NCBI GenBank assembly: GCA_016933955.1
Contig: JAFGTT010000026.1
Span: 62,001 to 126,000 of the forward strand
Reading direction: 5' to 3'
From: Candidatus Zixiibacteriota bacterium
GTDB lineage: Bacteria; Zixibacteria; MSB-5A5; GN15; PGXB01
Length of the DNA: 64,000 nucleotides
A model generated the notes under the pieces. That model was not told the DNA's origin. It saw nothing but the letters and a program-made list of their open reading frames with translations, and did no database searches. The translations under genes and the position numbers were made by a program. Positions 1 through 64,000 of the stretch are shown here, piece by piece; position 1 is the stretch's first letter, and each line of letters opens with the position of its first letter.

Positions 1-3
1 AAT

Positions 4-2670
4 ATGAAAAATGTCGTTATCTTGAGTCTGCTTGCGATAAGCTGTTGGCTGATTATATTTGTGTCAGGTTCCGGCCGGGCCATATATGATTTTGAGAAGG
101 GCATCTCGCCGGTTTATAAAATTGGCGGCAATGAACCTTATGTGGCCGTTGGCGTGCATAATGTCGGTCGAATCGGCTTGACCATTTCTAACCAGGGTCA
201 TTTCGGTACGGGTTTTATAAGCGGCGCCTCAGACCCATTCGGCGGCGGCGATGCGCCGTCATGCACATATCCCTATCCGGGCCAGTTAAGTTACCTGTTT
301 GCCGGCGCTTTCTGGATCGGGGCCGTGGTAGGACGGGATACCCTCGTTTCGGTCGGGGCCGATGGCTGGCATGGCACTCGCGAACTCTGGCCTGATCCGG
401 CACCCCGCGGAGAGGTAATATACCATTCAATTCTCAATGACGATGATGAGGAGGCGGTTTCGGAACAGGATTTTATCGCCATGTACACTGATACCTTGAC
501 CAATACACAGTATGTTGAGATTGATCCTATCGACGGCCGGCCTCATATCCCGTTGGGGATTGAGGTCACCCAGCGTAGTTATGCCTGGAGTTATTCCTAT
601 GCCGAGGATTTCGTCCTGTTCGATTACTCAATCAAGAATATCGGCTATAAGGAGTTGAAAAAGGTCTATATGGGCATTTATGTCGATGGCGATGTAACCG
701 TCAGTGAGGGCGGCCAGGGATATGATGATGATATCTGCGGTTTTCGCAGAGACCTCGACTCCCCCTTCGGATGCGGTTTCAAAGATACTATCAATATTGC
801 TTGGATTGCAGACAACGATGGCAGTTCCATAGGCGGCATGTGTCCCTATGATAATTACGCCCTGACATCGGTTACCGGCACCCGGGTGGTCAGAACCCCG
901 TCCGATTCGCTTAAATATTCCTTTAACTGGTGGATTTCCAACGGCGCCGCCTCCCAGGATTTCGGACCGCGGATGGCGGGAACACCCGATGATCCGTTTC
1001 GGGATTTTGGCGGTTTTCTTGGCACTCCCGAGGGCGATCGTAATAAATATTATATTATGAGGCATGAGGAGTTCGACTATGATCAACTCTTCTCGGCGGT
1101 GAACCATACGTCCGAAGGATGGCTGCCCGGCGGAACCGATTCTTACCTTTTCGCCAGAGGGTTCGATACCCGTTATCTGCTGTCTTTCGGGCCGTTCGAT
1201 ATTTCGCCGGGGGAAGTCTTGCCGATAAGTTTCGCGTATGTTGCCGGTGAAAACTTCCATACAAATTGCGAGGCATTTGAAGAAATTTTCGATCCCCTTA
1301 ATCCGGGGCCATATTATAATCAACTCAGTTTTACCGATATCGGACGGAATGCCATGTGGGCTTCATGGATTTACGATAATCCCGGGGTCGACACCGATGG
1401 CAATGACGACAGCGGCAAATACCGGATTTGCGTCTACGACTCTCTAATTCTGTTTGATACTCTTGATTATGACCCGCTAGTGATAGAAACCACGGTGGTG
1501 TACCTCGAATCCGATACGGTTTTTTATGAGGGCGACGGCGTTCCCGATTTCCGCGGCGCCTCCCCCCCGCCCCCACCGGAATTATGGGTCATAGATACAA
1601 CCGGCGATACTCTATACAGTCGCATTCATCCGCGGCTGACTGAATTCCACACGGGTGAATTCCGGATCCGCTGGAACGGTCTCCGCTCCGAAACCACCCG
1701 CGATTATTTTACCAACCTGGTTGATTTCGAGGGTTACCGGGTTTATGTTTCACTCAGCCCCCAGCCGACTGATTTCGTTCTGTACGCTTCCTATGATGTC
1801 GAAGATTATAATAAATATATCTGGAACAGCCGGCGTCGATTGTGGGAGTTGAAAGATGTGCCTTTCTCGATCGATTCCCTGACAATACTTTATGGCGATG
1901 ACGGCGTTTTTTATCCTCTCAATTATTCTCTGGAATCGCCGCTCTACTGGTATGATTCGACTTTCTACTTTACCGCCCAGGATTGGAATGCCTCGGGTTA
2001 TCTCGACACCAATCAGATTTATAAAATCTATCCCGATCAAGAGCCGCCGACCACTCTCAATCTTGATACCGCCCGGATTCATTACCCGGAGGAATTGACC
2101 GAGGAGGGCTTTTTTAAGTATTATGAGTACGGATTCAATGTGAAAAATCTCCTGCCGTCAAGATTGTACCAGGTGGCCGTAACGGCCTTTGACTATGGCT
2201 CACCCAGCAGCGGGCTGCCATCGCTCGAGATTCCCCCGGCCCGGAACTCGATCGCGGAATACGCCCTCAACAGCGGTCAGGAGGTCGAGCGCGGCGGTCT
2301 GAATGTTATTGTCTATCCCAATCCATACCGTCTCGATGCCGATTATCTTGATCTTGGCTTTGAAGGACGGGACTATATCGATTCGGCCTTCGGGGGGCAA
2401 GTGGTAATCCAGGAAGGCCTGAACGAACAGCGAACCAGGTCGATTCATTTTATCAATTTACCGCATAAATGCACTATCAGGATTTTCAGTATCGACGGCG
2501 ACCTGGTACGGGAAATCGACCACGATTTCCCCGAAGGCTCGCCACGAAGTATGCATGCCCGCTGGGACCTGATAACCCGCAATACCCAGGCCGTGGTTTC
2601 GGGAATTTACTATTTCACTGTCGAATCGGAATATGGCAATCAGATGGGTAAAATCGTAATAATTCTATGA
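4..2670 (+). CDS. Secreted protein with type IX-like C-terminal sorting domain
   Basis: An 888-residue exported protein of unknown function. Residues 1-26 form a signal peptide (MKN, a hydrophobic stretch, then SGSGRA). The middle has long beta-rich stretches with many Asp-Gly and aromatic residues and no enzyme motif I recognise. The end carries VYPNPY, then a KCTIRIFSIDGD strand and SGIYYFTVESEYGNQMGKIV, the usual layout of the FlgD-Ig-like/Por sorting domain of type IX-secreted proteins in the FCB group. It is the same kind of protein as the one at 60929-63475. Only three bases precede the ATG, so its ribosome binding site and any upstream partner are outside the window, but the signal peptide directly after the Met supports this start. 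A surface-attached or secreted location is inferred from the signal peptide and tail; the function is unknown. Confidence 0.8.
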   Translation: MKNVVILSLLAISCWLIIFVSGSGRAIYDFEKGISPVYKIGGNEPYVAVGVHNVGRIGLTISNQGHFGTGFISGASDPFGGGDAPSCTYPYPGQLSYLFAGAFWIGAVVGRDTLVSVGADGWHGTRELWPDPAPRGEVIYHSILNDDDEEAVSEQDFIAMYTDTLTNTQYVEIDPIDGRPHIPLGIEVTQRSYAWSYSYAEDFVLFDYSIKNIGYKELKKVYMGIYVDGDVTVSEGGQGYDDDICGFRRDLDSPFGCGFKDTINIAWIADNDGSSIGGMCPYDNYALTSVTGTRVVRTPSDSLKYSFNWWISNGAASQDFGPRMAGTPDDPFRDFGGFLGTPEGDRNKYYIMRHEEFDYDQLFSAVNHTSEGWLPGGTDSYLFARGFDTRYLLSFGPFDISPGEVLPISFAYVAGENFHTNCEAFEEIFDPLNPGPYYNQLSFTDIGRNAMWASWIYDNPGVDTDGNDDSGKYRICVYDSLILFDTLDYDPLVIETTVVYLESDTVFYEGDGVPDFRGASPPPPPELWVIDTTGDTLYSRIHPRLTEFHTGEFRIRWNGLRSETTRDYFTNLVDFEGYRVYVSLSPQPTDFVLYASYDVEDYNKYIWNSRRRLWELKDVPFSIDSLTILYGDDGVFYPLNYSLESPLYWYDSTFYFTAQDWNASGYLDTNQIYKIYPDQEPPTTLNLDTARIHYPEELTEEGFFKYYEYGFNVKNLLPSRLYQVAVTAFDYGSPSSGLPSLEIPPARNSIAEYALNSGQEVERGGLNVIVYPNPYRLDADYLDLGFEGRDYIDSAFGGQVVIQEGLNEQRTRSIHFINLPHKCTIRIFSIDGDLVREIDHDFPEGSPRSMHARWDLITRNTQAVVSGIYYFTVESEYGNQMGKIVIIL

Positions 2671-2712
2671 AATAACACATCTTGATAGTACCTTCAAAGG
2701 AGATAACAATTG

Positions 2713-3294
2713 ATGCGGATTTCTCCTAAATATACCGCCTTTGACTGGAAAGAATTGAATTTCCTCTCCGAAGATGAATGGCTGAAAGCAATCGATATTT
2801 TCCACGACCGAATAAACGAAAGATTCCTGTATCCGATCTCATTAATCGAAGAAACCGACTATTCCGGATTCGCCGTTCTCGCCCTCGATTGCCTGCTAAT
2901 CGAAATGCTTCAGCAATTTTATCGAGGTGTCTATCGAACTCCCGCCGGGAAATCAAAAGAATACTTCGTCTCCTTTCTGACCGAAACCCGTTTCGGGGAA
3001 TTTTATGACAATCGCCAGGCCGAGTTGTTTTATCGCCAGATCAGGTGCGGGATACTTCATCAGGCGGAAATCAGGGGCAGTTCCAGAGTACTCGCCGATC
3101 CCGACACTCTCCTCGTCAGATACTCCGATGATAATCGCGGCTTGATTGTCAATCGACGCAAATTCCATCAGTTGTTGATGCAGGAAATATCCGAATACAC
3201 CGAGCGCCTGAAGGACCCTGCCAATAAGGAATTACGGTCTAATTTCAGGAAGAAAATGGTCTCGATTTGCAGAACGGCCTGCGAGATAATCTGA
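2713..3294 (+). CDS. HEPN-like hypothetical protein
   Basis: A cytoplasmic protein of about 193 residues, largely alpha-helical, with no signal peptide. Around residue 110 it has the string RQIRCGILHQAE, which contains the R-x4-H motif typical of HEPN domains. Many HEPN proteins are metal-independent RNases or their non-catalytic relatives in toxin, CRISPR and abortive-infection systems. The start is ATG 2713; AAGGAG at 2697-2702 lies 10 bases upstream, and a TTG at 2710 is an alternative at 7 bases. No partner antitoxin or nucleotidyltransferase is adjacent: the gene stands alone between the secreted protein and the XRE regulator. The HEPN assignment rests on the motif and helical character only, so it is tentative; a plain conserved hypothetical protein is the fallback. 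Confidence 0.6.
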   Translation: MRISPKYTAFDWKELNFLSEDEWLKAIDIFHDRINERFLYPISLIEETDYSGFAVLALDCLLIEMLQQFYRGVYRTPAGKSKEYFVSFLTETRFGEFYDNRQAELFYRQIRCGILHQAEIRGSSRVLADPDTLLVRYSDDNRGLIVNRRKFHQLLMQEISEYTERLKDPANKELRSNFRKKMVSICRTACEII

Positions 3295-3456
3295 AATATG
3301 GCATTTCAACTCCTCTTCTTTTATTAAAATTCAAACTCATAACAAGAGCTTTAACATCTCAAATCACTCGGTCGAGTTTTTAAACTAAATCCAATTCATT
3401 GTCTATCATAATATTATGGAAAAATGAAAATAATTGCGAAACCATGTAAACATTTC
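3295..3456. other. AT-rich intergenic stretch
   Basis: A non-coding, AT-rich stretch between the HEPN-like gene and the XRE promoter. I see no gene, tRNA or convincing terminator hairpin in it. With the promoter and leader up to 3558 the whole gap is 264 bases. Confidence 0.5.
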
Positions 3457-3485
3457 TTGACATTATGTCGTATATATGTTATAAT
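3457..3485 (+). promoter_or_regulatory. Consensus sigma-70 promoter of the XRE gene
   Basis: TTGACA at 3457-3462 and TATAAT at 3480-3485, separated by exactly 17 bases: a perfect match to the housekeeping promoter consensus. It reads toward the XRE regulator that starts at 3559, leaving a leader of roughly 65 bases. Such a strong promoter on a small repressor-like gene suggests tight repression, most simply by the XRE protein itself. Confidence 0.8.
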
Positions 3486-3510
3486 TAGTATATGATTGAT
3501 TACATTATGT
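3460..3510 (+). repeat. Direct repeat ACATTATGT, candidate operator
   Basis: ACATTATGT occurs at 3460-3468, overlapping the -35 box, and again at 3502-3510 downstream of the -10 box. The copies start 42 bases apart, about four helical turns, so two bound dimers would lie on the same DNA face and bracket the core promoter. Each core (ACATTATGT) is close to palindromic. Binding by the downstream XRE protein is inferred from this placement. Confidence 0.45.
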
Positions 3511-3558
3511 ATACAATAATTTTCATATGGATCAGATAAAACAGAAAGGAGAGGTTTA

Positions 3559-3777
3559 TTGAAACTGGGAAATGACCTTAAGAGATGCCGGTTCGATAAG
3601 GGTGATCTTTCACAGGAAACACTTGCCGAGGCCATTGGAGTGACTCGCCAGAGTATAATATCGATCGAGAAAGGCCGTTTTGTTCCTTCAACTCTACTGG
3701 CGTTGAAAATGGCACGGTATTTCAGCAAACCGGTCGAGCAAATATTCTTCATTATCGATGATAATGAGGACTGCTAA
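3559..3777 (+). CDS. Small XRE-family HTH transcriptional regulator
   Basis: A 72-residue DNA-binding protein consisting of a single Cro/C1-type helix-turn-helix. Residues about 18-40 (LSQETLAEAIGVTRQSIISI) are the two helices, followed by EKGRFVPS and the closing helices. Size and layout resemble the YgzD-like mini-regulators that sit beside a membrane protein. The start is TTG: GGAG at 3548-3551 is 7 bases upstream and no other start keeps the whole fold. The next gene starts 28 bases downstream and encodes a four-helix membrane protein, so the two probably form one transcript from the consensus promoter at 3457-3485. Autoregulation through the flanking ACATTATGT repeats is likely but inferred. 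Confidence 0.85.
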   Translation: MKLGNDLKRCRFDKGDLSQETLAEAIGVTRQSIISIEKGRFVPSTLLALKMARYFSKPVEQIFFIIDDNEDC

Positions 3778-3805
3778 TCTTATCGCCAACAAAAGGAGAA
3801 TTATC

Positions 3806-4300
3806 ATGGAAAACACAATCGGTATTATCATAAAAATGATCCTGGCTTTGACCGTAATTATCGGTGCCCTTCTTTATTTCATTATTCCGCGAACCAAGCT
3901 GGCCGGAAAATTAAAAATGAACGAATCGGTCTTTATCATCACCAGCGTTACCGGTATCATCTGTGGAGCAGTTGGTCTGGTGGTCACATTGTTTTGGCCC
4001 GAATATATTGTCAATCTGCACCTGTGGGAATTTATCATTATGCCTTTCATCCTGGCTAATGTATACTGGGGAATAATCATGAAAACCCGCAAGACCGTCA
4101 AAATCCTTGATGAAAAACAGGTTTTTGATCTGACCAATGCCGCCGCTCTCACCTGGGCCGGTTCAATCCCGGCCATGGTTGTCATTTTTCTCCTCTATAG
4201 CTGGGGAATTGTCGACGGTGTAATCTGGTTTCCGTTTTATTTTTTTATAACACTTCTGTTCTTTTCAATCAGTACTTTATTTTGCTTTAAGAAGTCCTGA
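3806..4300 (+). CDS. Four-TM membrane protein paired with XRE regulator
   Basis: A 164-residue integral membrane protein of unknown function. Four hydrophobic segments are visible at roughly residues 6-26, 41-62, 72-90 and 112-160 (the last looks like two helices), with a short basic loop KTRKTVKILDEK between the third and fourth. The start is ATG 3806, with AAGGAG at 3793-3798 spaced 7 bases; an upstream in-frame Met lacks such a site. It is transcribed directly after the small XRE regulator. This pairing of a mini-XRE gene with a DUF-type membrane protein is common in Firmicutes and other phyla, where the regulator controls its membrane partner. I do not recognise a specific family. Confidence 0.75.
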   Translation: MENTIGIIIKMILALTVIIGALLYFIIPRTKLAGKLKMNESVFIITSVTGIICGAVGLVVTLFWPEYIVNLHLWEFIIMPFILANVYWGIIMKTRKTVKILDEKQVFDLTNAAALTWAGSIPAMVVIFLLYSWGIVDGVIWFPFYFFITLLFFSISTLFCFKKS

Positions 4301-4398
4301 GGATAAAACAGCTATATCACGTTTCATTTCCACGTCTCCAAAGGCATGGAAATATGATTATAATATTGATCTGAGATATTTTTAAACCAGGGATAATT

Positions 4399-5823
4399 CT
4401 ATTTCAGCAGTCGGGCTTCGACCATATTAAGAGTGGTCTTCGAAACAATATAATCGTCAATATTCTTAAAACCCAGGACATGTCCTTCGGGGTTGATGAA
4501 TTCAATGGTGAGATCGTACTTACCGGGCGCCATTTCAAAATCGCCGACATATATTTTCCCCGGAAGGTACTGGGCCGATCTCAGATCGGCGTTTTCACTG
4601 ATATCGGTAACGGCATCGATAGCCAGTTTGGCCAGCCATCCCCCGGCCTTACCGTCATCGACTTTCTCTTTCTGCCGATGGGTTATCAAGCCTTTGGCTA
4701 CGGCCCGGGCCACCGTCCGCAAATAGATTAAAAAACGTTTGGCTTCGAAGGTTTCTCCGGCCACCGCCGCGACATCCTCGAGCAACTGCAATTCCCCGAT
4801 AAATACTCCATCGGCCAGTACCCGGATACGGCTGATATTGCTAGCTCGTCTGACAATTACCGGAATGGCGAACTTGAAATAATAATCTTCGGATATTTTC
4901 ATGGGAATATGGCCATATTCGGTATTTTTGCGCCAGGGATTGGTATAGAGAATCTGAACCAGATCGAGATTTTTATCGGTCCGAAGCCTGAGATTGAGCG
5001 GTTCTTTGACCGGGGCCAGCCCGGCCAGACCGATGACACTCAGGATCGTTTTATTTTTATCTTCCGGTACGAATCTTACATCGGGCTCGGGGAAATCGTA
5101 AATATGAGGCTGTTCGGCAAAAGCGGCCCCAAGATAATCCCGGTCGATTCGGGCATCATCGAATTTCCCCTCGGCGGCGTACATATGCATACTCAAATAG
5201 CGGGCAAAGGCGTCGTTGTTGAACCGGACTTCTCTGGCTTCGTACTTTATATCCACTTTGATGGAATCGGTTTCTTTGGCCTGTTCGTATTTATTGGCCA
5301 TATCACGGTATTTTTGTTCCAGCAGGTTAAGTTTTTCATTGGCCCGCCGCACCTCGACAAAAGCATCCTCGAATTTCCCCAGTTCCAGATAATTGAGAGT
5401 TTTGATCAAATTACTGTATAATATCTCGTAATCCTCGCCGGCATATTCCAGGACATTGTCGTTAAGCAGAAGCGAGGCCGCGGCTCGCGACAGACTCCTG
5501 GCGTACAACTCATCGGCGGCTTGCTCGGCCGCGTTCAGGCGGGCGTTGCTGGAATCGTAGGAGACGGCATAATGATAAAGCAACCCGGCATCGATATAAT
5601 ACAAAAAACGGTCCTTTCCGGCGAATTTATCTTCCTGCCGGGCCTTTTCCATCGCCGCCACAGCTCCATCGTAATTTTCCTTTTCCAGCTCGGCCGTGAT
5701 AGGCTTATAGAAACCCCTTTGAGTGGACAGTGTACTGCATCCAGCCATCAGCAGAAAGCAGGACAGCAACCCCGCGGTCGCCATCCTGCCGATATGGATT
5801 CCGGAGATCAACAAACTTACCAC
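4399..5823 (-). CDS. COG3014-family lipoprotein
   Basis: A 474-residue predicted lipoprotein. The N-terminus has a hydrophobic segment ending in the lipobox LLMAGC (Cys29), so it should be lipid-anchored. The next 200 residues are helical and TPR-like (YYIDAGLLYHYA, ALLYSNL-type repeats, ELGKFEDAFVEVRRANEKL). The second half is beta-rich and contains PVIVRRASNISRIRV and the terminal DYIVSKTTLNMVEARL typical of COG3014. In gammaproteobacteria COG3014 genes sit beside lpoB; here too it follows an LpoB-like gene with a 7-base overlap, so the two are translationally coupled. The start is GTG 5823; an ATG at 5784 inside would shorten the signal peptide. Its role in peptidoglycan synthesis is inferred from this linkage only. 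Confidence 0.75.
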   Translation of the reverse strand: MVSLLISGIHIGRMATAGLLSCFLLMAGCSTLSTQRGFYKPITAELEKENYDGAVAAMEKARQEDKFAGKDRFLYYIDAGLLYHYAVSYDSSNARLNAAEQAADELYARSLSRAAASLLLNDNVLEYAGEDYEILYSNLIKTLNYLELGKFEDAFVEVRRANEKLNLLEQKYRDMANKYEQAKETDSIKVDIKYEAREVRFNNDAFARYLSMHMYAAEGKFDDARIDRDYLGAAFAEQPHIYDFPEPDVRFVPEDKNKTILSVIGLAGLAPVKEPLNLRLRTDKNLDLVQILYTNPWRKNTEYGHIPMKISEDYYFKFAIPVIVRRASNISRIRVLADGVFIGELQLLEDVAAVAGETFEAKRFLIYLRTVARAVAKGLITHRQKEKVDDGKAGGWLAKLAIDAVTDISENADLRSAQYLPGKIYVGDFEMAPGKYDLTIEFINPEGHVLGFKNIDDYIVSKTTLNMVEARLLK

Positions 5824-6413
5824 TTGGTTTTGCTCTTGGAGATTTCTTTCTTAATCTTCTTGGTTCCGATCCAGACCTTTTCCATCGATTCGATATTGAT
5901 CATCTCCAGATCGGTCTGATAGAAAACCACCCGGGTCCCCTCGACTTCATCCACGATAGTCTTAATCGCTCCCAGCAAAATAAAATCCGCTCCGGTCTCG
6001 TTACGAATTTTTTTCATCGTTTCCGCCGAGGCGAATTCCTGCTGCTCGAACCGTTCCTCGCGGATTTCCTGGCGCTGGTCGCGGCTGGCCACGAATCTGA
6101 CCTTTCCGGAATTGATCAGTTCCCGCTCGAAATCAGTGGTGAAAACCTCGGTATCGATATGTTCCGAGCTCATATTTCGAATCGTCCCGACGGTCACCAC
6201 CGGTTTTTTGCCGTTCTTCTCAACATAGTCGGTTACCCAGGCCCGCTTAAGGCAATCGTCAACCGTCTCTTCGGCCACCAGGCGGGCATCGGTATCGTTC
6301 CACTGTCCGCTTAAATCGGTGACTGTTTCCGGTTCCAAGCGATACACTTTTTTGGATGATCCGCATCCCAGCATGAACACCAGGGCCAGTCCGATGATAA
6401 TGATTTTTTTCAC
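5817..6413 (-). CDS. lpoB: LpoB-like penicillin-binding protein activator
   Basis: A 198-residue lipoprotein that resembles LpoB, the outer-membrane lipoprotein that in E. coli reaches through the peptidoglycan to activate PBP1b. Residues 1-17 are a lipoprotein signal peptide with lipobox MLGC (Cys17). The body shows LpoB landmarks: VTVGTIRNMSSEHIDTEVF, then an SGKVRFV strand, RQEIREERFEQQEFAS, then GADFILLGAIKTIV and the closing VWIGTKKIKKE. The start is GTG 6413 with AAGGAG 6 bases upstream; no ATG is suitably placed. It is the first gene of a two-gene operon with the COG3014 lipoprotein. The PBP partner is not in the window. The match is to the family; whether it activates a class A PBP here is inferred. 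Confidence 0.8.
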   Translation of the reverse strand: MKKIIIIGLALVFMLGCGSSKKVYRLEPETVTDLSGQWNDTDARLVAEETVDDCLKRAWVTDYVEKNGKKPVVTVGTIRNMSSEHIDTEVFTTDFERELINSGKVRFVASRDQRQEIREERFEQQEFASAETMKKIRNETGADFILLGAIKTIVDEVEGTRVVFYQTDLEMINIESMEKVWIGTKKIKKEISKSKTKW

Positions 6414-6613
6414 GTCAACTCCTTCCTTTGAGAATTAAGAAAATTCCATTCTTTTTTATACATTCGATCATTGAATTTACGATCGGCATATATGGTCGGC
6501 AATTAAAAATTTTTTATTGATTCTTTTGTCACCGGACATCTTGTCGGATTTTCCGATAAAATCCTCGCCATTAAAGGTAAATGACCCTATATTATTTCCC
6601 GGAGGATATAATC

Positions 6614-7555
6614 ATGTCAAAAATCCGGAAAGAAATCGATTGGTCCGAGGGTGAATGGAAAATCATGCTTGAACGCCAACGCCGGTATATGTGGCCGGAG
6701 GATTCGGTACTTAAATTTGCCCGCTGGCTGGGACTACACCATGGATTTACTGCCGTTGATATCGGGTGCGGATTGGGCTATCTCGGATACACCTACTGGC
6801 CCTATTTCGGGCGCCGCGGTAAATACTATGGGATTGATCACTCTTTAAAACTGCTTCGTCAGGCGTCACAAGCCGCCCGGGGATGGGCTAAAGGCGGAAA
6901 AGCGGTATTCCTGACCGGCGATGCCTATCACCTTCCGTTCGAGGATAATTTTGCCGACTGGGTCATGTGCCAGACGATTTTGATGCACCTGGTTGAGCCG
7001 GAACGAGCCCTGAAAGAAATGATTCGAATATTAAAACCGGGCGGGTTGATTATGTGCGATGAGCCCGATAATGTCGCCTCGGGATTGGCCCGGGGGTATT
7101 TTTCGGTTCCGGAAATGAAACTGGAGGATCAATTGTTGTTCAACAAAATGATCCTGCTGGCCAACAAGGGTAGAATAAGACTCGGCCGCGGCGATAATTC
7201 AATTGGCTCTCGTCTGCCGCACCTTCTTACAAATCTGGGGATGACAGACATCGGGGTCAGAATGAATGACGAAGTTTTTTACCTGGAGCCACCTTATGAC
7301 GACCCCAGACAAAAGCATCGCTTCGAAGGGATAAAAAGAAACATGTTTGATCCCAAAATTCAGAGATTCTGGTTGAAAAAAAACCGCGAGGAATTTCTGA
7401 CCGGGGGCGGGAAACCGGAGGAATTCGACCGCCTTCAGAAACTGACCAGAAAATACCGCACCATATATAAAAAGCAGATCGAAAACAGGAGTCTTGCCAT
7501 GTGCGGCGGGACCTTATACTATATTACCAAAGGCCGAAAACCAATGGCAGGATAA
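6614..7555 (+). CDS. Class I SAM-dependent methyltransferase
   Basis: A 313-residue cytosolic methyltransferase. Motif I is VDIGCGLGYLGYTYW (residues about 48-62). The acidic end of the next strand is YYGIDHS, motif II/III is FLTGDAYHLPFEDNFADWV, and motif IV/post is RILKPGGLIMCDEP, all typical of the Methyltransf_11/25 fold. The C-terminal 120 residues are extra and carry no motif I recognise. ATG 6614 is chosen because GGAGG at 6601-6605 lies 8 bases upstream; an earlier in-frame ATG at 6581 lacks a site. The stop lies 6 bases before the GlmL-like gene, so the two are co-transcribed and probably work in one process. The substrate cannot be told from sequence. Confidence 0.85.
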   Translation: MSKIRKEIDWSEGEWKIMLERQRRYMWPEDSVLKFARWLGLHHGFTAVDIGCGLGYLGYTYWPYFGRRGKYYGIDHSLKLLRQASQAARGWAKGGKAVFLTGDAYHLPFEDNFADWVMCQTILMHLVEPERALKEMIRILKPGGLIMCDEPDNVASGLARGYFSVPEMKLEDQLLFNKMILLANKGRIRLGRGDNSIGSRLPHLLTNLGMTDIGVRMNDEVFYLEPPYDDPRQKHRFEGIKRNMFDPKIQRFWLKKNREEFLTGGGKPEEFDRLQKLTRKYRTIYKKQIENRSLAMCGGTLYYITKGRKPMAG

Positions 7556-7561
7556 TTATCG

Positions 7562-10357
7562 ATGAATAACTCCGGTAAATGGAATCCCGGTCTCTTCAGT
7601 TCCAATCTGTCGCAATTCTGTGTTATTGATATCGGGAGCACCACCACCAAGGCCATCCTTTATGTCAGGGACGGCGATTGGCATTTCTACCGCCGGGAAA
7701 AACCGACCACGGTCGAGAAACCATACGAGGATGTCACTTTCGGGGTCATCAATGCCTTGAAAGCCCTGGAGGATTTAACCGGGCGTAAACTTCTTAAAAA
7801 CGACCGGCCCGATTTGCCCTGCCTGGCTACCTCAAGCGCCGGTGGCGGCCTGGCGGTCGTGGTGGCCGGACTGGTCCGCGAGGTTACGGCTCGAAGCGCC
7901 GAACGAGTGGCCCTGGGAGCAGGGGCCATTATTCAGAATATTATTGCTTTGGATGATCACCGGACCCCTTATTGGAAAGTCGAACGGCTTAAGGCTCTCC
8001 GCCCCGATATGCTTCTCCTGGCCGGGGGGTTCGATGGAGGATCGATTGATGGTCCCGTTTTTTTGGCGGAAATGCTGAACCAGTCCGGGCTTCGGCCCAA
8101 ACTGAGTCATGATGGCCGACTCCCGGTAATTTATGCCGGAAATATCGATGCCCGCGATTATGTCCGGGAATTACTTGATCGGAATTTCATTTATATCCCG
8201 GTGGCCAATCTTCGTCCCGCCAGTAATAAAGAGAACCTGGAACCGGCCCGCCAGGCCATTCATGATGTCTTCATGGAACATGTTATGTCGCGGGCGCCCG
8301 GCTACGAGACCTTTACCGACTGGATTGCGGCTCCCATCCTGCCAACCCCGGCCGCCGTAAGCCGTCTTCTGACCCTGGTTTCCAAAGACATGCAGGCCCG
8401 TATCCTGGCGATCGATATCGGCGGAGCTACCACCGATGTTTTTACCGCCGAACAGGGTTTCGTATTCCGGACAGTCAGCGCCAATCTGGGAATGAGTTAC
8501 AGTATTATCAATGTTGTCCACCAGGCCGGTCTGGATAAAATCCGTGAACTCCTGGACTTCGAAATAGACTCGAAGGAGTTGCTCGATCGTATCGGCAATA
8601 AGTACCTCCGCCCGACCATCCTGCCCGGTAATATCGAGGATGCCAAAATCGAGGGAGCCGTTGCCTCGGTTGCTATCCGGGAAGCGGTCCGGGAGCATCT
8701 GAAGGTCCTGGAGGGGGTAAAATTGAGCCGCTCCGAAGAAGACCTGGGATGGCATTACCTCAAAAAACGCAAGACGAAAAAAAAGACATCCGATGGCGAA
8801 AGATTATCAATCGATGATTACGATATGATCATCGGCAGCGGCGGGAAACTGTCCCACACCCCGCGCCGAACCGCCGCTGTAATTTTGCTCAATGCGCTCC
8901 GCCCCAAAGGAGTCACCGATCTGGCAGTCGACAGCGCCTTCATGTTTCCTCATCTGGGTATTCTCTCGACCGTCAATGAAAAACTGGCGGTGGAACTTTT
9001 TCATCGATTGGGAGTGGTTCATCTCGGTAAAGCCATTATCCCCGATTCTGAAGAAAAATCCGGCCGCGCCGTGATTTATATCAATCAAACCGGAGAATCC
9101 GGTAATATGGAAACTGAAAAAATCGGCAATGGAGAATTAAAATTCATTCCATCCATGGCCCGCGATAATATTACCATCAATATTAAAACCAAAAAATTTA
9201 AGATTCGGGAGAAACAACTAACCCCGAATCGCCGGGTGGATCATATTATTGTTGATACCCGTCATCAATCAGCCGGCCTGGCAACTGATTATTTCCCCGA
9301 TAATTCGTACCTCTCTCCTGCCGATAGTGACCGTTCGGAACCGGTTACGCAGATACATGACGGTGAGATACGGATTGCGCGGGAAATGGCAATACCAGGT
9401 GAAATACTCTGTCAGCCCGGCGACACAGTCACACCCGAGATGGTTATTGCCAGAAGCACGAGGTTGTTCCTGCGGCCGTTTTTTTTGAATGTCGCCGCTC
9501 ATCTCAAGGTTAACCCCGGAGAACTTGAAAGATATCTTCACAAAAAGATTGGTGATGAAATCATTTCCGGAGAGATCATTGCCGAAAATCGAAATAATAT
9601 CTTCAATCCCCGTATATTCAAATCGCTGGTCGCAGGGAAAGTCGAAAAAATATTGCCCACCGGAACCGTCATAGTCCGTGAGAAACAGGAATATATCAGT
9701 GATATCTGCATAGTCGATGTGGCGCGCGAATTGAAAGTCGATCCCGGAAAATTGAAACCGTATCTTAAATGCGTTGTGGGCCAGGAAATCGAAAAAGATC
9801 AATGGCTGGCTGACGGATATATGTATGGCGGTCATCGAGCGATTGGTTCGCCCATTCGCGGCCGAATCAGGGATATTGATTTGCCGACAGGATTTATAAC
9901 CATTGAGCCGTTACGTGAAGAACTGGATTTGCAGGCCTGGATTCCGGGGCGCATCGAAAGTGTCTCGGCCAAAGGGGCCGTGATTGTCAACCGGGGATTG
10001 AGTATTACCGGCATGTGGGGTAATGGAGGCCAAACATATGGCATACTTTCCTGCAATGTGATCGAGTCGGATCGGATTATTTTCCTGCCGGTACTCAGTC
10101 GAAAAGACCTGGAAAAGTGCCGATCGGAAAAGGTTCGCGGTTTGATCACATGTACTCTCGACCTTCAGGATATTTATGATATCAATCCGAATTTCCCACT
10201 GGTGGTTCTGGAGGGATTCGGTCAAAATTCCATCGATGAGAATATCACGGGGAGAATATCTACCAATAATGGGGCCGGGGTAACTGTTGATGCTACCACC
10301 CAGCTTCGCTCCGGTGTTATAAGACCGCAGGTAATATTCCCTCAGGAGAAAACTTGA
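7562..10357 (+). CDS. Long GlmL/MutL-like ASKHA ATPase with beta-rich C-terminal extension
   Basis: A 931-residue protein whose first 460 residues match the glutamate mutase accessory family GlmL/MutL. These actin-like ATPases are encoded with B12-dependent aminomutases and are thought to handle or reactivate the cobalamin enzyme. Visible motifs are VIDIGSTTTKAILYV (phosphate 1), LATSSAGGGL, LLLAGGFDGG, and LAIDIGGATTDVFTA (phosphate 2, about residues 281-295). Residues 400-520 continue the fold (MIIGSGGKLSHTPRR). From about 600 on there is a long extension of repeated beta-rich modules (PGEILCQPGDTVTPEMVIA; later PGRIESVSAKGAVIVNRGL) resembling barrel-sandwich hybrids. Usual GlmL is about half this length. 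No mutase subunit is nearby. The gene follows the methyltransferase by 6 bases. Confidence 0.75.
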   Translation: MNNSGKWNPGLFSSNLSQFCVIDIGSTTTKAILYVRDGDWHFYRREKPTTVEKPYEDVTFGVINALKALEDLTGRKLLKNDRPDLPCLATSSAGGGLAVVVAGLVREVTARSAERVALGAGAIIQNIIALDDHRTPYWKVERLKALRPDMLLLAGGFDGGSIDGPVFLAEMLNQSGLRPKLSHDGRLPVIYAGNIDARDYVRELLDRNFIYIPVANLRPASNKENLEPARQAIHDVFMEHVMSRAPGYETFTDWIAAPILPTPAAVSRLLTLVSKDMQARILAIDIGGATTDVFTAEQGFVFRTVSANLGMSYSIINVVHQAGLDKIRELLDFEIDSKELLDRIGNKYLRPTILPGNIEDAKIEGAVASVAIREAVREHLKVLEGVKLSRSEEDLGWHYLKKRKTKKKTSDGERLSIDDYDMIIGSGGKLSHTPRRTAAVILLNALRPKGVTDLAVDSAFMFPHLGILSTVNEKLAVELFHRLGVVHLGKAIIPDSEEKSGRAVIYINQTGESGNMETEKIGNGELKFIPSMARDNITINIKTKKFKIREKQLTPNRRVDHIIVDTRHQSAGLATDYFPDNSYLSPADSDRSEPVTQIHDGEIRIAREMAIPGEILCQPGDTVTPEMVIARSTRLFLRPFFLNVAAHLKVNPGELERYLHKKIGDEIISGEIIAENRNNIFNPRIFKSLVAGKVEKILPTGTVIVREKQEYISDICIVDVARELKVDPGKLKPYLKCVVGQEIEKDQWLADGYMYGGHRAIGSPIRGRIRDIDLPTGFITIEPLREELDLQAWIPGRIESVSAKGAVIVNRGLSITGMWGNGGQTYGILSCNVIESDRIIFLPVLSRKDLEKCRSEKVRGLITCTLDLQDIYDINPNFPLVVLEGFGQNSIDENITGRISTNNGAGVTVDATTQLRSGVIRPQVIFPQEKT

Positions 10358-10436
10358 ATGGACCCATTTGCCTTCTTTTGCATTAACAGAAAGCTCTTGC
10401 CGATAAGATAAATGAAAGCTTATAATTAGGACTGTC

Positions 10437-12320
10437 ATGCCGAAAGTTGCTCGCCCCAAGGGACATACTCGCGATTCGACTGAGAATGAAGGCTTTCTCG
10501 CCCTTGACTCTTCTGAAGTGAAAAGGCTGGTGATTATATTACTGATTGCGGTTTTAATTCGGACTATTTATATCTGGCGGCTACAGCAAAGTGTTTTCTT
10601 CGGTAATTACGTTCTCGACAGCCAGGTCATTGACAGCTGGGCGAAACAGATCGCATTTACAAATTTCTGGGGTAACCAGGCCTTTTTTCGGGCTCCGCTC
10701 TATGCCTATATTGTCGCATTTCTGTACAAGATCATAGGCGTTACGCCGTCACCGGTGATTCTGTTGCAGTGCCTTTTGGGAATCGGGACAACGACTCTGA
10801 CCTATTTCTATGCCCGCTACCTGGTCGGAAAAAAGACAGCCTGGATATCGGGTATCATTTTGGCCGCATGGCCCACTCTTGTATATTTCGAGGGTGAATT
10901 GATGATTACCACTCTGGCAGTATTTCTGTTCCTGGCTTCCCTGGTTACTCTGCATCTGGCTCTGAATAAGGGCGGCGTTCGCGATTTCTTTATTGCGGGG
11001 ATTATTCTCGGGCTGGCGGCCATTACCCGTCCAACGATATTGCCCCTGTTAATGACTTTACCCGCATATTATATTTTATCAAAATCCCCCGATCGATATC
11101 GCCAATTACTTCGTCACGGCCTTGTTTATGGGCTTGGCATACTATTACCCATCCTGCCGGTAACAATCCGGAATCTGGTGGTGGCTGATGATCCGGTGTT
11201 TATATCAAGTCAGGGGGGGGCCAATTTCTATATTGGCAACTCGCGCCATGCCGACGGTCTGACGGTGGCTATGCCGGGCACCGGAAATATAACGGAAGAG
11301 CAATATATCGACCAGATTTATTTCCAATCGGTCAAACTGGCCGAACGTGAAACCGGTCAAGATATGACTGATTCCGAGGTTTCATCATTCTGGTTTAAAA
11401 AAGCCTTTGATGATATAATCAGCCGACCGCTTGTATCAATTGGTCTGTTTTTAAAAAAGTGGTACTATTTCTGGCATGGTCAGGAAATTTTTAACAACAA
11501 GTCGCTGTATTTTGCCTCGGATTATTCAATTCTAATGAGATTGACACTCTGGAAACATATTTTGAATTTCCCTTCCGGACTGCTTTTCCCGTTGATGCTG
11601 GCCGGAGGATATATGGCATTGAAAGACAGAAAGAATGTTATTATCCTGATAACCGGAATTGTAATATACTCTCTGGCAGTGGCCCTGTTTTTCGTTTGTT
11701 CCCGGTTCCGTCAACCGATTATTCCAATGGCAATCATTCTGGCCTCATACGCTCTGGTCGGAATAACCGACTATTTTAAGAACCACAACCCGAACTGGAA
11801 AGCGCCCTTGGGTATTTTTCTCGCGGGATTGATCCTGTTTAATCTGGGCGGTAATATAGAATCAACCAGAAACCGTTCGCAGTACGAGAGTATTCTCGGC
11901 ACCGTTTATATGAAGAACGGTATGCCGGAACAGGCTGTCGAGCATTTTGAAAAAGCCTTATCAATAGCTTTCGATAATCAGGGGGCGATCGTGTCGCTTA
12001 GCTATGCCTATGTTCAGGCCGGACGACCCCAGGATGCGGAACGTACTTTTCTCAGGGGAATCACGATGTTCCCGCGTTCATGGCAATTGACTTATAATCT
12101 GGCGACATTATACTATCGCTACGGCAAATACACTAAAGCCAAACCTTACCTTCAAAGTGCCATCGAACTGGATTCTACGAAAATCGACCCGTATATGGGC
12201 CTGGGAGCCATATATGAAGATGAAAATAAACCGGATTCGGCGGCCATGATTTACCGCCTCCTGTTGAAATACCATCCCGACCATACTCCGGCCAGGGAGA
12301 GACTTGAAGCCCTGGAATAA
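10437..12320 (+). CDS. GT39-type membrane glycosyltransferase with C-terminal TPRs
   Basis: A 627-residue polytopic protein. After a short basic N-terminus there are about ten transmembrane helices, with the early luminal motif FFRAPLYAYIVAFLYKIIG after TM1. This is the position where ArnT/PMT enzymes of glycosyltransferase family 39 carry catalytic acidic residues. KPTILPLL-like and GGANFYIGNSRHADGL strings match other lipid-linked-sugar transferases of this superfamily. Residues about 480-627 form three to four TPR repeats (YMKNGMPEQAVEHFEKAL; PYMGLGAIYEDENKPDSAA), presumably periplasmic. It would use a polyprenyl-phosphate sugar donor at the outer face of the inner membrane. The start is ATG 10437 with AGGA 6 bases upstream. 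A G8 run at 11213-11220 lies in the coding sequence. Confidence 0.75.
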   Translation: MPKVARPKGHTRDSTENEGFLALDSSEVKRLVIILLIAVLIRTIYIWRLQQSVFFGNYVLDSQVIDSWAKQIAFTNFWGNQAFFRAPLYAYIVAFLYKIIGVTPSPVILLQCLLGIGTTTLTYFYARYLVGKKTAWISGIILAAWPTLVYFEGELMITTLAVFLFLASLVTLHLALNKGGVRDFFIAGIILGLAAITRPTILPLLMTLPAYYILSKSPDRYRQLLRHGLVYGLGILLPILPVTIRNLVVADDPVFISSQGGANFYIGNSRHADGLTVAMPGTGNITEEQYIDQIYFQSVKLAERETGQDMTDSEVSSFWFKKAFDDIISRPLVSIGLFLKKWYYFWHGQEIFNNKSLYFASDYSILMRLTLWKHILNFPSGLLFPLMLAGGYMALKDRKNVIILITGIVIYSLAVALFFVCSRFRQPIIPMAIILASYALVGITDYFKNHNPNWKAPLGIFLAGLILFNLGGNIESTRNRSQYESILGTVYMKNGMPEQAVEHFEKALSIAFDNQGAIVSLSYAYVQAGRPQDAERTFLRGITMFPRSWQLTYNLATLYYRYGKYTKAKPYLQSAIELDSTKIDPYMGLGAIYEDENKPDSAAMIYRLLLKYHPDHTPARERLEALE

Positions 12321-12324
12321 ACCG

Positions 12325-13542
12325 TCACATTCTGAAAATAACCGATTCACGTTCAAACCATTTGCGACAGAATACCAGCGCCGCCGCCGCCAGAACGGCA
12401 TTGGCCAGAAAAGCTGTTAAAATGAAATTCCACTGGATCGTTCCCGAGATAGCGTCTTTCAGGATTAGGCTGGCATTAAGAACCGGTATCAGTGACATCT
12501 GGTAACTCATCTTGATTCCCGGGAGGAACGAGACAAAGGCCGGTAGGATAATAAACATATTCAGAGCCGTCACATAGCTTTGGGCTTCTTTGAACGATCG
12601 AGCGAAAATCGAAACCGAAAGCAGAATCCCGGCGAATATCCCCGCCAGAGGCAGTACAATCAGGACCATCAAACCGATAGTCTGTAAATCAAGACCGATG
12701 GACAGGTTCTGCGCCAGTTCCCTGAAGACGCCGCTCACCATATGGTTGAGCGAATAGACCATACTGCCCAATGATAAAAAGGCCGCCACAATCCCGGTCA
12801 CCAGGATTACAAAATATTTACCGAGTACGAACTCGCCCCGCGTTGCCGGTGATACCAGCAGGGTTTCCAGGGTCCCGCGCTCTTTCTCTCCGGCGGCCAG
12901 ATCGATCGCCGGGTACATCGCACCCATGAAACACATGATAATAATCAGGTATGGTAAAAGCGCGCCCAGCTCCTTGCCGACCATTTTCTGCGTCGGAGCG
13001 ACATTATTATCTTTGATTTCAAACGGGGTCAGAATTTCTGGAGAGATATCCCGTCCCTCAATCCGGCTGAGGATAATTTTCTCCTTGTACTCTTTCAAAA
13101 TATCCTCGAATTTATCCAGTGAAAAATCCGATTTCATCTCCGCTTTATCATAGAAAATCTTTATCTCGCCGGTCTTTTCTTGATTGATTTTGGCCGCAAA
13201 ATCCTCATCCACAAAAACCAGCAGGTCGATGTCGCCCTTTTTAAGATGATCTACCAGCATTCCCTCACCCAGGCTTGATTCGTCCAGGAGCGTCATACCG
13301 GAATCCGAGGCAATCATCCCGGCCAATTCATCGGGCAAATATTCCGCGCCCTCGATAACCACACGGGAAACTTCTTTCTGAACTTTGGTAATCTGGCTGA
13401 CCATCAGTGATGACAAACCGGTCATCAAAAGCGGAACCGCGACGATCGGCACCAGGAGCATAAACACCAGCGTCCTTCGATCGCGCAGGGTATCCAGCAT
13501 CTCTTTTTTGAATATGGTGATAACGTTACTCGGTCTGATCAT
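12325..13542 (-). CDS. ABC-2 type exporter permease, NatB-like
   Basis: A 405-residue permease. One transmembrane helix (FMLLVPIVAVPLLMTGL) follows a cytoplasmic amphipathic start (VITIFKKEMLDTLRDRRT). Then comes a large extracytoplasmic domain of about 150 residues (DELAGMIASDSGM to TPFEIKDNNVAP), then five more helices. The cytoplasmic signature DLAAGEKERGTLETLLVSP marks the ABC-2/NatB-YhaP family. It is coupled to its ATPase by a 4-base ATGA overlap. NatAB in Bacillus exports sodium; many relatives export other small compounds, so the substrate is left open. The gene converges on the GT39-TPR gene with only 4 bases between their stops. Confidence 0.85.
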   Translation of the reverse strand: MIRPSNVITIFKKEMLDTLRDRRTLVFMLLVPIVAVPLLMTGLSSLMVSQITKVQKEVSRVVIEGAEYLPDELAGMIASDSGMTLLDESSLGEGMLVDHLKKGDIDLLVFVDEDFAAKINQEKTGEIKIFYDKAEMKSDFSLDKFEDILKEYKEKIILSRIEGRDISPEILTPFEIKDNNVAPTQKMVGKELGALLPYLIIIMCFMGAMYPAIDLAAGEKERGTLETLLVSPATRGEFVLGKYFVILVTGIVAAFLSLGSMVYSLNHMVSGVFRELAQNLSIGLDLQTIGLMVLIVLPLAGIFAGILLSVSIFARSFKEAQSYVTALNMFIILPAFVSFLPGIKMSYQMSLIPVLNASLILKDAISGTIQWNFILTAFLANAVLAAAALVFCRKWFERESVIFRM

Positions 13543-14273
13543 TCTGCCCCCACAATCTTTATAAAGGCATCTTCAAGGGTATCGGTGGCGGTTTTTTCCA
13601 GAATCTGGGGAATCGTTCCTTCATAGTAAAGCCGCCCTTTATGGATAATCCCGATTTTATCGCACAGGCGGTGGGCTTCACTCATGATATGGGTCGAAAA
13701 AATGACTGTCTTCCCATCGTCGCGGCAATGGCGGATAAACTGCACAATCGTCCTCGAACTCATCACATCAAGTCCGGTAGTCGGTTCATCGAACACCATT
13801 GTTGGAGGGTCATGAACCACCGACCGGGCAATTGATACCTTTTGTTTCATACCGGTCGAGAGTTTAGCATTGCGGGTATCGGCAAAATCATTCATTTCAA
13901 GCATATCGAAAATAACTCTGGTTCGCTCCGCAATTTGATCTCCGGTCATACCGTAAAGCCGCCCGAAATAGCGGACCATTTCTCGCGGGTTCAAACGCGC
14001 GTATAAACCGGTATTGCCCGACAGAAAGCCGATCTGCGAACGGACCTTCTGCGGATCCCGGACGACATCGACGCCGTTGATCAGGGCGGTCCCAAAACTG
14101 GGCCGCAAGGCCGTCGAGAGCATCCTGAGAGTTGTCGTCTTGCCGGCTCCATTGGGCCCCAGAAGACCATACACCTGGCCCGGCTCACATGTAAACGATA
14201 TTTCATCGACCGCTCGTATTTCACCGCGTTTGCGATCTTTGAAGATTTTGGTTAGTCTCTCGGCTTTTATCAA
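13539..14273 (-). CDS. ABC transporter ATP-binding protein, NatA-like
   Basis: A 244-residue ATPase subunit with all expected motifs: Walker A GPNGAGKTTTLRML (about residues 40-53), Q-loop QIGFLSGNTGLY, signature KLSTGMKQKVSIARSVV, Walker B TMVFDEPTTGLD and the H-loop VIFSTHIM. The order and the MIKAERLTKIF start match NatA-type drug or ion exporters. The start codon is TTG at 14271-14273 with AGGGA 5-6 bases before it; no ATG or GTG lies in a usable position. It is the first gene of a two-gene operon with the permease. Together they form an ABC-2 exporter of unknown substrate. The divergent neighbour is the decayed DsrC-like gene. Confidence 0.9.
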   Translation of the reverse strand: MIKAERLTKIFKDRKRGEIRAVDEISFTCEPGQVYGLLGPNGAGKTTTLRMLSTALRPSFGTALINGVDVVRDPQKVRSQIGFLSGNTGLYARLNPREMVRYFGRLYGMTGDQIAERTRVIFDMLEMNDFADTRNAKLSTGMKQKVSIARSVVHDPPTMVFDEPTTGLDVMSSRTIVQFIRHCRDDGKTVIFSTHIMSEAHRLCDKIGIIHKGRLYYEGTIPQILEKTATDTLEDAFIKIVGAE

Positions 14274-14309
14274 TTTTATCCCTCGCTTTCACCGGAAATT
14301 AATGACTTT

Positions 14310-14590
14310 ATGACTCCAAAATCAACCTTTTTAAGTGGATCACCCCAATTGCGCCGCCATCGACAGTTCGCGGTTTTCGAGGCCTATGAAATGAATATGC
14401 CATCAATGCTTACCGATGAACACTGGCGGATTATTTATTACTTGCGTGACGCCTTCAAAAAGACCGGGGAAATTCCAACTGCTTATGAAACCTGTAAAGC
14501 TAATGAAATGGAATCCAAACGGCTGGAAGAATTTTTTCCAACGGTTATTATCGCGGAACGGTTAAGATCGCCGGCCTGATGGTTAAATAG
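14310..14590 (+). pseudogene. Frameshifted DsrC/TusE-like remnant
   Basis: A decayed half-copy of the tandem DsrC-like gene downstream. The frame from 14310 reads FAVFEAYEMNMPSMLTDEHW, then YYLRDAFKKTGEIPTAYETC, closely matching the second repeat of the intact gene (AIHKAYEMKMPEELNQRHW...). After LEEFFP the frame runs on to nonsense, but shifting by one base restores NGYYRGTVKIAGLMVK and a stop at 14588-14590, where the intact gene has DGYHRGAVKISGLRVR. One base is therefore missing, most likely in the T6 run at 14532-14537. The N-terminal half domain is also degraded or absent. A sequencing error in the homopolymer is possible, but the missing N-terminus favours a true pseudogene. Confidence 0.7.
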
Positions 14591-14925
14591 ACGATCAGTA
14601 TCCGGGCCCATTATTAGGCCATCCCAAGCTTTTTTTTATTATCTGTATAAATCCCTTTTTTAGCCCCATCAGCCCGAAATGCTGTGTCTGAGCAGTTTCT
14701 GCGCCGGGTTATAAAAAAATTGAATCACCTTAATTTTTTCGAATTTAGTTATTGACGGCCGCCAATCCCGATATAATTTGGGTGATCGAAAATCGGTTTT
14801 CCCGGGGTTTATTTTCCGGCCATAAAACCGACAAGGATTAGAGATAGACTTTGCTTTACGCTTTCTCTCCGAATGACATATGGCGAAAAGCAAAAGAATG
14901 AATGAGTCTGAGTAAAAGAGAGAAT
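14591..14925 (+). other. Intergenic region upstream of tandem dsrC-like gene
   Basis: About 335 bases without a gene. A TTATTG/TATAAT pair with a 17-base spacer at 14749-14777 could be the promoter for the downstream gene. A T8 run at 14629-14636 follows weak dyad symmetry and might end transcription from the remnant. I see nothing else. Confidence 0.4.
14749..14777 (+). promoter_or_regulatory. Candidate sigma-70 promoter for the dsrC-like gene
   Basis: TTATTG at 14749-14754, 17 bases, then a perfect TATAAT at 14772-14777. An overlapping TTGACG at 14752 would match -35 better but leaves only a 14-base spacer. It lies about 150 bases upstream of the tandem DsrC-like gene. Confidence 0.4.
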
Positions 14926-15582
14926 ATGGGGATATTCGCGTTCAAGGGTAAATCCTACGCCGTCGATGACGACGGTTTTTTGCTCAATTTCCGCGAATGG
15001 GATGAGAATTTTTCCGAGGGGATGGCTTCCATATCTGAAATCTCCAGGGATCTGACAAAAGAACACTGGGATGTAATTTATTTTATCCGGAACACCTACG
15101 AGAACCTTGGAAAATGTCCTCAGATTTACCTGACCTGTACCGCCAAAAATTTGCATCTTAAAGATCTTAAGGAGCTTTTCCCCGCCGGATACCTCCGCGG
15201 CGCCTGTAAACTGGCCGGGATAACTTACAAAGAAGGTTATATCGCCAATTCCTGGACCGAAATCGAGGCCGGTGCCATAAATCTTGAAGCCCCGGAAAAA
15301 ACCTACCGGGTCGATGTTCGCGGATTTCTGGTCAATCCCTATGATTGGGATGAGCAGTATGCCATCCATAAGGCCTATGAGATGAAAATGCCCGAAGAAC
15401 TGAACCAGCGTCACTGGCAAATAATCCGCTATTTGCGAGAGCAGTATAAAAAGAACCGGGGCGTTCCCACGGTTTATGAAACCTGCCGGGATAACCAGAT
15501 AGAACTGAACGAGTTGGAGGTGTTGTTCCCCGATGGCTATCACCGCGGAGCGGTTAAAATTTCCGGTCTTCGGGTGAGATAA
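14926..15582 (+). CDS. Tandem DsrC/TusE-family sulfur relay protein
   Basis: A 218-residue cytoplasmic protein made of two DsrC/TusE domains. Domain 1 (residues about 1-105) has GFLLNFREWDENFSEGMA, then LTKEHWDVIYFIRNTYENLG and LKELFPAGYLRGACKLAGI. Domain 2 repeats the pattern with GFLVNPYDWDEQYA, LNQRHWQIIRYLREQYK and LFPDGYHRGAVKISGL. DsrC-family proteins carry persulfide on C-terminal cysteines between sulfur enzymes or to tRNA thiolation. Domain 1 keeps the cysteine in the RGACK turn, while domain 2 has Val there, and neither has the terminal cysteine of true DsrC. Domain 1 could thus carry sulfur with domain 2 structural. ATG 14926 fits the family N-terminus (MGIFAFKGK); ATG 14902 is an alternative. 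A remnant copy lies upstream and a cysteine desulfurase-SelD fusion downstream. Confidence 0.8.
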   Translation: MGIFAFKGKSYAVDDDGFLLNFREWDENFSEGMASISEISRDLTKEHWDVIYFIRNTYENLGKCPQIYLTCTAKNLHLKDLKELFPAGYLRGACKLAGITYKEGYIANSWTEIEAGAINLEAPEKTYRVDVRGFLVNPYDWDEQYAIHKAYEMKMPEELNQRHWQIIRYLREQYKKNRGVPTVYETCRDNQIELNELEVLFPDGYHRGAVKISGLRVR

Positions 15583-15731
15583 TTATGGGCGATACTGTTG
15601 TACTTTTTTGCTTGAAATTGAGTATAATTTAAATTAAAAAGGATAATATTTTTAATGACGGCTCATAGAAATGTCTCCATTACTATCTGCCGAGATATAT
15701 GGTTACAAATGCATATCTGGAGGATTGTGCG

Positions 15732-16277
15732 ATGTTCTGTCCCAAATGCCGTTATGAATACAAAAAAGGGATAACTGTCTGTCCCGATTGCGATGTCAAG
15801 CTGGTTGCCAATTTGCCACCCAAAGAAGAGGAGCATGAAGACAAATATGGGGATCTGGTCACGGTTTATGAAACCAGCGACCGATCACGGGTTTTAATCG
15901 CCAAATCATTACTTGAGGATTCCGGAATCGAGTTTTTTGCCCAGGGTAACGGCGTTACCGATCTTTTCGGAGCCAGCCAACTTGGTTTCCAGCCGGTGGC
16001 CGGGCCGGTCCGGTTCAAGGTCCGGGAAGAAGACGAAGATCACGCTTTGGAAGTGCTGGTGGATATGATGGATACGGAAGACGATGAAGATGGATTCGAT
16101 GACGATGATTACGAGGATGAAAATGAAGACGAGGATGAGGACGACGATGATTTTGATCTGGGCGGGAGCCGCAAGAAATTTGTTGATACTGACGACGATG
16201 ATCTAGATGACGATGATGACTATATCGATGATGAAGACGATATTGACTATGTCGATGAGGAGGAGGATCGGTACTGA
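15732..16277 (+). CDS. Zinc-ribbon DUF2007 protein with acidic tail
   Basis: A 181-residue protein in three parts. Residues 1-25 are a CxxC...CxxC zinc ribbon (FCPKCRYEY, then VCPDCDVK). Residues about 40-115 are a DUF2007 domain, the 'putative signal transducing protein' fold (LVTVYETSDRSRVLIAKSLL, then VRFKVREEDEDHALEVLVDM). The last 65 residues are almost entirely Asp and Glu and probably disordered. DUF2007 proteins are widespread and their ligand is unknown. The start is ATG 15732: GGAGG at 15719-15723 sits 8 bases before it, and starting there puts the zinc ribbon at the N-terminus, whereas an in-frame ATG at 15699 lacks a site. Two hairpins follow at 16287 and 16319, so the transcript ends here. 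Confidence 0.8.
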   Translation: MFCPKCRYEYKKGITVCPDCDVKLVANLPPKEEEHEDKYGDLVTVYETSDRSRVLIAKSLLEDSGIEFFAQGNGVTDLFGASQLGFQPVAGPVRFKVREEDEDHALEVLVDMMDTEDDEDGFDDDDYEDENEDEDEDDDDFDLGGSRKKFVDTDDDDLDDDDDYIDDEDDIDYVDEEEDRY

Positions 16278-16286
16278 TTGACATTT

Positions 16287-16301
16287 ACGCCCTTCGGGCG
16301 T
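16287..16301 (+). terminator. Short hairpin after DUF2007 gene
   Basis: ACGCCC/GGGCGT six-pair stem with a TTC loop, followed by only a short T stretch. It lies 9 bases after the stop and probably helps the stronger terminator behind it. Confidence 0.5.
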
Positions 16302-16318
16302 TTGATAATACTTACCAG

Positions 16319-16354
16319 AAAAGCGGATCACCGAAAACGGGATCTGCTTTTTTT
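16319..16354 (+). terminator. Rho-independent terminator
   Basis: A stem of AAAAGCGGATC-type pairing with GATCTGCTTT (one G-T wobble), loop ACCGAAAACGG, then a T7 run at 16348-16354. It separates the DUF2007 transcript from the selenium gene that starts at 16442. Confidence 0.7.
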
Positions 16355-16441
16355 ATTCACATCTCTGTCACTTGCCAAATATATCTCCACATGGTATCTT
16401 GATTGACAATTACAATAAAGAGAATAACCGGAGATAATTGG

Positions 16442-18643
16442 ATGCAACCGATATATCTTGATTATAATGCCACCACCCCGATTGACCCGCGGGTGGCCGA
16501 GGCCATGTTGCCATTTATCAATGAGCATTTCGGTAATCCGTCAAGCGGGCATATTTACGGGGTAACGGCCAGAAGGGCGGTCGAAAAGGCCCGTCGTCAG
16601 GTGGCCGAATTACTTCATTGTGATCCCGAAGAAATAATCTTCACCAGCGGCGGATCGGAGTCGAACAATTATGCCATCAAAGGCGCGGCCCGGGCTTACC
16701 GTGATCACGGCAACCACATCATTACAAGCGCTGTGGAACATCCGGCGGTGATCGAGGTCGGCCGCTATCTTGAACAAAACGGATACAAGGTCACCTACCT
16801 GCCGGTCGATTCCAATGGACTGGTCGATCCTGCCCTGGTTGAAAAGGCCATCACGCCCGCCACCATCCTGATCACCATCATGCATGCCAATAATGAAGTC
16901 GGGACTATCATGCCCATTATCGAGATTGCGGAAATCGCCCGTCGGCACAATATCATTATGCATACCGACGCCGCTCAGTCGGTCGGTAAGATTCCGGTCC
17001 AGGTAGATAGCCTGGGTGTCGATCTGCTCTCTGTGGCCGGCCATAAGCTATATGCCCCCAAGGGAATCGGCGCTCTATATATCCGCTCCGGTATTCGCCT
17101 TGAGAAATATGTCCACGGTGCCGATCATGAGCGGAATTTGAGAGCCGGCACTGAAAATGTCATCGAAATAGTCGGGTTGGGTGAGGCCTGCCGCCTGATC
17201 GGCGGTGAAACCGAAAAGCACCGGCAACATCTGAATCGAATGCGCGATCGGCTGGAACAGGGATTGCAAAATAAATTCCCCGATATTAAGATCAACGGTC
17301 ACCCGGAAAAGCGGCTCCCCAACACCACCAGTATTAGTTTTCCGGGATTGGAGGCCAATACTATCCTGGCGGAACTTACCGAGGTTGCCGCCTCGGCCGG
17401 AGCCGCCTGCCACAGCGACAATATCGATATTTCCGCGGTCCTTGAAGCAATGGCTGTTCCTCTGGAGTATGCCATGGGAACAATCCGTTTTTCGGCGGGA
17501 CGGTTTACCACCGGAGACGAAATCGACCGCGCCATCACCGAGATCACCCGGGTGGTGGAAGGACTACAACCATCAGCCGGTAAGGTTACACATATTTCTG
17601 AAACCTCGGAAATCAAATTGACTCAATATACTCACGGCCTTGGCTGTGCCTGCAAGCTCCGCCCCCAGTTGTTGGAAGATATTTTAAAAAAACTCCCGGT
17701 TCCCGACAATGCTGATATTCTGGTCGGTACCGATACCTCTGATGATGCCGCGGTGTACCGACTCAATGACAATCTGGCTGTCGTTCAAACGGTGGATTTC
17801 TTTACTCCGATTGTCGATGATCCTTTCGAATTCGGCCTGATCGCCGCGGTTAATTCGCTCTCGGATATTTATGCCATGGGTGGCCGCCCCCTCTTTGCCC
17901 TCAATATTGTCGGTTTTCCCAGCAACCGTTTGCCGATTGAAGTTCTTGAACTCATTCTGGAAGGCGCACTTGAGGCGGCTGGTCAGGCCGGAATTTCCAT
18001 CATTGGCGGACATACTGTCGATGATACCGAACCTAAATTCGGTCTGGCGGTTACCGGAATAATAAACCCCGCCGAAGTGGTGACCAACCGTAATGCCCAG
18101 CCCGGCGACAGACTGATTTTGACCAAACCCATTGGAACCGGTATCCTGACTACCGCCATGAAACAGGGTCAACTTGAAAAAGAACACAAGGATATTCTGG
18201 TTAAAACCATGGCCACCCTGAACCGAACCGCGGCCGAACTCATGACCGGTATCGGGGTTAATGCCTGCACCGATATAACCGGTTTCGGACTGCTCGGGCA
18301 TCTGCTGGAAATGATGAATGGCTCCAAAACTTCGGCCGAAATTGAGATAAGCCGCATTCCCCTTTTGCCCGGTGTCACGGAAAACGCCGTGGCGGGGATT
18401 ATTCCCGGAGGAACCAGGGACAATCTGGCCTATACTTTAACAGCGACCGAATACGCTCCCGGAATATCCGATACCAAACGGCTGATCTTAAACGATGCCC
18501 AAACCTCCGGCGGCCTTCTGATAGCCATTCCCGATGAGCGGGCCGACCGCTTGCTTAATATGCTTCACAAAAACGGAGTTGAATCTGCTACCATAATCGG
18601 GCGAGTACATGAATCAAGCCATATCCGAATAATGGTGAATTGA
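16442..18643 (+). CDS. selD: Cysteine desulfurase (NifS/IscS-like) fused to selenide, water dikinase (SelD)
   Basis: A 733-residue two-enzyme fusion. Residues 1-380 are a class V PLP enzyme of the NifS/IscS group: YLDYNATTPIDPRV at the start, FTSGGSESNN, HTDAAQSVGK, the PLP lysine Lys202 in AGHKLYAPKG, and Cys323 in the SAGAACHS loop. Residues 390-733 are a complete SelD: Cys402 and Lys405 in HGLGCACKL form the catalytic pair of the glycine-rich N-terminus, followed by DDAAVYRL, VDFFTPIVDDP, FALNIVGFP, IIGGHT and LNDAQTSGGLL. The desulfurase half could release selenide from selenocysteine, or sulfide from cysteine, and hand it to the SelD half, which makes selenophosphate with ATP. ATG 16442 has GGAGA 9 bases upstream. 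The 13-base gap to the sirtuin suggests an operon. A second, selenocysteine-type SelD lies at 46180-47232. Confidence 0.92.
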   Translation: MQPIYLDYNATTPIDPRVAEAMLPFINEHFGNPSSGHIYGVTARRAVEKARRQVAELLHCDPEEIIFTSGGSESNNYAIKGAARAYRDHGNHIITSAVEHPAVIEVGRYLEQNGYKVTYLPVDSNGLVDPALVEKAITPATILITIMHANNEVGTIMPIIEIAEIARRHNIIMHTDAAQSVGKIPVQVDSLGVDLLSVAGHKLYAPKGIGALYIRSGIRLEKYVHGADHERNLRAGTENVIEIVGLGEACRLIGGETEKHRQHLNRMRDRLEQGLQNKFPDIKINGHPEKRLPNTTSISFPGLEANTILAELTEVAASAGAACHSDNIDISAVLEAMAVPLEYAMGTIRFSAGRFTTGDEIDRAITEITRVVEGLQPSAGKVTHISETSEIKLTQYTHGLGCACKLRPQLLEDILKKLPVPDNADILVGTDTSDDAAVYRLNDNLAVVQTVDFFTPIVDDPFEFGLIAAVNSLSDIYAMGGRPLFALNIVGFPSNRLPIEVLELILEGALEAAGQAGISIIGGHTVDDTEPKFGLAVTGIINPAEVVTNRNAQPGDRLILTKPIGTGILTTAMKQGQLEKEHKDILVKTMATLNRTAAELMTGIGVNACTDITGFGLLGHLLEMMNGSKTSAEIEISRIPLLPGVTENAVAGIIPGGTRDNLAYTLTATEYAPGISDTKRLILNDAQTSGGLLIAIPDERADRLLNMLHKNGVESATIIGRVHESSHIRIMVN

Positions 18644-18656
18644 AGAATATACGGTC

Positions 18657-19409
18657 ATGGGAAAATTGGATCAGGCCTCACTGGATAAAGCCGCGAAGAT
18701 GATAAAACGGGCCCGGCGGGTGACTGCCTTTACCGGGGCCGGGATTTCAGTGGAAAGCGGCGTCCCTCCTTTTCGGGGACCGGATGGGCTCTGGAGTCGC
18801 TACGATCCAGCCTGTTTCGAGATCAATTTTTTTCGCACTCATCCCGAGACAGCCTGGCCATTAATCAAAAAAATGTTTTTCGACACTTTCCGCGAAGCCC
18901 ATCCAAACGATGCTCATCTCGGACTGGCCAGGATGGAAACGGCCGGTCGGCTACGTACCGTTATCACTCAGAATATCGACAACCTCCATCAGGCCGCCGG
19001 TTCGAAGGAGGTTTATGAATTTCATGGTAATGCCCGGTATCTGGTGTGTCTTGAATGCGAGGCACGGTATGGCATCGCTGAAATGGATCTGGATCATCTC
19101 CCGCCGGTCTGTCCCGTGTGCCATGGCATGCTTAAACCGGATTTCATCTTTTTCGGAGAGATGATTCCCGAACGGGTTCATTCCCGGTCGCTGTACGAAA
19201 CTATCCATTCGGATATATTCCTGGTAATAGGCACTTCGGGCGAGGTGATGCCGGCCTCAATGATCCCCGCTATAGCCAAACAGAATGGGGCCGGGATTAT
19301 CGAAATCAATATCAGCCCCTCGAATTATACCGGCCGGATAAGTGATATCTTCCTGGCCGGGCAAGCTTCGGATGTCATTAATGATCTCGTCAGATTGCTG
19401 GAAATATAA
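18657..19409 (+). CDS. Sir2-family NAD-dependent protein deacylase
   Basis: A 250-residue sirtuin. Seen in order: the NAD-binding GAGISVESGVPPFRG (residues about 24-38), TQNIDNLHQAAG, the catalytic His in YEFHGNA, a structural zinc site formed by CLEC and CPVCHG, then LVIGTSGEVMPASMIP and the closing EINISPSN. These are the class III/CobB-like landmarks. Sirtuins remove acyl groups from lysines using NAD. It follows the desulfurase-SelD fusion by 13 bases and should be co-transcribed with it; a functional link to selenium use is not known to me and may be incidental. A GNAT acetyltransferase, the opposite activity, follows 87 bases later. Confidence 0.9.
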   Translation: MGKLDQASLDKAAKMIKRARRVTAFTGAGISVESGVPPFRGPDGLWSRYDPACFEINFFRTHPETAWPLIKKMFFDTFREAHPNDAHLGLARMETAGRLRTVITQNIDNLHQAAGSKEVYEFHGNARYLVCLECEARYGIAEMDLDHLPPVCPVCHGMLKPDFIFFGEMIPERVHSRSLYETIHSDIFLVIGTSGEVMPASMIPAIAKQNGAGIIEINISPSNYTGRISDIFLAGQASDVINDLVRLLEI

Positions 19410-19496
19410 TGGAATGAAAAACAAAGGCATTCTGTAACCAATCCGGATATAAATCGTAATTCATGGGAAGACGTAATAGATATTGATGGAGAGATT

Positions 19497-20747
19497 ATGG
19501 ATCAAATAAAAAAAATATCAAATCGCAATTATCGTCGCTTCATTGATATTGTAGCTAATTCCTACCCCGGTTTCGGGCTGAATACCGATGAGAGCCGCCT
19601 TAAAGCCACCGTCAGATTGCTGAAAGTCCAACGGGAGAATCCCGAAATCTCGACCTGGGGATACTTCCGGGATCGAAAACTCCTTGGCGGAATACGTCTT
19701 TTTGATTTTGTCATGACCATGTTTGAAACGGAAATTCCGGTCGGCGGCGGTGGTCTGCTGGCGGTTGATCTGCTATATAAAAGGGAAAAGGTGGCCCGCG
19801 GGTTGATGGAATATTTTATAAATCATTACCTGAAGATGGGGACTTGTCTGACCACCCTGTACCCGTTTCGCCCTGATTTTTATCGCCGCATGGGTTGGGG
19901 ATATGGCGCCAAATACAACGAGTATGTTGTCAAACCGGGTGATTTCCCCGATTTCGGATCCAAAGAACATATCGTTTATTTGAATTCGAAAGACTATTCG
20001 GCGGTAAAGGATTGCTACAACCGTTATGCGGCCGTTACCCATGGTATGTTTCGCAAATGCAAATACGAGTTCGGTTATTTCGGGAGACCGGAGATGCGCC
20101 TGGTCGGTTTTAAACAGGGACGACGGATTCTGGGTTACCTGGCTTTTGAGTTCAAACAACTCGAAAAAGACAATTTCATTCGCAATGATATAAAGATCTT
20201 TGAATTTATTTATGAAAGCCGGGAGGCTTTCTCGGAACTGATCACCTTCCTGCACACTCAGGATGACCAGATCAATCTGATCCGTTTCCCGACTTCCGAT
20301 GACCATCTGCATTTTATTCCCTATGATCCCCGCGATCATTCCGATCAACTGGTCGGTATGATTAATCACCGCGTCAACGCCCAGGGAATCGGCATCATGT
20401 ACCGCGTGATTGACACCCCCGGTATCTTCCGGCAGTTGAAAAAACACAATTTTAACAACGGGAATGGTCGTTTGAAAATTACCATCAACGACAGTTTTTT
20501 GAAATCAAACAACGGCAGTACGTTTGTGGATTTTGTGAATGGCCATTCGGAAGTCATATCGGGCGGTAAATACGATGTCGAAATAAAAATGGATATTTCG
20601 GATTTTTCTTCGATGCTTATGGGTGTGATTGATTTCGAAAGCCTGTACCGCTATCGGCGGACGGAAATTTCCGATCCGAATTCTCTTACGACGGTTAACC
20701 GAATTTTCAAATCCGACCGCAAACCGCAGTGCACAACTCAATTCTGA
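19497..20747 (+). CDS. Eis-like GNAT N-acetyltransferase
   Basis: A 416-residue protein with the layout of the Eis family. The N-terminal GNAT domain has the acetyl-CoA loop region at LLAVDLLYKREKVARGLMEYF and FYRRMGWGYG at the end of the fold. A second GNAT-like half follows (ILGYLAFEFKQLEKDN). The C-terminal part (residues 300-400, IDTPGIFRQLKKHNF, then VDFVNGHSEVISGGKYDVEIKMDISDF) looks like the SCP2-type domain of that family. Eis proteins acetylate amines such as aminoglycosides or protein lysines; the substrate here is unknown. The start is ATG 19497 with GGAGA upstream. It converges on the BshB1-like gene with 34 bases between stops. Confidence 0.8.
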   Translation: MDQIKKISNRNYRRFIDIVANSYPGFGLNTDESRLKATVRLLKVQRENPEISTWGYFRDRKLLGGIRLFDFVMTMFETEIPVGGGGLLAVDLLYKREKVARGLMEYFINHYLKMGTCLTTLYPFRPDFYRRMGWGYGAKYNEYVVKPGDFPDFGSKEHIVYLNSKDYSAVKDCYNRYAAVTHGMFRKCKYEFGYFGRPEMRLVGFKQGRRILGYLAFEFKQLEKDNFIRNDIKIFEFIYESREAFSELITFLHTQDDQINLIRFPTSDDHLHFIPYDPRDHSDQLVGMINHRVNAQGIGIMYRVIDTPGIFRQLKKHNFNNGNGRLKITINDSFLKSNNGSTFVDFVNGHSEVISGGKYDVEIKMDISDFSSMLMGVIDFESLYRYRRTEISDPNSLTTVNRIFKSDRKPQCTTQF

Positions 20748-20781
20748 CGGTCGATCCGATATCGTTCAGGAAATCTCAGGG

Positions 20782-21480
20782 CTATTTCACCAGATCAAAC
20801 AGGTCGACAATTCGAATCGGTTCAATGTTATAAAACCCCTGTCCGTACTTGCATCCCGCCGATTGCCCGAATGATCGAGCCATGGTCTCCAGCGACCAGA
20901 TATAATCCCGGGATTTTTCCGGGTTGAGAAACTGCGACCGGTGGCATTTTAAAGCCTCAATCCAGCGGTCAAAATGCTCGGTAATATCGACTACGAAATT
21001 GGGCGCCATTCCGGGCGGCAGGAAATAGTGAAAAATCTGGGCAACCCGGTGCGGTTCCCCCTCAATAGGCATTTTCTTCAAGGTGGCATAATTGGCGGCA
21101 TTGATGACTATCTGCCCGGCGGCCACATGGTCAGGATGCGATTGACGTTTACCATGGCCGACATGAGGGTGGGGAGCCAGGATGATTTTCGGGCGGTATT
21201 TCCTGATCAAAACCGCCAGCTCAAGCCGTCGTTCATAGGTGTCGAATAACCGGCAATCGCCCCAGTCGAATGTCTCGACCAGATCGGATCCAAGAATCCC
21301 GGCCGCGTCTATCGCCTCCTTCGCCCGGATTTCAGGAGTCCCCCCCGTCCCCATTTCTCCATGAGTGAGATAAACTACCCCGGTCTTGTAACCCTTCTTA
21401 TTCAGAGCAATTAGAACCCCGCCGGTCCCGACCTCAACATCATCCGGGTGAGCCCCGATCGAAATCAGATCATATTCCAT
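20782..21480 (-). CDS. bshB1: LmbE/PIG-L deacetylase, BshB1-like
   Basis: A 232-residue zinc-dependent N-deacetylase. The metal motif AHPDDVEVGTGG is at residues 9-20 and a second ligand region HPDHVAAG follows mid-protein. LTHGEMGTGGTPEIRAKEA is close to the signature of BshB1, which removes the acetyl group from GlcNAc-malate in bacillithiol synthesis; relatives (BshB2, MshB) act in related thiol pathways. BshA and BshC are not in the window, so the pathway is inferred from the family match alone. The start is ATG 21480 with AAGGAA 6 bases upstream. A strong terminator of the upstream lipoprotein gene lies just before it at 21510-21542, so it is transcribed separately. Confidence 0.8.
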   Translation of the reverse strand: MEYDLISIGAHPDDVEVGTGGVLIALNKKGYKTGVVYLTHGEMGTGGTPEIRAKEAIDAAGILGSDLVETFDWGDCRLFDTYERRLELAVLIRKYRPKIILAPHPHVGHGKRQSHPDHVAAGQIVINAANYATLKKMPIEGEPHRVAQIFHYFLPPGMAPNFVVDITEHFDRWIEALKCHRSQFLNPEKSRDYIWSLETMARSFGQSAGCKYGQGFYNIEPIRIVDLFDLVK

Positions 21481-21509
21481 ATTTCTTTCCTTTTAACACC
21501 CCTTAACAG

Positions 21510-21542
21510 AAAAAACCGGAGGAAGTTCGTTCCTTCCTCCGG
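21510..21542 (-). terminator. Rho-independent terminator of the fadL-esterase operon
   Basis: A ten-pair perfect stem, CCGGAGGAAG with CTTCCTCCGG, and a seven-base loop. Read on the minus strand it is followed by six T. It lies directly downstream of the esterase-like gene that ends at 21569. Confidence 0.9.
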
Positions 21543-21568
21543 CTGTATTCATTTCCTGTTGATCGATA

Positions 21569-22810
21569 TTATTCTTCCGGTAGTACGAAATTATCCGAAT
21601 GGAATTTCAGAATAGCCGGAAGAATATCATAAACGAAACGTCCTTCATTGGCCGGATAACCGGGATAACCGCTGTATTCATAGGGCGTGATAGTCGTCCC
21701 CAGAACGGTACTCAGATAAGCGGCAAATGACTCCGTTTGTTCATTGAATCCATAAAGACCATCGGACAGGGTGAACAACTGAACCTGAGTATTATCCAGG
21801 GCATCGGGATGAGCCGCCAGAATGTTCTCCAAATTGTTTTCCAGCCATCTATTCCAGACGGTATCTCTCGGAGTTCCCGCACTGTCAAACGGTAGGTGAA
21901 AATATAATCCCGCCCCCCGCTCAAAGGCTGTCAGGGTATCATCGAGAATAATCGTATCAGCCGAAACCGCCGGATTATAGCTGATAGGATCTATGTAGAA
22001 ATAGTGCGGCGAGAAGGCACAGGCCGCCGCCATCATCATAGAACGAACCGGGTAATCATAGGCTGTATCCATGGCTTTATAAAGAGAATCCGAAATATAC
22101 CCCTGCCCTTCGGTATCGAGTTCATCGATGATCTGCTGGAAAAGAGGTATAAAGCCGCCTGATCCATTGGCCCCATCGAAGTCAAGCGGGGCCGCGCAGG
22201 CCGAGACCGAACCGAAATTCTCACTGTACTCGGTGGCGATTCGCATGGCACCGTAACCGCCCATTCCGAATCCAGAGATGGCCCTGTTTTCACGATTATC
22301 CAGGGTATTGAGAATGATTTTGATATAATCCAGAAACGTTCCCGAAACGGGATCACCCTCAATATCACCAAGAGCCTTGGCATACTTGCCACCGGCATAA
22401 TTATTTCCGTAGAAAACTCCGCCGAATCCCGCCGAACCATCGATACAGACGATAATCATATTCTTGATTTCGCCCTCGGCAATCATCCGGTTGGCAACTG
22501 CCGAAAGCCCGTGGTTGAAATAATAAAAGGCGTCACCGCGAAAGGGTGAAAGCAGGTACAGAACCGGGTATGGTGCACCCTCGCCGTAATTGGCATAATT
22601 GGGGGGAAGGTAAATCCGGTAATATATTGCATGCGATTTGAACATCGTAAAGGCCAATTCATCGGTCACCACATGTCCGCCATCATTGCCAAGCGGCACA
22701 TCAAACCGGCTGTAATCTGTCTTTGTAACATCCGTACCCCGATCGCTGCAGCCGACAAACAAAGCTGTCAGTAAAAGGACCGAGAGAATCACACTATATT
22801 TCCTCAACAT
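21569..22810 (-). CDS. Esterase-D-like lipoprotein lacking the nucleophile serine
   Basis: A 413-residue lipoprotein with signal peptide and lipobox FVGC (Cys21). The body is an alpha/beta hydrolase of the putative esterase (esterase D/Fes) family: YYRIYLPPNYANYGE, PYPVLYLLSPF, MIIVCIDGSAGFGG, then the nucleophile elbow. Family members have GxSMGGYGA in the elbow; here it reads SGFGMGGYGAMR, with Gly182 (GGA) where the catalytic Ser should be. The protein may therefore be a non-catalytic relative or use another residue. RBS AGGAGG 7 bases before ATG 22810 supports the start. It follows the FadL-like porin gene by 11 bases and is closed by the terminator at 21510-21542, so the two form an operon of outer-membrane components. 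Confidence 0.8.
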   Translation of the reverse strand: MLRKYSVILSVLLLTALFVGCSDRGTDVTKTDYSRFDVPLGNDGGHVVTDELAFTMFKSHAIYYRIYLPPNYANYGEGAPYPVLYLLSPFRGDAFYYFNHGLSAVANRMIAEGEIKNMIIVCIDGSAGFGGVFYGNNYAGGKYAKALGDIEGDPVSGTFLDYIKIILNTLDNRENRAISGFGMGGYGAMRIATEYSENFGSVSACAAPLDFDGANGSGGFIPLFQQIIDELDTEGQGYISDSLYKAMDTAYDYPVRSMMMAAACAFSPHYFYIDPISYNPAVSADTIILDDTLTAFERGAGLYFHLPFDSAGTPRDTVWNRWLENNLENILAAHPDALDNTQVQLFTLSDGLYGFNEQTESFAAYLSTVLGTTITPYEYSGYPGYPANEGRFVYDILPAILKFHSDNFVLPEE

Positions 22811-22821
22811 ATTTGGTCCTC

Positions 22822-24297
22822 CTAAAACCGATATGAAATTCCCAGAATGGTCTGCCAGTTATCAGCCTTGTAAAGACCGGATAGGTTATCCATTAACCCA
22901 TTGCCGTCAACATCGGAGATGTTTCCGACATCCAAATCCGGCTGATGAGTGTAAACCGTGGTAAAATCGAGATGCCAGAAGTCGACCTGGAATCCGATTC
23001 CGACACTGTAGCTGTACTTATCCCCCAGATCGATAAAGAGCGGGGTTGCCGTGGTACTACTGGTCGGTGACTGATCATATGCAAACCCGCCCCGCAATTC
23101 GACATAATCCTTAAGAAGATAATTGGCGCCGACCATCACTCGGGCAACATCATCCCATTCCACCGGATTGGTCATATCCGTCCGGATCAAACTTATTGCG
23201 TGCGTTAAATAGCTGTGGGGCAAACCGTCATAATTGGTAAAAGCGAAATCGAGTCCCTCAAAGGCCGACCAGAAAGTATATTCGCCATCGAGTGTCAATG
23301 TCAGGCGGTCATTATATTTAAAAGCGATACCACCACCGATCGAGGCCGGCAGATCAAGAGTCGTTTCGAACTCGGCCGTGACATCTTCGACATTTCCATC
23401 GATAAAATATCTTTGCTCGGTGGAGTCGAAATAATTGCCCTGAAGAGTGTAATTGTCGCCAAAGAAAAATTTTAAATCAGTGTCACCGGTAATATCGATC
23501 GAGGCCGGACCATTGTAAACCAAACCAACATCCAGCTTCTCATTGACTCTATAAAGCAAACCGATCCGGTATCCGAATCCCCAGCCCTTGCCGTCATTAC
23601 GATACCACTCCGGAATTTTGTCATAGGGGCGGTCGCTGATCGGCGATTCCATCGGGTTATCGCGCAACACCACACTGTTGAAATTGAGATCGGCCCGAAG
23701 CAACTGCAATCCGATACCCACTGAAAGACGCTCGTCTTCAAGAAACCCGGTCGCCATGGTCAACTGAAAAGCCACCACATCCAGATTGTTGTAATACTGC
23801 TTGGATGGATAGGCGCCAGAGTCACTGGCATAAGCGGGGATATTCTCGTAGAGTTCCCAGGTTTGGTTCTGGTCAAACAATTGTATGGCCGCAAGACCGC
23901 AGACCACCTCATTGAGGGCGGCGATTTTACTCGTTACCGGCAGACGGAAAACAACGCCGGCCTGAGGAATGCTCAATATTTCATGTTTGTTATAAATTTC
24001 CTGTTCATTGTAAAAGCCGCTTTCATAACCTTCCTCACCCCAGCTTACGCTCGGAGTCATCGAGTAGCGGTTATGCAAAAAGTCGGTGTTGAACGCCAGG
24101 ATATTGTCCGCGATATGGTTATATCCTGCTGGATTGTAATATGCGGCTGACCAGTCATCAGCCAAGGCTCGAAAAGCCCCACCCATTCCTTTTGCCTTGA
24201 CTCCCAGACCGTCAAAGGTAAATCCGCTGCCAAAGGCATCGGGCAGAATCAGGATAAGGAGCAACAGACAAAAAGTCAGTAATCTCAAGATTCCCAT
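22822..24297 (-). CDS. FadL/OmpP1-family outer membrane transporter
   Basis: A 491-residue outer-membrane beta-barrel. It has a signal peptide MGILRLLTFCLLLLILILP, then the plug and first-strand signature LGVKAKGMGGAFRALADDW and SAAYYNPAGY, the hallmark of FadL/TodX proteins. Many amphipathic strands end in aromatic residues, and the terminal strand WQTILGISYRF ends in Phe, as expected for BAM substrates. FadL proteins pass hydrophobic compounds across the outer membrane. Of three Met codons at the start, the third (24297) has GGAG 6 bases before it, within the codons of the first two, and is chosen. The esterase-like lipoprotein follows 11 bases downstream, which suggests the porin could import ester-linked or fatty substrates; that is inference. 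Confidence 0.85.
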   Translation of the reverse strand: MGILRLLTFCLLLLILILPDAFGSGFTFDGLGVKAKGMGGAFRALADDWSAAYYNPAGYNHIADNILAFNTDFLHNRYSMTPSVSWGEEGYESGFYNEQEIYNKHEILSIPQAGVVFRLPVTSKIAALNEVVCGLAAIQLFDQNQTWELYENIPAYASDSGAYPSKQYYNNLDVVAFQLTMATGFLEDERLSVGIGLQLLRADLNFNSVVLRDNPMESPISDRPYDKIPEWYRNDGKGWGFGYRIGLLYRVNEKLDVGLVYNGPASIDITGDTDLKFFFGDNYTLQGNYFDSTEQRYFIDGNVEDVTAEFETTLDLPASIGGGIAFKYNDRLTLTLDGEYTFWSAFEGLDFAFTNYDGLPHSYLTHAISLIRTDMTNPVEWDDVARVMVGANYLLKDYVELRGGFAYDQSPTSSTTATPLFIDLGDKYSYSVGIGFQVDFWHLDFTTVYTHQPDLDVGNISDVDGNGLMDNLSGLYKADNWQTILGISYRF

Positions 24298-24604
24298 TCT
24301 CATCTCCATGTAATTAAGAATCCAACAAAATTATCTTCGATCTTACCACCGGGTCCTGTTTTATCATTTTCCGCCCGGTCAAACACCTTTTGTAACAACC
24401 AATTATTCCGCCTTCCAACAGGCGGATAAAAAGTTCTGAAAACTACCACAATGTGGGCCTTTTGTCAAGTCCCCCGAAACACTTTTTAACCTGCCTTTGG
24501 GGGTAAAACCATCTCATTCAGGCAAAAGACGCACAATCCCGCCGATTTGAGCAATTTTTTCGAGAGAACTTTTTTGTATCCGAGAGATGTTGATACAGAA
24601 TAAT
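24298..24604. other. Intergenic region between zinc ABC permease and fadL
   Basis: About 307 bases without a gene. It holds a minus-strand promoter candidate at 24440-24468, a TCCGCC/GGCGGA hairpin at 24407-24426 in the presumed fadL leader, and a CCCCCgAAA/TTTGGGGG pairing at 24471-24503 that could stop readthrough from the ABC operon. Confidence 0.45.
24440..24468 (-). promoter_or_regulatory. Candidate promoter for fadL-esterase operon
   Basis: On the minus strand a perfect TTGACA (24463-24468) is followed after 17 bases by TAGTTT (24440-24445), a weak -10. The fadL start is about 140 bases further, leaving a long leader that contains the TCCGCC/GGCGGA hairpin. Confidence 0.4.
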
Positions 24605-25453
24605 TTAGACTCGAAGATAATCTTTCAATTTCGCTCCCGCCGCCACCAGAATATAACTCCCACCCGCCAGCAGAATGATTGTCGCCCCCGAGGGTAAGTC
24701 CGGGCCGTAACTCAATGCCAGCCCGGCCGTCGTGAAAACCATACTGAATAACGCCGCCAGAACCATTATCCGCCACAGACTCCTCGAAAAATACCCGGCC
24801 ACCGCCACCGGAATAGTCAACAGCGCGATTACCATCACCACCCCGACCACCGTCACCAGAATCACCACCGTCAGGGCGGTCAGACATAATAAAAGCAGAT
24901 AATAAAATTCGACATTGAGTCCCCTCACCCGGGCGAATTCTTCATCAAAACAAACGGCCATTAATTGGTGATAAAACAGAGAACTGATCAACACCACCAG
25001 CGCATCCAGAAAAGCAATCAGCCAGATATCGGCCGGGGTCACCATCAAAATATTCCCGAACAGGTAACTCATCAGGTTCTGGTTATAGCCGGGGGTCCGG
25101 TAGATAAAAATTATCCCGACCGCCATGCCGATAGCCCACAGGGCGCTGATGACGGTATCTTCCCGTTGCCGGGCTTTTAAGCTGACCAGGCCGATAATCA
25201 CAGCCGCCAGAAGGGCCGCGATAACGGCCCCGTAGGATGGATGCCAGGCTTCCCAGCCATAAACCACCGAAAGATAATAGGCCACCCCCATACCGCCCAA
25301 AACGCTGTGAGCAATGCCTCCCCCGATATAGGTGATCCGGCGGGTAACCACATAAGTTCCGACAATACCGCAGGCCACACTGGCCATGATACCGATCAGC
25401 AGGGCATACTGCAGAAAGGTATAATGCCAGAGAGCTTCGAAAAATTCAAGCAC
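24605..25453 (-). CDS. znuB: Zinc/manganese ABC transporter permease, ZnuB-like
   Basis: A 282-residue permease with about eight transmembrane helices of the ABC-3 (ZnuB/TroC) family. Landmarks are the N-terminal FLQYALLIGIMASVACGIVGTYVVTRRITYIGGGIAHSVLGGMG, LMSYLFGNILMVTPADIW, and the EAA-like cytoplasmic GLNVEFYYLLLL. It would carry a divalent metal, most likely zinc, given the binding protein upstream. GTG 25453 is preferred: GGGAG 8 bases upstream, an 8-base overlap with the ATPase gene, and a start that matches the family N-terminus (LEFFEALWHYTFLQ). An in-frame ATG at 25483 is the alternative. It is the last gene of the four-gene metal operon (regulator, binding protein, ATPase, permease). 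Confidence 0.85.
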   Translation of the reverse strand: MLEFFEALWHYTFLQYALLIGIMASVACGIVGTYVVTRRITYIGGGIAHSVLGGMGVAYYLSVVYGWEAWHPSYGAVIAALLAAVIIGLVSLKARQREDTVISALWAIGMAVGIIFIYRTPGYNQNLMSYLFGNILMVTPADIWLIAFLDALVVLISSLFYHQLMAVCFDEEFARVRGLNVEFYYLLLLCLTALTVVILVTVVGVVMVIALLTIPVAVAGYFSRSLWRIMVLAALFSMVFTTAGLALSYGPDLPSGATIILLAGGSYILVAAGAKLKDYLRV

Positions 25454-26210
25454 CGTTTTTTCTCCCGTGAATATGCTGGTCATGGCGAACCAGTCTTCGC
25501 TCACCGCCGTACAACTCCCCTATAAAATCGCTGTCGAGCTCGCAGGTGGGGTGTTCGGAAACGGTCCGGTTGACACAGACCACCCGGCGGATATGCTCGG
25601 AAACCAGGGCCGGGTCATGCGAGACCATCAGAACCGTCAATTTTTGGTTGAGCTTTAAAAGCAGGTCGTTGAGTTCTTTTTCAACCACCAAATCAAGATT
25701 GGCCATCGGCTCATCGAGCACCAGTAAAGCCGGCTCGCAGGCCAGAGCACGGGCAATTAATACCCGGCGCTGTTGACCGCCTGATAGCTCCGAAAACGGA
25801 CGGTTTTTGGATTCCAGTAGAGAAACCTCTCCCAGAGCCTTTTCCGCCGCAAATCGATCATGTTGGCGAAGCGGGCCGAATTTGTGGCTTCCGCCCAAAC
25901 GGCCGATCAAAACGACATCAAGCACCGTCACCGGAAATTGCGGGTCAAGATGAGAAAATTGGGGCATATATCCGATCCGGTCGCGAGCATCATTGGGATT
26001 CTGGCCGAAAACTCTGACCGTCCCCTTCTGCGGTTGCAGAAGTCCCAGAATTAATTTTATCATGGTTGTCTTACCGCCCCCGTTGGGCCCCACCACCCAG
26101 ATAAAATCATTCCGATCAATTACCAGATTGACATTTTCGAGCGCCGGACGACCATTATATGAGAAACTCATATCCTTGATCGAGATGACCGGTTGCTGGT
26201 TATCCGTCAT
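25446..26210 (-). CDS. znuC: Zinc/manganese ABC transporter ATPase, ZnuC-like
   Basis: A 254-residue ATP-binding subunit. Walker A is GPNGGGKTTMIKLILG (residues about 41-56), the Q-loop is YMPQF, the signature is FSELSGGQQRRVLIARAL, Walker B is LLVLDEPMANLD, and the H-loop is LMVSHD. The QF-shaped Q-loop region and AEKALGEVSLLESKNRPFSELSGG match ZnuC/MntB-type importers. ATG 26210 overlaps the binding-protein stop as ATGA, with GAGGGG just upstream; the GTG two codons earlier is less likely. It energises uptake of the metal delivered by the downstream-located permease and the ZnuA-like protein in the same operon. Confidence 0.9.
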   Translation of the reverse strand: MTDNQQPVISIKDMSFSYNGRPALENVNLVIDRNDFIWVVGPNGGGKTTMIKLILGLLQPQKGTVRVFGQNPNDARDRIGYMPQFSHLDPQFPVTVLDVVLIGRLGGSHKFGPLRQHDRFAAEKALGEVSLLESKNRPFSELSGGQQRRVLIARALACEPALLVLDEPMANLDLVVEKELNDLLLKLNQKLTVLMVSHDPALVSEHIRRVVCVNRTVSEHPTCELDSDFIGELYGGERRLVRHDQHIHGRKNGA

Positions 26211-27094
26211 TGCCACCCCTCGGCGAGTGCCTCGGCAATATATTCGAGATTGGCGATATAATCGGCCGCCATTGGATCGATTCGGACGACTTTCCCCCCG
26301 ATGGCATCGGCGACGGCCTGAGCGGTTTTGTCCGAAAACTGCGGCTGAACAAAAATAACCCTGATATTTTTCTTCTGGGCCCGATCGATCAATTCCGTCA
26401 ACTGTTTTGCCCCCGGTTCCTTACCCTCGAATTCAATAGCTGTTTGTTTTAGGCCATAGCGATCGGCGAAATAGCCCAGAACCGGATGAAAAATAAAGAA
26501 CGTCCTGGCCTGAAATGGTGCCAGAATTTCACGAATATGTTGATCGGCCCGGTCAAGTTCACTGATAAAGGTATTCAGATTTTTATCGTAATAAACCGCT
26601 GAGGCGGGGTCAAGTTGCTTCAATTCACGATTGATGGTTGTCGCCATGGTTTTAACAAGATTCGGATCCATCCAGATATGCGGATCATAATTACCGTGGC
26701 CATGGAGGTGATCGTTTTCGTATTCCTCCATAATCCGGGGTTTGATTCCGGTCCGAAGATCAACCATCATGGTATGGGCTAAAATTTGAGACGATTTTTC
26801 CACTAACTGATCCTCAAATGACAGACCGATTCTGAAAAACAAATCGGTTTCCGAAAGACGGGCCAGTTGTTTCGGGGTCGGCTCAAAGGTCTCCGGCGCC
26901 TGCCCCGGAGCCACCATCACCTCGACCTCGACCCTATCCCCGCCCACCTCTTTCACAAAGGACGCCTGAGGCTGAATACTGACCGATACCCTGATTTTCT
27001 CCGCGGCAGAAGTGATACTATTAATCAACGACAGGATTAACACCGAAATCAATGAAATCCTGCGAAATATCATATACAACTCACTCATATTCAT
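26207..27094 (-). CDS. znuA: Zinc-type ABC transporter substrate-binding protein, ZnuA-like
   Basis: A 295-residue periplasmic binding protein of cluster A-I. It has a signal segment (IFRRISLISVLILSLINSITSAAE), then IRVSVSIQPQASFVKEVGGDRVEVEVMVAPGQAPETFEPTP. A His-rich charged loop (DHLHGHGNYDPHIWMDPN), typical of zinc-binding members, follows, then HPVLGYFADRYGLKQTAIEFEGKEPG and the final VVRIDPMAADYIANLE. It captures Zn2+ (or Mn2+) for the ABC importer. The ATG overlaps the stop of the upstream regulator gene by one base (TAATG), so translation is coupled. A later Met before IFRRIS is a possible start. Confidence 0.9.
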   Translation of the reverse strand: MNMSELYMIFRRISLISVLILSLINSITSAAEKIRVSVSIQPQASFVKEVGGDRVEVEVMVAPGQAPETFEPTPKQLARLSETDLFFRIGLSFEDQLVEKSSQILAHTMMVDLRTGIKPRIMEEYENDHLHGHGNYDPHIWMDPNLVKTMATTINRELKQLDPASAVYYDKNLNTFISELDRADQHIREILAPFQARTFFIFHPVLGYFADRYGLKQTAIEFEGKEPGAKQLTELIDRAQKKNIRVIFVQPQFSDKTAQAVADAIGGKVVRIDPMAADYIANLEYIAEALAEGWQ

Positions 27095-27390
27095 TATCGC
27101 TTTCCCTTTCGAGTTCGGCTGCAGACAAGATGGAGTTCATGGCAGTCCCGGCATTCCTCGACGGCATGATCTTTGGCAAATAACTCCCAATGCTCTTTTT
27201 GCGCCGGAGTCATGATTCCGGTTCCCCGGCAAAGCGGGCAGGCCGATTCCAGCGCGTTAAGAACCGCCGTCCGGATAAATTCCGAACGATTGGGAATTCC
27301 TTTCATGGCCTCCAGAAGAGATTTATCGGCTTTGAATGTCACTATTTCCGTTTTATTTTTATTCACATCCTGGTTCCCTGCTTTTTTCAT
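27094..27390 (-). CDS. RHH/CopG-type regulator with C-terminal zinc finger
   Basis: A 98-residue DNA-binding protein. Residues about 13-48 are a ribbon-helix-helix domain (TEIVTFKADKSLLEAMKG, then NRSEFIRTAVLNALE). Residues 50-92 hold a two-pair cysteine cluster: CPLCRGTG and CRDCHELHLVC, a treble-clef-like metal site. It is the first gene of the zinc ABC importer operon and couples into the binding-protein gene by TAATG. The obvious inference is a zinc-sensing repressor: metal in the cysteine cluster would favour binding to the palindrome in its own promoter (27415-27433). It is neither Zur (Fur fold) nor AdcR (MarR fold), so it would be a different kind of zinc regulator. Confidence 0.8.
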   Translation of the reverse strand: MKKAGNQDVNKNKTEIVTFKADKSLLEAMKGIPNRSEFIRTAVLNALESACPLCRGTGIMTPAQKEHWELFAKDHAVEECRDCHELHLVCSRTRKGKR

Positions 27391-27406
27391 ACGAAAATTT
27401 CGATTC

Positions 27407-27436
27407 TAATTATTACAATGTAATACGCATTGTCAA
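27407..27436 (-). promoter_or_regulatory. Promoter and palindromic operator of the zinc operon
   Basis: On the minus strand TTGACA (27431-27436) is followed by an AT-rich -10 region around 27407-27414 (ATAATT or TAATTA, 17-18-base spacing). The inverted repeat ACAATG-N7-CATTGT at 27415-27433 covers the spacer and part of the -35 box, so a bound regulator would block RNA polymerase. RHH dimers typically bind such short dyads. Confidence 0.55.
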
Positions 27437-27474
27437 GAAATTTGGTGATCTTTTTTAAACCGAATTTCAGATTA

Positions 27475-29019
27475 TCATCTGGATTTCGAGTAATAGTCGC
27501 CGACGGCTTTATAATAACCGATTCGGCAGGCTTGTTTGAGATGATATTCCGAGAGTTTGCCGTCGGTTACACGGGACAGGTAATAATGAATAGAACCCTG
27601 GGTTGAATCGCAGACCAGGGACATATAGAACAGGTCGCGGGCTCCCCAATTATTTTTCATAAGGTATTGCCGGTATCCGTCAAGAGCATAACCGATCGAT
27701 TTCCCGATCGCGCTGTTACCGAAATCGGTCTCGCCCAGTCGATGACGGTTAAGATTTACATAACTGAAAAAAGTCGCAGGATAATCTGCCAATCGATAGC
27801 CGGTATTATCCAGGCTGGAAACCACCAATTTGAGATAATCGGAAACCCCGTTCAAACCGATTGAGGATTGATTCAGATGAGTAATTATATCCTGATTCAA
27901 TGAATCAAAATGATCCGATGCGACCCAGGTGGTTCGGGGAGTCATGATCGAGCTGATATCGGAAACATGGATGGCCCCCAGAAGATGCCCGATCTCATGT
28001 AATAACAATTGACCATTAAGTAAACCCTTCCATTCCCACTCGGCACTATCGGGGGGAATCAGATCAGCCATCATCATGGTTCTCCGTCCCAGATCCGAAA
28101 GACCTATCCGGGTAACCTGATCGGCGAGATAAAAACGCTCCGGATCCAGCGGTCGGATGATGGCAACGGTTATGGTATCGCCGTGACGGGGCCGGCAACC
28201 CGCAAAAGAATCAAAAATGGTTCCAAGCTGATTTATTGGTATCGGCTCAGCCGACGATTTTTCCTCGCGGCAGATATTAAGTCCGAAACCGAACTGGCGA
28301 CGGAGTGACCGAGAGGCATACTCGCAGGCCGCATAGACAGTACTGTCTATCCCGCCACGGCTATCGAATAGAGCCGAATCAACCACCAGACAGACCGGCA
28401 GATCGTCCCGGCCATTTTCGATCCGTCGTCCATATGTGGGAAGAAATTCAAGGGCTTCTGCTATTACACGCCTGATAACAAAATCGGGCGATTCAGGATA
28501 AGTCATTTCTTCCGGAAAATATCCAGCCTCGGTTTTTTTCACCCATTCTCCTCTCGCCTTTGCTCCTGACTTCTTTTCCCGAATTAATTTTTCGCCATCG
28601 GTCAGATCATACAGCCGAACGGTCATGGTCAAATCCAGATAACCATGATAATTTTCTTTCCCCTGACCATTGCCGTTAATTGTATGGATTTTACCGCTAC
28701 GGAAAGATGCCTTGATATCAACATTCATCAGATAACGAAACTCACTGTTCGACAGACGATTCATATTGACGGGTAATTCTCTCGTGGAGTCACCGGAAAT
28801 TATTTCAAATTCCCACCCCTTAAGCCAGAGAAGATAATCAAAATGATTAGCCAGGCAGTAATTGAGATTCTCCCAGTTAAATTCGCCGATTCCGGAAATA
28901 TCACCCAGATTCAGATTAAGAGCGATTTTGCCGGGGGGAAAATCAGAAATACCATCGTCGGCCGGGACGGGAGTGACCGCCATCAGTGCAAGAAATATCG
29001 AAAATAAAAATCTTATCAT
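27475..29019 (-). CDS. Secreted metzincin-type metalloprotease
   Basis: A 514-residue exported protein. It has a signal peptide MIRFLFSIFLALMAVTPVPA. The first 180 residues are a beta-rich domain without recognisable motifs. At residues 341-351 it has HEIGHLLGAIH, the HExxHxxGxxH zinc site of metzincins, followed 8 residues later by SSIMTPR, a Met-turn. A C-terminal helical part (residues 400-514) contains TPR-like strings (ARDLFYMSLVCDST, YYKAVGDYY). This makes it a metallopeptidase of the archaemetzincin/M12-like group acting in the periplasm or outside; the substrate is unknown. ATG 29019 is chosen over an ORF start 36 bases upstream because the signal peptide begins there. It diverges from the TPR lipoprotein gene with 62 bases between. 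Confidence 0.75.
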   Translation of the reverse strand: MIRFLFSIFLALMAVTPVPADDGISDFPPGKIALNLNLGDISGIGEFNWENLNYCLANHFDYLLWLKGWEFEIISGDSTRELPVNMNRLSNSEFRYLMNVDIKASFRSGKIHTINGNGQGKENYHGYLDLTMTVRLYDLTDGEKLIREKKSGAKARGEWVKKTEAGYFPEEMTYPESPDFVIRRVIAEALEFLPTYGRRIENGRDDLPVCLVVDSALFDSRGGIDSTVYAACEYASRSLRRQFGFGLNICREEKSSAEPIPINQLGTIFDSFAGCRPRHGDTITVAIIRPLDPERFYLADQVTRIGLSDLGRRTMMMADLIPPDSAEWEWKGLLNGQLLLHEIGHLLGAIHVSDISSIMTPRTTWVASDHFDSLNQDIITHLNQSSIGLNGVSDYLKLVVSSLDNTGYRLADYPATFFSYVNLNRHRLGETDFGNSAIGKSIGYALDGYRQYLMKNNWGARDLFYMSLVCDSTQGSIHYYLSRVTDGKLSEYHLKQACRIGYYKAVGDYYSKSR

Positions 29020-29044
29020 CTTAATTAAAATGACGCAATCAGGC

Positions 29045-29073
29045 TTGAAAATCAAGTCGCTTTTGGGTATTAT
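29045..29073 (+). promoter_or_regulatory. Promoter set for near-leaderless transcription of the TPR lipoprotein
   Basis: TTGAAA (29045-29050), 17 bases, TATTAT (29068-29073). The ATG at 29082 lies only 8 bases beyond the -10 box, so transcription should begin at or next to the start codon. There is no room for a normal ribosome binding site. Confidence 0.6.
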
Positions 29074-29081
29074 ACGAAGGT

Positions 29082-29945
29082 ATGAAAAATCGGATGGTAC
29101 TAATATCGATATTCTTGGCGGTCACAACCATCCTTTTAATAGGCGGAGGTTGCGGCAGGAGTGAAGATGAGGCGCGGCGCCTCAAACAGGAAGGTAATCT
29201 GGCTCTGCAATCGGGTGATACCGATCGGGCCCTGAAGCTGTTTAAAGAAGGTCTGGAAATAAGATCGTCCGACCGCGATTTTCTCTTTAATATCGGAATC
29301 TGTTTTAAGCGGCTCGATATTCTCGACTCGGCCCTGGTTTATTTCCGCCACACGCGGATTTTATATCCGCGGGATCCCGAGGTTAACCGGGAACTGATCC
29401 ACCTTTGCCCCATCTACGGCGACTATGACTGCGCCATCAATGCCATCGCCATGCTGGTAAGTATGGGTGACAACGAACAACTCTACTGGAGCCGCCTGGC
29501 GGAATTGTACTACCGGAAAAATGAATATGGCATGGCGGTAAAATACTACAAGCTGATCCTGGCCGATAATCCCGATGATTGGAACGCTTACCTGTCTCTC
29601 TCAACTACTCTGGCCCAGATGGGTAAAACTGAGGAGTCCAATGATTTCCTCCAGGCCCATATCGACCGGTTCGGCCCCTCGGCGGAAGCCTACACCAATA
29701 TGGCCGTCAATTTTATCACTTTGAAAAATATCCAACAAGCCGAGCAGTGTTTCCGTAAATCGCTGGCCTTGAATCCCGAAAAAATCCCGGTCTGGATCAA
29801 TCTGGCCAATGTGCTTTCGGAACAGAAAGATATGGCGAAAAAACGTGAGGCCCTGGAAATTTACAAAAAATATCGCCAGCAAACCCCGAAATTCTATAAT
29901 CTTGATTCGCTTATTCCCGCCCTCGAACAGGAAATCAGTCAGTGA
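29082..29945 (+). CDS. TPR-repeat lipoprotein
   Basis: A 287-residue predicted lipoprotein with lipobox LIGGGC (Cys24). The mature part is a continuous TPR solenoid of about seven repeats, beginning ARRLKQEGNLALQSGDTDRALKLF-like and ending AKKREALEIYKKYRQQTPKFYN. Typical positions (W/L-x2-L-G/A-Y, then A...P) are visible in LYWSRLAELYYRKNEYGMAVKYY and AYTNMAVNFITLKN. It is probably an envelope scaffold or assembly factor; no more specific family is evident. The start is ATG 29082, which follows a promoter -10 box by only 8 bases (see the promoter entry). It diverges from the metzincin gene, and a long leader for the polysaccharide cluster follows. Confidence 0.8.
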   Translation: MKNRMVLISIFLAVTTILLIGGGCGRSEDEARRLKQEGNLALQSGDTDRALKLFKEGLEIRSSDRDFLFNIGICFKRLDILDSALVYFRHTRILYPRDPEVNRELIHLCPIYGDYDCAINAIAMLVSMGDNEQLYWSRLAELYYRKNEYGMAVKYYKLILADNPDDWNAYLSLSTTLAQMGKTEESNDFLQAHIDRFGPSAEAYTNMAVNFITLKNIQQAEQCFRKSLALNPEKIPVWINLANVLSEQKDMAKKREALEIYKKYRQQTPKFYNLDSLIPALEQEISQ

Positions 29946-30031
29946 TTTTATTTGCCGGTTAAGTGACTGCATAATCAACTGGTCGGATTATTTGACATTA
30001 TTATAAGCCAATGCCTTTCAATAGTTTTTTA

Positions 30032-30061
30032 TTGACTTGGGGTCATTCCCTAACGTAATAA
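30032..30061 (+). promoter_or_regulatory. Candidate promoter of polysaccharide operon
   Basis: TTGACT (30032-30037), 18 bases, TAATAA (30056-30061). If used, the transcript carries a leader of more than 240 bases that includes the paired region at 30112-30216. Confidence 0.4.
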
Positions 30062-30111
30062 TATAGATTAAATGACAGCGGGATGTTGTCGTATGAGCGG
30101 TAATGTTTAGC

Positions 30112-30216
30112 ATATCGGCCTTAATGCCGAAGTAAAGCGGTAAGGCTATGAGTAAAATATCACCGGGATTAGCAAACACGCATGGCTTAACGCTTATAGT
30201 TTAATGGGGCCGATAT
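30112..30216 (+). ncRNA. Candidate structured leader RNA with alternative folds
   Basis: Two folds exclude each other. Fold A: ATATCGGCC (30112-30120) pairs perfectly with GGCCGATAT (30208-30216), enclosing a second stem between AAGCGGTAAGGC (30135-30146) and GGCTTAACGCTT (30184-30195), ten pairs with two mismatches. Fold B: GCCTTA (30118-30123) pairs with TAAGGC (30141-30146), extended by CCG/CGG, using bases from both stems of fold A. Such competition is typical of riboswitches and attenuators. It matches no riboswitch class I know by its conserved core. It sits ahead of the seven-gene polysaccharide operon. Confidence 0.45.
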
Positions 30217-30372
30217 AGGGAGTGCATCGGATAAAAAAGGCCGCTGGGATTGATTTTCCGGTCTGTCGCCGATGCCCGAGGCGACGTTGCGTCGCATAGG
30301 GGAAATATATAATTCATGGATGAACGCCATTCATATAATAACCGGGACGGGGCATCAAAGGAGCCCGGTTTC

Positions 30373-31656
30373 ATGAAGAATCTTACGGGGCGATTTAATA
30401 GTGGCGGGAAAACAAGACTTATTGAAAATTTCATTTCACTGTCATTTCTGCGCGGCATCAATTACATTTTGCCTCTAATCACCCTTCCTTATCTGACACG
30501 CATCCTGGGAGTCGAAAAATTCGGGCTGGTTATGTTCGCCCAGGCCTTCGTCTGGTATTTCATGAATATTTCCGATTATGGCTTTTATCTTTCGGCTACC
30601 CGGGAAATTGCCGTTAATCGCGATGATCGCAACGCGGTGGATATAATTTTCAGCAGTGTTATATTTATCAAACTGGCCCTGGCTACAGCCGGGTTCCTTT
30701 CTCTGGGCGTCATTGTTTTTGCCTTTGCAAAATTCCGTCCCGACTGGATATTGTACCTGACAACTTATGGCATGGTCTTCGGCTATACTATCTTCCCGGA
30801 ATGGTTCTTCCAGGGGATGGAGCGGATGAAATACATCACTATCATCAATCTGACCGCAAAATCGCTGTTCACCATTTCCATTTTCATTTTTGTCCGAAGG
30901 GCGGCCGACTACAATCTGGTGCCGATCCTCAATTCTCTTGGTTTTCTGGTTGCCGGGTTAATCGGTTTGACGGTTGCTTTTCGTCAATTCAAGGTCAGGC
31001 TTTTCTGGCCGGGGATGGAAAATATAAAAGGGCGTCTGAAAGACGGATTCCACATTTTCATTACCGGTTTGATGCCGCAGCTTTATAATAACTCGGCAAC
31101 CTTCATCCTGGGATTATTGACCAATAATATTCTGGTCGGCTACTATGCCGCGGCCTCCAAAGTTATGGAAGCTCTAAATTCGATTATATATATCATTTCG
31201 CAGACCTTTTTCCCCTATTTGAATCGGCAGTTATCCGATCACAGGAGCTTTCGTAATATCATTATCGGAACCGGATTGATAATTTCAGTATTTGTTTTCT
31301 GGCAGGCGAGGTTTCTGGTTGGCGTCATTTTTGGAGCCGGTTATGAATCCTCTATAATATTGCTCCGCATCCTTTCCTTCAGTCCAATCCTGATTGCCAT
31401 TATTGTCTGTTATGGCACCAATTATCTGCTGATTATCAAGGAGGATCGGCTTTATCTTAAAATTACCATGACCGCTTCACTGGCCGGATTCGCTTCGGCC
31501 TGGTTCCTTATCCCTTGGCTGGGTCATATCGGGGCCGCGATAAATATTGTTCTGGCCAGAGGCCTCCTTGCCGGGCTCACTTTCCGGGCCACCCGCCGTT
31601 TTTCTTCGACCAGAATGGAGGTTGCAAACAATGCTGAAGCTGCAAAAGTACATTAG
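30373..31656 (+). CDS. wzx: Wzx-type oligosaccharide flippase
   Basis: A 427-residue polytopic membrane protein with about twelve helices, of the polysaccharide-transport branch of the MOP superfamily. Family strings are LSFLRGINYILPLITLPYLTRILG at TM1, VEKFGLVMFAQAFVWYF, the loop GYTIFPEWFFQGMERMKYIT typical of RfbX/Wzx, and YYAAASKVMEALNS. Wzx flips undecaprenyl-diphosphate-linked repeat units from the cytoplasmic to the periplasmic face. ATG 30373 is preferred because AAAGGAG lies 9 bases upstream; ATG 30316 would add a hydrophilic 19-residue start with a poor site. It is the first gene of a compact cluster (Wzx, CapK-like, AsnB, GT4, ligase, Wzz, GT4) and overlaps the next gene. Confidence 0.85.
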   Translation: MKNLTGRFNSGGKTRLIENFISLSFLRGINYILPLITLPYLTRILGVEKFGLVMFAQAFVWYFMNISDYGFYLSATREIAVNRDDRNAVDIIFSSVIFIKLALATAGFLSLGVIVFAFAKFRPDWILYLTTYGMVFGYTIFPEWFFQGMERMKYITIINLTAKSLFTISIFIFVRRAADYNLVPILNSLGFLVAGLIGLTVAFRQFKVRLFWPGMENIKGRLKDGFHIFITGLMPQLYNNSATFILGLLTNNILVGYYAAASKVMEALNSIIYIISQTFFPYLNRQLSDHRSFRNIIIGTGLIISVFVFWQARFLVGVIFGAGYESSIILLRILSFSPILIAIIVCYGTNYLLIIKEDRLYLKITMTASLAGFASAWFLIPWLGHIGAAINIVLARGLLAGLTFRATRRFSSTRMEVANNAEAAKVH

Positions 31657-33010
31657 AAAAATATATTTCCGTAATAAAACCCGAATCATAAATGATTACC
31701 GCATACTTAAAGCCAATCAATCGCTTTCTCTTTCAGAACTGAATCATCGACAACTCGTCAGATTGAACAATCTACTCGACCATACTTATCACCATGTTCC
31801 GTATTATCGGGAGTTGTTCAGTAAAAATGGCCTGGTGATCAATGGACGAATACAATTGCAATCGCTTGCGGAATTAGCTCAGATACCGTTTTTAACCAAG
31901 GACATTATCCGGGATACCGGCGAAAATCTCCGGGCCGATGATCATGTAACCCGTAAGTCGTTTATTAACTCCTCCGGTGGCTCTACCGGTCAGCCGGTGG
32001 TTATGCGCCAGGATGAAGCCTATACCATCGCCGACACCGCCAATTTGCTTCTCCTTAAAGACTGGCGCGGAGTCGATCCGTTTGACAGTGAGATTTTTAT
32101 CTGGGGCGCCGAGCGTGATACCTTTGGAGGGAAAAAGCCGTTGTCGATGCGGATTGCGGATTTCCTGCGTAATCGAATAATTTTGAGTAGTTTCAGGATG
32201 ACCGATAGCGATAAACGGGAGTTCATCGAATTACTCAACCACCATCGTCCGGCCATGATTCGCACCTATGCCGATTCAATATATGAATTGGCTCGTTTTA
32301 TCCGTGAACACAATCTCAGGATAGCCCCTCAGCATCTGATACATACGGCGGCGAGTAATCTCCATGATTTCATGCGGCGGGATATTGAACAAGTTTTCCA
32401 ATGTCCGGTTTTCAATCATTACGGCGGGCGCGAGGTGGGCGCCATCGCTTCCGAATGTCCGGCCCATGATGGATTGCATATCATGATGGAGCATAATTTG
32501 CTGGAAGTTGTCGGTCCCGATGGGCAACCATGCCGGTCCGGAGACGAGGGAGAAATCGTCGTCACCAATCTGAACAATTATTCCACGCCGCTTATTCGTT
32601 ACCGGATCGGTGACCTGGGGATTATGAAAGAGTACGAACCCTGTCCGTGCGGATGTAATTATCCCCGGCTCCAGAAGGTTATCGGCCGGGTCACCGATGT
32701 TTTCAAAAACTCCAAAGGGCATACCATCTTCCCGGAATATTTCATTCGTTTAATCCGCCTGTTAAACCATAATGGTGGCATTAGGAAATTTCAATTTATC
32801 CAGAATGACAGGAACCGTATCACGGTAAAAATAAAGAGCTCAGGTGCCATTTCCCGGTTGACCCTCGATGAAATTACCGGAAAAATCCGTCTTGCCATGG
32901 GCGATGATTGTCAGGTCGATTTTGATTTTGTCGATCAAATTGAAGCCACTGCCTCGGGTAAATATCGCTTTACTATTTCGGAATACGATGAAAGTGAAAC
33001 CCTAAGATAA
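31631..33010 (+). CDS. CapK/PaaK-like AMP-forming ligase
   Basis: A 459-residue ANL-superfamily enzyme resembling phenylacetate-CoA ligase, of the CapK branch found in capsule and exopolysaccharide clusters. Visible motifs are NSSGGSTGQPVVM (the phosphate loop, about residues 113-125), HYGGREVGAIASEC (the adenine/acid-binding motif), NNYSTPLIRYRIGDLG, and VIGRVTDVF of the hinge. Cysteines in CPCGCNYPRL form a probable zinc knuckle seen in this branch. It would activate a carboxylic acid as an acyl-AMP, perhaps for transfer to a sugar or amine; the acceptor is unknown. The start is ATG 31631 with GGAGG 9 bases upstream, overlapping the end of wzx by 26 bases. Its stop overlaps the AsnB start (TAATG). 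Confidence 0.85.
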   Translation: MLKLQKYIRKIYFRNKTRIINDYRILKANQSLSLSELNHRQLVRLNNLLDHTYHHVPYYRELFSKNGLVINGRIQLQSLAELAQIPFLTKDIIRDTGENLRADDHVTRKSFINSSGGSTGQPVVMRQDEAYTIADTANLLLLKDWRGVDPFDSEIFIWGAERDTFGGKKPLSMRIADFLRNRIILSSFRMTDSDKREFIELLNHHRPAMIRTYADSIYELARFIREHNLRIAPQHLIHTAASNLHDFMRRDIEQVFQCPVFNHYGGREVGAIASECPAHDGLHIMMEHNLLEVVGPDGQPCRSGDEGEIVVTNLNNYSTPLIRYRIGDLGIMKEYEPCPCGCNYPRLQKVIGRVTDVFKNSKGHTIFPEYFIRLIRLLNHNGGIRKFQFIQNDRNRITVKIKSSGAISRLTLDEITGKIRLAMGDDCQVDFDFVDQIEATASGKYRFTISEYDESETLR

Positions 33011-34857
33011 TGTGTGGTATTGCCGGTATAATCGATTTAAAAAATCCGGTTTCGAGAGAACTGGTGAAACGGATGACCGATGCCCTGGTGCATCGGGGGC
33101 CCGATGCGGAGGGTTTTTATATCAACGGGGGAGTCGGCCTGGGACATCGGCGCTTGAGTATTATCGATCTGGCCACCGGCTCCCAGCCGATCAGCAACGA
33201 AGATGGCACCATCCGGGTTGTCTTCAACGGCGAAATCTATAATTACCGTGATCTGATAAAACAACTCAAATCATCCGGACATACCTTTACTACCCGGGCC
33301 GATACCGAAACCATCGTCCATCTGTATGAAGATTACGGTGATGACTGTATCACGCATTTACGAGGAATGTTTGCCTTTGCGCTGTGGGATGAGCGCAAAA
33401 AAAGACTGCTGATTGGCCGCGACCGGGTCGGGAAAAAACCGGTCGCCTATTACCATCGGCCCGGCAAATTCGTCTTCGGTTCCGAAATAAAGGCCCTGCT
33501 GTGCGATCAATCCGTGGAGAGAGAAATATCATCGGATGCTATCAATAACTATTTGACCTTCGGCTATATCCCGGCCCCCGACTCGATCTACCGGCATATT
33601 CAAAAACTGCTCCCCGGTCATTTTCTTGTCTATGAAAACGACCGGGTGGAAACCAGGCGATATTGGGATATCAAATATACCGATGATGGCCCGGCCGATG
33701 AAAAGGAGGCTCTGCAGGAAATCGAACGGCTGTTACTGGAATCCACTTCCTTGCGGATGGTTGCCGATGTACCACTGGGGGCTTTCCTGAGCGGCGGAGT
33801 GGATTCTTCCCTGGTGGTGGGTTTGATGGCCCATCTGTCGGACCGGCCCGTGAAAACCTTTTCGATCGGTTTTAACGAGGATGATTACTCCGAAATCAAA
33901 TATGCCCGGAAGGTGGCCGCTCATCTGGGAACGGAGCATTACGAGGATATTCTGGAACCGGATATTTTCCAGGTTCTTCAGGTATTGCTGGAGCAATACG
34001 ATGAGCCTTTTGCCGATTCCTCGATGATTCCCACTTACCTGGTATCGCAGATGGCCCGCCATCATGTAACCGTGGCACTGTCCGGTGATGGCGGTGACGA
34101 GGTCTTCGCCGGTTATAACCGTTACACCCGGTTCAAAACCGCCCGCCGACTCGATCATATCCCCGGCATGAGGCGGCTGGCCGGTTATGCCGCCAGATTC
34201 CCCCTGGCTCCTCCTCCGATAAAAAGAAAACTCAGCATTCTGGCCACACCCGGTCATCAACGACAACTGGAACTGTCATCGGTCATCCCTCAAAAAGAAA
34301 GAAAGCACCTTTACACCGATCAGTTCAACGCCAGTCTTGAGAATGCCGTTTCCAGCCGCCCGGCCAGATTGTATCTCTCTTCCCCGGATCGATTGAACAA
34401 ATGGCTCTACAGCGACATGCATGCCTTTCTACCCGATGATATTCTGGTCAAGGTGGACCGGGCCAGCATGGCCAGTTCCCTTGAGACCCGCGCCCCGCTT
34501 CTTGACCAGAAGGTGATTGAATTTATGGCCACGATTCCGGAACGGCTGAAGACCCGGGGTAATATCGGCAAATACCTGCTTAAGAAACTGGCCAAGAAAT
34601 ATGTTCCCCACGAAGTCATCTACCGGGATAAAATGGGTTTCATGATTCCCGCGTCACATTGGTTCCGGGATTCTCTGCAACATGAGATCGATAATAAATT
34701 ACTGGGACACGGGGTCCTTACAACCAGGTATGTTCGACCGGAGGCAGTCCGGAAAATGATCCGGGAACATGCCGCCGGTTCTCATGATCACAGCCCGGCC
34801 CTGTTTGCTCTTTTCTATCTGGAACTCTGGCTGAGAAGGTACGCTCCCGATGCCTGA
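33010..34857 (+). CDS. asnB: Glutamine-dependent asparagine synthase-like amidotransferase
   Basis: A 615-residue class II amidotransferase. The N-terminus MCGIAGI exposes the nucleophile Cys2 of the glutaminase domain, with VHRGPDAEGFY, GLGHRRLSIIDL and NGEIYNYRDL. The C-terminal synthetase domain starts with the PP-loop FLSGGVDSSLVVGLM and continues with SIGFNEDDYSEIKYAR, ALSGDGGDEVFAGYNRY and DHIPG. It matches AsnB length and motifs. In polysaccharide clusters such enzymes commonly amidate a sugar uronic acid or another carboxylate rather than make asparagine; next to a CapK-like activating enzyme that is plausible here, but it is inferred. The ATG overlaps the previous stop (TAATG) and its end overlaps the next gene by 8 bases. 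Confidence 0.9.
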   Translation: MCGIAGIIDLKNPVSRELVKRMTDALVHRGPDAEGFYINGGVGLGHRRLSIIDLATGSQPISNEDGTIRVVFNGEIYNYRDLIKQLKSSGHTFTTRADTETIVHLYEDYGDDCITHLRGMFAFALWDERKKRLLIGRDRVGKKPVAYYHRPGKFVFGSEIKALLCDQSVEREISSDAINNYLTFGYIPAPDSIYRHIQKLLPGHFLVYENDRVETRRYWDIKYTDDGPADEKEALQEIERLLLESTSLRMVADVPLGAFLSGGVDSSLVVGLMAHLSDRPVKTFSIGFNEDDYSEIKYARKVAAHLGTEHYEDILEPDIFQVLQVLLEQYDEPFADSSMIPTYLVSQMARHHVTVALSGDGGDEVFAGYNRYTRFKTARRLDHIPGMRRLAGYAARFPLAPPPIKRKLSILATPGHQRQLELSSVIPQKERKHLYTDQFNASLENAVSSRPARLYLSSPDRLNKWLYSDMHAFLPDDILVKVDRASMASSLETRAPLLDQKVIEFMATIPERLKTRGNIGKYLLKKLAKKYVPHEVIYRDKMGFMIPASHWFRDSLQHEIDNKLLGHGVLTTRYVRPEAVRKMIREHAAGSHDHSPALFALFYLELWLRRYAPDA

Positions 34858-36088
34858 TGAAAAAAAGAAAAACATCCTGATGCTGATCGACCAGTTTTAT
34901 CCCGTGGTCGGTGGCGCCGAACAGCAGGCACTAAGGCTCAGTCTCAAACTTATCCGTAAGGGACATCGGGTGATAGTCTTGACCAGGCGTTCCCGTGAAG
35001 ATCTCCGCGATACCGAGAATCTTGACGGCCTGACCATCCATCGCCTGTCAGCCACCGGCGTCTCCGGGGCCAGCAAACTTAAAAGCACTCTCCCCGCCGC
35101 CCGCTGGCTTATCCGGCACCGCCATGATTACGATCTGGTTCATTGTCATGGAGTCAACCCGTTGGAATGGAGCGCTATGCTGGCCGGATTGATCACAAAG
35201 AAACCCTATGTCCTTAAAATTCCCCTTTCTAATTTTCTCAATTACGCCGGAGCTAAGGATGGCTTTATTATGCCGGCATCGGGAAAAGTATCTTTTTTTT
35301 CGCGGATTACCCGTTTGCTTTTCATCCTGCCGATTTTGAAATTCGTCAGAAAAAATCTGATACGCCGGGCCGGACGGGTCCTGGCTATCAGCCCCGAAAT
35401 CAAAGACACTCTTAATAAAAACGGATTGAAAAATATTTCCGACCTTCCCAATGGGATAGATACTGATTTCTTCGCACCGGCCACACCCGATGAAAAGGCG
35501 GCCCTGCGAAACAGGCTGGGGCTTTCGACCGAGACAGTGGTTTTCGTCTATTCCGGACGTCTGGCCGTGGAAAAAAACCTGACCACCCTGCTGACCGCCT
35601 GGAATCATTACCGCCGTCGATCCGGTTACGTAGAATCGAAACTTATTCTCCTGGGAACCGGTCGCGGACAATATTATTCGACTGAAAAAGAACTGCGGCA
35701 AATGGCTTCAGATTATATTTTGAACGATGTTATTTTTGCCGGGGCCGTTGATAATGTCATAGATTACCTTCGGGCCGCCGATGTGTTTATATTACCATCA
35801 TTATGGGAAGGGATGTCCAATGCCCTTCTGGAGGCGATGGCCTGCGGCCTGCCGGCGATTGCATCCGATATTCCCGGCAATCGTGCCCTGGTCGAACATG
35901 AAAAATCCGGTTTGCTGTTTGATCCCGGATCACCGAAAATTCTGGCCGATTGCCTGGAGTGTCTGGCCGGTGAGCCTCTATTCCGGGCGGCGTTGGGCAA
36001 AAGAGCCCGTGAAATCACCGAAGAAAAATTCTCCCTGCAGAAAATAACCGAGCGGCTTCTCGATGAATATCAAAAGCTGCTTGCCTGA
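34850..36088 (+). CDS. GT4-family glycosyltransferase
   Basis: A 412-residue GT-B glycosyltransferase. The N-terminal domain begins ILMLIDQFYPVVGGAEQQALRL, the acceptor-side glycine motif, and ends in LAISPEIKDTLNKNGL, SDLPNGIDTDFF. The C-terminal donor domain has FVYSGRLAVEKNLTTLLTAW, LLGTGRGQYY, and the EX7E-type DVFILPSLWEGMSNALLEAMACG. GT4 enzymes transfer a sugar from a nucleotide donor with retention. As part of the polysaccharide operon it should extend the repeat unit on the cytoplasmic face. It overlaps asnB by 8 bases and is followed after 26 bases by the ligase/polymerase. Confidence 0.9.
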   Translation: MPDEKKKNILMLIDQFYPVVGGAEQQALRLSLKLIRKGHRVIVLTRRSREDLRDTENLDGLTIHRLSATGVSGASKLKSTLPAARWLIRHRHDYDLVHCHGVNPLEWSAMLAGLITKKPYVLKIPLSNFLNYAGAKDGFIMPASGKVSFFSRITRLLFILPILKFVRKNLIRRAGRVLAISPEIKDTLNKNGLKNISDLPNGIDTDFFAPATPDEKAALRNRLGLSTETVVFVYSGRLAVEKNLTTLLTAWNHYRRRSGYVESKLILLGTGRGQYYSTEKELRQMASDYILNDVIFAGAVDNVIDYLRAADVFILPSLWEGMSNALLEAMACGLPAIASDIPGNRALVEHEKSGLLFDPGSPKILADCLECLAGEPLFRAALGKRAREITEEKFSLQKITERLLDEYQKLLA

Positions 36089-36114
36089 ATTATAAAAGTT
36101 TAAAATATTACCCC

Positions 36115-37425
36115 ATGCTATATCTGATGGTTATTCCTGGCGTGTTAATCCTCGCCGGGTTGTACTATTACCTGATACGCAAACCGGAACGACTCCTTCT
36201 GGCTTACCTGTTTGCCCTGCCGCTATTCCCTCCCCTGCCCATCGGTCCGATCGAGATCAGCGTCCTTGACCTCCTGACCATCCCTGCCATGATTTACCTG
36301 ATTTATCATCTGGGGCAAAACGGTTTTAAAATCAGCGGGTATTTTACCTCGGGGTTTCTGCTCTTTGTAACGGTAGCCGCAATTTCCTTCATCAGTTTCT
36401 CGATCCAACAGATGACTTTTTCCGCTATTCTCTTCATGAAGTTGTTCCGCTTGATCGAGATGCTTTTGCCGGTCTTGCTGGCCGTCCTGATCGCCGCAAG
36501 AATGCGAATCGACCGGATTATTCTTTTTTTTCTGGTCGGCGGCGGGTTGGCCGCTCTGGCAGGCATTATAATGTATCTGGCCGGATACTCTTATAAACCT
36601 TCACAGACTTTCGCCTCGCTGGGAGAGTTTATTTTCCGCGCCGCCGGAACCCACGGCGATTCCGGGTCCTTCGGCAACCTGATGGGATTGGTCTCTCTGG
36701 TGGGAATCTGGACGCTTATTTATGGGAAAGAAATCAGTGGAACCTTCAGCCGTCGAGCGCAAATCTTTCTGGCGTGGTCGGCAATGATTTTATCAACGGG
36801 CGCCCTGACCCTGAGTTTATCCCGCGGCGGAATTGTCCTGCTGGCCATCGGACTGGTAGTAATCCTGGCCCCGCTGACCCGTAATCCCCGACGACTGCTG
36901 AAAGTGATTTTTATTTCCGCGATGATAATTTTATTGGCGGTTGGTCTTTTTGGTACCTTTGTTGAAAATGACCTGATTCTGAAAGCTGTTAATATGCTTG
37001 GTGAGAGATTGAATTCATTTTCCGATCTGACAACCGATTTCGAAACCGTCTCAAGCCGACGCACAATTTTTTGGGAAAAATCCTGGTTACTGTGGTCAGG
37101 TAATATCATGGCCTGGCCATTTGGTCTTGGCTATAAATCGCTGGATAATTTTTATGATTCCCTGCCGGATAATAATTTCTTCCAGGCTCTTTTTGAAATG
37201 GGTCTGGTTGGAGTTATGGCCTTGATCTTCCTGATTTATGGTGGATTCCGAGCCGGGATAGACAGATTCAGGCATAACCGCCCATCCGGAATTTTGGTCC
37301 TGGCCATCTGGATCGGTATAATCTCAAATATGTTTTCGGCCGATGTGCTGACCTACTGGCACAATATCCCGCCTATTTTTATTATTCTGGTGGTTTTCAC
37401 ACACGAATTTTCAACGGCAAACTAA
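36115..37425 (+). CDS. O-antigen ligase/polymerase family membrane protein
   Basis: A 436-residue protein with about eleven transmembrane helices. A large loop near residues 300-350 (RLNSFSDLTTDFETVSSRRTIFW and GLGYKSLDNFYDSLPDNNFFQ) has the arrangement of the periplasmic catalytic loop of the Wzy/WaaL (O-antigen ligase) superfamily. LSLSRGGIVLLAIGLV is a typical core helix motif. It either polymerises repeat units or attaches them to an acceptor; sequence alone does not decide. No strong ribosome binding site precedes ATG 36115; the preceding gene ends 26 bases upstream. An inverted repeat begins at its stop codon. Confidence 0.8.
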   Translation: MLYLMVIPGVLILAGLYYYLIRKPERLLLAYLFALPLFPPLPIGPIEISVLDLLTIPAMIYLIYHLGQNGFKISGYFTSGFLLFVTVAAISFISFSIQQMTFSAILFMKLFRLIEMLLPVLLAVLIAARMRIDRIILFFLVGGGLAALAGIIMYLAGYSYKPSQTFASLGEFIFRAAGTHGDSGSFGNLMGLVSLVGIWTLIYGKEISGTFSRRAQIFLAWSAMILSTGALTLSLSRGGIVLLAIGLVVILAPLTRNPRRLLKVIFISAMIILLAVGLFGTFVENDLILKAVNMLGERLNSFSDLTTDFETVSSRRTIFWEKSWLLWSGNIMAWPFGLGYKSLDNFYDSLPDNNFFQALFEMGLVGVMALIFLIYGGFRAGIDRFRHNRPSGILVLAIWIGIISNMFSADVLTYWHNIPPIFIILVVFTHEFSTAN

Positions 37426-37486
37426 TCCTTCCGCGAAAATACCCTTTACGGAAAATTTTTCGGGATAACCCGGGAAAGGAAGGATT
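37424..37486. repeat. Inverted repeat after the ligase gene
   Basis: AATCCTTCC (37424-37432) and GGAAGGATT (37478-37486) are perfect inverted copies, with partial inner pairing (CGAAAAT with ATTTTTCG). The stem starts at the stop codon of the ligase gene. No clear T run follows, so it may be an mRNA-stabilising or processing structure within the operon rather than a terminator. Confidence 0.5.
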
Positions 37487-37633
37487 GATTTATTAGTTTG
37501 CAACTTTTTTAATTTTCCCGCCCTTCCTCTTAAGCCCCTAATTATCAACACCTTGGATTCCAATCGCATTTCCCGAAAAAACCGGCACCGGAGTTGAATA
37601 AGATATTTTGCGGAGAGAAATGGGAGCCTGTGA

Positions 37634-38725
37634 ATGATACGCAAAATCACGCTAAAAAAATTCTTTCGGGGAATACCGGTTAGGGCACAACAAAACGCCA
37701 AAAGTTATGTTTCCAAACCGAATAAAAACGAATTCCAAATCAATATTTCCGATCTGATTGGTTTGTTACGAGAAAATATCCGCCCGATAGCCCTGATTTG
37801 CGCCGTAGTTATGATTATTACCGCCATGATACTTATGTTTCTGCCCGATCGCTATACCTCGACAGCTTCAATTCTCCCCGCCGGGGGGACAGATCGTCTG
37901 AGTACGCTTCGGGAGTTGACCGGTCTGGCCGGTTATGACAATAGTCCTGAGGCCAATTCTTCAAGGCTGTTTCCGGATATTCTCTATTCAAATGTGATCC
38001 GCGATGCCGTCCTTGGCAAGGAATACACTTTCCATGATGGTAGTAAAGATAAGACGATGACCTTGAATGAATTTTTCGGTTCCAATAATCCCGATATTCT
38101 CCGGATTCGACTATCCGGCCTTACTGATATTACCACCGATAAAAAAAGCGGCATCATCAAATTGAAAGTGGAAACCGAATATCCGGAACTTTCTCAATCC
38201 ATTGCTTCAAACTACCTGGCGGAACTGGACAGGTTTAACAGGTTCCAGAGACGTTCGACCGCGGGGCAGAATGTGCGCTATCTCGAACATGAAATTGACA
38301 CGCGTCGGACCGAGTTAAATATTGTTGAAGACAGTCTTGAAACTTTCCAGTTAACCAACCGGAACTGGGATATGACTTCCAATCCGGTTATTCTCAAAAC
38401 GATTGGCCGTCTGAAACGGGATATCGAAATAAAATCCCGGACCTACGCTCTTCTCCAGGAGCAGTATGAACTGGCCAAACTTGAAGCCCAGAAAGATATC
38501 CCCATCGTACAGATCCTCGATTCGCCGAACCTTCCGGCGACCAAATCGGGACCATTTCGCCTCCGGCTGATATTAATCAGCGGTTTGACCGCCATATTTA
38601 TAACAGCCCTGATAATTATCCTGACCGACATTTATTACAGCAGTCGTCCCCGGAAACAAATCAACCTGACCGCTCCTTTCCGGGATCGGCGCACAAGCCT
38701 TTTAATAGAGGATATCGACCGATGA
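37634..38725 (+). CDS. wzz: Wzz/GumC-like polysaccharide chain-length regulator
   Basis: A 363-residue co-polymerase. A first transmembrane helix (IALICAVVMIITAMILMFL) follows a cytoplasmic start, then YTSTASILPAGG, the usual entry of the periplasmic domain. A long coiled-coil region (residues about 190-280: SNYLAELDRFNRFQRRSTAG, EHEIDTRRTELNIVEDSLETF) leads to IVQILDSPNLPATKSGPFR and the second helix. The proline-rich PNLPATKSGPFRLRLILIS around TM2 is the Wzz signature. No tyrosine kinase domain is fused. It sets polymer length with the polymerase. The start is ATG 37634 with GGAG 7 bases upstream. It overlaps the last glycosyltransferase by four bases. Confidence 0.85.
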   Translation: MIRKITLKKFFRGIPVRAQQNAKSYVSKPNKNEFQINISDLIGLLRENIRPIALICAVVMIITAMILMFLPDRYTSTASILPAGGTDRLSTLRELTGLAGYDNSPEANSSRLFPDILYSNVIRDAVLGKEYTFHDGSKDKTMTLNEFFGSNNPDILRIRLSGLTDITTDKKSGIIKLKVETEYPELSQSIASNYLAELDRFNRFQRRSTAGQNVRYLEHEIDTRRTELNIVEDSLETFQLTNRNWDMTSNPVILKTIGRLKRDIEIKSRTYALLQEQYELAKLEAQKDIPIVQILDSPNLPATKSGPFRLRLILISGLTAIFITALIIILTDIYYSSRPRKQINLTAPFRDRRTSLLIEDIDR

Positions 38726-39909
38726 AAACAGCGATTGTCTATGACTGGCTGGTGACTTATGCCGGTGCGGAACGGGTGCTGGAACAGATCATTCGGTTGT
38801 ATCCCGAAGCCGATATCTTCACTCTTTATGATTTTATTCCCCAGGGACAGCGCGGATTTTTGCTGGATAAACCAACCACCACCTCATTTTTACAAAAATT
38901 TCCTCTGGCCCGCAAAAAATATCGAAGCTATCTGCCGCTCATGCCCCTGGCTATTGAACAGTTTGACCTGACCGGTTATGAACTGGTCATCTCGGTCTCC
39001 CATGCCGTCGCCAAAGGTGTCATCACCGGCCCGGATCAACTGCATATCGCTTATGTCAATTCACCGATACGCTACGCCTGGGATTTGATGTATCAGTACC
39101 TGGATGAAGCCGAATTAACCGAAGGCCCCAAAAGCTGGCTGACAAGATTAATACTGCACTATATTCGTAATTGGGATGTCCGCAGTTCCAACACGGTCGA
39201 TCATTTCATCGGGAATTCCCGGTTTATCGTCCGCCGAATTAAAAAATTCTATCGACGTGAGGCGGTCCATATCTATCCCCCGGTTGACATTGACGCTTTC
39301 GAATTGACCACTGATAAAGACGATTTTTACCTGACCGCCTCGCGTCTGGTCTCCTATAAAAAGACAACAGCCATTGTCGAAGCCTTCAATCGGATGCCGG
39401 ATAAAAAGCTGATTGTGGCCGGCGATGGCCCCGAATATCGTAAGATCAAATCCCTGGCAGGTAGAAATATAACCATGACTGGTTACCTGCCGACCGCGGC
39501 CCTGAAAAAATATATGCAGAAGGCCAGGGCTTTTATCTTTGCCGCCGAGGAAGATTTCGGAATTGTCCCGGTCGAGGCTCAGGCCTGCGGTACCCCGGTT
39601 ATCGCCTTTGGTAAAGGCGGTTGTCTTGAAACTGTTATCGATAGGGAAACCGGTCTGTTTTTCCACGAGCAAACCCCCGATGCCATTATTGAAGCGGTAA
39701 CCGAGTTTGAATCAGTGAATCATTTTGATCCATATCGAATGCGGGACAATGCCGCCCGTTTTTCGGTGGATAATTTCCGCCGTAATTTCATGGATTTCGT
39801 GGAGCAGAAGCTGACTGAATTTACTCGGAAGAGACCGGGGTATAACTGCCTCGATTTTAATTTTGTCAGTGATAAGATAAAACAAAGGGCTCAATCAGTT
39901 TCTCTCTGA
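38722..39909 (+). CDS. GT4-family glycosyltransferase, mannosyltransferase-like
   Basis: A 395-residue GT-B enzyme. It begins MKTAIVYDWLVTYAGAERVL, the acceptor loop of WcaI/WbaZ-like mannosyltransferases. It continues with VKGVITGPDQLHIAYVNSPIRYAWD, FIGNSRFIVRRIKKFYRRE, then the donor domain YLTASRLVSYKKTTAIVEAF, VAGDGPEYRKIK and the EX7E-like ARAFIFAAEEDFGIVPVEAQACG. The NSPIRYAWD string is characteristic of this subgroup, which often uses GDP-mannose; the donor is inferred. It is the last gene of the operon, coupled to wzz by ATGA and followed by a strong terminator at 39937-39964. Confidence 0.9.
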   Translation: MKTAIVYDWLVTYAGAERVLEQIIRLYPEADIFTLYDFIPQGQRGFLLDKPTTTSFLQKFPLARKKYRSYLPLMPLAIEQFDLTGYELVISVSHAVAKGVITGPDQLHIAYVNSPIRYAWDLMYQYLDEAELTEGPKSWLTRLILHYIRNWDVRSSNTVDHFIGNSRFIVRRIKKFYRREAVHIYPPVDIDAFELTTDKDDFYLTASRLVSYKKTTAIVEAFNRMPDKKLIVAGDGPEYRKIKSLAGRNITMTGYLPTAALKKYMQKARAFIFAAEEDFGIVPVEAQACGTPVIAFGKGGCLETVIDRETGLFFHEQTPDAIIEAVTEFESVNHFDPYRMRDNAARFSVDNFRRNFMDFVEQKLTEFTRKRPGYNCLDFNFVSDKIKQRAQSVSL

Positions 39910-39936
39910 GGCATATCTCATCTCCTTTCACAGGCG

Positions 39937-39964
39937 AAGGGGCCGGGAAACCGGCCCCTTTTTT
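39937..39964 (+). terminator. Rho-independent terminator of polysaccharide operon
   Basis: AAGGGGCCGG/CCGGCCCCTT ten-pair stem with a GAAA tetraloop and a run of six T. It closes the polysaccharide operon 28 bases after the last stop. Confidence 0.95.
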
Positions 39965-39975
39965 ACTGCACATAG

Positions 39976-40005
39976 GAAAAGCCGGGTAAGATAACCCGGC
40001 TTTTC
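39976..40005. terminator. Bidirectional terminator between convergent genes
   Basis: GAAAAGCCGGGT pairs with ACCCGGCTTTTC around the loop AAGATA. The A and T runs on either side let it act on both strands, here chiefly for the minus-strand lipoprotein gene that ends at 40046. Confidence 0.85.
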
Positions 40006-40045
40006 ATCTATGCAATAACCACATTAAAGAGAGATGTGCCTTGTT

Positions 40046-41146
40046 CTATTCATCAAAGCCGTCATCGACTGCCACAGCGCTGTTGCAGTATGTTTTCCAG
40101 CGACCGGCGAAAAAGCCCATCCCGGTATCACTGTTCTCTCGTGGAAGCCCGTAATGTCCCCGCAAATCCCCGATAGCACTGCCGTTGGCATCGTAAATAT
40201 GCCCGTAGAATTTGCCGCCAAACCGGTCTTTCGATGGACCATTACCCTGTCCCGGATTGGGAATATACACGCCCTTGATCAAACCTTCGAAATGACCGAA
40301 AACATCGATATACTTGCCATAGAAAACATTGACCCATTCGCTGTCGGCATCGACACCCCAGTAACCTTTAACATGACCGGCCAGATAACCGTTGGCGGCC
40401 AGCCAGCGTCCGTAAAAGATGGCCGTCCCGGTGGAATCGTGACCCCAGCGCCCCTCCAGAAAACCTCTCGGGCATCCCATCGGCTCCAGTTTATGACCCC
40501 GAACAGCGACGGCGTTGATATTATCATCCAGATAATAGACCGTATCAAGTGAGGCCAGGTCAGTAATATTATAGGTTACGGAAAATGGTTCGGTTTCGAA
40601 CGACACGGTTATCGGCGTATCGGCATTAATGGTGTCGGACGTATCAACCGGGGGAATATAAATGTTGACCAGAATGCCGTCATAATGAGTAGAAGTCTGT
40701 GAAACCCACTCGATCAGAGTCGGTTCAGTCCGGGGTAGGATATAATCCTGACCGGGTTCGAATCTGATAATTTTACGGATGATGACCGCTCCCCTGGAAA
40801 TGGTCAAGGAGCCGGTCCAATCGGTTAATTGATTAACGGTGCTATCATAATTTAACGAACCCCAGGTCAGGCGTAGAACGTAAGCACCGACTTCTTCATC
40901 GCTGACAATTGAATCGACCGCCGGAGAGAGCAGGATTTCATCGGCAAAATCCTCATCATCGGTCATTTCTGCCGCCAGCGCCGGATCACCAAAAGCCGCC
41001 GCCTCATCAGTAGCGGTAAATCCGCCGAATTCATCGGCTATATCCTGAGTATCATCACCGGATGAAAGATTCCTTTCCTCCCCGCAACCGACCATCATGG
41101 TCAGCAAACTGATTGCGATAAGAGTGATTAACAGGTTACGAATCAT
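40046..41146 (-). CDS. Lipoprotein with MORN-like G-W repeats
   Basis: A 366-residue lipoprotein, lipobox MVGC (Cys21). Residues 25-90 are acidic and probably flexible (DDTQDIADEF, AAEMTDDEDFADE). A beta domain follows to about residue 235. The C-terminal third is a set of short repeats with Gly-aromatic spacing: GFLEGRWG, IFYGRWLAANGYLAGHVKGYWG, FGHFEGLIKGVY, FGGKFYGHIYDANGSAIG, FFAGRW, resembling MORN repeats. MORN strands form elongated beta scaffolds. No enzyme motif is visible. The conserved-looking lipidation suggests an envelope role. It is transcribed alone and ends at the bidirectional terminator 39976-40005. Confidence 0.75.
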   Translation of the reverse strand: MIRNLLITLIAISLLTMMVGCGEERNLSSGDDTQDIADEFGGFTATDEAAAFGDPALAAEMTDDEDFADEILLSPAVDSIVSDEEVGAYVLRLTWGSLNYDSTVNQLTDWTGSLTISRGAVIIRKIIRFEPGQDYILPRTEPTLIEWVSQTSTHYDGILVNIYIPPVDTSDTINADTPITVSFETEPFSVTYNITDLASLDTVYYLDDNINAVAVRGHKLEPMGCPRGFLEGRWGHDSTGTAIFYGRWLAANGYLAGHVKGYWGVDADSEWVNVFYGKYIDVFGHFEGLIKGVYIPNPGQGNGPSKDRFGGKFYGHIYDANGSAIGDLRGHYGLPRENSDTGMGFFAGRWKTYCNSAVAVDDGFDE

Positions 41147-41402
41147 CGGATAACTCCTTTTCAGTATGATTGAACATTCATTCTTTCACGGAAATATTAT
41201 TCAAAATCCATGCCGGAATTATCCTGCCATGCCAAGACATTATCAGACATCAAATTAAACGCACAACCATTAATCGCCGGGGCAATATTTAACCGTACCG
41301 GTTGGTACATCCGGGCCCGGATCGTCCCATCAGGGACACACGCCAAACCATAAGACTTGCCATATCGGCAAACGGCGGCCATTATAACAATAGAACGGAA
41401 AA
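41147..41402 (-). other. Intergenic region with no supported gene
   Basis: About 256 bases upstream of the MORN-like lipoprotein gene. A 61-codon minus-strand frame starting near 41382 exists but has no ribosome binding site or recognisable family; I do not call it a gene. No hairpin terminator or clear promoter is seen. Confidence 0.35.
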
Positions 41403-41651
41403 TTACCAGGCGATCTGTTCGATAATTTTTTCGACCCGGTCGTAAGAAATTCCTTTTCCGCGACAATTGGCCGGATTCTGGAGCATTCCGGTCAGATCAA
41501 ATCCGTTTACAACCAGATGGGGAAAAGCGGTTTGATGATCGTGCTCTGTAATGGTAGCCGAAATACCGAGATTCTCAACTGCCCGCCTTACAAATGTCAC
41601 CGCCTTCTGGTGATCAGCGTTTTGTTTTGAATAGATTAATCCTATTTCCAT
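41403..41651 (-). CDS. Small thioredoxin-fold-like protein without CxxC
   Basis: An 82-residue cytoplasmic protein. Its order of elements, strand (MEIGLIYSK), helix (ADHQKAVTFVRRAVENLG), strand (ISATITEHD), then PHLVVNGFDLTG and a final helix (DRVEKIIEQI), resembles thioredoxin-fold proteins of the glutaredoxin/redox-active-disulfide type. The place of the redox CxxC is occupied by QNAD, so it would not be an ordinary thiol oxidoreductase. One cysteine remains near the end (NPANCRGKG). ATG 41651 has a GGGCGGG stretch 5-10 bases upstream. The fold assignment is a pattern judgement and needs structural confirmation; it could be an unrelated alpha/beta protein. Confidence 0.5.
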   Translation of the reverse strand: MEIGLIYSKQNADHQKAVTFVRRAVENLGISATITEHDHQTAFPHLVVNGFDLTGMLQNPANCRGKGISYDRVEKIIEQIAW

Positions 41652-41855
41652 GCTACCCGCCCTCTCTAAAAGAGGATATTGATTTTTATAAGTCAATGTC
41701 AACTAAAAACTTTTATAAACTTCTATAAGTCCTGGTTGATATCCTGATGATTCCGCGCGGAGAGGACTATCAATCAATTTATTATTATAACAAGCAAGTC
41801 GTAAACAAAGTTGCGTTGATTTCGGAGAAAGAATAAAGTTTTTTCCCCAATCTGG

Positions 41856-43949
41856 TTATTTCCCGCGATAGCTGTCGATTTTATTGACAAGGGATGTGAC
41901 TTCATCAGCCTGGTATGGATTCTTGGCGATCACCTCAAGATATGTCTTCCGGGCTACATCCCGGTAGTCGGTTTGCCCGGTGGCAATATAGAGCTTTTGA
42001 TACAACGCGGCCCGCATCAACCACACCGAAAAATCATCCGGATACAATCCAACCGCCTTCTCGGCGGCGGCCAGGGCTTTGTCAACTTGATTAAACAACG
42101 GATATAATTCAGTCAGTATCTTCAGGGCTGATTTATTATTCGGATACCGGGCGATAAATCGTTCCATAAAAGTCAGGGCACTATCATAAACACCGACGGC
42201 CATAAAATCTCGCCCGATCTCATAATCACCTGGTTGATACTGCTCTGCCTCTGGATTCCCGGTCAAACCGGCCACTCTGACTACCACAACTTTCGTATCC
42301 CTGATCCAGTAGGCGCCAATCTCCTGTGCCGCAACAAGTTCGGGATACTTTTGAATAACCGCACCAGAAGCCTCGGCATCAATAACAAAATGCGTAATCG
42401 GAAGATTACGGCAGAAATCAGGATCGGTATCGCTGATTCCGACCGCGTAGATAATCCCCTTTAATTGGTTTTCCAGAAGCAGGGTCGGGGCGATAGGCCC
42501 TGCAATTACAGCCCTATCACCCACAATCTGGGCAAGATCATTGCCGGCTTCTTTGATATTGAAAGATTCCTGTTTCTGCCAGTTAATAAAGGGCAAAAAG
42601 AAGTTTATCGGAACCAGAATAATAGCGGCATAGAAGATAAATTCCTTCAGCCGCTTGAAAGCCAGAAATCGAAAAATCCGGAATTTCCATTCGAGCAGGG
42701 ATACCGCCACCGCAATTGGAGCGGAGATCCACACCAGGCGACGGTATATTGATTCAAATTCTATATAGCGATAGAGATTAAACCAGGTTTGCTGAATAAC
42801 CACCCAGATTATTATCATAAAAATCAGCCTTTTCAACCAATCCGGTCTGGATCGGGTTTGGGACGGAGTCGGCTGGATTTGCGAATAGACATAACCGACT
42901 ATTCCGGCCAGCGGGAAATAGAGCATATAGATATATCTCAGCGGCCGGTAATTTTCAGGCATAAAAACCAACCAGCCGGCGACAAACCAGATTATCAGGA
43001 AAAGAAGCGGGACATGTTCCCGAAGTATTCTGCGAAAATCCGAATAAATAATGATCATAATTGATAAAAATACCGCCCCACCTAAAACAGGAGCATGGAA
43101 ATAAAATCGGGCATCATTCCCAAAACTTATCAGTCGTTCGATCAGGGCCTTCGGGGATTGAAAAGCATCCGGAAAACCATAAAGGCCAACCATATGAGAT
43201 TGATAGAATCCAAACAAACGGCTGGGATTTCCGCCATATACAAAAACCACCCAGAGGATAATTACCAGTCCGCATGACAGAATCACCTGACCGATTTCTT
43301 TGATTTTATGTCCTCCCGGTTGCACCCAGAGAGACACAATCACAGGAAATATTACTACCAGAGCCAGTATTTTTCCGGCCAGGGCCGCCAGAGCGATAAG
43401 AATCCCAAGAATTATCCGCCCCGATAGAGATTCTCGGTAGTACTGAAAAATATAGAAAGCCAGACAAAGAATAAAAATCATCCCATTCTCGGTATATGGT
43501 AACCGCCCGAAAACATAAATAACCTTGTCGAATAGTAGAAGAACGATCACCAGCAATAATCCTCTGGCATCAAGCCATCGGCGCAAAGCCAGGAGAAAAA
43601 CCAATATGGCCGAAAGCGACAGAATCAAACCGAGGAGATTGGCGGACCATCGTGATATCCCCAGGATCGAAAAAGCCAGATAACTTAGGGTCGACACCAG
43701 GGTCACTTCGAACATCCGCCACCGGGCACTGTCGAAAATTTCCCACTGATCAAAGAGTATTTTATTCCGGGCGAAATATGAATAATGATATGGGTCGGTT
43801 GATAATGACTGGCCATGGCCGGTGAAATACAGCGGCGGATCACTGTCCAGATCATGCACATGAAGATATATTCCAATCATGGCCACGGCCACAATTAGCA
43901 CCCATCGCATTATTCCGGCGGGATTGCTATAATTCGCGGAAGGAGTCAT
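41856..43949 (-). CDS. GT39-like membrane protein with C-terminal TPRs (copy 1)
   Basis: A 697-residue polytopic protein. TM1 is followed by DLDSDPPLYFTGHGQSLSTDPYHYSYFARN, a luminal acidic loop at the position where PMT/ArnT-type GT39 enzymes have their catalytic Asp. About eleven helices follow, with the luminal YVFGRLPYTENGMIF and FMPENYRPLRYIYMLYFPLAG. The region 440-560 is a soluble domain, and the C-terminus (residues 575-690) is TPR-like (EIGRDFMAVGVYDSALTFMERF, ALAAAEKAVGLYPDDFSVWL). It would use a polyprenyl-linked sugar donor. It is a close paralogue of the gene at 44004-46100, 54 bases upstream in the same direction, so the pair arose by tandem duplication. Confidence 0.75.
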   Translation of the reverse strand: MTPSANYSNPAGIMRWVLIVAVAMIGIYLHVHDLDSDPPLYFTGHGQSLSTDPYHYSYFARNKILFDQWEIFDSARWRMFEVTLVSTLSYLAFSILGISRWSANLLGLILSLSAILVFLLALRRWLDARGLLLVIVLLLFDKVIYVFGRLPYTENGMIFILCLAFYIFQYYRESLSGRIILGILIALAALAGKILALVVIFPVIVSLWVQPGGHKIKEIGQVILSCGLVIILWVVFVYGGNPSRLFGFYQSHMVGLYGFPDAFQSPKALIERLISFGNDARFYFHAPVLGGAVFLSIMIIIYSDFRRILREHVPLLFLIIWFVAGWLVFMPENYRPLRYIYMLYFPLAGIVGYVYSQIQPTPSQTRSRPDWLKRLIFMIIIWVVIQQTWFNLYRYIEFESIYRRLVWISAPIAVAVSLLEWKFRIFRFLAFKRLKEFIFYAAIILVPINFFLPFINWQKQESFNIKEAGNDLAQIVGDRAVIAGPIAPTLLLENQLKGIIYAVGISDTDPDFCRNLPITHFVIDAEASGAVIQKYPELVAAQEIGAYWIRDTKVVVVRVAGLTGNPEAEQYQPGDYEIGRDFMAVGVYDSALTFMERFIARYPNNKSALKILTELYPLFNQVDKALAAAEKAVGLYPDDFSVWLMRAALYQKLYIATGQTDYRDVARKTYLEVIAKNPYQADEVTSLVNKIDSYRGK

Positions 43950-44003
43950 TTGTAAGATGAAGATATGGCAGAATATTCTGTTGGCAAGAAATAAGATGGG
44001 GCA

Positions 44004-46100
44004 TTAATTGCCGTTTTGACCCGCCCGACTGGTTATTTTCCTGGCGGCCGCATCGATTTCATCCCAATGGTAAGGATTGATCTCCAGGACTCTTTTATAA
44101 TGTTGCCTGGCCATGGTCATCATCCAGGCTTCTCCGGTGGCTACATACAGCGTCTGGTAGTAGATTCCAAGGTCCATTTCCAGGGAAAAATCGGTCGGGT
44201 ACAACAGGGCGGCCCGCTTTAAGATTTCAAGTCCCTTATCCGTCTGCCCAAGCAGGGGATAAAGAGACCCAAGCGTCCGCAAAACCGATTTATTTTCAGG
44301 ATGCGAAACTGCGAATTTCTCCAGGTAGTAAAGGGCGCTGTCATAATGATGATTATATATATATTCTCGACCCCGTTCATATTCGGTGGGATAATAGTTC
44401 GCCGAAATTCCATTACCGGTTAAATCACTTATACGAACGACAATGATCAGCATGTCATTGATCCAGTATTCCGTTACCGGTTCCGCGGCCTTAAGTTCAG
44501 GATATTTTTCCATAACCATCTCGGAGGTTTTGAAATCGAAAGCGAAATGTGTCACCGGGTTTTTACGGAAAAGATCGGGATCATAATCCGAGATTCCCAC
44601 CGCGTAAATAAATCCCTTGAGATTATTTTCCAATAGCAGAGTCGGCGCCATCGGACCGCTGACAACTGCGTTTTCATCCAGAATCTGCCCCAAATCCCGG
44701 CTGGCTTCTTTAATATTCAACGACATCTGGTGTTGCCGCTGATAATAATTGGAGCCAAAATTCCAGAGAGTAAATATGATTATAAAAACAACCGCGGCCG
44801 TTTTGAAATAACGACTCGTAATAAATCCGATAAACCCGGTCCGATACTCGACATAGGTCAGGATTGCCGCCAATGCCGCCGACAAGCAGACCAGATCCTG
44901 ATAAACGCTGGTATAGACTCTTTCAATCAGGATATTGAAGGCCAGTTGCTCAAGAAATATCCAGAAAAGGAAAAAAATCAGAATATAATAACGATAACTT
45001 CGATCACCATTGCGGCGACCGGCCAAAATGGCGCTGCTGGTGAAGACATAGGCCACCAGACCGGTCAAAGGAAAATATAACATATAAATGTATCTGACCG
45101 GACGATAATTCTGCGGCATGAAAAATAACTGCCCGACGACAAACCAGACAATCAGGAAAACCAGGGGAATATTGTTTTTTAAAATATCCCGTGATATGGC
45201 GCATAATATCAGTAAAAAGGCAATGAATCCGGCGATACCAAGAGCCGGAGCCCGGTAATAAAAGCGCGAGTCATTGCCGAAACTGATCAGCTTTTCAAAA
45301 AAAGTAAGGGGGGATTTGAAGGCGGCTGGGAATCCATGCAATCCGACCGTATGCGATTTATAAAAACCAAGCAGGAGATTGAGACTGCCTCCATACACAA
45401 TAATGGCCCAGACCGCCGATAAAGCCAGACATGAAGCTACCGCGGTTAGAATAGCGGTTGTTTTGTTACCACGGGATTCCACCAGGAAGCCCGCTATCAC
45501 CGGAATAATAAGAAGATAGCCGAAAATTTTCCCGGTCAGCGCCGCCAGTGCCACCAGTATCCCCAGGATAATCTGTCCGAATAATTTATCGCGATAATAA
45601 ACGAAAACGAAGAAAATCAGCGAGGCCAGAAAAATCAGCCCGTTTTCGGTATATGGCAATCGCCCGTAAACGTACAGCACCTGGTTAAAAACCAGTAGAA
45701 ACAAGGCCAGAAAAATACCCCGAAAATCAACCATCCGTCGCAGGGCCAGAACAAAAAACAGGATTGAGAGCAAAGATAACAGCAAACCCGGCAAATTGGC
45801 GGTGAAACGAGATATTCCAAACAGGGAAAAAACAATATAACTTAACCCGGAAACCAGGGTCACCTCAAACACCCGCCACCGGGAAGTATCAAACATCTCC
45901 CACTGATCGAATAGGACTTTGTTGCGCGGAAAATAAGAATAATGATGCGCATCGGTCATTAATGATTGTCCCTGCCCGCCGAAATACAGCGGCGGATCGG
46001 CATCCAGGGCCGAGAATCGGGTGTACAACCCCACAATAATAATGATTCCGATTATAATCCAGGTGATATTCCGGAGACGATTGTCACTCAGTCCGACCAT
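44004..46100 (-). CDS. GT39-like membrane protein with C-terminal TPRs (copy 2)
   Basis: A 698-residue paralogue of the downstream gene. The same landmarks are present: DADPPLYFGGQGQSLMTDAHHYSYFPRNK after TM1, the luminal YVYGRLPYTENGLIFLA, FMPQNYRPVRYIYMLYFPLTG, then a soluble domain and TPRs (GREYIYNHHYDSALYYLEKF; SLEMDLGIYYQTLYVATG). The N-terminal membrane half is more alike between the copies than the soluble half, so they may share a donor and differ in acceptor. The start is ATG 46100 with GGGAT upstream. The gene lies 79 bases downstream of the selenocysteine-type selD but no functional link is evident. Confidence 0.75.
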   Translation of the reverse strand: MVGLSDNRLRNITWIIIGIIIIVGLYTRFSALDADPPLYFGGQGQSLMTDAHHYSYFPRNKVLFDQWEMFDTSRWRVFEVTLVSGLSYIVFSLFGISRFTANLPGLLLSLLSILFFVLALRRMVDFRGIFLALFLLVFNQVLYVYGRLPYTENGLIFLASLIFFVFVYYRDKLFGQIILGILVALAALTGKIFGYLLIIPVIAGFLVESRGNKTTAILTAVASCLALSAVWAIIVYGGSLNLLLGFYKSHTVGLHGFPAAFKSPLTFFEKLISFGNDSRFYYRAPALGIAGFIAFLLILCAISRDILKNNIPLVFLIVWFVVGQLFFMPQNYRPVRYIYMLYFPLTGLVAYVFTSSAILAGRRNGDRSYRYYILIFFLFWIFLEQLAFNILIERVYTSVYQDLVCLSAALAAILTYVEYRTGFIGFITSRYFKTAAVVFIIIFTLWNFGSNYYQRQHQMSLNIKEASRDLGQILDENAVVSGPMAPTLLLENNLKGFIYAVGISDYDPDLFRKNPVTHFAFDFKTSEMVMEKYPELKAAEPVTEYWINDMLIIVVRISDLTGNGISANYYPTEYERGREYIYNHHYDSALYYLEKFAVSHPENKSVLRTLGSLYPLLGQTDKGLEILKRAALLYPTDFSLEMDLGIYYQTLYVATGEAWMMTMARQHYKRVLEINPYHWDEIDAAARKITSRAGQNGN

Positions 46101-46179
46101 TACTTATCCCGGCGGTCGAGCGAACTCGACCTGTTCCGGTTAAATGGCCGGCTTCGGGCCGGATGGTTCGTTCTGGCCG

Positions 46180-47232
46180 CTATGTCACGGTTATGGTAAT
46201 CCTGTTTTTTTCTGTAATTCGGCCAATCCGGGCAATACTTAACGTTTCGGCCCGCGGGTCCCGAAGAAGTCGCTGACAGGAATTGTCATCAAGGGCGATC
46301 AACAGCCCACCCGAAGTCTGGGCATCAAACAGAACATCTCTTTGTGACTGCGACAGGTGATGGGAAATATTTATCTTATCCTGAAGATATTCACGGTTGG
46401 CATTGGCCCCTCCGGTCAGAGCCCCGGCCTCAGCGTATTTGACAGCACCGGGAATGATCGGTAATGACGCATAATCGATTTCGATCGAAACCTCTGAGGC
46501 TTCCGCCATCTCAAAAGCATGGCCCAGAATTCCGAACCCGGTTACATCGGTGGCGGCCCGGGTGCCATACTCCTTCATCAGTTCTGAGGCGGTCTTATTC
46601 AATTGCGCCATCTGGCAGGAAACCGCCTCGGTATCGGCTTCGGAGGCCAGTTTTTTCTTGATAGCAGTGGTAATGATACCGGTTCCGAGCGGTTTGGTCA
46701 GAAGCAGGCAGTCACCCGGTTTGGCCCCGGCATTGCTTATAATCTTATCGATATCTATGATTCCGGTGCAGGCCAGCCCGTACTTGAGTTCGTTGTCTTT
46801 AATTGAATGACCGCCAACAATAATGGCTCCGGCCTCATGAATCTTATCCGCGCCGCCGCGAAGGATTTCTGTCAGAATGAATGCCGGCATTTTGGGCGGA
46901 AATCCGACGATATTCAAAGCTGTTAAGGGAGTCCCCCCCATAGCATAAATATCCGACAAGGCATTAGCGGCGGCAATCTGGCCGAAGACATACGGATCAT
47001 CGACGATCGGCGGGAAAAAATCCACCGTTTGAACCAGCGCCTGACTCTCCGAGATCCGAAAGACCCCGGCATCATCGGCCTTATTATATCCGACCAGTAG
47101 ATTCGGGTTACTTTCCGGTGGAAGACTTTTTAATACTTCAGCCAAAAACTTTGGCCCCAGTTTCGAGGCTCAACCCGCACAGGAGACTTCCCCGGTCAGT
47201 TTAATTTCAATCTCATCCCGGTTATTGTTCAT
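46180..47232 (-). CDS. selD: Selenocysteine-containing selenide, water dikinase (SelD)
   Basis: A 350-residue SelD read through an in-frame TGA at 47170-47172. From ATG 47232 the frame gives 20 residues ending SCAG, then TGA as residue 21, then ASKLGPKFLAEVLKS and a full SelD body (DDAGVFRI, VDFFPPIVDDP, ALNIVGFPPK, IIVGGHSIKDNELKYGLACTG, DVTGFGILGHAFEMA, FDAQTSGGLLIALDD). The TGA aligns with catalytic Cys17 of E. coli SelD (Cys402 in the fused copy of this window), and Lys24 matches its Lys20. A perfect GCCAAA/TTTGGC hairpin with a GTT loop begins 14 bases after the TGA, within the range of bacterial SECIS elements. Without readthrough the conserved N-terminus would be lost. The start has no strong ribosome binding site. 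It makes selenophosphate from selenide and ATP. Confidence 0.9.
47141..47155 (-). promoter_or_regulatory. SECIS-like hairpin for selD TGA
   Basis: On the minus strand GCCAAA-GTT-TTTGGC forms a six-pair stem with a GTT loop. The loop lies about 21-23 bases after the TGA (47170-47172). Bacterial SECIS elements recognised by SelB have a short stem with G and U in the apical loop at about 16-37 bases from the UGA, so position and loop fit. SelB itself is not in the window. Confidence 0.75.
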
Positions 47233-47284
47233 ATTATATTCATGGTATCCATTTATTATCAGTTATTATCGCCTTTTCTATTTT

Positions 47285-48289
47285 TCAATGCCGACCTGTA
47301 AGAACCCTGATTTTGCTTTTTTGTTTCCTCCTGATAGCGGAAGGGATATCATCATAAATCGAATTCAGGTACTGCCTCAATTGAGGATTGTTGTCCTCCT
47401 GTCCCTTTTTATCATATGACTGCCCGAGATAATACGCCGCTTCGATTACATTATAGTAATTTCCCGGATGGCTTCGGAGGCGTTCCAGCAACCGCCCGTA
47501 AACGGCCGCCGAGGAATCGTAATTTCCGCTCTTATAATAGCCCTCGGCCAACGGCCAGAGGAAAGAATTGCCATCGGGATATTCCGCCAGCATCTCCCGG
47601 CACAGGTCAATCGCGGAATCATACTGCCTTTCATTAATCAAAATCCAGATCAACGAGGAACGGGCGGTTGCGCGCGAAAAAAGAGCCGAATCGGCGGCCA
47701 GTCGGACTTCCCGAATGCCTTTTTCTTTTTCATCTTTGAGAAGTCCCGTAAACTTCAGGATTCCCGATTTGACGGATTTCCAGTAATGATATGACCCGAG
47801 GCCGAGATAAAGATCATAAAGGGTCGAATCGCATTTCAAACCAGCCTGATATTTCCGGCGCGCTTTCATGCCATAACTTATGGAAGATATTGTTGAACCG
47901 AATCGTGTTTCCCAAAGCGAACGGTAGGCGGACCGGTGTCCGAGGCAAAGAAAATACAGGGCCGAATCCGAGGAGGAGCAGGCGGTCATTTTTTTCTCGG
48001 CGCTCAATCCGATACTGTCGCACAGATTTTTAAACTCATCCTCGTACAGGTTTTCCTCGCGATCCATCATCTCCGCATGAAGTGCCGCCGCCCTCATCAA
48101 ATACCCGACCGGATCTGTCGTATCGCGATAATACAGTTCCCGGAATAACTTCCGGGCCTCATTCCAGCTGCCATTCATCAAGGCTTTCTGGCCGGCTTTG
48201 ATGATTTCGATTCGTGATTCAGGCAGAGAATTTGCCCCGGAAAAGCCATATAATTGAAGCAGAAAAGAAATGAGGATAACGCAATTCAT
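47285..48289 (-). CDS. TPR protein, exported (paralogue pair, copy 1)
   Basis: A 334-residue protein with an N-terminal signal segment (MNCVILISFLLQLYGFSGANS) and TPR-like repeats over the rest: ALMNGSWNEARKLFRELYYRDTTDPVGYL, AIDLCREMLAEYPDGNSFLWPLAEGYYKSGNYDSSAAVYG. The stretch KCDSTLYDLYLGLGSYHYWKS and EKGIREVRLAADSALF also occurs, altered, in the next gene upstream (ELDSTFYDAYWGLGAYYYYRT; EKGMSMIRRAIDSGFL), so the two are paralogues. The ATG overlaps the stop of that gene as ATGA. It is probably periplasmic. Function unknown. The Sec-type selD starts 52 bases downstream, possibly in the same transcript. Confidence 0.75.
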   Translation of the reverse strand: MNCVILISFLLQLYGFSGANSLPESRIEIIKAGQKALMNGSWNEARKLFRELYYRDTTDPVGYLMRAAALHAEMMDREENLYEDEFKNLCDSIGLSAEKKMTACSSSDSALYFLCLGHRSAYRSLWETRFGSTISSISYGMKARRKYQAGLKCDSTLYDLYLGLGSYHYWKSVKSGILKFTGLLKDEKEKGIREVRLAADSALFSRATARSSLIWILINERQYDSAIDLCREMLAEYPDGNSFLWPLAEGYYKSGNYDSSAAVYGRLLERLRSHPGNYYNVIEAAYYLGQSYDKKGQEDNNPQLRQYLNSIYDDIPSAIRRKQKSKIRVLTGRH

Positions 48290-49296
48290 CGATTCCTGTC
48301 TTTGATTTCTTTGACTTTCTTATAGGTTTCGGCGAAGTAGGCATTCTCGTCAGCCCGGCTTTTCTGAGAAATAAGATAGTCGATGATCTTTTTAAAAGTA
48401 TCCCCATCCCCTCTGGCCAAAGCCAGCCTGGCATAAAGCAGTTCCGATTCCAGGGCCCCATCAGGGTCGAAATATGATGATTCCTTCCAGGCTACTTTCA
48501 AATCCAGTATGGCTTCCTCAGCTTCATCAGTTTTCCCCAGAGCCAGCAGAGCCTCGATATAATACAGCAAATAATATGGATCATCCGGATCGCTTTCAAG
48601 GAGCGAATCGGCCAGGGTAATTACCTCGTCATAACGATTCTCGAAGGTGTAGATACGCAAAAACGATGGCCGTGCCAGTTCATTGGCCAGAAAACCGGAA
48701 TCGATGGCTCGCCGGATCATGCTCATTCCCTTTTCGCGGTCATCGGTGATAAAGGGTAACCAGATAAAATCCTTCGCTTTCAGGGTTCGATAATAATAAT
48801 AAGCGCCCAACCCCCAGTAGGCATCATAAAAGGTGCTGTCGAGTTCAAGGGCTATTTTCAGATTGGAATTGCATTTTAATCCATCTCGAAAAGCCGTCCA
48901 CCAGTTGCCATGGAAGGCTCGATGTAACCCCAGATATCCGTACGCCGCTCCTGAAATAAAATAATACCCGGCATTATCCGGATCCTTATCCAGACGTTTA
49001 TCGCACAGATCAATGGCCATTTCCAGATTGCTGTCAATATCATCTTTGAATGAATCATTGCGATATTCTTCAGATACCGTCTGATAAATAGCGCCCAGAA
49101 GAAAATAGCCAAGCGGATTCCCCGGCTCCCGGTCTATTATATTTTGGCTGCTTTCAATAGCCGCCCGGAAATTATTGATATAAATATCGTCGGAAATTTT
49201 TGCTATCGCCGGGTCATGAATGGTAGTCTCGGCGAGGATTCGGCTCGGCACAGCTATGAGAATAAAAAAAACAATGAAAATATATTTCCCGATCAT
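48286..49296 (-). CDS. TPR protein, exported (paralogue pair, copy 2)
   Basis: A 336-residue protein with a signal peptide (MIGKYIFIVFFILIAVPSRILAE). About six TPR-like repeats follow: AAIESSQNIIDREPGNPLGYFLLGAIYQT, YYFISGAAYGYLGLHRAF, VITLADSLLESDPDDPYYLLYYIEALLALGKTDEAEEAIL. It is a paralogue of the following gene, with which it overlaps by 4 bases. ATG 49296 is chosen over a GTG at 49311 because a TAGACT-N17-TATAAT promoter ends 6 bases before it, which fits a leaderless start. Periplasmic location is predicted from the signal peptide; no partner or enzyme motif is visible. Confidence 0.75.
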   Translation of the reverse strand: MIGKYIFIVFFILIAVPSRILAETTIHDPAIAKISDDIYINNFRAAIESSQNIIDREPGNPLGYFLLGAIYQTVSEEYRNDSFKDDIDSNLEMAIDLCDKRLDKDPDNAGYYFISGAAYGYLGLHRAFHGNWWTAFRDGLKCNSNLKIALELDSTFYDAYWGLGAYYYYRTLKAKDFIWLPFITDDREKGMSMIRRAIDSGFLANELARPSFLRIYTFENRYDEVITLADSLLESDPDDPYYLLYYIEALLALGKTDEAEEAILDLKVAWKESSYFDPDGALESELLYARLALARGDGDTFKKIIDYLISQKSRADENAYFAETYKKVKEIKDRNR

Positions 49297-49302
49297 GATG
49301 TA

Positions 49303-49331
49303 ATTATACACCTGCGATCGGCTTCAGTCTA
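49303..49331 (-). promoter_or_regulatory. Promoter set for leaderless transcription of TPR operon
   Basis: TAGACT (49326-49331), 17 bases, TATAAT (49303-49308), read on the minus strand. The ATG at 49296 is 6 bases beyond the -10 box, so the transcript should begin at the start codon itself. Confidence 0.6.
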
Positions 49332-49362
49332 TAAAAAAGGTCGGTTAATTGAACGGGTCCGG

Positions 49363-50139
49363 TCAGACCGATTCATCGGGCGGTATAAACTGTGTCAGGT
49401 CAAGATCTTTATTCTCGGTAACGACAATGGCGATGGCCTGACCGCTGATCCAGTAAATAACCTGGCATTCCCGGCAAACATGATGGAAATACTCGGTGCC
49501 TTCCTTTACCTTTCTTTCGAAATCAGGAAGATTGACATCGGCATCCTTGCCGATAAAAAGGGATATATCGCCCCCCCCCCCGGTATATCGCAGATGAACA
49601 TAACGATTACCCAGGATTTCATCGAATCCGGCGTGGACCAGTTCAAAACCGGGGACGTCACTTCCCGACATATAATGAGCATCATTGGTCACGTATTCTC
49701 GGGCCGACAGCAGTTCACCGAAAGAAGCCTGGCTGATGTTGCTGACTTCCTGGCGTGACATATGCTCCTTTTCAAAAGGATAGGTATAGACTTTGTGACG
49801 ATAAATTTCAGCCAGGGAAAAGGCGGCCACGATACATATCACCAGGGCGGCCGCCGAGGCCGCCAGAACGGCACCGAATCGGAAAGGATTACCAAAACGC
49901 CACCGGGGCGATTTTTCCGTCCGTTCGATCCGCTCCATGATACTGCTTTTCAGCTTTTCGTTTTTCGATGAAGATGGAGCCTTTTCGATAACAAAGGCCT
50001 TGAACATTTCTTCAAACTGGTATCGTGACATACAATGCTGGCAGTTTTTAAGATGTTCCTGGACCTGTTCGATATCGACCTGACTGGCTTCCTTGTCGAT
50101 TATGTCATATAATTTCTTCAGGGCTTCTTCGCAATTCAT
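49363..50139 (-). CDS. ZAS-type anti-sigma factor, membrane-bound
   Basis: A 258-residue protein. Residues 1-60 are a zinc-binding anti-sigma (ZAS) domain: Cys3, His29, Cys33 and Cys36 are spaced exactly as Cys11-His37-Cys41-Cys44 of RsrA, the redox-sensing anti-sigma factor of Streptomyces. A single transmembrane helix lies at about residues 90-112 (AVLAASAAALVICIVAAFSL). The remaining 145 residues are extracytoplasmic, with FGELLSAREYVTNDAHYMSG and YFHHVCRECQVIYWISGQ; the CREC pair could also bind metal or be redox-active. A run of 11 G in the coding strand (49571-49581) falls in the extracytoplasmic part near residue 187. It overlaps the sigma gene by ATGA, so the two are made together. 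Confidence 0.85.
   Translation of the reverse strand: MNCEEALKKLYDIIDKEASQVDIEQVQEHLKNCQHCMSRYQFEEMFKAFVIEKAPSSSKNEKLKSSIMERIERTEKSPRWRFGNPFRFGAVLAASAAALVICIVAAFSLAEIYRHKVYTYPFEKEHMSRQEVSNISQASFGELLSAREYVTNDAHYMSGSDVPGFELVHAGFDEILGNRYVHLRYTGGGGDISLFIGKDADVNLPDFERKVKEGTEYFHHVCRECQVIYWISGQAIAIVVTENKDLDLTQFIPPDESV
49571..49581 (-). repeat. G11 homopolymer tract inside anti-sigma gene
   Basis: Eleven consecutive C on the plus strand, coding for Thr-Gly-Gly-Gly-Gly on the minus strand. Such tracts slip readily during replication, and gain or loss of one base would change the reading frame of the extracytoplasmic domain while leaving the sigma-binding domain intact. Confidence 0.8.
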
Positions 50140-50723
50140 CTGGCCGATTCCTTAACAAAACCGTTCTTTACCGCATATTCCCATAGTGATTTTTGAAGCA
50201 GTTTCCGCCCCCGGTGAAGCCGCGATTTGACTGTCCCGATATTAAGACCGACAATTTCGGCAATCTCCTGGTAGCTGAAACCCTCAAGAAACGAGAGAAC
50301 CACAACCAGCCGGAAATCCTCGGGTAATTCATCAATGGCTCGCTTGACATCATCATCAAAAACTTTATTGAAAAAATGCTTTTCAGGATTGTCGGACGGA
50401 CCCAGTGCCGAAAGCTGGCCAAACAGGAAATCATCATCAACATCTTCCAGTTCCACTGTCTGGGGGGTCCAGGCTTTGGCCCGGTAATTGTTGATGAAAA
50501 TGTTGGTCATTATCTTAAACAGCCATGCGCGACAATTCGATCCTTCCTGAAACTTGTCCCAAAAACGAAAGGCCTTAAAAAAAGTCTCCTGGACCAGGTC
50601 ATCGGCGTCACCTTCATTTTTGGTCATCCTCAGCGCCGTTCGTTTGAGTGAATCCACATGGATAAGAGCCTCATTTTCGAACCGCGCCCGTTTTCTTTCT
50701 ACCTCTGATTGCCGGCTGCTCAT
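50136..50723 (-). CDS. ECF RNA polymerase sigma factor (SigR/ECF12-like)
   Basis: A 195-residue group 4 sigma factor. Region 2 is RMTKNEGDADDLVQETFFKAFRFWDKFQEGSNCRAWLFKIMTNIFIN (core binding and -10 recognition). A linker with EDVDDDFLF follows, and region 4 is DELPEDFRLVVVLSFLEGFSYQEIAEIVGLNIGTVKSRLHRGRKLL. The EGSNCRAWLFKI string and the long acidic linker are typical of the SigR/ECF12 group, which pairs with ZAS anti-sigma factors. Its gene has a GGGAAC-N18-GTT site 55 bases upstream, close to the known SigR promoter pattern, so it likely activates itself. It overlaps the anti-sigma gene. The start is ATG 50723 with AAGGAA upstream. Confidence 0.9.
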   Translation of the reverse strand: MSSRQSEVERKRARFENEALIHVDSLKRTALRMTKNEGDADDLVQETFFKAFRFWDKFQEGSNCRAWLFKIMTNIFINNYRAKAWTPQTVELEDVDDDFLFGQLSALGPSDNPEKHFFNKVFDDDVKRAIDELPEDFRLVVVLSFLEGFSYQEIAEIVGLNIGTVKSRLHRGRKLLQKSLWEYAVKNGFVKESAR

Positions 50724-51074
50724 TATTTTTCCTTATTGCTTCCGTAGGGCCGGACAATCATTGTTCTTGTCAGATATAACATTTTCTGTCTTTCTTTTGT
50801 TCCCTGCCATCCTTATCCCCCAGGCCGTTGAAGTATTGCTGTTTGTAAACATTACGGCCCAAACCCACAATTGTTTTTATCTGGCGATTTTGGGGCACAT
50901 CAGCAAACCATTTACTGAAAATCTACAAAAATAACATACTTTTTTCAAGGGAAAAGAGAATTGATTCGGCCCAGGTTTATGCCATTCCGACCAATAAATA
51001 TTTTACTGGCATAGCGGCAGATACTATTTTATACTTAATTCCATATGCCGATCAACCGATTATGTATAATAGTT
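50724..51074. other. Divergent intergenic region upstream of ECF operon
   Basis: About 350 bases. It carries the ECF-type promoter at 50778-50804 and a TATAAT at 51065-51070 that abuts the plus-strand lipoprotein start. I see no gene or RNA in the rest. Confidence 0.5.
50778..50804 (-). promoter_or_regulatory. ECF/SigR-type promoter GGGAAC-N18-GTT
   Basis: On the minus strand GGGAAC (50799-50804), exactly 18 bases, then GTT (50778-50780). The SigR consensus in actinobacteria is GGGAAT-N18-GTT. Placement 55 bases before the sigma gene suggests autoregulation. Confidence 0.65.
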
Positions 51075-51848
51075 ATGATGAAGAATATTACCATATTATT
51101 ATTCGAATTTCTGGCGGTGTCGTTTGTTCTCTGGGGTTGTGGCGGGTCAGCCGGTAATATAAATAACGGCGGAGAAAATACTTATTATCTAATGGGCGGC
51201 CTGGTTAAAAATTTGGACAATGATACTATCTCTGTGGCGGCCTACTTGGAGTTCGACAGTGAACCTCTGGGAACCGCCATAATTTCCCTGGGCGATGATA
51301 CCCTTGAGTATGACTCATCCACCGCGGTTTATTCAATATTATTATCCCCGGCCTCATCACTATCGCCGGGCGGCTACTATCTCAAAATCAAAGATTCAAC
51401 CCGATTTGTGGATTCCATACAATTCACCCTTCCCAATGATTTTCAGATAACAGACTTGCAGTTGCCCGACACCCGGATCAACAATGGCGGTAACCCGGTG
51501 CCGATGTCTTGGAATATATCGCTTAACAGCACCGGCTATGCTTACGGGGTGATCATAGAAGATTCGGCGTATATTGCCGCCGGCTATTACGAATTCGTTA
51601 CGACCGGCGTCACCTCGGTTACCATCCCCCGCGACGCCTTCCAGTTGCCGGGCAGTATCAATGAAATTGATACCGGTTTATATCATGTCTATGTTTACAG
51701 TTACAGTGGTTCGCCGGGAAGTCTATATAACCTGCCGACTTCCCTGCCAAGCGGTTTTCAGGATAATTATACCCGGGAGAATTTCGTCGGCCGCTTCGGC
51801 TCGATCGTTGTCACTCCCCGCGATTCCATTCGCGTGGCTGTTGAATAA
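51075..51848 (+). CDS. Lipoprotein of unknown function
   Basis: A 257-residue lipoprotein with signal peptide and lipobox LWGCGGS (Cys22). The mature chain is beta-rich with many Ser, Thr, Gly and Tyr (TAIISLGDDTLEYDSS, GGYYLKIKDST) and looks like one or two immunoglobulin-like domains; no enzyme motif is seen. ATG 51075 or 51078 follows a TATAAT (51065-51070) by 4-7 bases without a ribosome binding site, so the message may be leaderless. It is transcribed away from the ECF operon and could be one of its targets, but no GGGAA-type site is visible on this strand. Confidence 0.7.
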   Translation: MMKNITILLFEFLAVSFVLWGCGGSAGNINNGGENTYYLMGGLVKNLDNDTISVAAYLEFDSEPLGTAIISLGDDTLEYDSSTAVYSILLSPASSLSPGGYYLKIKDSTRFVDSIQFTLPNDFQITDLQLPDTRINNGGNPVPMSWNISLNSTGYAYGVIIEDSAYIAAGYYEFVTTGVTSVTIPRDAFQLPGSINEIDTGLYHVYVYSYSGSPGSLYNLPTSLPSGFQDNYTRENFVGRFGSIVVTPRDSIRVAVE

Positions 51849-51898
51849 GCCCGGAATTTCCTTTGCGCCACTTTCATAAATTGTCTTAATTTCCCGGC

Positions 51899-52819
51899 AT
51901 GAAAGATAAGCATGAAAAGGAATTAATCGCCCATTTGTCACGATTGGGCACTGAAAAAACCAATCCCGGTACAGCCGCCATTGATACTCTCTCTCCTCTG
52001 GAAATCACCCGTCTTATCAACAACGAGGATAAAAAAGTCGCCGGGGTGGTGGAAAAAGCTCTGCCCGAAATCGCCCGAGCGGCCGATACCGCGGCCATGA
52101 CACTCAAACAGGGTGGACGGATTATATATCTCGGGGCTGGAACCTCCGGCCGTCTGGGGGTGCTCGATGCCGCCGAATGCCCGCCAACTTTCGGGATTGA
52201 TCCTTCCCGGGTCGTCGGATTGATTTCCGGCGGTCATCAGACCCTGGTTCTTTCAAAAGAAGGGGCCGAGGATCATGAAGAATGGGCAGTGGCCGATCTG
52301 AAGGAAAAGAACCTCACGAAAAATGATTTTGTCATCGGTCTGGCGGCCTCGGTTCGGACCCCCTACACTATCGCGGGATTGAAATACGCCGCCTCGATTG
52401 GATGTCCCACCGCCTTTATCGTTTGTAATCACGTGGAAAAGTCAGATATCAAACCTGATATCCTGATTGAACTGCCGGTCGGCCCGGAGGTTATAACCGG
52501 GTCCACCCGCATGAAATCGGGCACCGCCCAGAAGATGACTCTTAATTTGATTACCACCACAGCCATGATTCTTCTGGGCAAAACTTATGGCAATCTGATG
52601 GTCGATCTTAAGGCGACTTCGGATAAACTGGCCGCCCGCTCGCGTAAAATGCTGATGGAGTTTCTGGGTATTGGTTATGATGAGGCCGACCGCCTGCTGA
52701 AACAATCCGATGGATCGGTTAAGACGGCGATTGTCATGAAGAAACTCGATCTGGATAAATCCTCCGCCGAACAGCGACTCCGCGACGCCGACGGTTTTCT
52801 GAAACGAGTGATCGGGTAA
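51899..52819 (+). CDS. murQ: N-acetylmuramic acid 6-phosphate etherase
   Basis: A 306-residue SIS-domain enzyme with the full MurQ/GCKR pattern: TEKTNPGTAAIDTLSPLEI at the start, IIYLGAGTSGRLGVLDAAECPPTFG (sugar-phosphate loop and catalytic Glu region), VVGLISGG, EEWAVADLKEK, VIGLAASVRTPYTIAGLKYA, EVITGSTRMKSGTAQKM, then the C-terminal UBA-like helical end (DEADRLLKQSDGSVKTAIVM). It cleaves the lactyl ether of MurNAc-6-phosphate to GlcNAc-6-phosphate and lactate in cell-wall recycling. Length matches the family. The start is ATG 51899; no ribosome binding site is apparent, and a TTAATT lies 7 bases upstream. AnmK or MurP partners are not adjacent. Confidence 0.95.
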   Translation: MKDKHEKELIAHLSRLGTEKTNPGTAAIDTLSPLEITRLINNEDKKVAGVVEKALPEIARAADTAAMTLKQGGRIIYLGAGTSGRLGVLDAAECPPTFGIDPSRVVGLISGGHQTLVLSKEGAEDHEEWAVADLKEKNLTKNDFVIGLAASVRTPYTIAGLKYAASIGCPTAFIVCNHVEKSDIKPDILIELPVGPEVITGSTRMKSGTAQKMTLNLITTTAMILLGKTYGNLMVDLKATSDKLAARSRKMLMEFLGIGYDEADRLLKQSDGSVKTAIVMKKLDLDKSSAEQRLRDADGFLKRVIG

Positions 52820-52967
52820 AATCATACGTTACAATTCGGTGTGTTTCCCAATATGCATCATCCAGAATATTAAGGTTCATTTTTATCCGTCAGATATTAT
52901 ATTTCAAAATCTTAATGCAACTTTCGTATGTTAAATAAAATCAGCGGCCTGACACGGGAGAGATAAA

Positions 52968-53768
52968 ATGAGACATTATTATAATATTATTCTTTTGACT
53001 CTATTTGTAATTGGTATTGTTATGTCGAATGCAAAATCAACATCGGGCGAAGAAATATCGGAAGCCAAACGGGCCGAAACCTTCGCGGCAGTCAAGAATA
53101 TGCTCGAAAGCCAGGATTTATACAAGGCTTTTGATTATGTTAATTCCCCGGGTGACCCGGAACAGGTGGGAGAGCACTATTCCAATCTTCTCAACGATTT
53201 CTACTGGAAAGACAAAAACCTGTACCATGTCAAGGCATTCGGGCAGGCCGGGATTCACTATTGCCTTTCTCAGGCGGAAATCCTGAGGACGCAGGATTCG
53301 AACCGGTCTGTCGCCCTCAAGAATCAGGCCAAAGTCATCGCCTTCAACCTCGCTTCATGTGTCTGGCCGGGGTGGAACGAACCCGGCATTATAATCTCCA
53401 GCGAAGATTGCCGGTTAGGACTTGAGGCGGCCAAACTGAATCTCCGTCTCGCCACGGAACTCGGCGATGATGATCTGAAAATGTCCAATTCCTACTGGAT
53501 GGTTGGCGCCCAATATCTGGCCAATCAAAAATATGATGAGGCCGCCGCCTCTTTCGAAAAATCACGCGAAATGGCCCACCGGGCCGGGGAAAAGGAATAC
53601 GAATTCATGGCCGAGGGGTACCTGGCCATTACCGGAATAATTTCCGGGGACAAAACCGGGCATGATCGGCTGGGTGAAGCCACCCGAAAATTGACCGAAA
53701 TCGGTTCCGATGATGCTCTTTTCTTTTTAGACCAGTTCAATACCGTATTGAACACGTTCATCAAATAG
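52968..53768 (+). CDS. Exported TPR-like hypothetical protein
   Basis: A 266-residue exported protein. The signal peptide is MRHYYNIILLTLFVIGIVMSNA. The mature protein is helical, with TPR-like repeats in the second half (NSYWMVGAQYLANQKYDEAAASFEKSREMAHRAGEKEYEFMAEGYLAI). The first half has CLSQAEILRTQDSNRS and an unusual CVWPGWNEPGI loop. I recognise no family. GGGAGA 5-6 bases before ATG 52968 supports the start. It converges on the second anti-sigma gene with 18 bases between stops. Confidence 0.7.
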   Translation: MRHYYNIILLTLFVIGIVMSNAKSTSGEEISEAKRAETFAAVKNMLESQDLYKAFDYVNSPGDPEQVGEHYSNLLNDFYWKDKNLYHVKAFGQAGIHYCLSQAEILRTQDSNRSVALKNQAKVIAFNLASCVWPGWNEPGIIISSEDCRLGLEAAKLNLRLATELGDDDLKMSNSYWMVGAQYLANQKYDEAAASFEKSREMAHRAGEKEYEFMAEGYLAITGIISGDKTGHDRLGEATRKLTEIGSDDALFFLDQFNTVLNTFIK

Positions 53769-53786
53769 CGATTGCAGGGAGCGCTG

Positions 53787-54299
53787 TCAGATTATCATGG
53801 TGGTCGTTTTCCGGCCGCTGTTGCGGATAATATAATCGAGCGCGCTTACGATAATCAATATTATCCCGAGCCAGATTACCCATATCGGATTCAACCCGGA
53901 GCTTTCCAGAAGAGCCCGCAATTCGCCAAGAAAAGCAATATTGGCCTTTTCCGGAGTAAGGGATTTTATCAGAGCCTCAAAAATTGCCCCGAAATCAACC
54001 AGGAATATGACTGTCGCCAGAGCACCCAGAATTCCGGTCGATCCCAGAATCCAGGACCATGGTCTGGACCGGGCCTTTGCTTTTTTCATTTCCCCTATTG
54101 CCGCGGCAGTACTCGCGGCAAAATCAGCCGGAAGAGACGCAATCATATCAATCTGTAAATCCGAAACCAGGGTTTTATATTGCTCCAGTTCTTCTCGGCA
54201 TCGCGTACATTCTTTAAGATGGTTTTCGATCCCGGCGGTTCTGGAACCAGCATGGCCATCAAGATACTCTTGAATGTCAATGTCATTCAAATGCATCAT
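53787..54299 (-). CDS. Anti-sigma factor with ZAS-type zinc finger
   Basis: A 170-residue protein. Residues 1-40 are a zinc-finger HC2 domain (HLKECTRCREEL: His27-x3-Cys31-x2-Cys34). A linker of about 45 residues is followed by two transmembrane helices (ILGSTGILGALATVIFLV and PIWVIWLGIILIIVSAL) separated by an amphipathic stretch. It should hold the ECF sigma factor encoded just upstream at the membrane. Only 3 bases separate the genes, and GAGGAG lies 9 bases before the ATG. It differs from the other anti-sigma in this window in having almost no extracytoplasmic domain, so it senses something at or in the membrane. Confidence 0.8.
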   Translation of the reverse strand: MMHLNDIDIQEYLDGHAGSRTAGIENHLKECTRCREELEQYKTLVSDLQIDMIASLPADFAASTAAAIGEMKKAKARSRPWSWILGSTGILGALATVIFLVDFGAIFEALIKSLTPEKANIAFLGELRALLESSGLNPIWVIWLGIILIIVSALDYIIRNSGRKTTTMII

Positions 54300-54302
54300 T
54301 GG

Positions 54303-54863
54303 CTAAAGCTCCTCTCGCAAATAGCGGGCCTCGAGAGTCTCTTTCAACTGCCGGCGGGCCCGAAACAGGTAACTCTTAACCGTCCCTATGGGAAGTTTCA
54401 TGATTTTCCCTATCTCTTCATAACTCATTTCATCAAGATGATACAGCGTTATTATCATCCGGTATTGAACCGGCAACTGACCGATAGCCTGTTCCAATAC
54501 CTCCCGGCGATTTTGTCCGACGGCCTGTTCATCGGGTCGCGGTTCATTACCGGCAATAAATCGGGCGGCTTCTTCAAGCGGTTCGGCAGTCACAGATATT
54601 TTTTTCCGCCCCAGATAATCGAGACATCGATTATAGGCAATCCGGGCGATCCATGTGGAAAGCCGGGCATCAGCGCGAAAATTGCCCAGATTCCTATAAA
54701 CTCTCATAAATATATCCTGACAAATATCCGGCCGATCATGATCATCCGGGATCATCCTGAAAACCACATGATTGACCAACCGCTGGTAATCAGTCACCAA
54801 TTGTTCGAAGACTGCGGTTTCACCGGCCAGAATTCTGTCAATTATGCCATTTTTCTCAACCAC
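54303..54863 (-). CDS. ECF RNA polymerase sigma factor
   Basis: A 186-residue group 4 sigma factor. Region 2 is ETAVFEQLVTDYQRLVNHVVFRMI, PDICQDIFMRVYRNLGNFRADARLSTWIARIAYNRCLDYL. Region 4 is IGQLPVQYRMIITLYHLDEMSYEEIGKIMKLPIGTVKSYLFRARRQL. It is a RpoE-like ECF with a short linker, different from the SigR-like factor at 50136. The start is GTG 54863, as no ATG fits region 2. It forms an operon with the anti-sigma factor and diverges from a small membrane protein gene at 55022, which may belong to its regulon. I found no self-promoter of the SigR pattern. Confidence 0.9.
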   Translation of the reverse strand: MVEKNGIIDRILAGETAVFEQLVTDYQRLVNHVVFRMIPDDHDRPDICQDIFMRVYRNLGNFRADARLSTWIARIAYNRCLDYLGRKKISVTAEPLEEAARFIAGNEPRPDEQAVGQNRREVLEQAIGQLPVQYRMIITLYHLDEMSYEEIGKIMKLPIGTVKSYLFRARRQLKETLEARYLREEL

Positions 54864-55021
54864 ATTTTACTCTATATAAATAGACTATTATGGGAAATAA
54901 AATGTTGCCGTAATTCCCGATTTTCTTTCTGCAACCTTTTTAATGAAATCCGGTCTATTCAAATAAAGAATGTAATGTGATGAAAAACAAAATGATAACC
55001 CATATAAATCAGGAGTAAGTT

Positions 55022-55396
55022 ATGGATCCACTCAGTAGACTAATAGACTTATCGCCGGTTTTTGTAATCTTCCCGACCATCTATTTCATAGTCAAAATAG
55101 TTCTGGAATATAATATCAGAAAACGACTTATCGAAAAAGACATGATCGGCAAAGATACCCGTTTTATTCTCAATACCGGCTCAGGGGGAACCGTTTCATC
55201 GTCCCTTAAATGGGGACTGGTTTTTATCCTGGTTGGTCTGGCGGCCATTATAATCCGGATTATCCCCGATATTCCTGACGAAGTAGCTTTCGGCGTTCTT
55301 CTGATTGCCGCCGGGGCCGGATTACTGGTTTATTATTTTATCGGGAGCGGGAAGATCAGAACCGCCACTAACGAAAGTGCACCAGATCAGTCCTGA
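55022..55396 (+). CDS. Small DUF6249-like membrane protein
   Basis: A 124-residue protein with one N-terminal transmembrane helix (LSPVFVIFPTIYFIVKIVLEY) and two more near residues 60-105 (GLVFILVGLAAIIIRII and FGVLLIAAGAGLLVYYFI). Small membrane proteins of this layout (DUF6249-like) are often found next to ECF sigma/anti-sigma pairs. Here it diverges from such a pair with 158 bases between. AGGAG 6-7 bases before ATG 55022 supports the start. A strong hairpin at 55427 ends the transcript. Function unknown. Confidence 0.7.
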   Translation: MDPLSRLIDLSPVFVIFPTIYFIVKIVLEYNIRKRLIEKDMIGKDTRFILNTGSGGTVSSSLKWGLVFILVGLAAIIIRIIPDIPDEVAFGVLLIAAGAGLLVYYFIGSGKIRTATNESAPDQS

Positions 55397-55426
55397 TTTT
55401 GACCGAAATTCATACAGCTGCCTATT

Positions 55427-55456
55427 CCCGGGGCGAAAGCCACACCCCGGGATTTT
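55427..55456 (+). terminator. Terminator after DUF6249-like gene
   Basis: CCCGGGG (55427-55433) pairs with CCCCGGG (55445-55451), loop of 11 bases, followed by ATTTT. It separates the small membrane protein from the histidine kinase gene. Confidence 0.65.
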
Positions 55457-55545
55457 CATATATTGCGTATTTTTGCCCGTCGGCCTTCAGTTATGGCGGA
55501 TAATGACGATAAGGCTACTATAAATTCGTTTTATCTTTTTTGATC

Positions 55546-58260
55546 ATGCATCCAGATAGACCTGACACAGATAAAATGGGAAAAAATGGCCATCCGCTTC
55601 CACCTTTTTATGCGACGGATTCCATTCTCGATCACATTGCCGAACACGCTGTAATTCATGACCTGAATCACGAAATCATCTGGCTGAATAAAGCCGCTTA
55701 TGAATCGGTCAACGCTACCCGCGATGGATTAATCGGCCGCCACTGTTATGAGATCTGGCAGGGCCGCGATGAACCCTGCATTGGCTGCCCGGTAGTCAAG
55801 GGTATTGAAACCGGTATCTCCCAAACGGCCGAAATAAAATCTCCCGATGAGCGATACTGGTTGATCCGTTCCCATCCTCTTCGCGACGATCATAATAACA
55901 TCATTGGTGCCGTTGAATTGACCTATGATATCACCGCCCAGAAAAATGCGGAACTGGAACTGGCCAAAAGAGAAGAAAGCTATCGTAATATCTACAACAG
56001 CGCCCTGGTCGGATTCTGGAGATCACGAATCGATGATGGAACCCTGCTGAAACTGAACCCGGCGGCTGTCAGGGCACTCGGTTACGATAGCGAAGAAGAA
56101 GTCATTGGCAAAATCAAGGGAACCCTGTTTTACACTCCTGAGGAACGCGAACGATTTCTCCGGCAGTTGTTGGAGAAGGGCGAAATCTCCAGTTTCGAAA
56201 CGCGCCTGACAATCCGGGATGGCAGTCAGGTGGATGTCTTGATGTCCGGACGGATATATCCGGAAAAGGGATATATCGAGGGGGTGATTATCAACATCAC
56301 CGAGCGCAAAAAATTCGAAGAAGCTCTGAGACTTTCTGAGAAAAAATATCGGGAGCTTTATGAGAACATGCGTGAAGGATCGGCTGAAGTCGATATGGAC
56401 GGTCGCATTGTGGAATGCAACACCACCTTTCGGAAAATGCTCGGTTACGGTCCGGAAGAAATCATGGCCTTAACCTATCGCGATATCACTCCGTCCAAAT
56501 GGCACCCGATTGAGGAAGTCATCTTGAATGATCAGGTTCTCAGGCGCGGATATTCCGATACTTATGAAAAAGAATACATCAGAAAAAACGGAACCACTTT
56601 CCCGGTCGAACTCAGAACCTACTTAATCCGTAGCGAGAATGGTGTCCCTTCGGGAATGTGGGCCATTGTCCGGGATATCACCGAACGGCGCCGGTCGGAA
56701 CTTATGATTCTTCGTTCAGAGAAAAAATATCGCGACCTGGTCGAAAATATCTCGGAAGGCATGTGCATTATTGACCATAATGAAAACTTCCTGTTTGTTA
56801 ATTTGGCTGCCTGTGAAATCTTTGGTTATTCCCGCGAAGAAATAATGGGCATGAACGTTCGACAGGTAGTCATTGATGACGATATGAAAATCATAGCCGA
56901 TAGTATCCGCCAGTGCCGGGAGGGTCGGATTGCCAGGATTGAAGTAACCATAAGGCACAAAAACAGCACCTTGCGCCATTTGCAGATATCCGCCACCCCC
57001 TATTATGATACCAGGGGCGTTATCATCGGGTCAATCGGTATATTCTCCGACATAACCGATCGCATCAGCGCCGAAAAAGAAAAAGCCCGATTGCATGAAC
57101 AACTCGAGCGTTCGCGCCGCATGGAATCATTGGGAGTCCTGGCCGGCGGCGTGGCCCATGATCTCAACAACATCCTGGGACCGCTGGTGGCTTATCCGGA
57201 AATGATTCTAATGAAACTCCCCGAGGATTCTCCAGCCCGCAGGCAATTGACCATGATGGGTAAATGCGCCCGCGATGCCGCCGAAGTCATTCAGGATCTT
57301 CTCACCCTCGCCCGTCGCGGTCGTTATGAAATGATCCCGACCGATCTCAATGAGGTTGTAGAAGCCTACCTGTCATCGGTCAGTTTTACGGAGCTGAAAA
57401 ATAACATTCCCGATGTGGAGTTGATAGAAAAACTCGATCCGGCTATTGATCGAATCATGGGTTCGGCTCCGCATCTGTTAAAAATCATCATGAATCTGGT
57501 CATAAATGCTTACGATGCCATGCCGCAGGGCGGCCGGTTGACGATTGAATCCTCGGAAGCTTACCTGGAAAAATTAGGCAGTGGTTTCGGTAATATCAGC
57601 AAAGGTGATTATATTATCCTTAAAATAAAGGATACCGGGATTGGTATCGATGAAAAGTATTTAAAACACATCTTCGAGCCCTACTATTCCAAAAAGGAGA
57701 TGGGAAGCAGTGGCTCCGGCCTTGGATTATCAGTGGTTTATGGAATTCTCCAGGATCACAAAGGCTATTATGATATAAATTCCCGGATCAATCATGGAAC
57801 GGAATTCATTCTCTATTTTCCCGCCTGTAAACAGAGTCTGGTCACCAAAACCGAACAATGCGGCGATTACCGGGGAAAAGAAAATATTCTGATTATTGAT
57901 GATGCCGCGGAACAAAGGGAAATCGCCACCGAAATCCTAAGTAACCTCGGTTATCAGGTCGAAACCGCCTTCAATGGTCACAATGCTCTTGAAATCCTCC
58001 GGGAAAAATCCTTTGACCTTATTGTTCTTGATATGATTATGGAGAAAGGGTTTGACGGCCTCGACACCTATCGCGGAATTTTAAATATGTATCCCGGACA
58101 GAAAGCGGTTATTGTAAGCGGTTTCTCAGCCACCGACCGGGTCAATAAAACCCTGGAACTGGGCGCCGGTCAATATATCAAGAAACCTTATACTATCAAT
58201 CAACTGGGTCGGGCCATCAGAGAGGAACTGAATCGGCAACCAGCCGCTATTTCTGGGTAA
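55546..58260 (+). CDS. PAS-rich hybrid sensor histidine kinase
   Basis: A 904-residue cytoplasmic sensor without transmembrane segments. Four PAS domains follow one another (about residues 20-130, 140-260, 265-385 and 390-510), each ending in a DIT..KK-type PAC motif. The first has cysteines in RHCYEIWQGRDEPCIGCPVV, a spacing seen in PAS domains that bind heme or Fe-S, so redox or gas sensing is possible. The kinase core has the H-box GGVAHDLNNIL with His538, N-box NLVINAYDAMP, G1 DTGIGID and G2 GSGLGLSVVYGI. A C-terminal receiver has phospho-acceptor Asp829 in DLIVLDMIM. The start is ATG 55546 (no clear ribosome binding site). No separate response regulator is adjacent, so the output partner is unknown. 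Confidence 0.9.
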   Translation: MHPDRPDTDKMGKNGHPLPPFYATDSILDHIAEHAVIHDLNHEIIWLNKAAYESVNATRDGLIGRHCYEIWQGRDEPCIGCPVVKGIETGISQTAEIKSPDERYWLIRSHPLRDDHNNIIGAVELTYDITAQKNAELELAKREESYRNIYNSALVGFWRSRIDDGTLLKLNPAAVRALGYDSEEEVIGKIKGTLFYTPEERERFLRQLLEKGEISSFETRLTIRDGSQVDVLMSGRIYPEKGYIEGVIINITERKKFEEALRLSEKKYRELYENMREGSAEVDMDGRIVECNTTFRKMLGYGPEEIMALTYRDITPSKWHPIEEVILNDQVLRRGYSDTYEKEYIRKNGTTFPVELRTYLIRSENGVPSGMWAIVRDITERRRSELMILRSEKKYRDLVENISEGMCIIDHNENFLFVNLAACEIFGYSREEIMGMNVRQVVIDDDMKIIADSIRQCREGRIARIEVTIRHKNSTLRHLQISATPYYDTRGVIIGSIGIFSDITDRISAEKEKARLHEQLERSRRMESLGVLAGGVAHDLNNILGPLVAYPEMILMKLPEDSPARRQLTMMGKCARDAAEVIQDLLTLARRGRYEMIPTDLNEVVEAYLSSVSFTELKNNIPDVELIEKLDPAIDRIMGSAPHLLKIIMNLVINAYDAMPQGGRLTIESSEAYLEKLGSGFGNISKGDYIILKIKDTGIGIDEKYLKHIFEPYYSKKEMGSSGSGLGLSVVYGILQDHKGYYDINSRINHGTEFILYFPACKQSLVTKTEQCGDYRGKENILIIDDAAEQREIATEILSNLGYQVETAFNGHNALEILREKSFDLIVLDMIMEKGFDGLDTYRGILNMYPGQKAVIVSGFSATDRVNKTLELGAGQYIKKPYTINQLGRAIREELNRQPAAISG

Positions 58261-58358
58261 TCTGCCGCCTTCATTAATTAATATTCCAGGCCGTTCTTGA
58301 CCTTTTCTCTTTTCATTATTATCTATTCCTTTTGTCAATTTCTGCCTCGGAGGAAAAG

Positions 58359-60854
58359 ATGGCTTCAATAGGTCCCATATATGCCCATATTTCAAAACGC
58401 ACTCTTGCCGCAGGATTAGTTGCGATATTGATCCTGTTTGGCATTGAGTCGGCTCCCGGTATGAATCCGGCGGAACAAACATACCAGTCACCGCCGCAGG
58501 TAATAGCCGATATCATCGATGCGCCGCCGACTCCCCTTATATCCGTAAGCCCCGATAGCCGGTGGCTGCTATTGATGGATCGACCGGGTTTCCCGCCAAT
58601 TGATGAGGTGGCACGACCGGAACTGAGACTGGCCGGGGTTCGTATTGATCCTCAGTTTAACAGCCCCGGGCGACAAACCTACTTCACCGGCCTATCGCTG
58701 AAAGAATGGTCCGACAATGAAGAAACCAAGGTCATCGGTCTACCTGAAAACCCCAGAATATCCAATATTAAATGGTCGCCGGACAGCAGGAAACTGGCTT
58801 TTACCGTTTTGGGGACAAACGGAGTGGAACTATGGCTAATCGATAATATCGATAAACCCGGGGCCAGACGCCTGGCAGATATATTACTCAATGATGCCTA
58901 TGGCAAAACAATCGAATGGACTCCCGACAGCAAAGCTCTTATCTGCAAAATCCTTCTTCCCGATCGAGGCACTCCTCCTGAGAAACCGGCGATCCCTGCC
59001 GGTCCGGTTATTCAGGAGAATCTCGGACAAATCGCTCCGGCCGCGACTTATGCCGATCTCCTGACAAATCCTCACGATGAATCTCTGTTGGAATATTATC
59101 TGACCGGTCAACTGGTTCGGATAGAAATTGACAGCAATCGGGAAAATATCGGCCCCCCCGGTATCATATCTTCTTATAAAATCTCGCCCGATGGCCAGTA
59201 TTTGCTGGTGGAAACAATCCAACGGCCTTTCTCCTATCTCGTACAGATTAATAACTTTCCCCATCGTATCGAAATCTGGAGAAATACCGGCGATTTCGTC
59301 CGCCTGATTACGGACCAGCCGCTGGCTGAGGAAATTCCAACCGTCACCGGAGCGGTTCGCACCGGACCGCGTCAATTCGAATGGCGGGCCGATGCCGACG
59401 CCATCCTGTGCTGGGTCGAGGCCCTTGATAAGGGTGATCCGCGCCTTGAAAGCGAGGTAAGAGACCAGATTTATACTCTCAAAGCACCTTTCAGGGGTAA
59501 TCCCATTCCTCTTTTCGCTCTTAATTTCAGGTACGATAACATCCTGTGGCAAGGCGACCGTCTGGCTATAGTATCGGAGTGGTGGTGGCCAACGCGTCGC
59601 ATCCGGAAATGGGCCTTTGCTCCTGATGATATGCGGGTCGAGCCGGAAATTATTCTGGACTACTCATGGGAAGACCGGTACAATCATCCCGGCTCACCGG
59701 TGGAATATATTAACGAACAGGGACAACCGCTACTCCTGCTGGATAAGGACCGAAGGGCGATTTTTCTTATCGGCGAGGGAGCCTCCTCTGAAGGTAACCG
59801 GCCTTTCCTTGACCTCTTCAATCTTGAAACCCATAAAACTGCCCGCCTGTGGCAATCCGAGGCACCTTATTATGAGGAAGTCGTTCGGATTCTGGATGTA
59901 AAAGACAATATCATCCTTACCCGGCGGGAATCGCTAAGCGAACCTCACAATTATTTTATCCGGGAACTGAACAAAAACAAACTGATCCCGATAACCCATT
60001 TCCCTCATCCCTACCCACAGATGAATGAAGTGAAAAAGGAGTTGATCCGGTACCGCAGGGCCGACAGCCTTGATCTGACCGGCACTCTCTATCTTCCCCC
60101 CGGTTATACATCTGAACAGGGTCCTCTGCCGACCTATATCTGGGCCTATCCGCGTGAATTTAAGAGCCTCGATGCCGCGGGACAGGTAACCGATTCCCCT
60201 TATCAATTCGCCCGTATTGGCTGGTGGTCACCGATTCCCTGGGTTATGCGCGGTTACGCCGTCCTCGACCGGGCCAGTATGCCGATTGTCGGTGAGGGCG
60301 ATGAGGAACCCAACGATACCTTCATCGAACAACTGGTTGACAATGCCCGGGCCGCGGTCAAGGAACTGGTCCGACGCGGTGTCACCGATCCCGATCGGGT
60401 AGCCATAGGCGGGCATTCATACGGAGCCTTCATGGCCGCTAATTTGCTGGCCCATTCGGATATTTTCCGGGCCGGGATCGCCCGGACCGGAGCTTACAAC
60501 CGGACCCTGACTCCATTCGGTTTTCAAAATGAGGATCGGACTCTCTGGGAAGCGCCGGATATTTATTATGAAATGTCGCCTTTCATGCACGTCGATTCCA
60601 TCAATGAACCGATCCTGATAATACATGGTGAGGCGGACAACAACCCCGGAACCTTTCCGATGCAAAGTGAACGGTTTTACAACGCCCTCAAAGGTCACGG
60701 AGCGATTACCCGGTTGGTGATGTTACCGCATGAAAGCCACAGTTATCAGGCGCGGGAATCGATTATGCATGTTCTGTGGGAAACCGACCGCTGGCTGGAA
60801 ACATATGTCAAAAATGCTTCACCCCGCGATACGGTTTTAATGAAACCTGAATAA
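58359..60854 (+). CDS. Secreted S9-family prolyl oligopeptidase-like protease
   Basis: An 831-residue exported serine peptidase. A signal anchor lies at residues 10-33 (AHISKRTLAAGLVAILILFGIES). The long N-terminal part is a beta-propeller with WSPDSRKLAFTVLG and ISPDGQYLLVETI blades. The C-terminal alpha/beta hydrolase domain has the nucleophile Ser687 in IGGHSYGAFM, Asp760 in HGEADNNPGTF and His794 in PHESHSYQ. The GHSYGAF elbow is typical of the S9C/S9D acylaminoacyl or glutamyl peptidase group. It probably degrades peptides in the periplasm. The start is ATG 58359 with GGAGG at 58349-58353, 5 bases upstream. A bidirectional terminator follows at 60873. Confidence 0.9.
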   Translation: MASIGPIYAHISKRTLAAGLVAILILFGIESAPGMNPAEQTYQSPPQVIADIIDAPPTPLISVSPDSRWLLLMDRPGFPPIDEVARPELRLAGVRIDPQFNSPGRQTYFTGLSLKEWSDNEETKVIGLPENPRISNIKWSPDSRKLAFTVLGTNGVELWLIDNIDKPGARRLADILLNDAYGKTIEWTPDSKALICKILLPDRGTPPEKPAIPAGPVIQENLGQIAPAATYADLLTNPHDESLLEYYLTGQLVRIEIDSNRENIGPPGIISSYKISPDGQYLLVETIQRPFSYLVQINNFPHRIEIWRNTGDFVRLITDQPLAEEIPTVTGAVRTGPRQFEWRADADAILCWVEALDKGDPRLESEVRDQIYTLKAPFRGNPIPLFALNFRYDNILWQGDRLAIVSEWWWPTRRIRKWAFAPDDMRVEPEIILDYSWEDRYNHPGSPVEYINEQGQPLLLLDKDRRAIFLIGEGASSEGNRPFLDLFNLETHKTARLWQSEAPYYEEVVRILDVKDNIILTRRESLSEPHNYFIRELNKNKLIPITHFPHPYPQMNEVKKELIRYRRADSLDLTGTLYLPPGYTSEQGPLPTYIWAYPREFKSLDAAGQVTDSPYQFARIGWWSPIPWVMRGYAVLDRASMPIVGEGDEEPNDTFIEQLVDNARAAVKELVRRGVTDPDRVAIGGHSYGAFMAANLLAHSDIFRAGIARTGAYNRTLTPFGFQNEDRTLWEAPDIYYEMSPFMHVDSINEPILIIHGEADNNPGTFPMQSERFYNALKGHGAITRLVMLPHESHSYQARESIMHVLWETDRWLETYVKNASPRDTVLMKPE

Positions 60855-60872
60855 ACAATCCCTGGCAAAAAT

Positions 60873-60904
60873 AAAAGGCCGTCATGGTATCGGGCGGCCT
60901 TTTT
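60873..60904. terminator. Bidirectional terminator between peptidase and sorting-domain gene
   Basis: AAAAGGCCG (60873-60881) pairs with CGGCCTTTT (60895-60903) around a 13-base loop. T runs flank it on both strands, so it can end both convergent transcripts. Confidence 0.8.
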
Positions 60905-60928
60905 AATTGTACCATTGTCAACAATGAC

Positions 60929-63475
60929 CTACTTCACCAGAACCATTTTCCTGGTCTGCACGAAATCTCCGGCCATGAAACGACAGAAATATATCCCACT
61001 GGCCACATGCTCTCCGTGCTCATTCATCCCGTCCCATATGATGGCGTGCTCCCCGGCCGATTGATCTCCGTTAATCAGGGTCTTTACCCTTTGGCCAAGA
61101 AGATTATATATCGTTATTTCTACCTGTGAGCGCCGGGCCAGAAAATAGAAGACTTCGGTCGAAGGATTAAAAGGATTGGGGAAATTGGGCGCCAGGAAAT
61201 ATTCCCCCGGCAATAATCCATCGGGTTCATCCACAGCGGTTGGATTCGGACTGGAGGCTGATAATATTATAGTATGCAGGAGTTCCCCGCTGGCCGAATC
61301 TATTACATACATTCGCTCATCGTACAACCCCGGCCGATAAGGTCGAAAGACCACCGAAGTCCGCTGATTAATGTGCTCCGTAAACCTGAGAAGAGGGCTG
61401 GAAATCACAAAGGCCGCCGGATCGCTTGTTTGCAGCGCGATGATATTCGGACCGTCCGAAAAACTCTGAACCGTGAAACCCTGTTCATCGCTTTCCCCCA
61501 TATTTCGTTCCCGAAAATAAAGCGTATCGAGGAAACCGGACGGATTGATGAATTGTCCCGTAAAACTCAACTTCTGACCATCATCCAGTGAGTTGATATC
61601 ACTGCCGTCGAGCATGGCCGGCCAGAGCATAAACATCACATCCAGTGAATCGGCGTTATTGAGAAGATCCATTGTTGTATAATCGATGGGCCCGTCATGT
61701 GATGCATATAAACCGTGATAATCGGAACTGAAAATGAAAATAATTTCATTGCCGCCCTGGTTAATCAGGGAATCAGGGTCCCAGATCATGTCGTACACAT
61801 TCGAAAAAGGATCCTCGACAAAGGCGGCGTTGAGCTGACGGCTGTTGTCGATATCCCAGACGGTGAATGGAACGGTCCAGTAGCCGCGGCAGGGATAAGG
61901 ACTCGCGGGATAACCGGTTCTCTCATAACGGTAGGCCTGCTGGCAGTTGCTCCAGGAAAAACGGATTTCAACCGAACTGAACGATTTTGGATTTGCGGTC
62001 GGATTGATACTACTTCCGAAAAACTCCGAGCCATAATCGGCTCCCCCGTAAAAATAGTCCCCGCCCCAATCATATCCGGTTAACCAGCGCTCTTTGAGAG
62101 GTGAAAATCGAACCGCCTCCAGTCCGTAATCGAGTATCACCAACCTGACCGAATCGGCCGGAATATAGGTTACCGTATCTATCACTGAATCAATAGCAAT
62201 GGTGGAATCGAGTAAATGTCTTAATACTGATAGCGAAAACAGACGGTCGCGTTCGGCATAAACACCGATTTTAATCGCCACCTGCTGACTGTCGCCGGGA
62301 TTGAATGTCAACGGTCCGAAACCGACCAGAATTCTCTTATCCGCGGAAAATTTATCGGTCCAGCCCTGGTTTCGGAGAGGATTACCGGGCGCCATAAATA
62401 CCGTTGTGTCTCCAGTTTCCGGGTTAATTAATGGGGTATCATTATAACCATCCCGCCCCCGTGCATAAAGAAACAGCTCCTGCGGTTCATCCGGTTCGGT
62501 TCCATTGATATATCCGGTGAACGAAGTCATCCCGATATTTTTGTAATCCGGTAATGGATTGCCGTCGAATACGGCCGTATCACCGGGCGAGGAAACCACC
62601 GGGCCGGAAACCACTTTCCCTCCCCAGGCCGGAGGAATATCACCATAGTACAGATCATAATCGGCACCGTTGTAGCAGTAAAACATATTATGCCCCGTAT
62701 CGCATCCGATCCGGTCATCGTTGGCCCCCCCCAGATCGGGATCTCCCCAGAAAACAATATAGAAACTGTCGATCGGATGATCGCCCCGGTTATCCAGCCG
62801 ATATTTTAAATAAAGGATATTTTCTTCATCCGGATTATCCGACCCCCAGACCGTCTGGCGGATTTCTATCCCGAGCGGCAGGGTTCCGCCGCCGTAATAA
62901 TTATCATGGCCGGCCGGATCGGCGTCATTATAAACCGCCCAGAGAGTCTGGTCGCCGAGAAGCAACGATTTGCCATCGGCATCCACCGGCGCTCCCTGAT
63001 CAGCTGGCCAATGGTCATAATCGTAATCGCCCGGACTGGATTCGGAATCGATTTGGTACACCCGGAATGACTCCTCATCCGGTATAAACGTCCCGCCGCT
63101 CATCGGTCCCGGAACGAATTCAGGATACTCATAGGCCGCTACCGCGGTTCTTATTTCGCCATTAACCTTACCGCACAGAATTAACCCGGCCGCATACATC
63201 ACGACTTTATTCAGACTCCCGTCGGTGATTTGCGAGGTGTCCCCAGAAAACGGGTAGTAGAAACCCTCATAGCGACCAAATAACTGATCTCGATCCATGG
63301 CTATCGACCCGGTGTTACCCACGAACATGAGAAGTTGATTGGCATCGAAAAACACCGCCTTATCCGTCAAAGCCGGTTTCATCGTGCGGTATTCCCCTCG
63401 CATATTCACCGGCGGTGCCGCAACCAGACTCACGGCAATACAGCAAATCATTATTGTCAGAATAATAAAACGCAT
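60929..63475 (-). CDS. Secreted protein with type IX-like C-terminal sorting domain
   Basis: An 848-residue exported protein. The signal peptide is MRFIILTIMICCIAVSLVAA. The body is beta-rich with many Asp, Gly and Tyr and no enzyme motif I recognise. The end has PNFPNPFNPSTEVFYFL, then VEITIYNLLGQRVKTLING, AIIWDGMNEHGEHVASG and YFCRFMAGDFVQTRKMVLVK, which is the FlgD-Ig-like sorting domain of type IX-secreted proteins in the FCB group. The first 150 residues share strings with the gene at position 4 of the window (a GQ-type Tyr-rich region, then AGL.LCGK, compared with FWIGAVVG), so both probably belong to one expanded secreted family. It is followed 9 bases downstream, in transcription order from the 63485 gene, and may form an operon with it. 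Confidence 0.8.
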   Translation of the reverse strand: MRFIILTIMICCIAVSLVAAPPVNMRGEYRTMKPALTDKAVFFDANQLLMFVGNTGSIAMDRDQLFGRYEGFYYPFSGDTSQITDGSLNKVVMYAAGLILCGKVNGEIRTAVAAYEYPEFVPGPMSGGTFIPDEESFRVYQIDSESSPGDYDYDHWPADQGAPVDADGKSLLLGDQTLWAVYNDADPAGHDNYYGGGTLPLGIEIRQTVWGSDNPDEENILYLKYRLDNRGDHPIDSFYIVFWGDPDLGGANDDRIGCDTGHNMFYCYNGADYDLYYGDIPPAWGGKVVSGPVVSSPGDTAVFDGNPLPDYKNIGMTSFTGYINGTEPDEPQELFLYARGRDGYNDTPLINPETGDTTVFMAPGNPLRNQGWTDKFSADKRILVGFGPLTFNPGDSQQVAIKIGVYAERDRLFSLSVLRHLLDSTIAIDSVIDTVTYIPADSVRLVILDYGLEAVRFSPLKERWLTGYDWGGDYFYGGADYGSEFFGSSINPTANPKSFSSVEIRFSWSNCQQAYRYERTGYPASPYPCRGYWTVPFTVWDIDNSRQLNAAFVEDPFSNVYDMIWDPDSLINQGGNEIIFIFSSDYHGLYASHDGPIDYTTMDLLNNADSLDVMFMLWPAMLDGSDINSLDDGQKLSFTGQFINPSGFLDTLYFRERNMGESDEQGFTVQSFSDGPNIIALQTSDPAAFVISSPLLRFTEHINQRTSVVFRPYRPGLYDERMYVIDSASGELLHTIILSASSPNPTAVDEPDGLLPGEYFLAPNFPNPFNPSTEVFYFLARRSQVEITIYNLLGQRVKTLINGDQSAGEHAIIWDGMNEHGEHVASGIYFCRFMAGDFVQTRKMVLVK

Positions 63476-63484
63476 TTTCGATTC

Positions 63485-64000
63485 CTATTTGAGCAACAGC
63501 ATCTTCCGCGCTTCGGTTTTATCACCCGAAGTCAGGCTGTAAAAATAAAATCCCGAAGACACTTCTTTGCCGCTGTCATCTCTGCCGTCCCACATAAGCC
63601 GGTACTCTCCCTGAGGATAAATTCGATCGGTCAGGATTTTAACCTCGCGCCCGAGAATGTTGTACACGACCACTTTCACCCTGTCTGCCGTCGGAACGGT
63701 AAAATCGATATTCGTGAAAGGATTGAACGGGTTGGGAAAATTCTGTGACAACTTGAAATCATCCGGTATCGGTTCCTCAAAATCATCGAATCCGGTGGGA
63801 GGGCAATCCATATTCTCCCGGATATTATTCAATTTCCGGTTGTATCTCCATAACGGGGCCGGGACCAGGCAACTATCGAAACTCATCCCCTCAAATCCGA
63901 CCCGGATTACGGTACTATCCGAAGCCGGCATGATTAAATCAATATACCCGTCCCGATCTAAATCTCCAAGCGAGGGCGTGAATCGGAAACTGCTGGTATA
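63485..64000 (-). CDS. Partial sorting-domain protein with FG-GAP repeat (5' end outside window)
   Basis: Only the C-terminal 171 residues are present; the frame stays open to the window edge, so the start is beyond 64000. The first visible residues contain LGDLDRDGYIDLIMP, a calcium-binding FG-GAP/VCBS repeat. The end has LSQNFPNPFNPFTNIDF, VKVVVYNILGREVKILTDR, LMWDGRDDSGKEVSSGFYFY and EARKMLLLK, the same type IX-like sorting domain as its neighbour. FG-GAP repeats form beta-propellers that bind surfaces or polysaccharide. The next gene starts 9 bases after its stop, so the two are likely co-transcribed. Confidence 0.8.
   Translation of the reverse strand, partial: YTSSFRFTPSLGDLDRDGYIDLIMPASDSTVIRVGFEGMSFDSCLVPAPLWRYNRKLNNIRENMDCPPTGFDDFEEPIPDDFKLSQNFPNPFNPFTNIDFTVPTADRVKVVVYNILGREVKILTDRIYPQGEYRLMWDGRDDSGKEVSSGFYFYSLTSGDKTEARKMLLLK

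Follow-up and report, generated by a model that had tools for sequence, protein, structure and literature searches.

The locus raises the question of whether the TGA that interrupts its selD reading frame ends translation or is read as selenocysteine (Sec), making SelD itself a selenoprotein, as an earlier note on this DNA had proposed. We addressed this in the window (the whole 64,000-nt stretch of DNA that was analysed) and in related genomes, considering the gene itself, the RNA just downstream of the UGA and the machinery for Sec insertion. Taken together, UGA conservation, constraint on a downstream hairpin and the presence of selA, selB and selC support SelD as a predicted selenoprotein.

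The selD frame and its in-frame UGA

The gene lies at 46180..47232 on the minus strand, and its frame, running from 47232 to 46180, contains a single in-frame TGA (47172-47170) and no further stop until the terminal TAG. Translated with TGA as U, it gives a product of 350 aa that begins MNNNRDEIEIKLTGEVSCAG-U-ASKLGPKFLAEV... and that we assign to the Sec-type selenide, water dikinases (selenophosphate synthetases). The selenophosphate synthetase family TIGR00476 matched residues 12-316 of this readthrough protein with E=8e-119 and 396.5 bits (cut-off 125), a full-length homology above the curated cut-off, and both the AIRS and the AIRS_C domains are present. The TGA, codon 21 of the gene (47170..47172, minus strand), aligns with the active-site Cys of solved SelD structures (3u0o and others); it is followed by Ser23 at +2 and Lys24 at +3 (GUASK). 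The placement of the TGA at the catalytic Cys, the Lys at +3 and the intact SelD sequence on both sides had all been claimed from the single sequence, and all held, as did every coordinate in the earlier note. Judged from its sequence, the readthrough protein is a whole SelD, and its predicted activity is selenide-dependent ATP hydrolysis to selenophosphate. The same note had warned that a gene finder would shorten the gene to a TTG start at 47145, and indeed, when ORFs are called with table 11 and without readthrough, the longest selD ORF is the TTG-started 46180-47145, of 321 aa.

Adjoining selD at 44004-46100 and 41856-43949 (minus strand) are genes for two tandem, similar proteins of ~700 aa, apparently membrane proteins with TPR-like repeats at the C-terminus, one of which shows a weak match to PMT glycosyltransferases. 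Directly upstream of selD, two TPR-protein genes overlap each other (47285-48289 and 48286-49311, minus strand).

The genome that contains the window is a draft assembly of 38 contigs, 96.6% complete; its named relatives are Candidatus Zixiibacteriota, a lineage known here from metagenome assemblies only. A six-frame search found a SelD-like sequence in 71 of the 81 genomes of the order, and in 70 of these 71 a SelD copy is interrupted by TGA; in the remaining one (G016) the match is without the N-terminal part. In 70/70 copies TGA stands opposite residue 21, within the same flanking motif, Lys is found at +3, and the coding sequence is intact on both sides. Sec-type SelD proteins of the same family show 62-79% identity. 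Relatives with a plain stop and a decayed upstream region, which the earlier note had named as the finding that would speak against its proposal, were thus not seen. Its description of Ser23 as replacing the second Cys of the usual C-x-C was accurate as to the residue, but Ser at this place is not odd: position +2 is Ser or Ala throughout the order. The pattern extends further still. Among the 80 nearest SelD loci in named genomes, mostly from other phyla and 47-76% identical to the SelD of the window, 68 have TGA and 12 a Cys codon at the aligned position, so that the UGA is conserved at a Cys/Sec position well outside the lineage.

A hairpin downstream of the UGA

We then considered the RNA that follows the UGA. 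As had been noted, a perfect hairpin, GCCAAA-GTT-TTTGGC, is found at 47155-47141, starting 14 bases past the TGA; an additional G-U pair extends it to 47140..47156 (minus strand), giving 7 bp, a GUU apical loop and a distance of 20 nt between UGA and loop. The bacterial SECIS model requires a loop of 3-9 nt, a stem of 4-16 bp, a G in the first two loop positions and 16-37 nt from the UGA (PMC13188914). The SelD hairpin falls within this model on every count, with its 3-nt loop, 7 bp, 20 nt and a loop beginning G[G/U] in all 70 sequences of the order.

Folding gave a mixed answer. In the minimum-energy fold of the single sequence, the UGA is itself paired with downstream bases in a rival stem (z -0.4 to -1.1). 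If the UGA is barred from pairing, as it would be with a ribosome paused on it, the hairpin replaces the rival stem as the free-energy minimum. Since the fold of a single sequence is not decisive, the evidence that the hairpin goes beyond chance is comparative. RNAalifold recovered the same stem unaided from the aligned sequences, and the rival stem showed no covariation in the aligned SelD sequences of the order. The alignment comprises 70 sequences, 68 of them distinct, with the stem in columns 17-23/27-33. With relatedness between the genomes ignored, the stem was paired in 94.7% of cells (80% in shuffles), both sides had changed in 5 of the 7 pairs, and double-change cells numbered 62 where 17 were expected. 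None of 500 shuffles equalled the hairpin on paired cells or on covariation score, and sliding the partner by one column dropped pairing to 55-56%, with slid controls reaching at most 56%. From genome to genome the inner stem varies (AAA/UUU, AGC/GCU, GGG/CCU, AAC/GUU and AAG/CUU), and it is paired every time.

The loop is constrained as well. Its first base, which is a third codon position, is G in 70/70 sequences (again with kinship ignored), and its second is U or G in all 70. Depending on the genome, the codon that ends in the invariant G stands for Lys, Ala, Gly, Glu, Gln, Thr or Arg, seven amino acids in all; elsewhere in the same SelD genes only 31% of Lys codons and 28% of Ala codons end in G. 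From this pattern in the aligned sequences, the hairpin downstream of the selD UGA is judged to be under RNA-level selection, and we annotate it as a putative bacterial SECIS on the strength of covariation, the invariant loop G and the consensus fold. An Rfam scan of the selD region gave no match to a SECIS family. When the genome was searched with a covariance model built on the SelD SECIS, no further strong site emerged; the second match was the homologous spot in a NifS-SelD fusion gene (14.6 bits, not significant). A simple scan of the window for a TGA plus a hairpin gave several further matches, none of them gene-like by homology.

Sec machinery, a second selenoprotein and rival readings

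Sec insertion calls on selA, selB and selC, and the earlier note had pointed to their absence as a possible refutation. On contig 15 of the genome (G000:C15), selA (486 bits) and selB (318 bits) lie next to each other, each scoring above its cut-off. For selC, no whole tRNA-Sec gene was found in the genome, where an Rfam tRNA-Sec search gave Ser, Leu and other tRNAs only. Among relatives, tRNA-Sec scored above cut-off in 62 of the 81 genomes of the order, and ARAGORN reported an intact tRNA-SeC(TCA) in all seven relatives examined. The difference was accounted for when a relative's gene was used as the query at the DNA level: its bases 1-55 are found without mismatch at the end of contig C10 (114697-114751 of 114752), and its bases 62-94 (33 nt) likewise at the start of contig C35. 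From these two exact fragments at contig ends we infer that selC is present and cut by a contig break, as a putative split gene at G000:C10:114697-114751 plus G000:C35:1-37 (loci L129 and L130); tRNA finders report it absent because it is split.

A second selenoprotein is encoded on contig 36 (G000:C36:50327-51034, minus strand; locus L238). This peroxiredoxin scores above the cut-off for PrxU (NF040737) and its only TGA falls at the peroxidatic position (FTFVUPTE), where TGA is found in 30/30 PrxU copies read (its own and those of 29 relatives). In this genome's gene the UGA is followed, after 17 nt, by a clear 11-bp hairpin whose loop is GGUC. As in PrxU generally, the UGA stands at the peroxidatic Cys position; the protein is no SelD but a further user of the same Sec machinery. 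SelD is therefore not the sole selenoprotein, and selenophosphate has at least one other use. We found no tRNA selenouridine synthase (YbbB/SelU) in the genome, which makes use of selenophosphate for tRNA selenouridine unlikely here. There was also no Sec-FdhA, the nearest FdhA-like ORFs having no TGA and scoring below cut-off, and the FlpD matches are likewise without TGA.

We conclude, with a probability of about 97%, that this selD encodes a selenophosphate synthetase whose catalytic residue 21 would be selenocysteine, inserted by means of SelB and the hairpin. Actual Sec insertion and catalysis we infer from established knowledge of the pathway. At the selD UGA, SelB carrying Sec-tRNA(Sec) would bind the downstream hairpin and deliver Sec in place of termination. 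The finished SelD would convert selenide and ATP to selenophosphate, which SelA would use to turn Ser-tRNA(Sec) into Sec-tRNA(Sec). As SelA would consume the selenophosphate made by SelD, the enzyme would contribute to the residue at its own active site and to that of at least one further selenoprotein, PrxU.

Could the UGA instead be a true stop, leaving a truncated or decaying SelD, or one translated solely from the TTG at 47145? An ORF finder using table 11 yields exactly such a 321-aa ORF, but its product would have no active site; moreover, the codons upstream are conserved as coding in 70 relatives with TGA at the same codon, and decay would not preserve TGA, hairpin and reading frame across an order. 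We regard this as highly improbable. A TGC or TGT misread as TGA, through an error of sequencing or assembly, might be entertained, the genome being a draft in 38 contigs, yet the same TGA recurs in 70 genomes of the order, each assembled separately, and in 68 of the 80 SelDs from named genomes, mostly of other phyla, which makes the chance of an error negligible. The same negligible weight goes to a genome-wide reassignment of UGA to a standard amino acid such as Trp or Gly: while it would account for an in-frame UGA that is evidently read through, TGA ends 18 of the 39 long non-overlapping ORFs in the window, stop-free paralogues carry Cys rather than Trp or Gly at the aligned residue, and the genome holds dedicated Sec machinery.

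A different possibility is that the UGA is read through, mostly with a near-cognate amino acid or Cys rather than Sec. Low-level readthrough and substitution of Cys for Sec do occur in other systems, and this lends the idea some general plausibility. Against it stand the RNA-level selection for the SECIS and the intact Sec pathway, given which Sec is the expected product when selenium is available; we consider it very unlikely that another residue predominates.

A NifS-SelD fusion and comparison with known systems

Sec-type SelD is a known kind of gene. It made up 19% of detected SelD genes in a 2015 reference set (PMC4561486), and the earlier note was right that such proteins occur in bacteria with a SECIS just downstream (PMC4561486). 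The 68 TGA codons among the 80 nearest SelDs likewise show the type to be far from rare. The Sec-type bacterial SelD/SPS proteins described in Pasteurellales, Clostridia and Deltaproteobacteria (PMC4561486, PMC1794560) have the UGA at the same position as here, a SECIS just downstream and SelA, SelB and tRNA(Sec), as here; we see no mechanistic difference. Zixiibacteriota are not discussed as Sec-SelD carriers in this literature (PMC4561486, PMC1794560). The gene type is thus common and the case ordinary, here spanning an entire order of uncultured Zixiibacteriota.

The less ordinary part of the window is a gene at 16403..18643 (plus strand) that joins a NifS-type cysteine desulfurase (approximately residues 17-388) to a Cys-type SelD (approximately residues 401-744) in one frame. 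The gene is listed from a TTG; translation may in fact begin at an in-frame ATG, at 16442. TIGR00476 scored 401 bits in the same 746-aa ORF as the desulfurase domain; for the latter, TIGR03402 fell short of its equivalog cut-off of 530.75 with 480.9 bits, while Aminotran_5 was above its own. Where the Sec-SelD has UGA, the SelD half has a Cys codon, TGT, at 17645-17647 (GCACK). A Sir2-family gene (18657-19409, plus strand) starts 14 bases past the fusion and may share an operon with it.

NifS-SelD fusions were rare in the 2015 survey, which listed two prokaryotic cases plus Acanthamoeba and Naegleria (PMC4561486). The domain order is the same here, with the NifS-like part N-terminal and the Cys-type SelD C-terminal; unlike those cases, the present fusion has a stand-alone Sec-SelD ~28 kb away, and within the order its SelD half falls in a separate, supported clade, distinct from that of the Zixiibacteriota Sec-SelDs. 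In another genome (G077) the two genes are ~33 kb apart on one contig. The fusion occurs in 11 of the 81 genomes of the order, and all 11 also have Sec-SelD. Because a Sec-SelD could not otherwise be made without selenophosphate, one may imagine the fusion as a Sec-independent starter or backup, in which selenium from the desulfurase domain would yield the first selenophosphate and so allow Sec-SelD to be made. Retention of Sec-SelD in all 11 fusion genomes fits a division of labour and not a replacement; against a need for such a starter, most genomes of the order are without the fusion, and we hold the idea only tentatively, as rather unlikely.

For this genome, the analysis corrects a gene that standard ORF calling shortens at the cost of its active site, and shows that selC is hidden by a contig break. 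It also indicates use of selenocysteine, in SelD and PrxU, across an uncultured bacterial order. Genomes that hold both a self-dependent Sec-SelD and a Cys-type NifS-SelD fusion provide a natural test of how cells set going a pathway of selenium use whose first enzyme depends on what the pathway itself makes.
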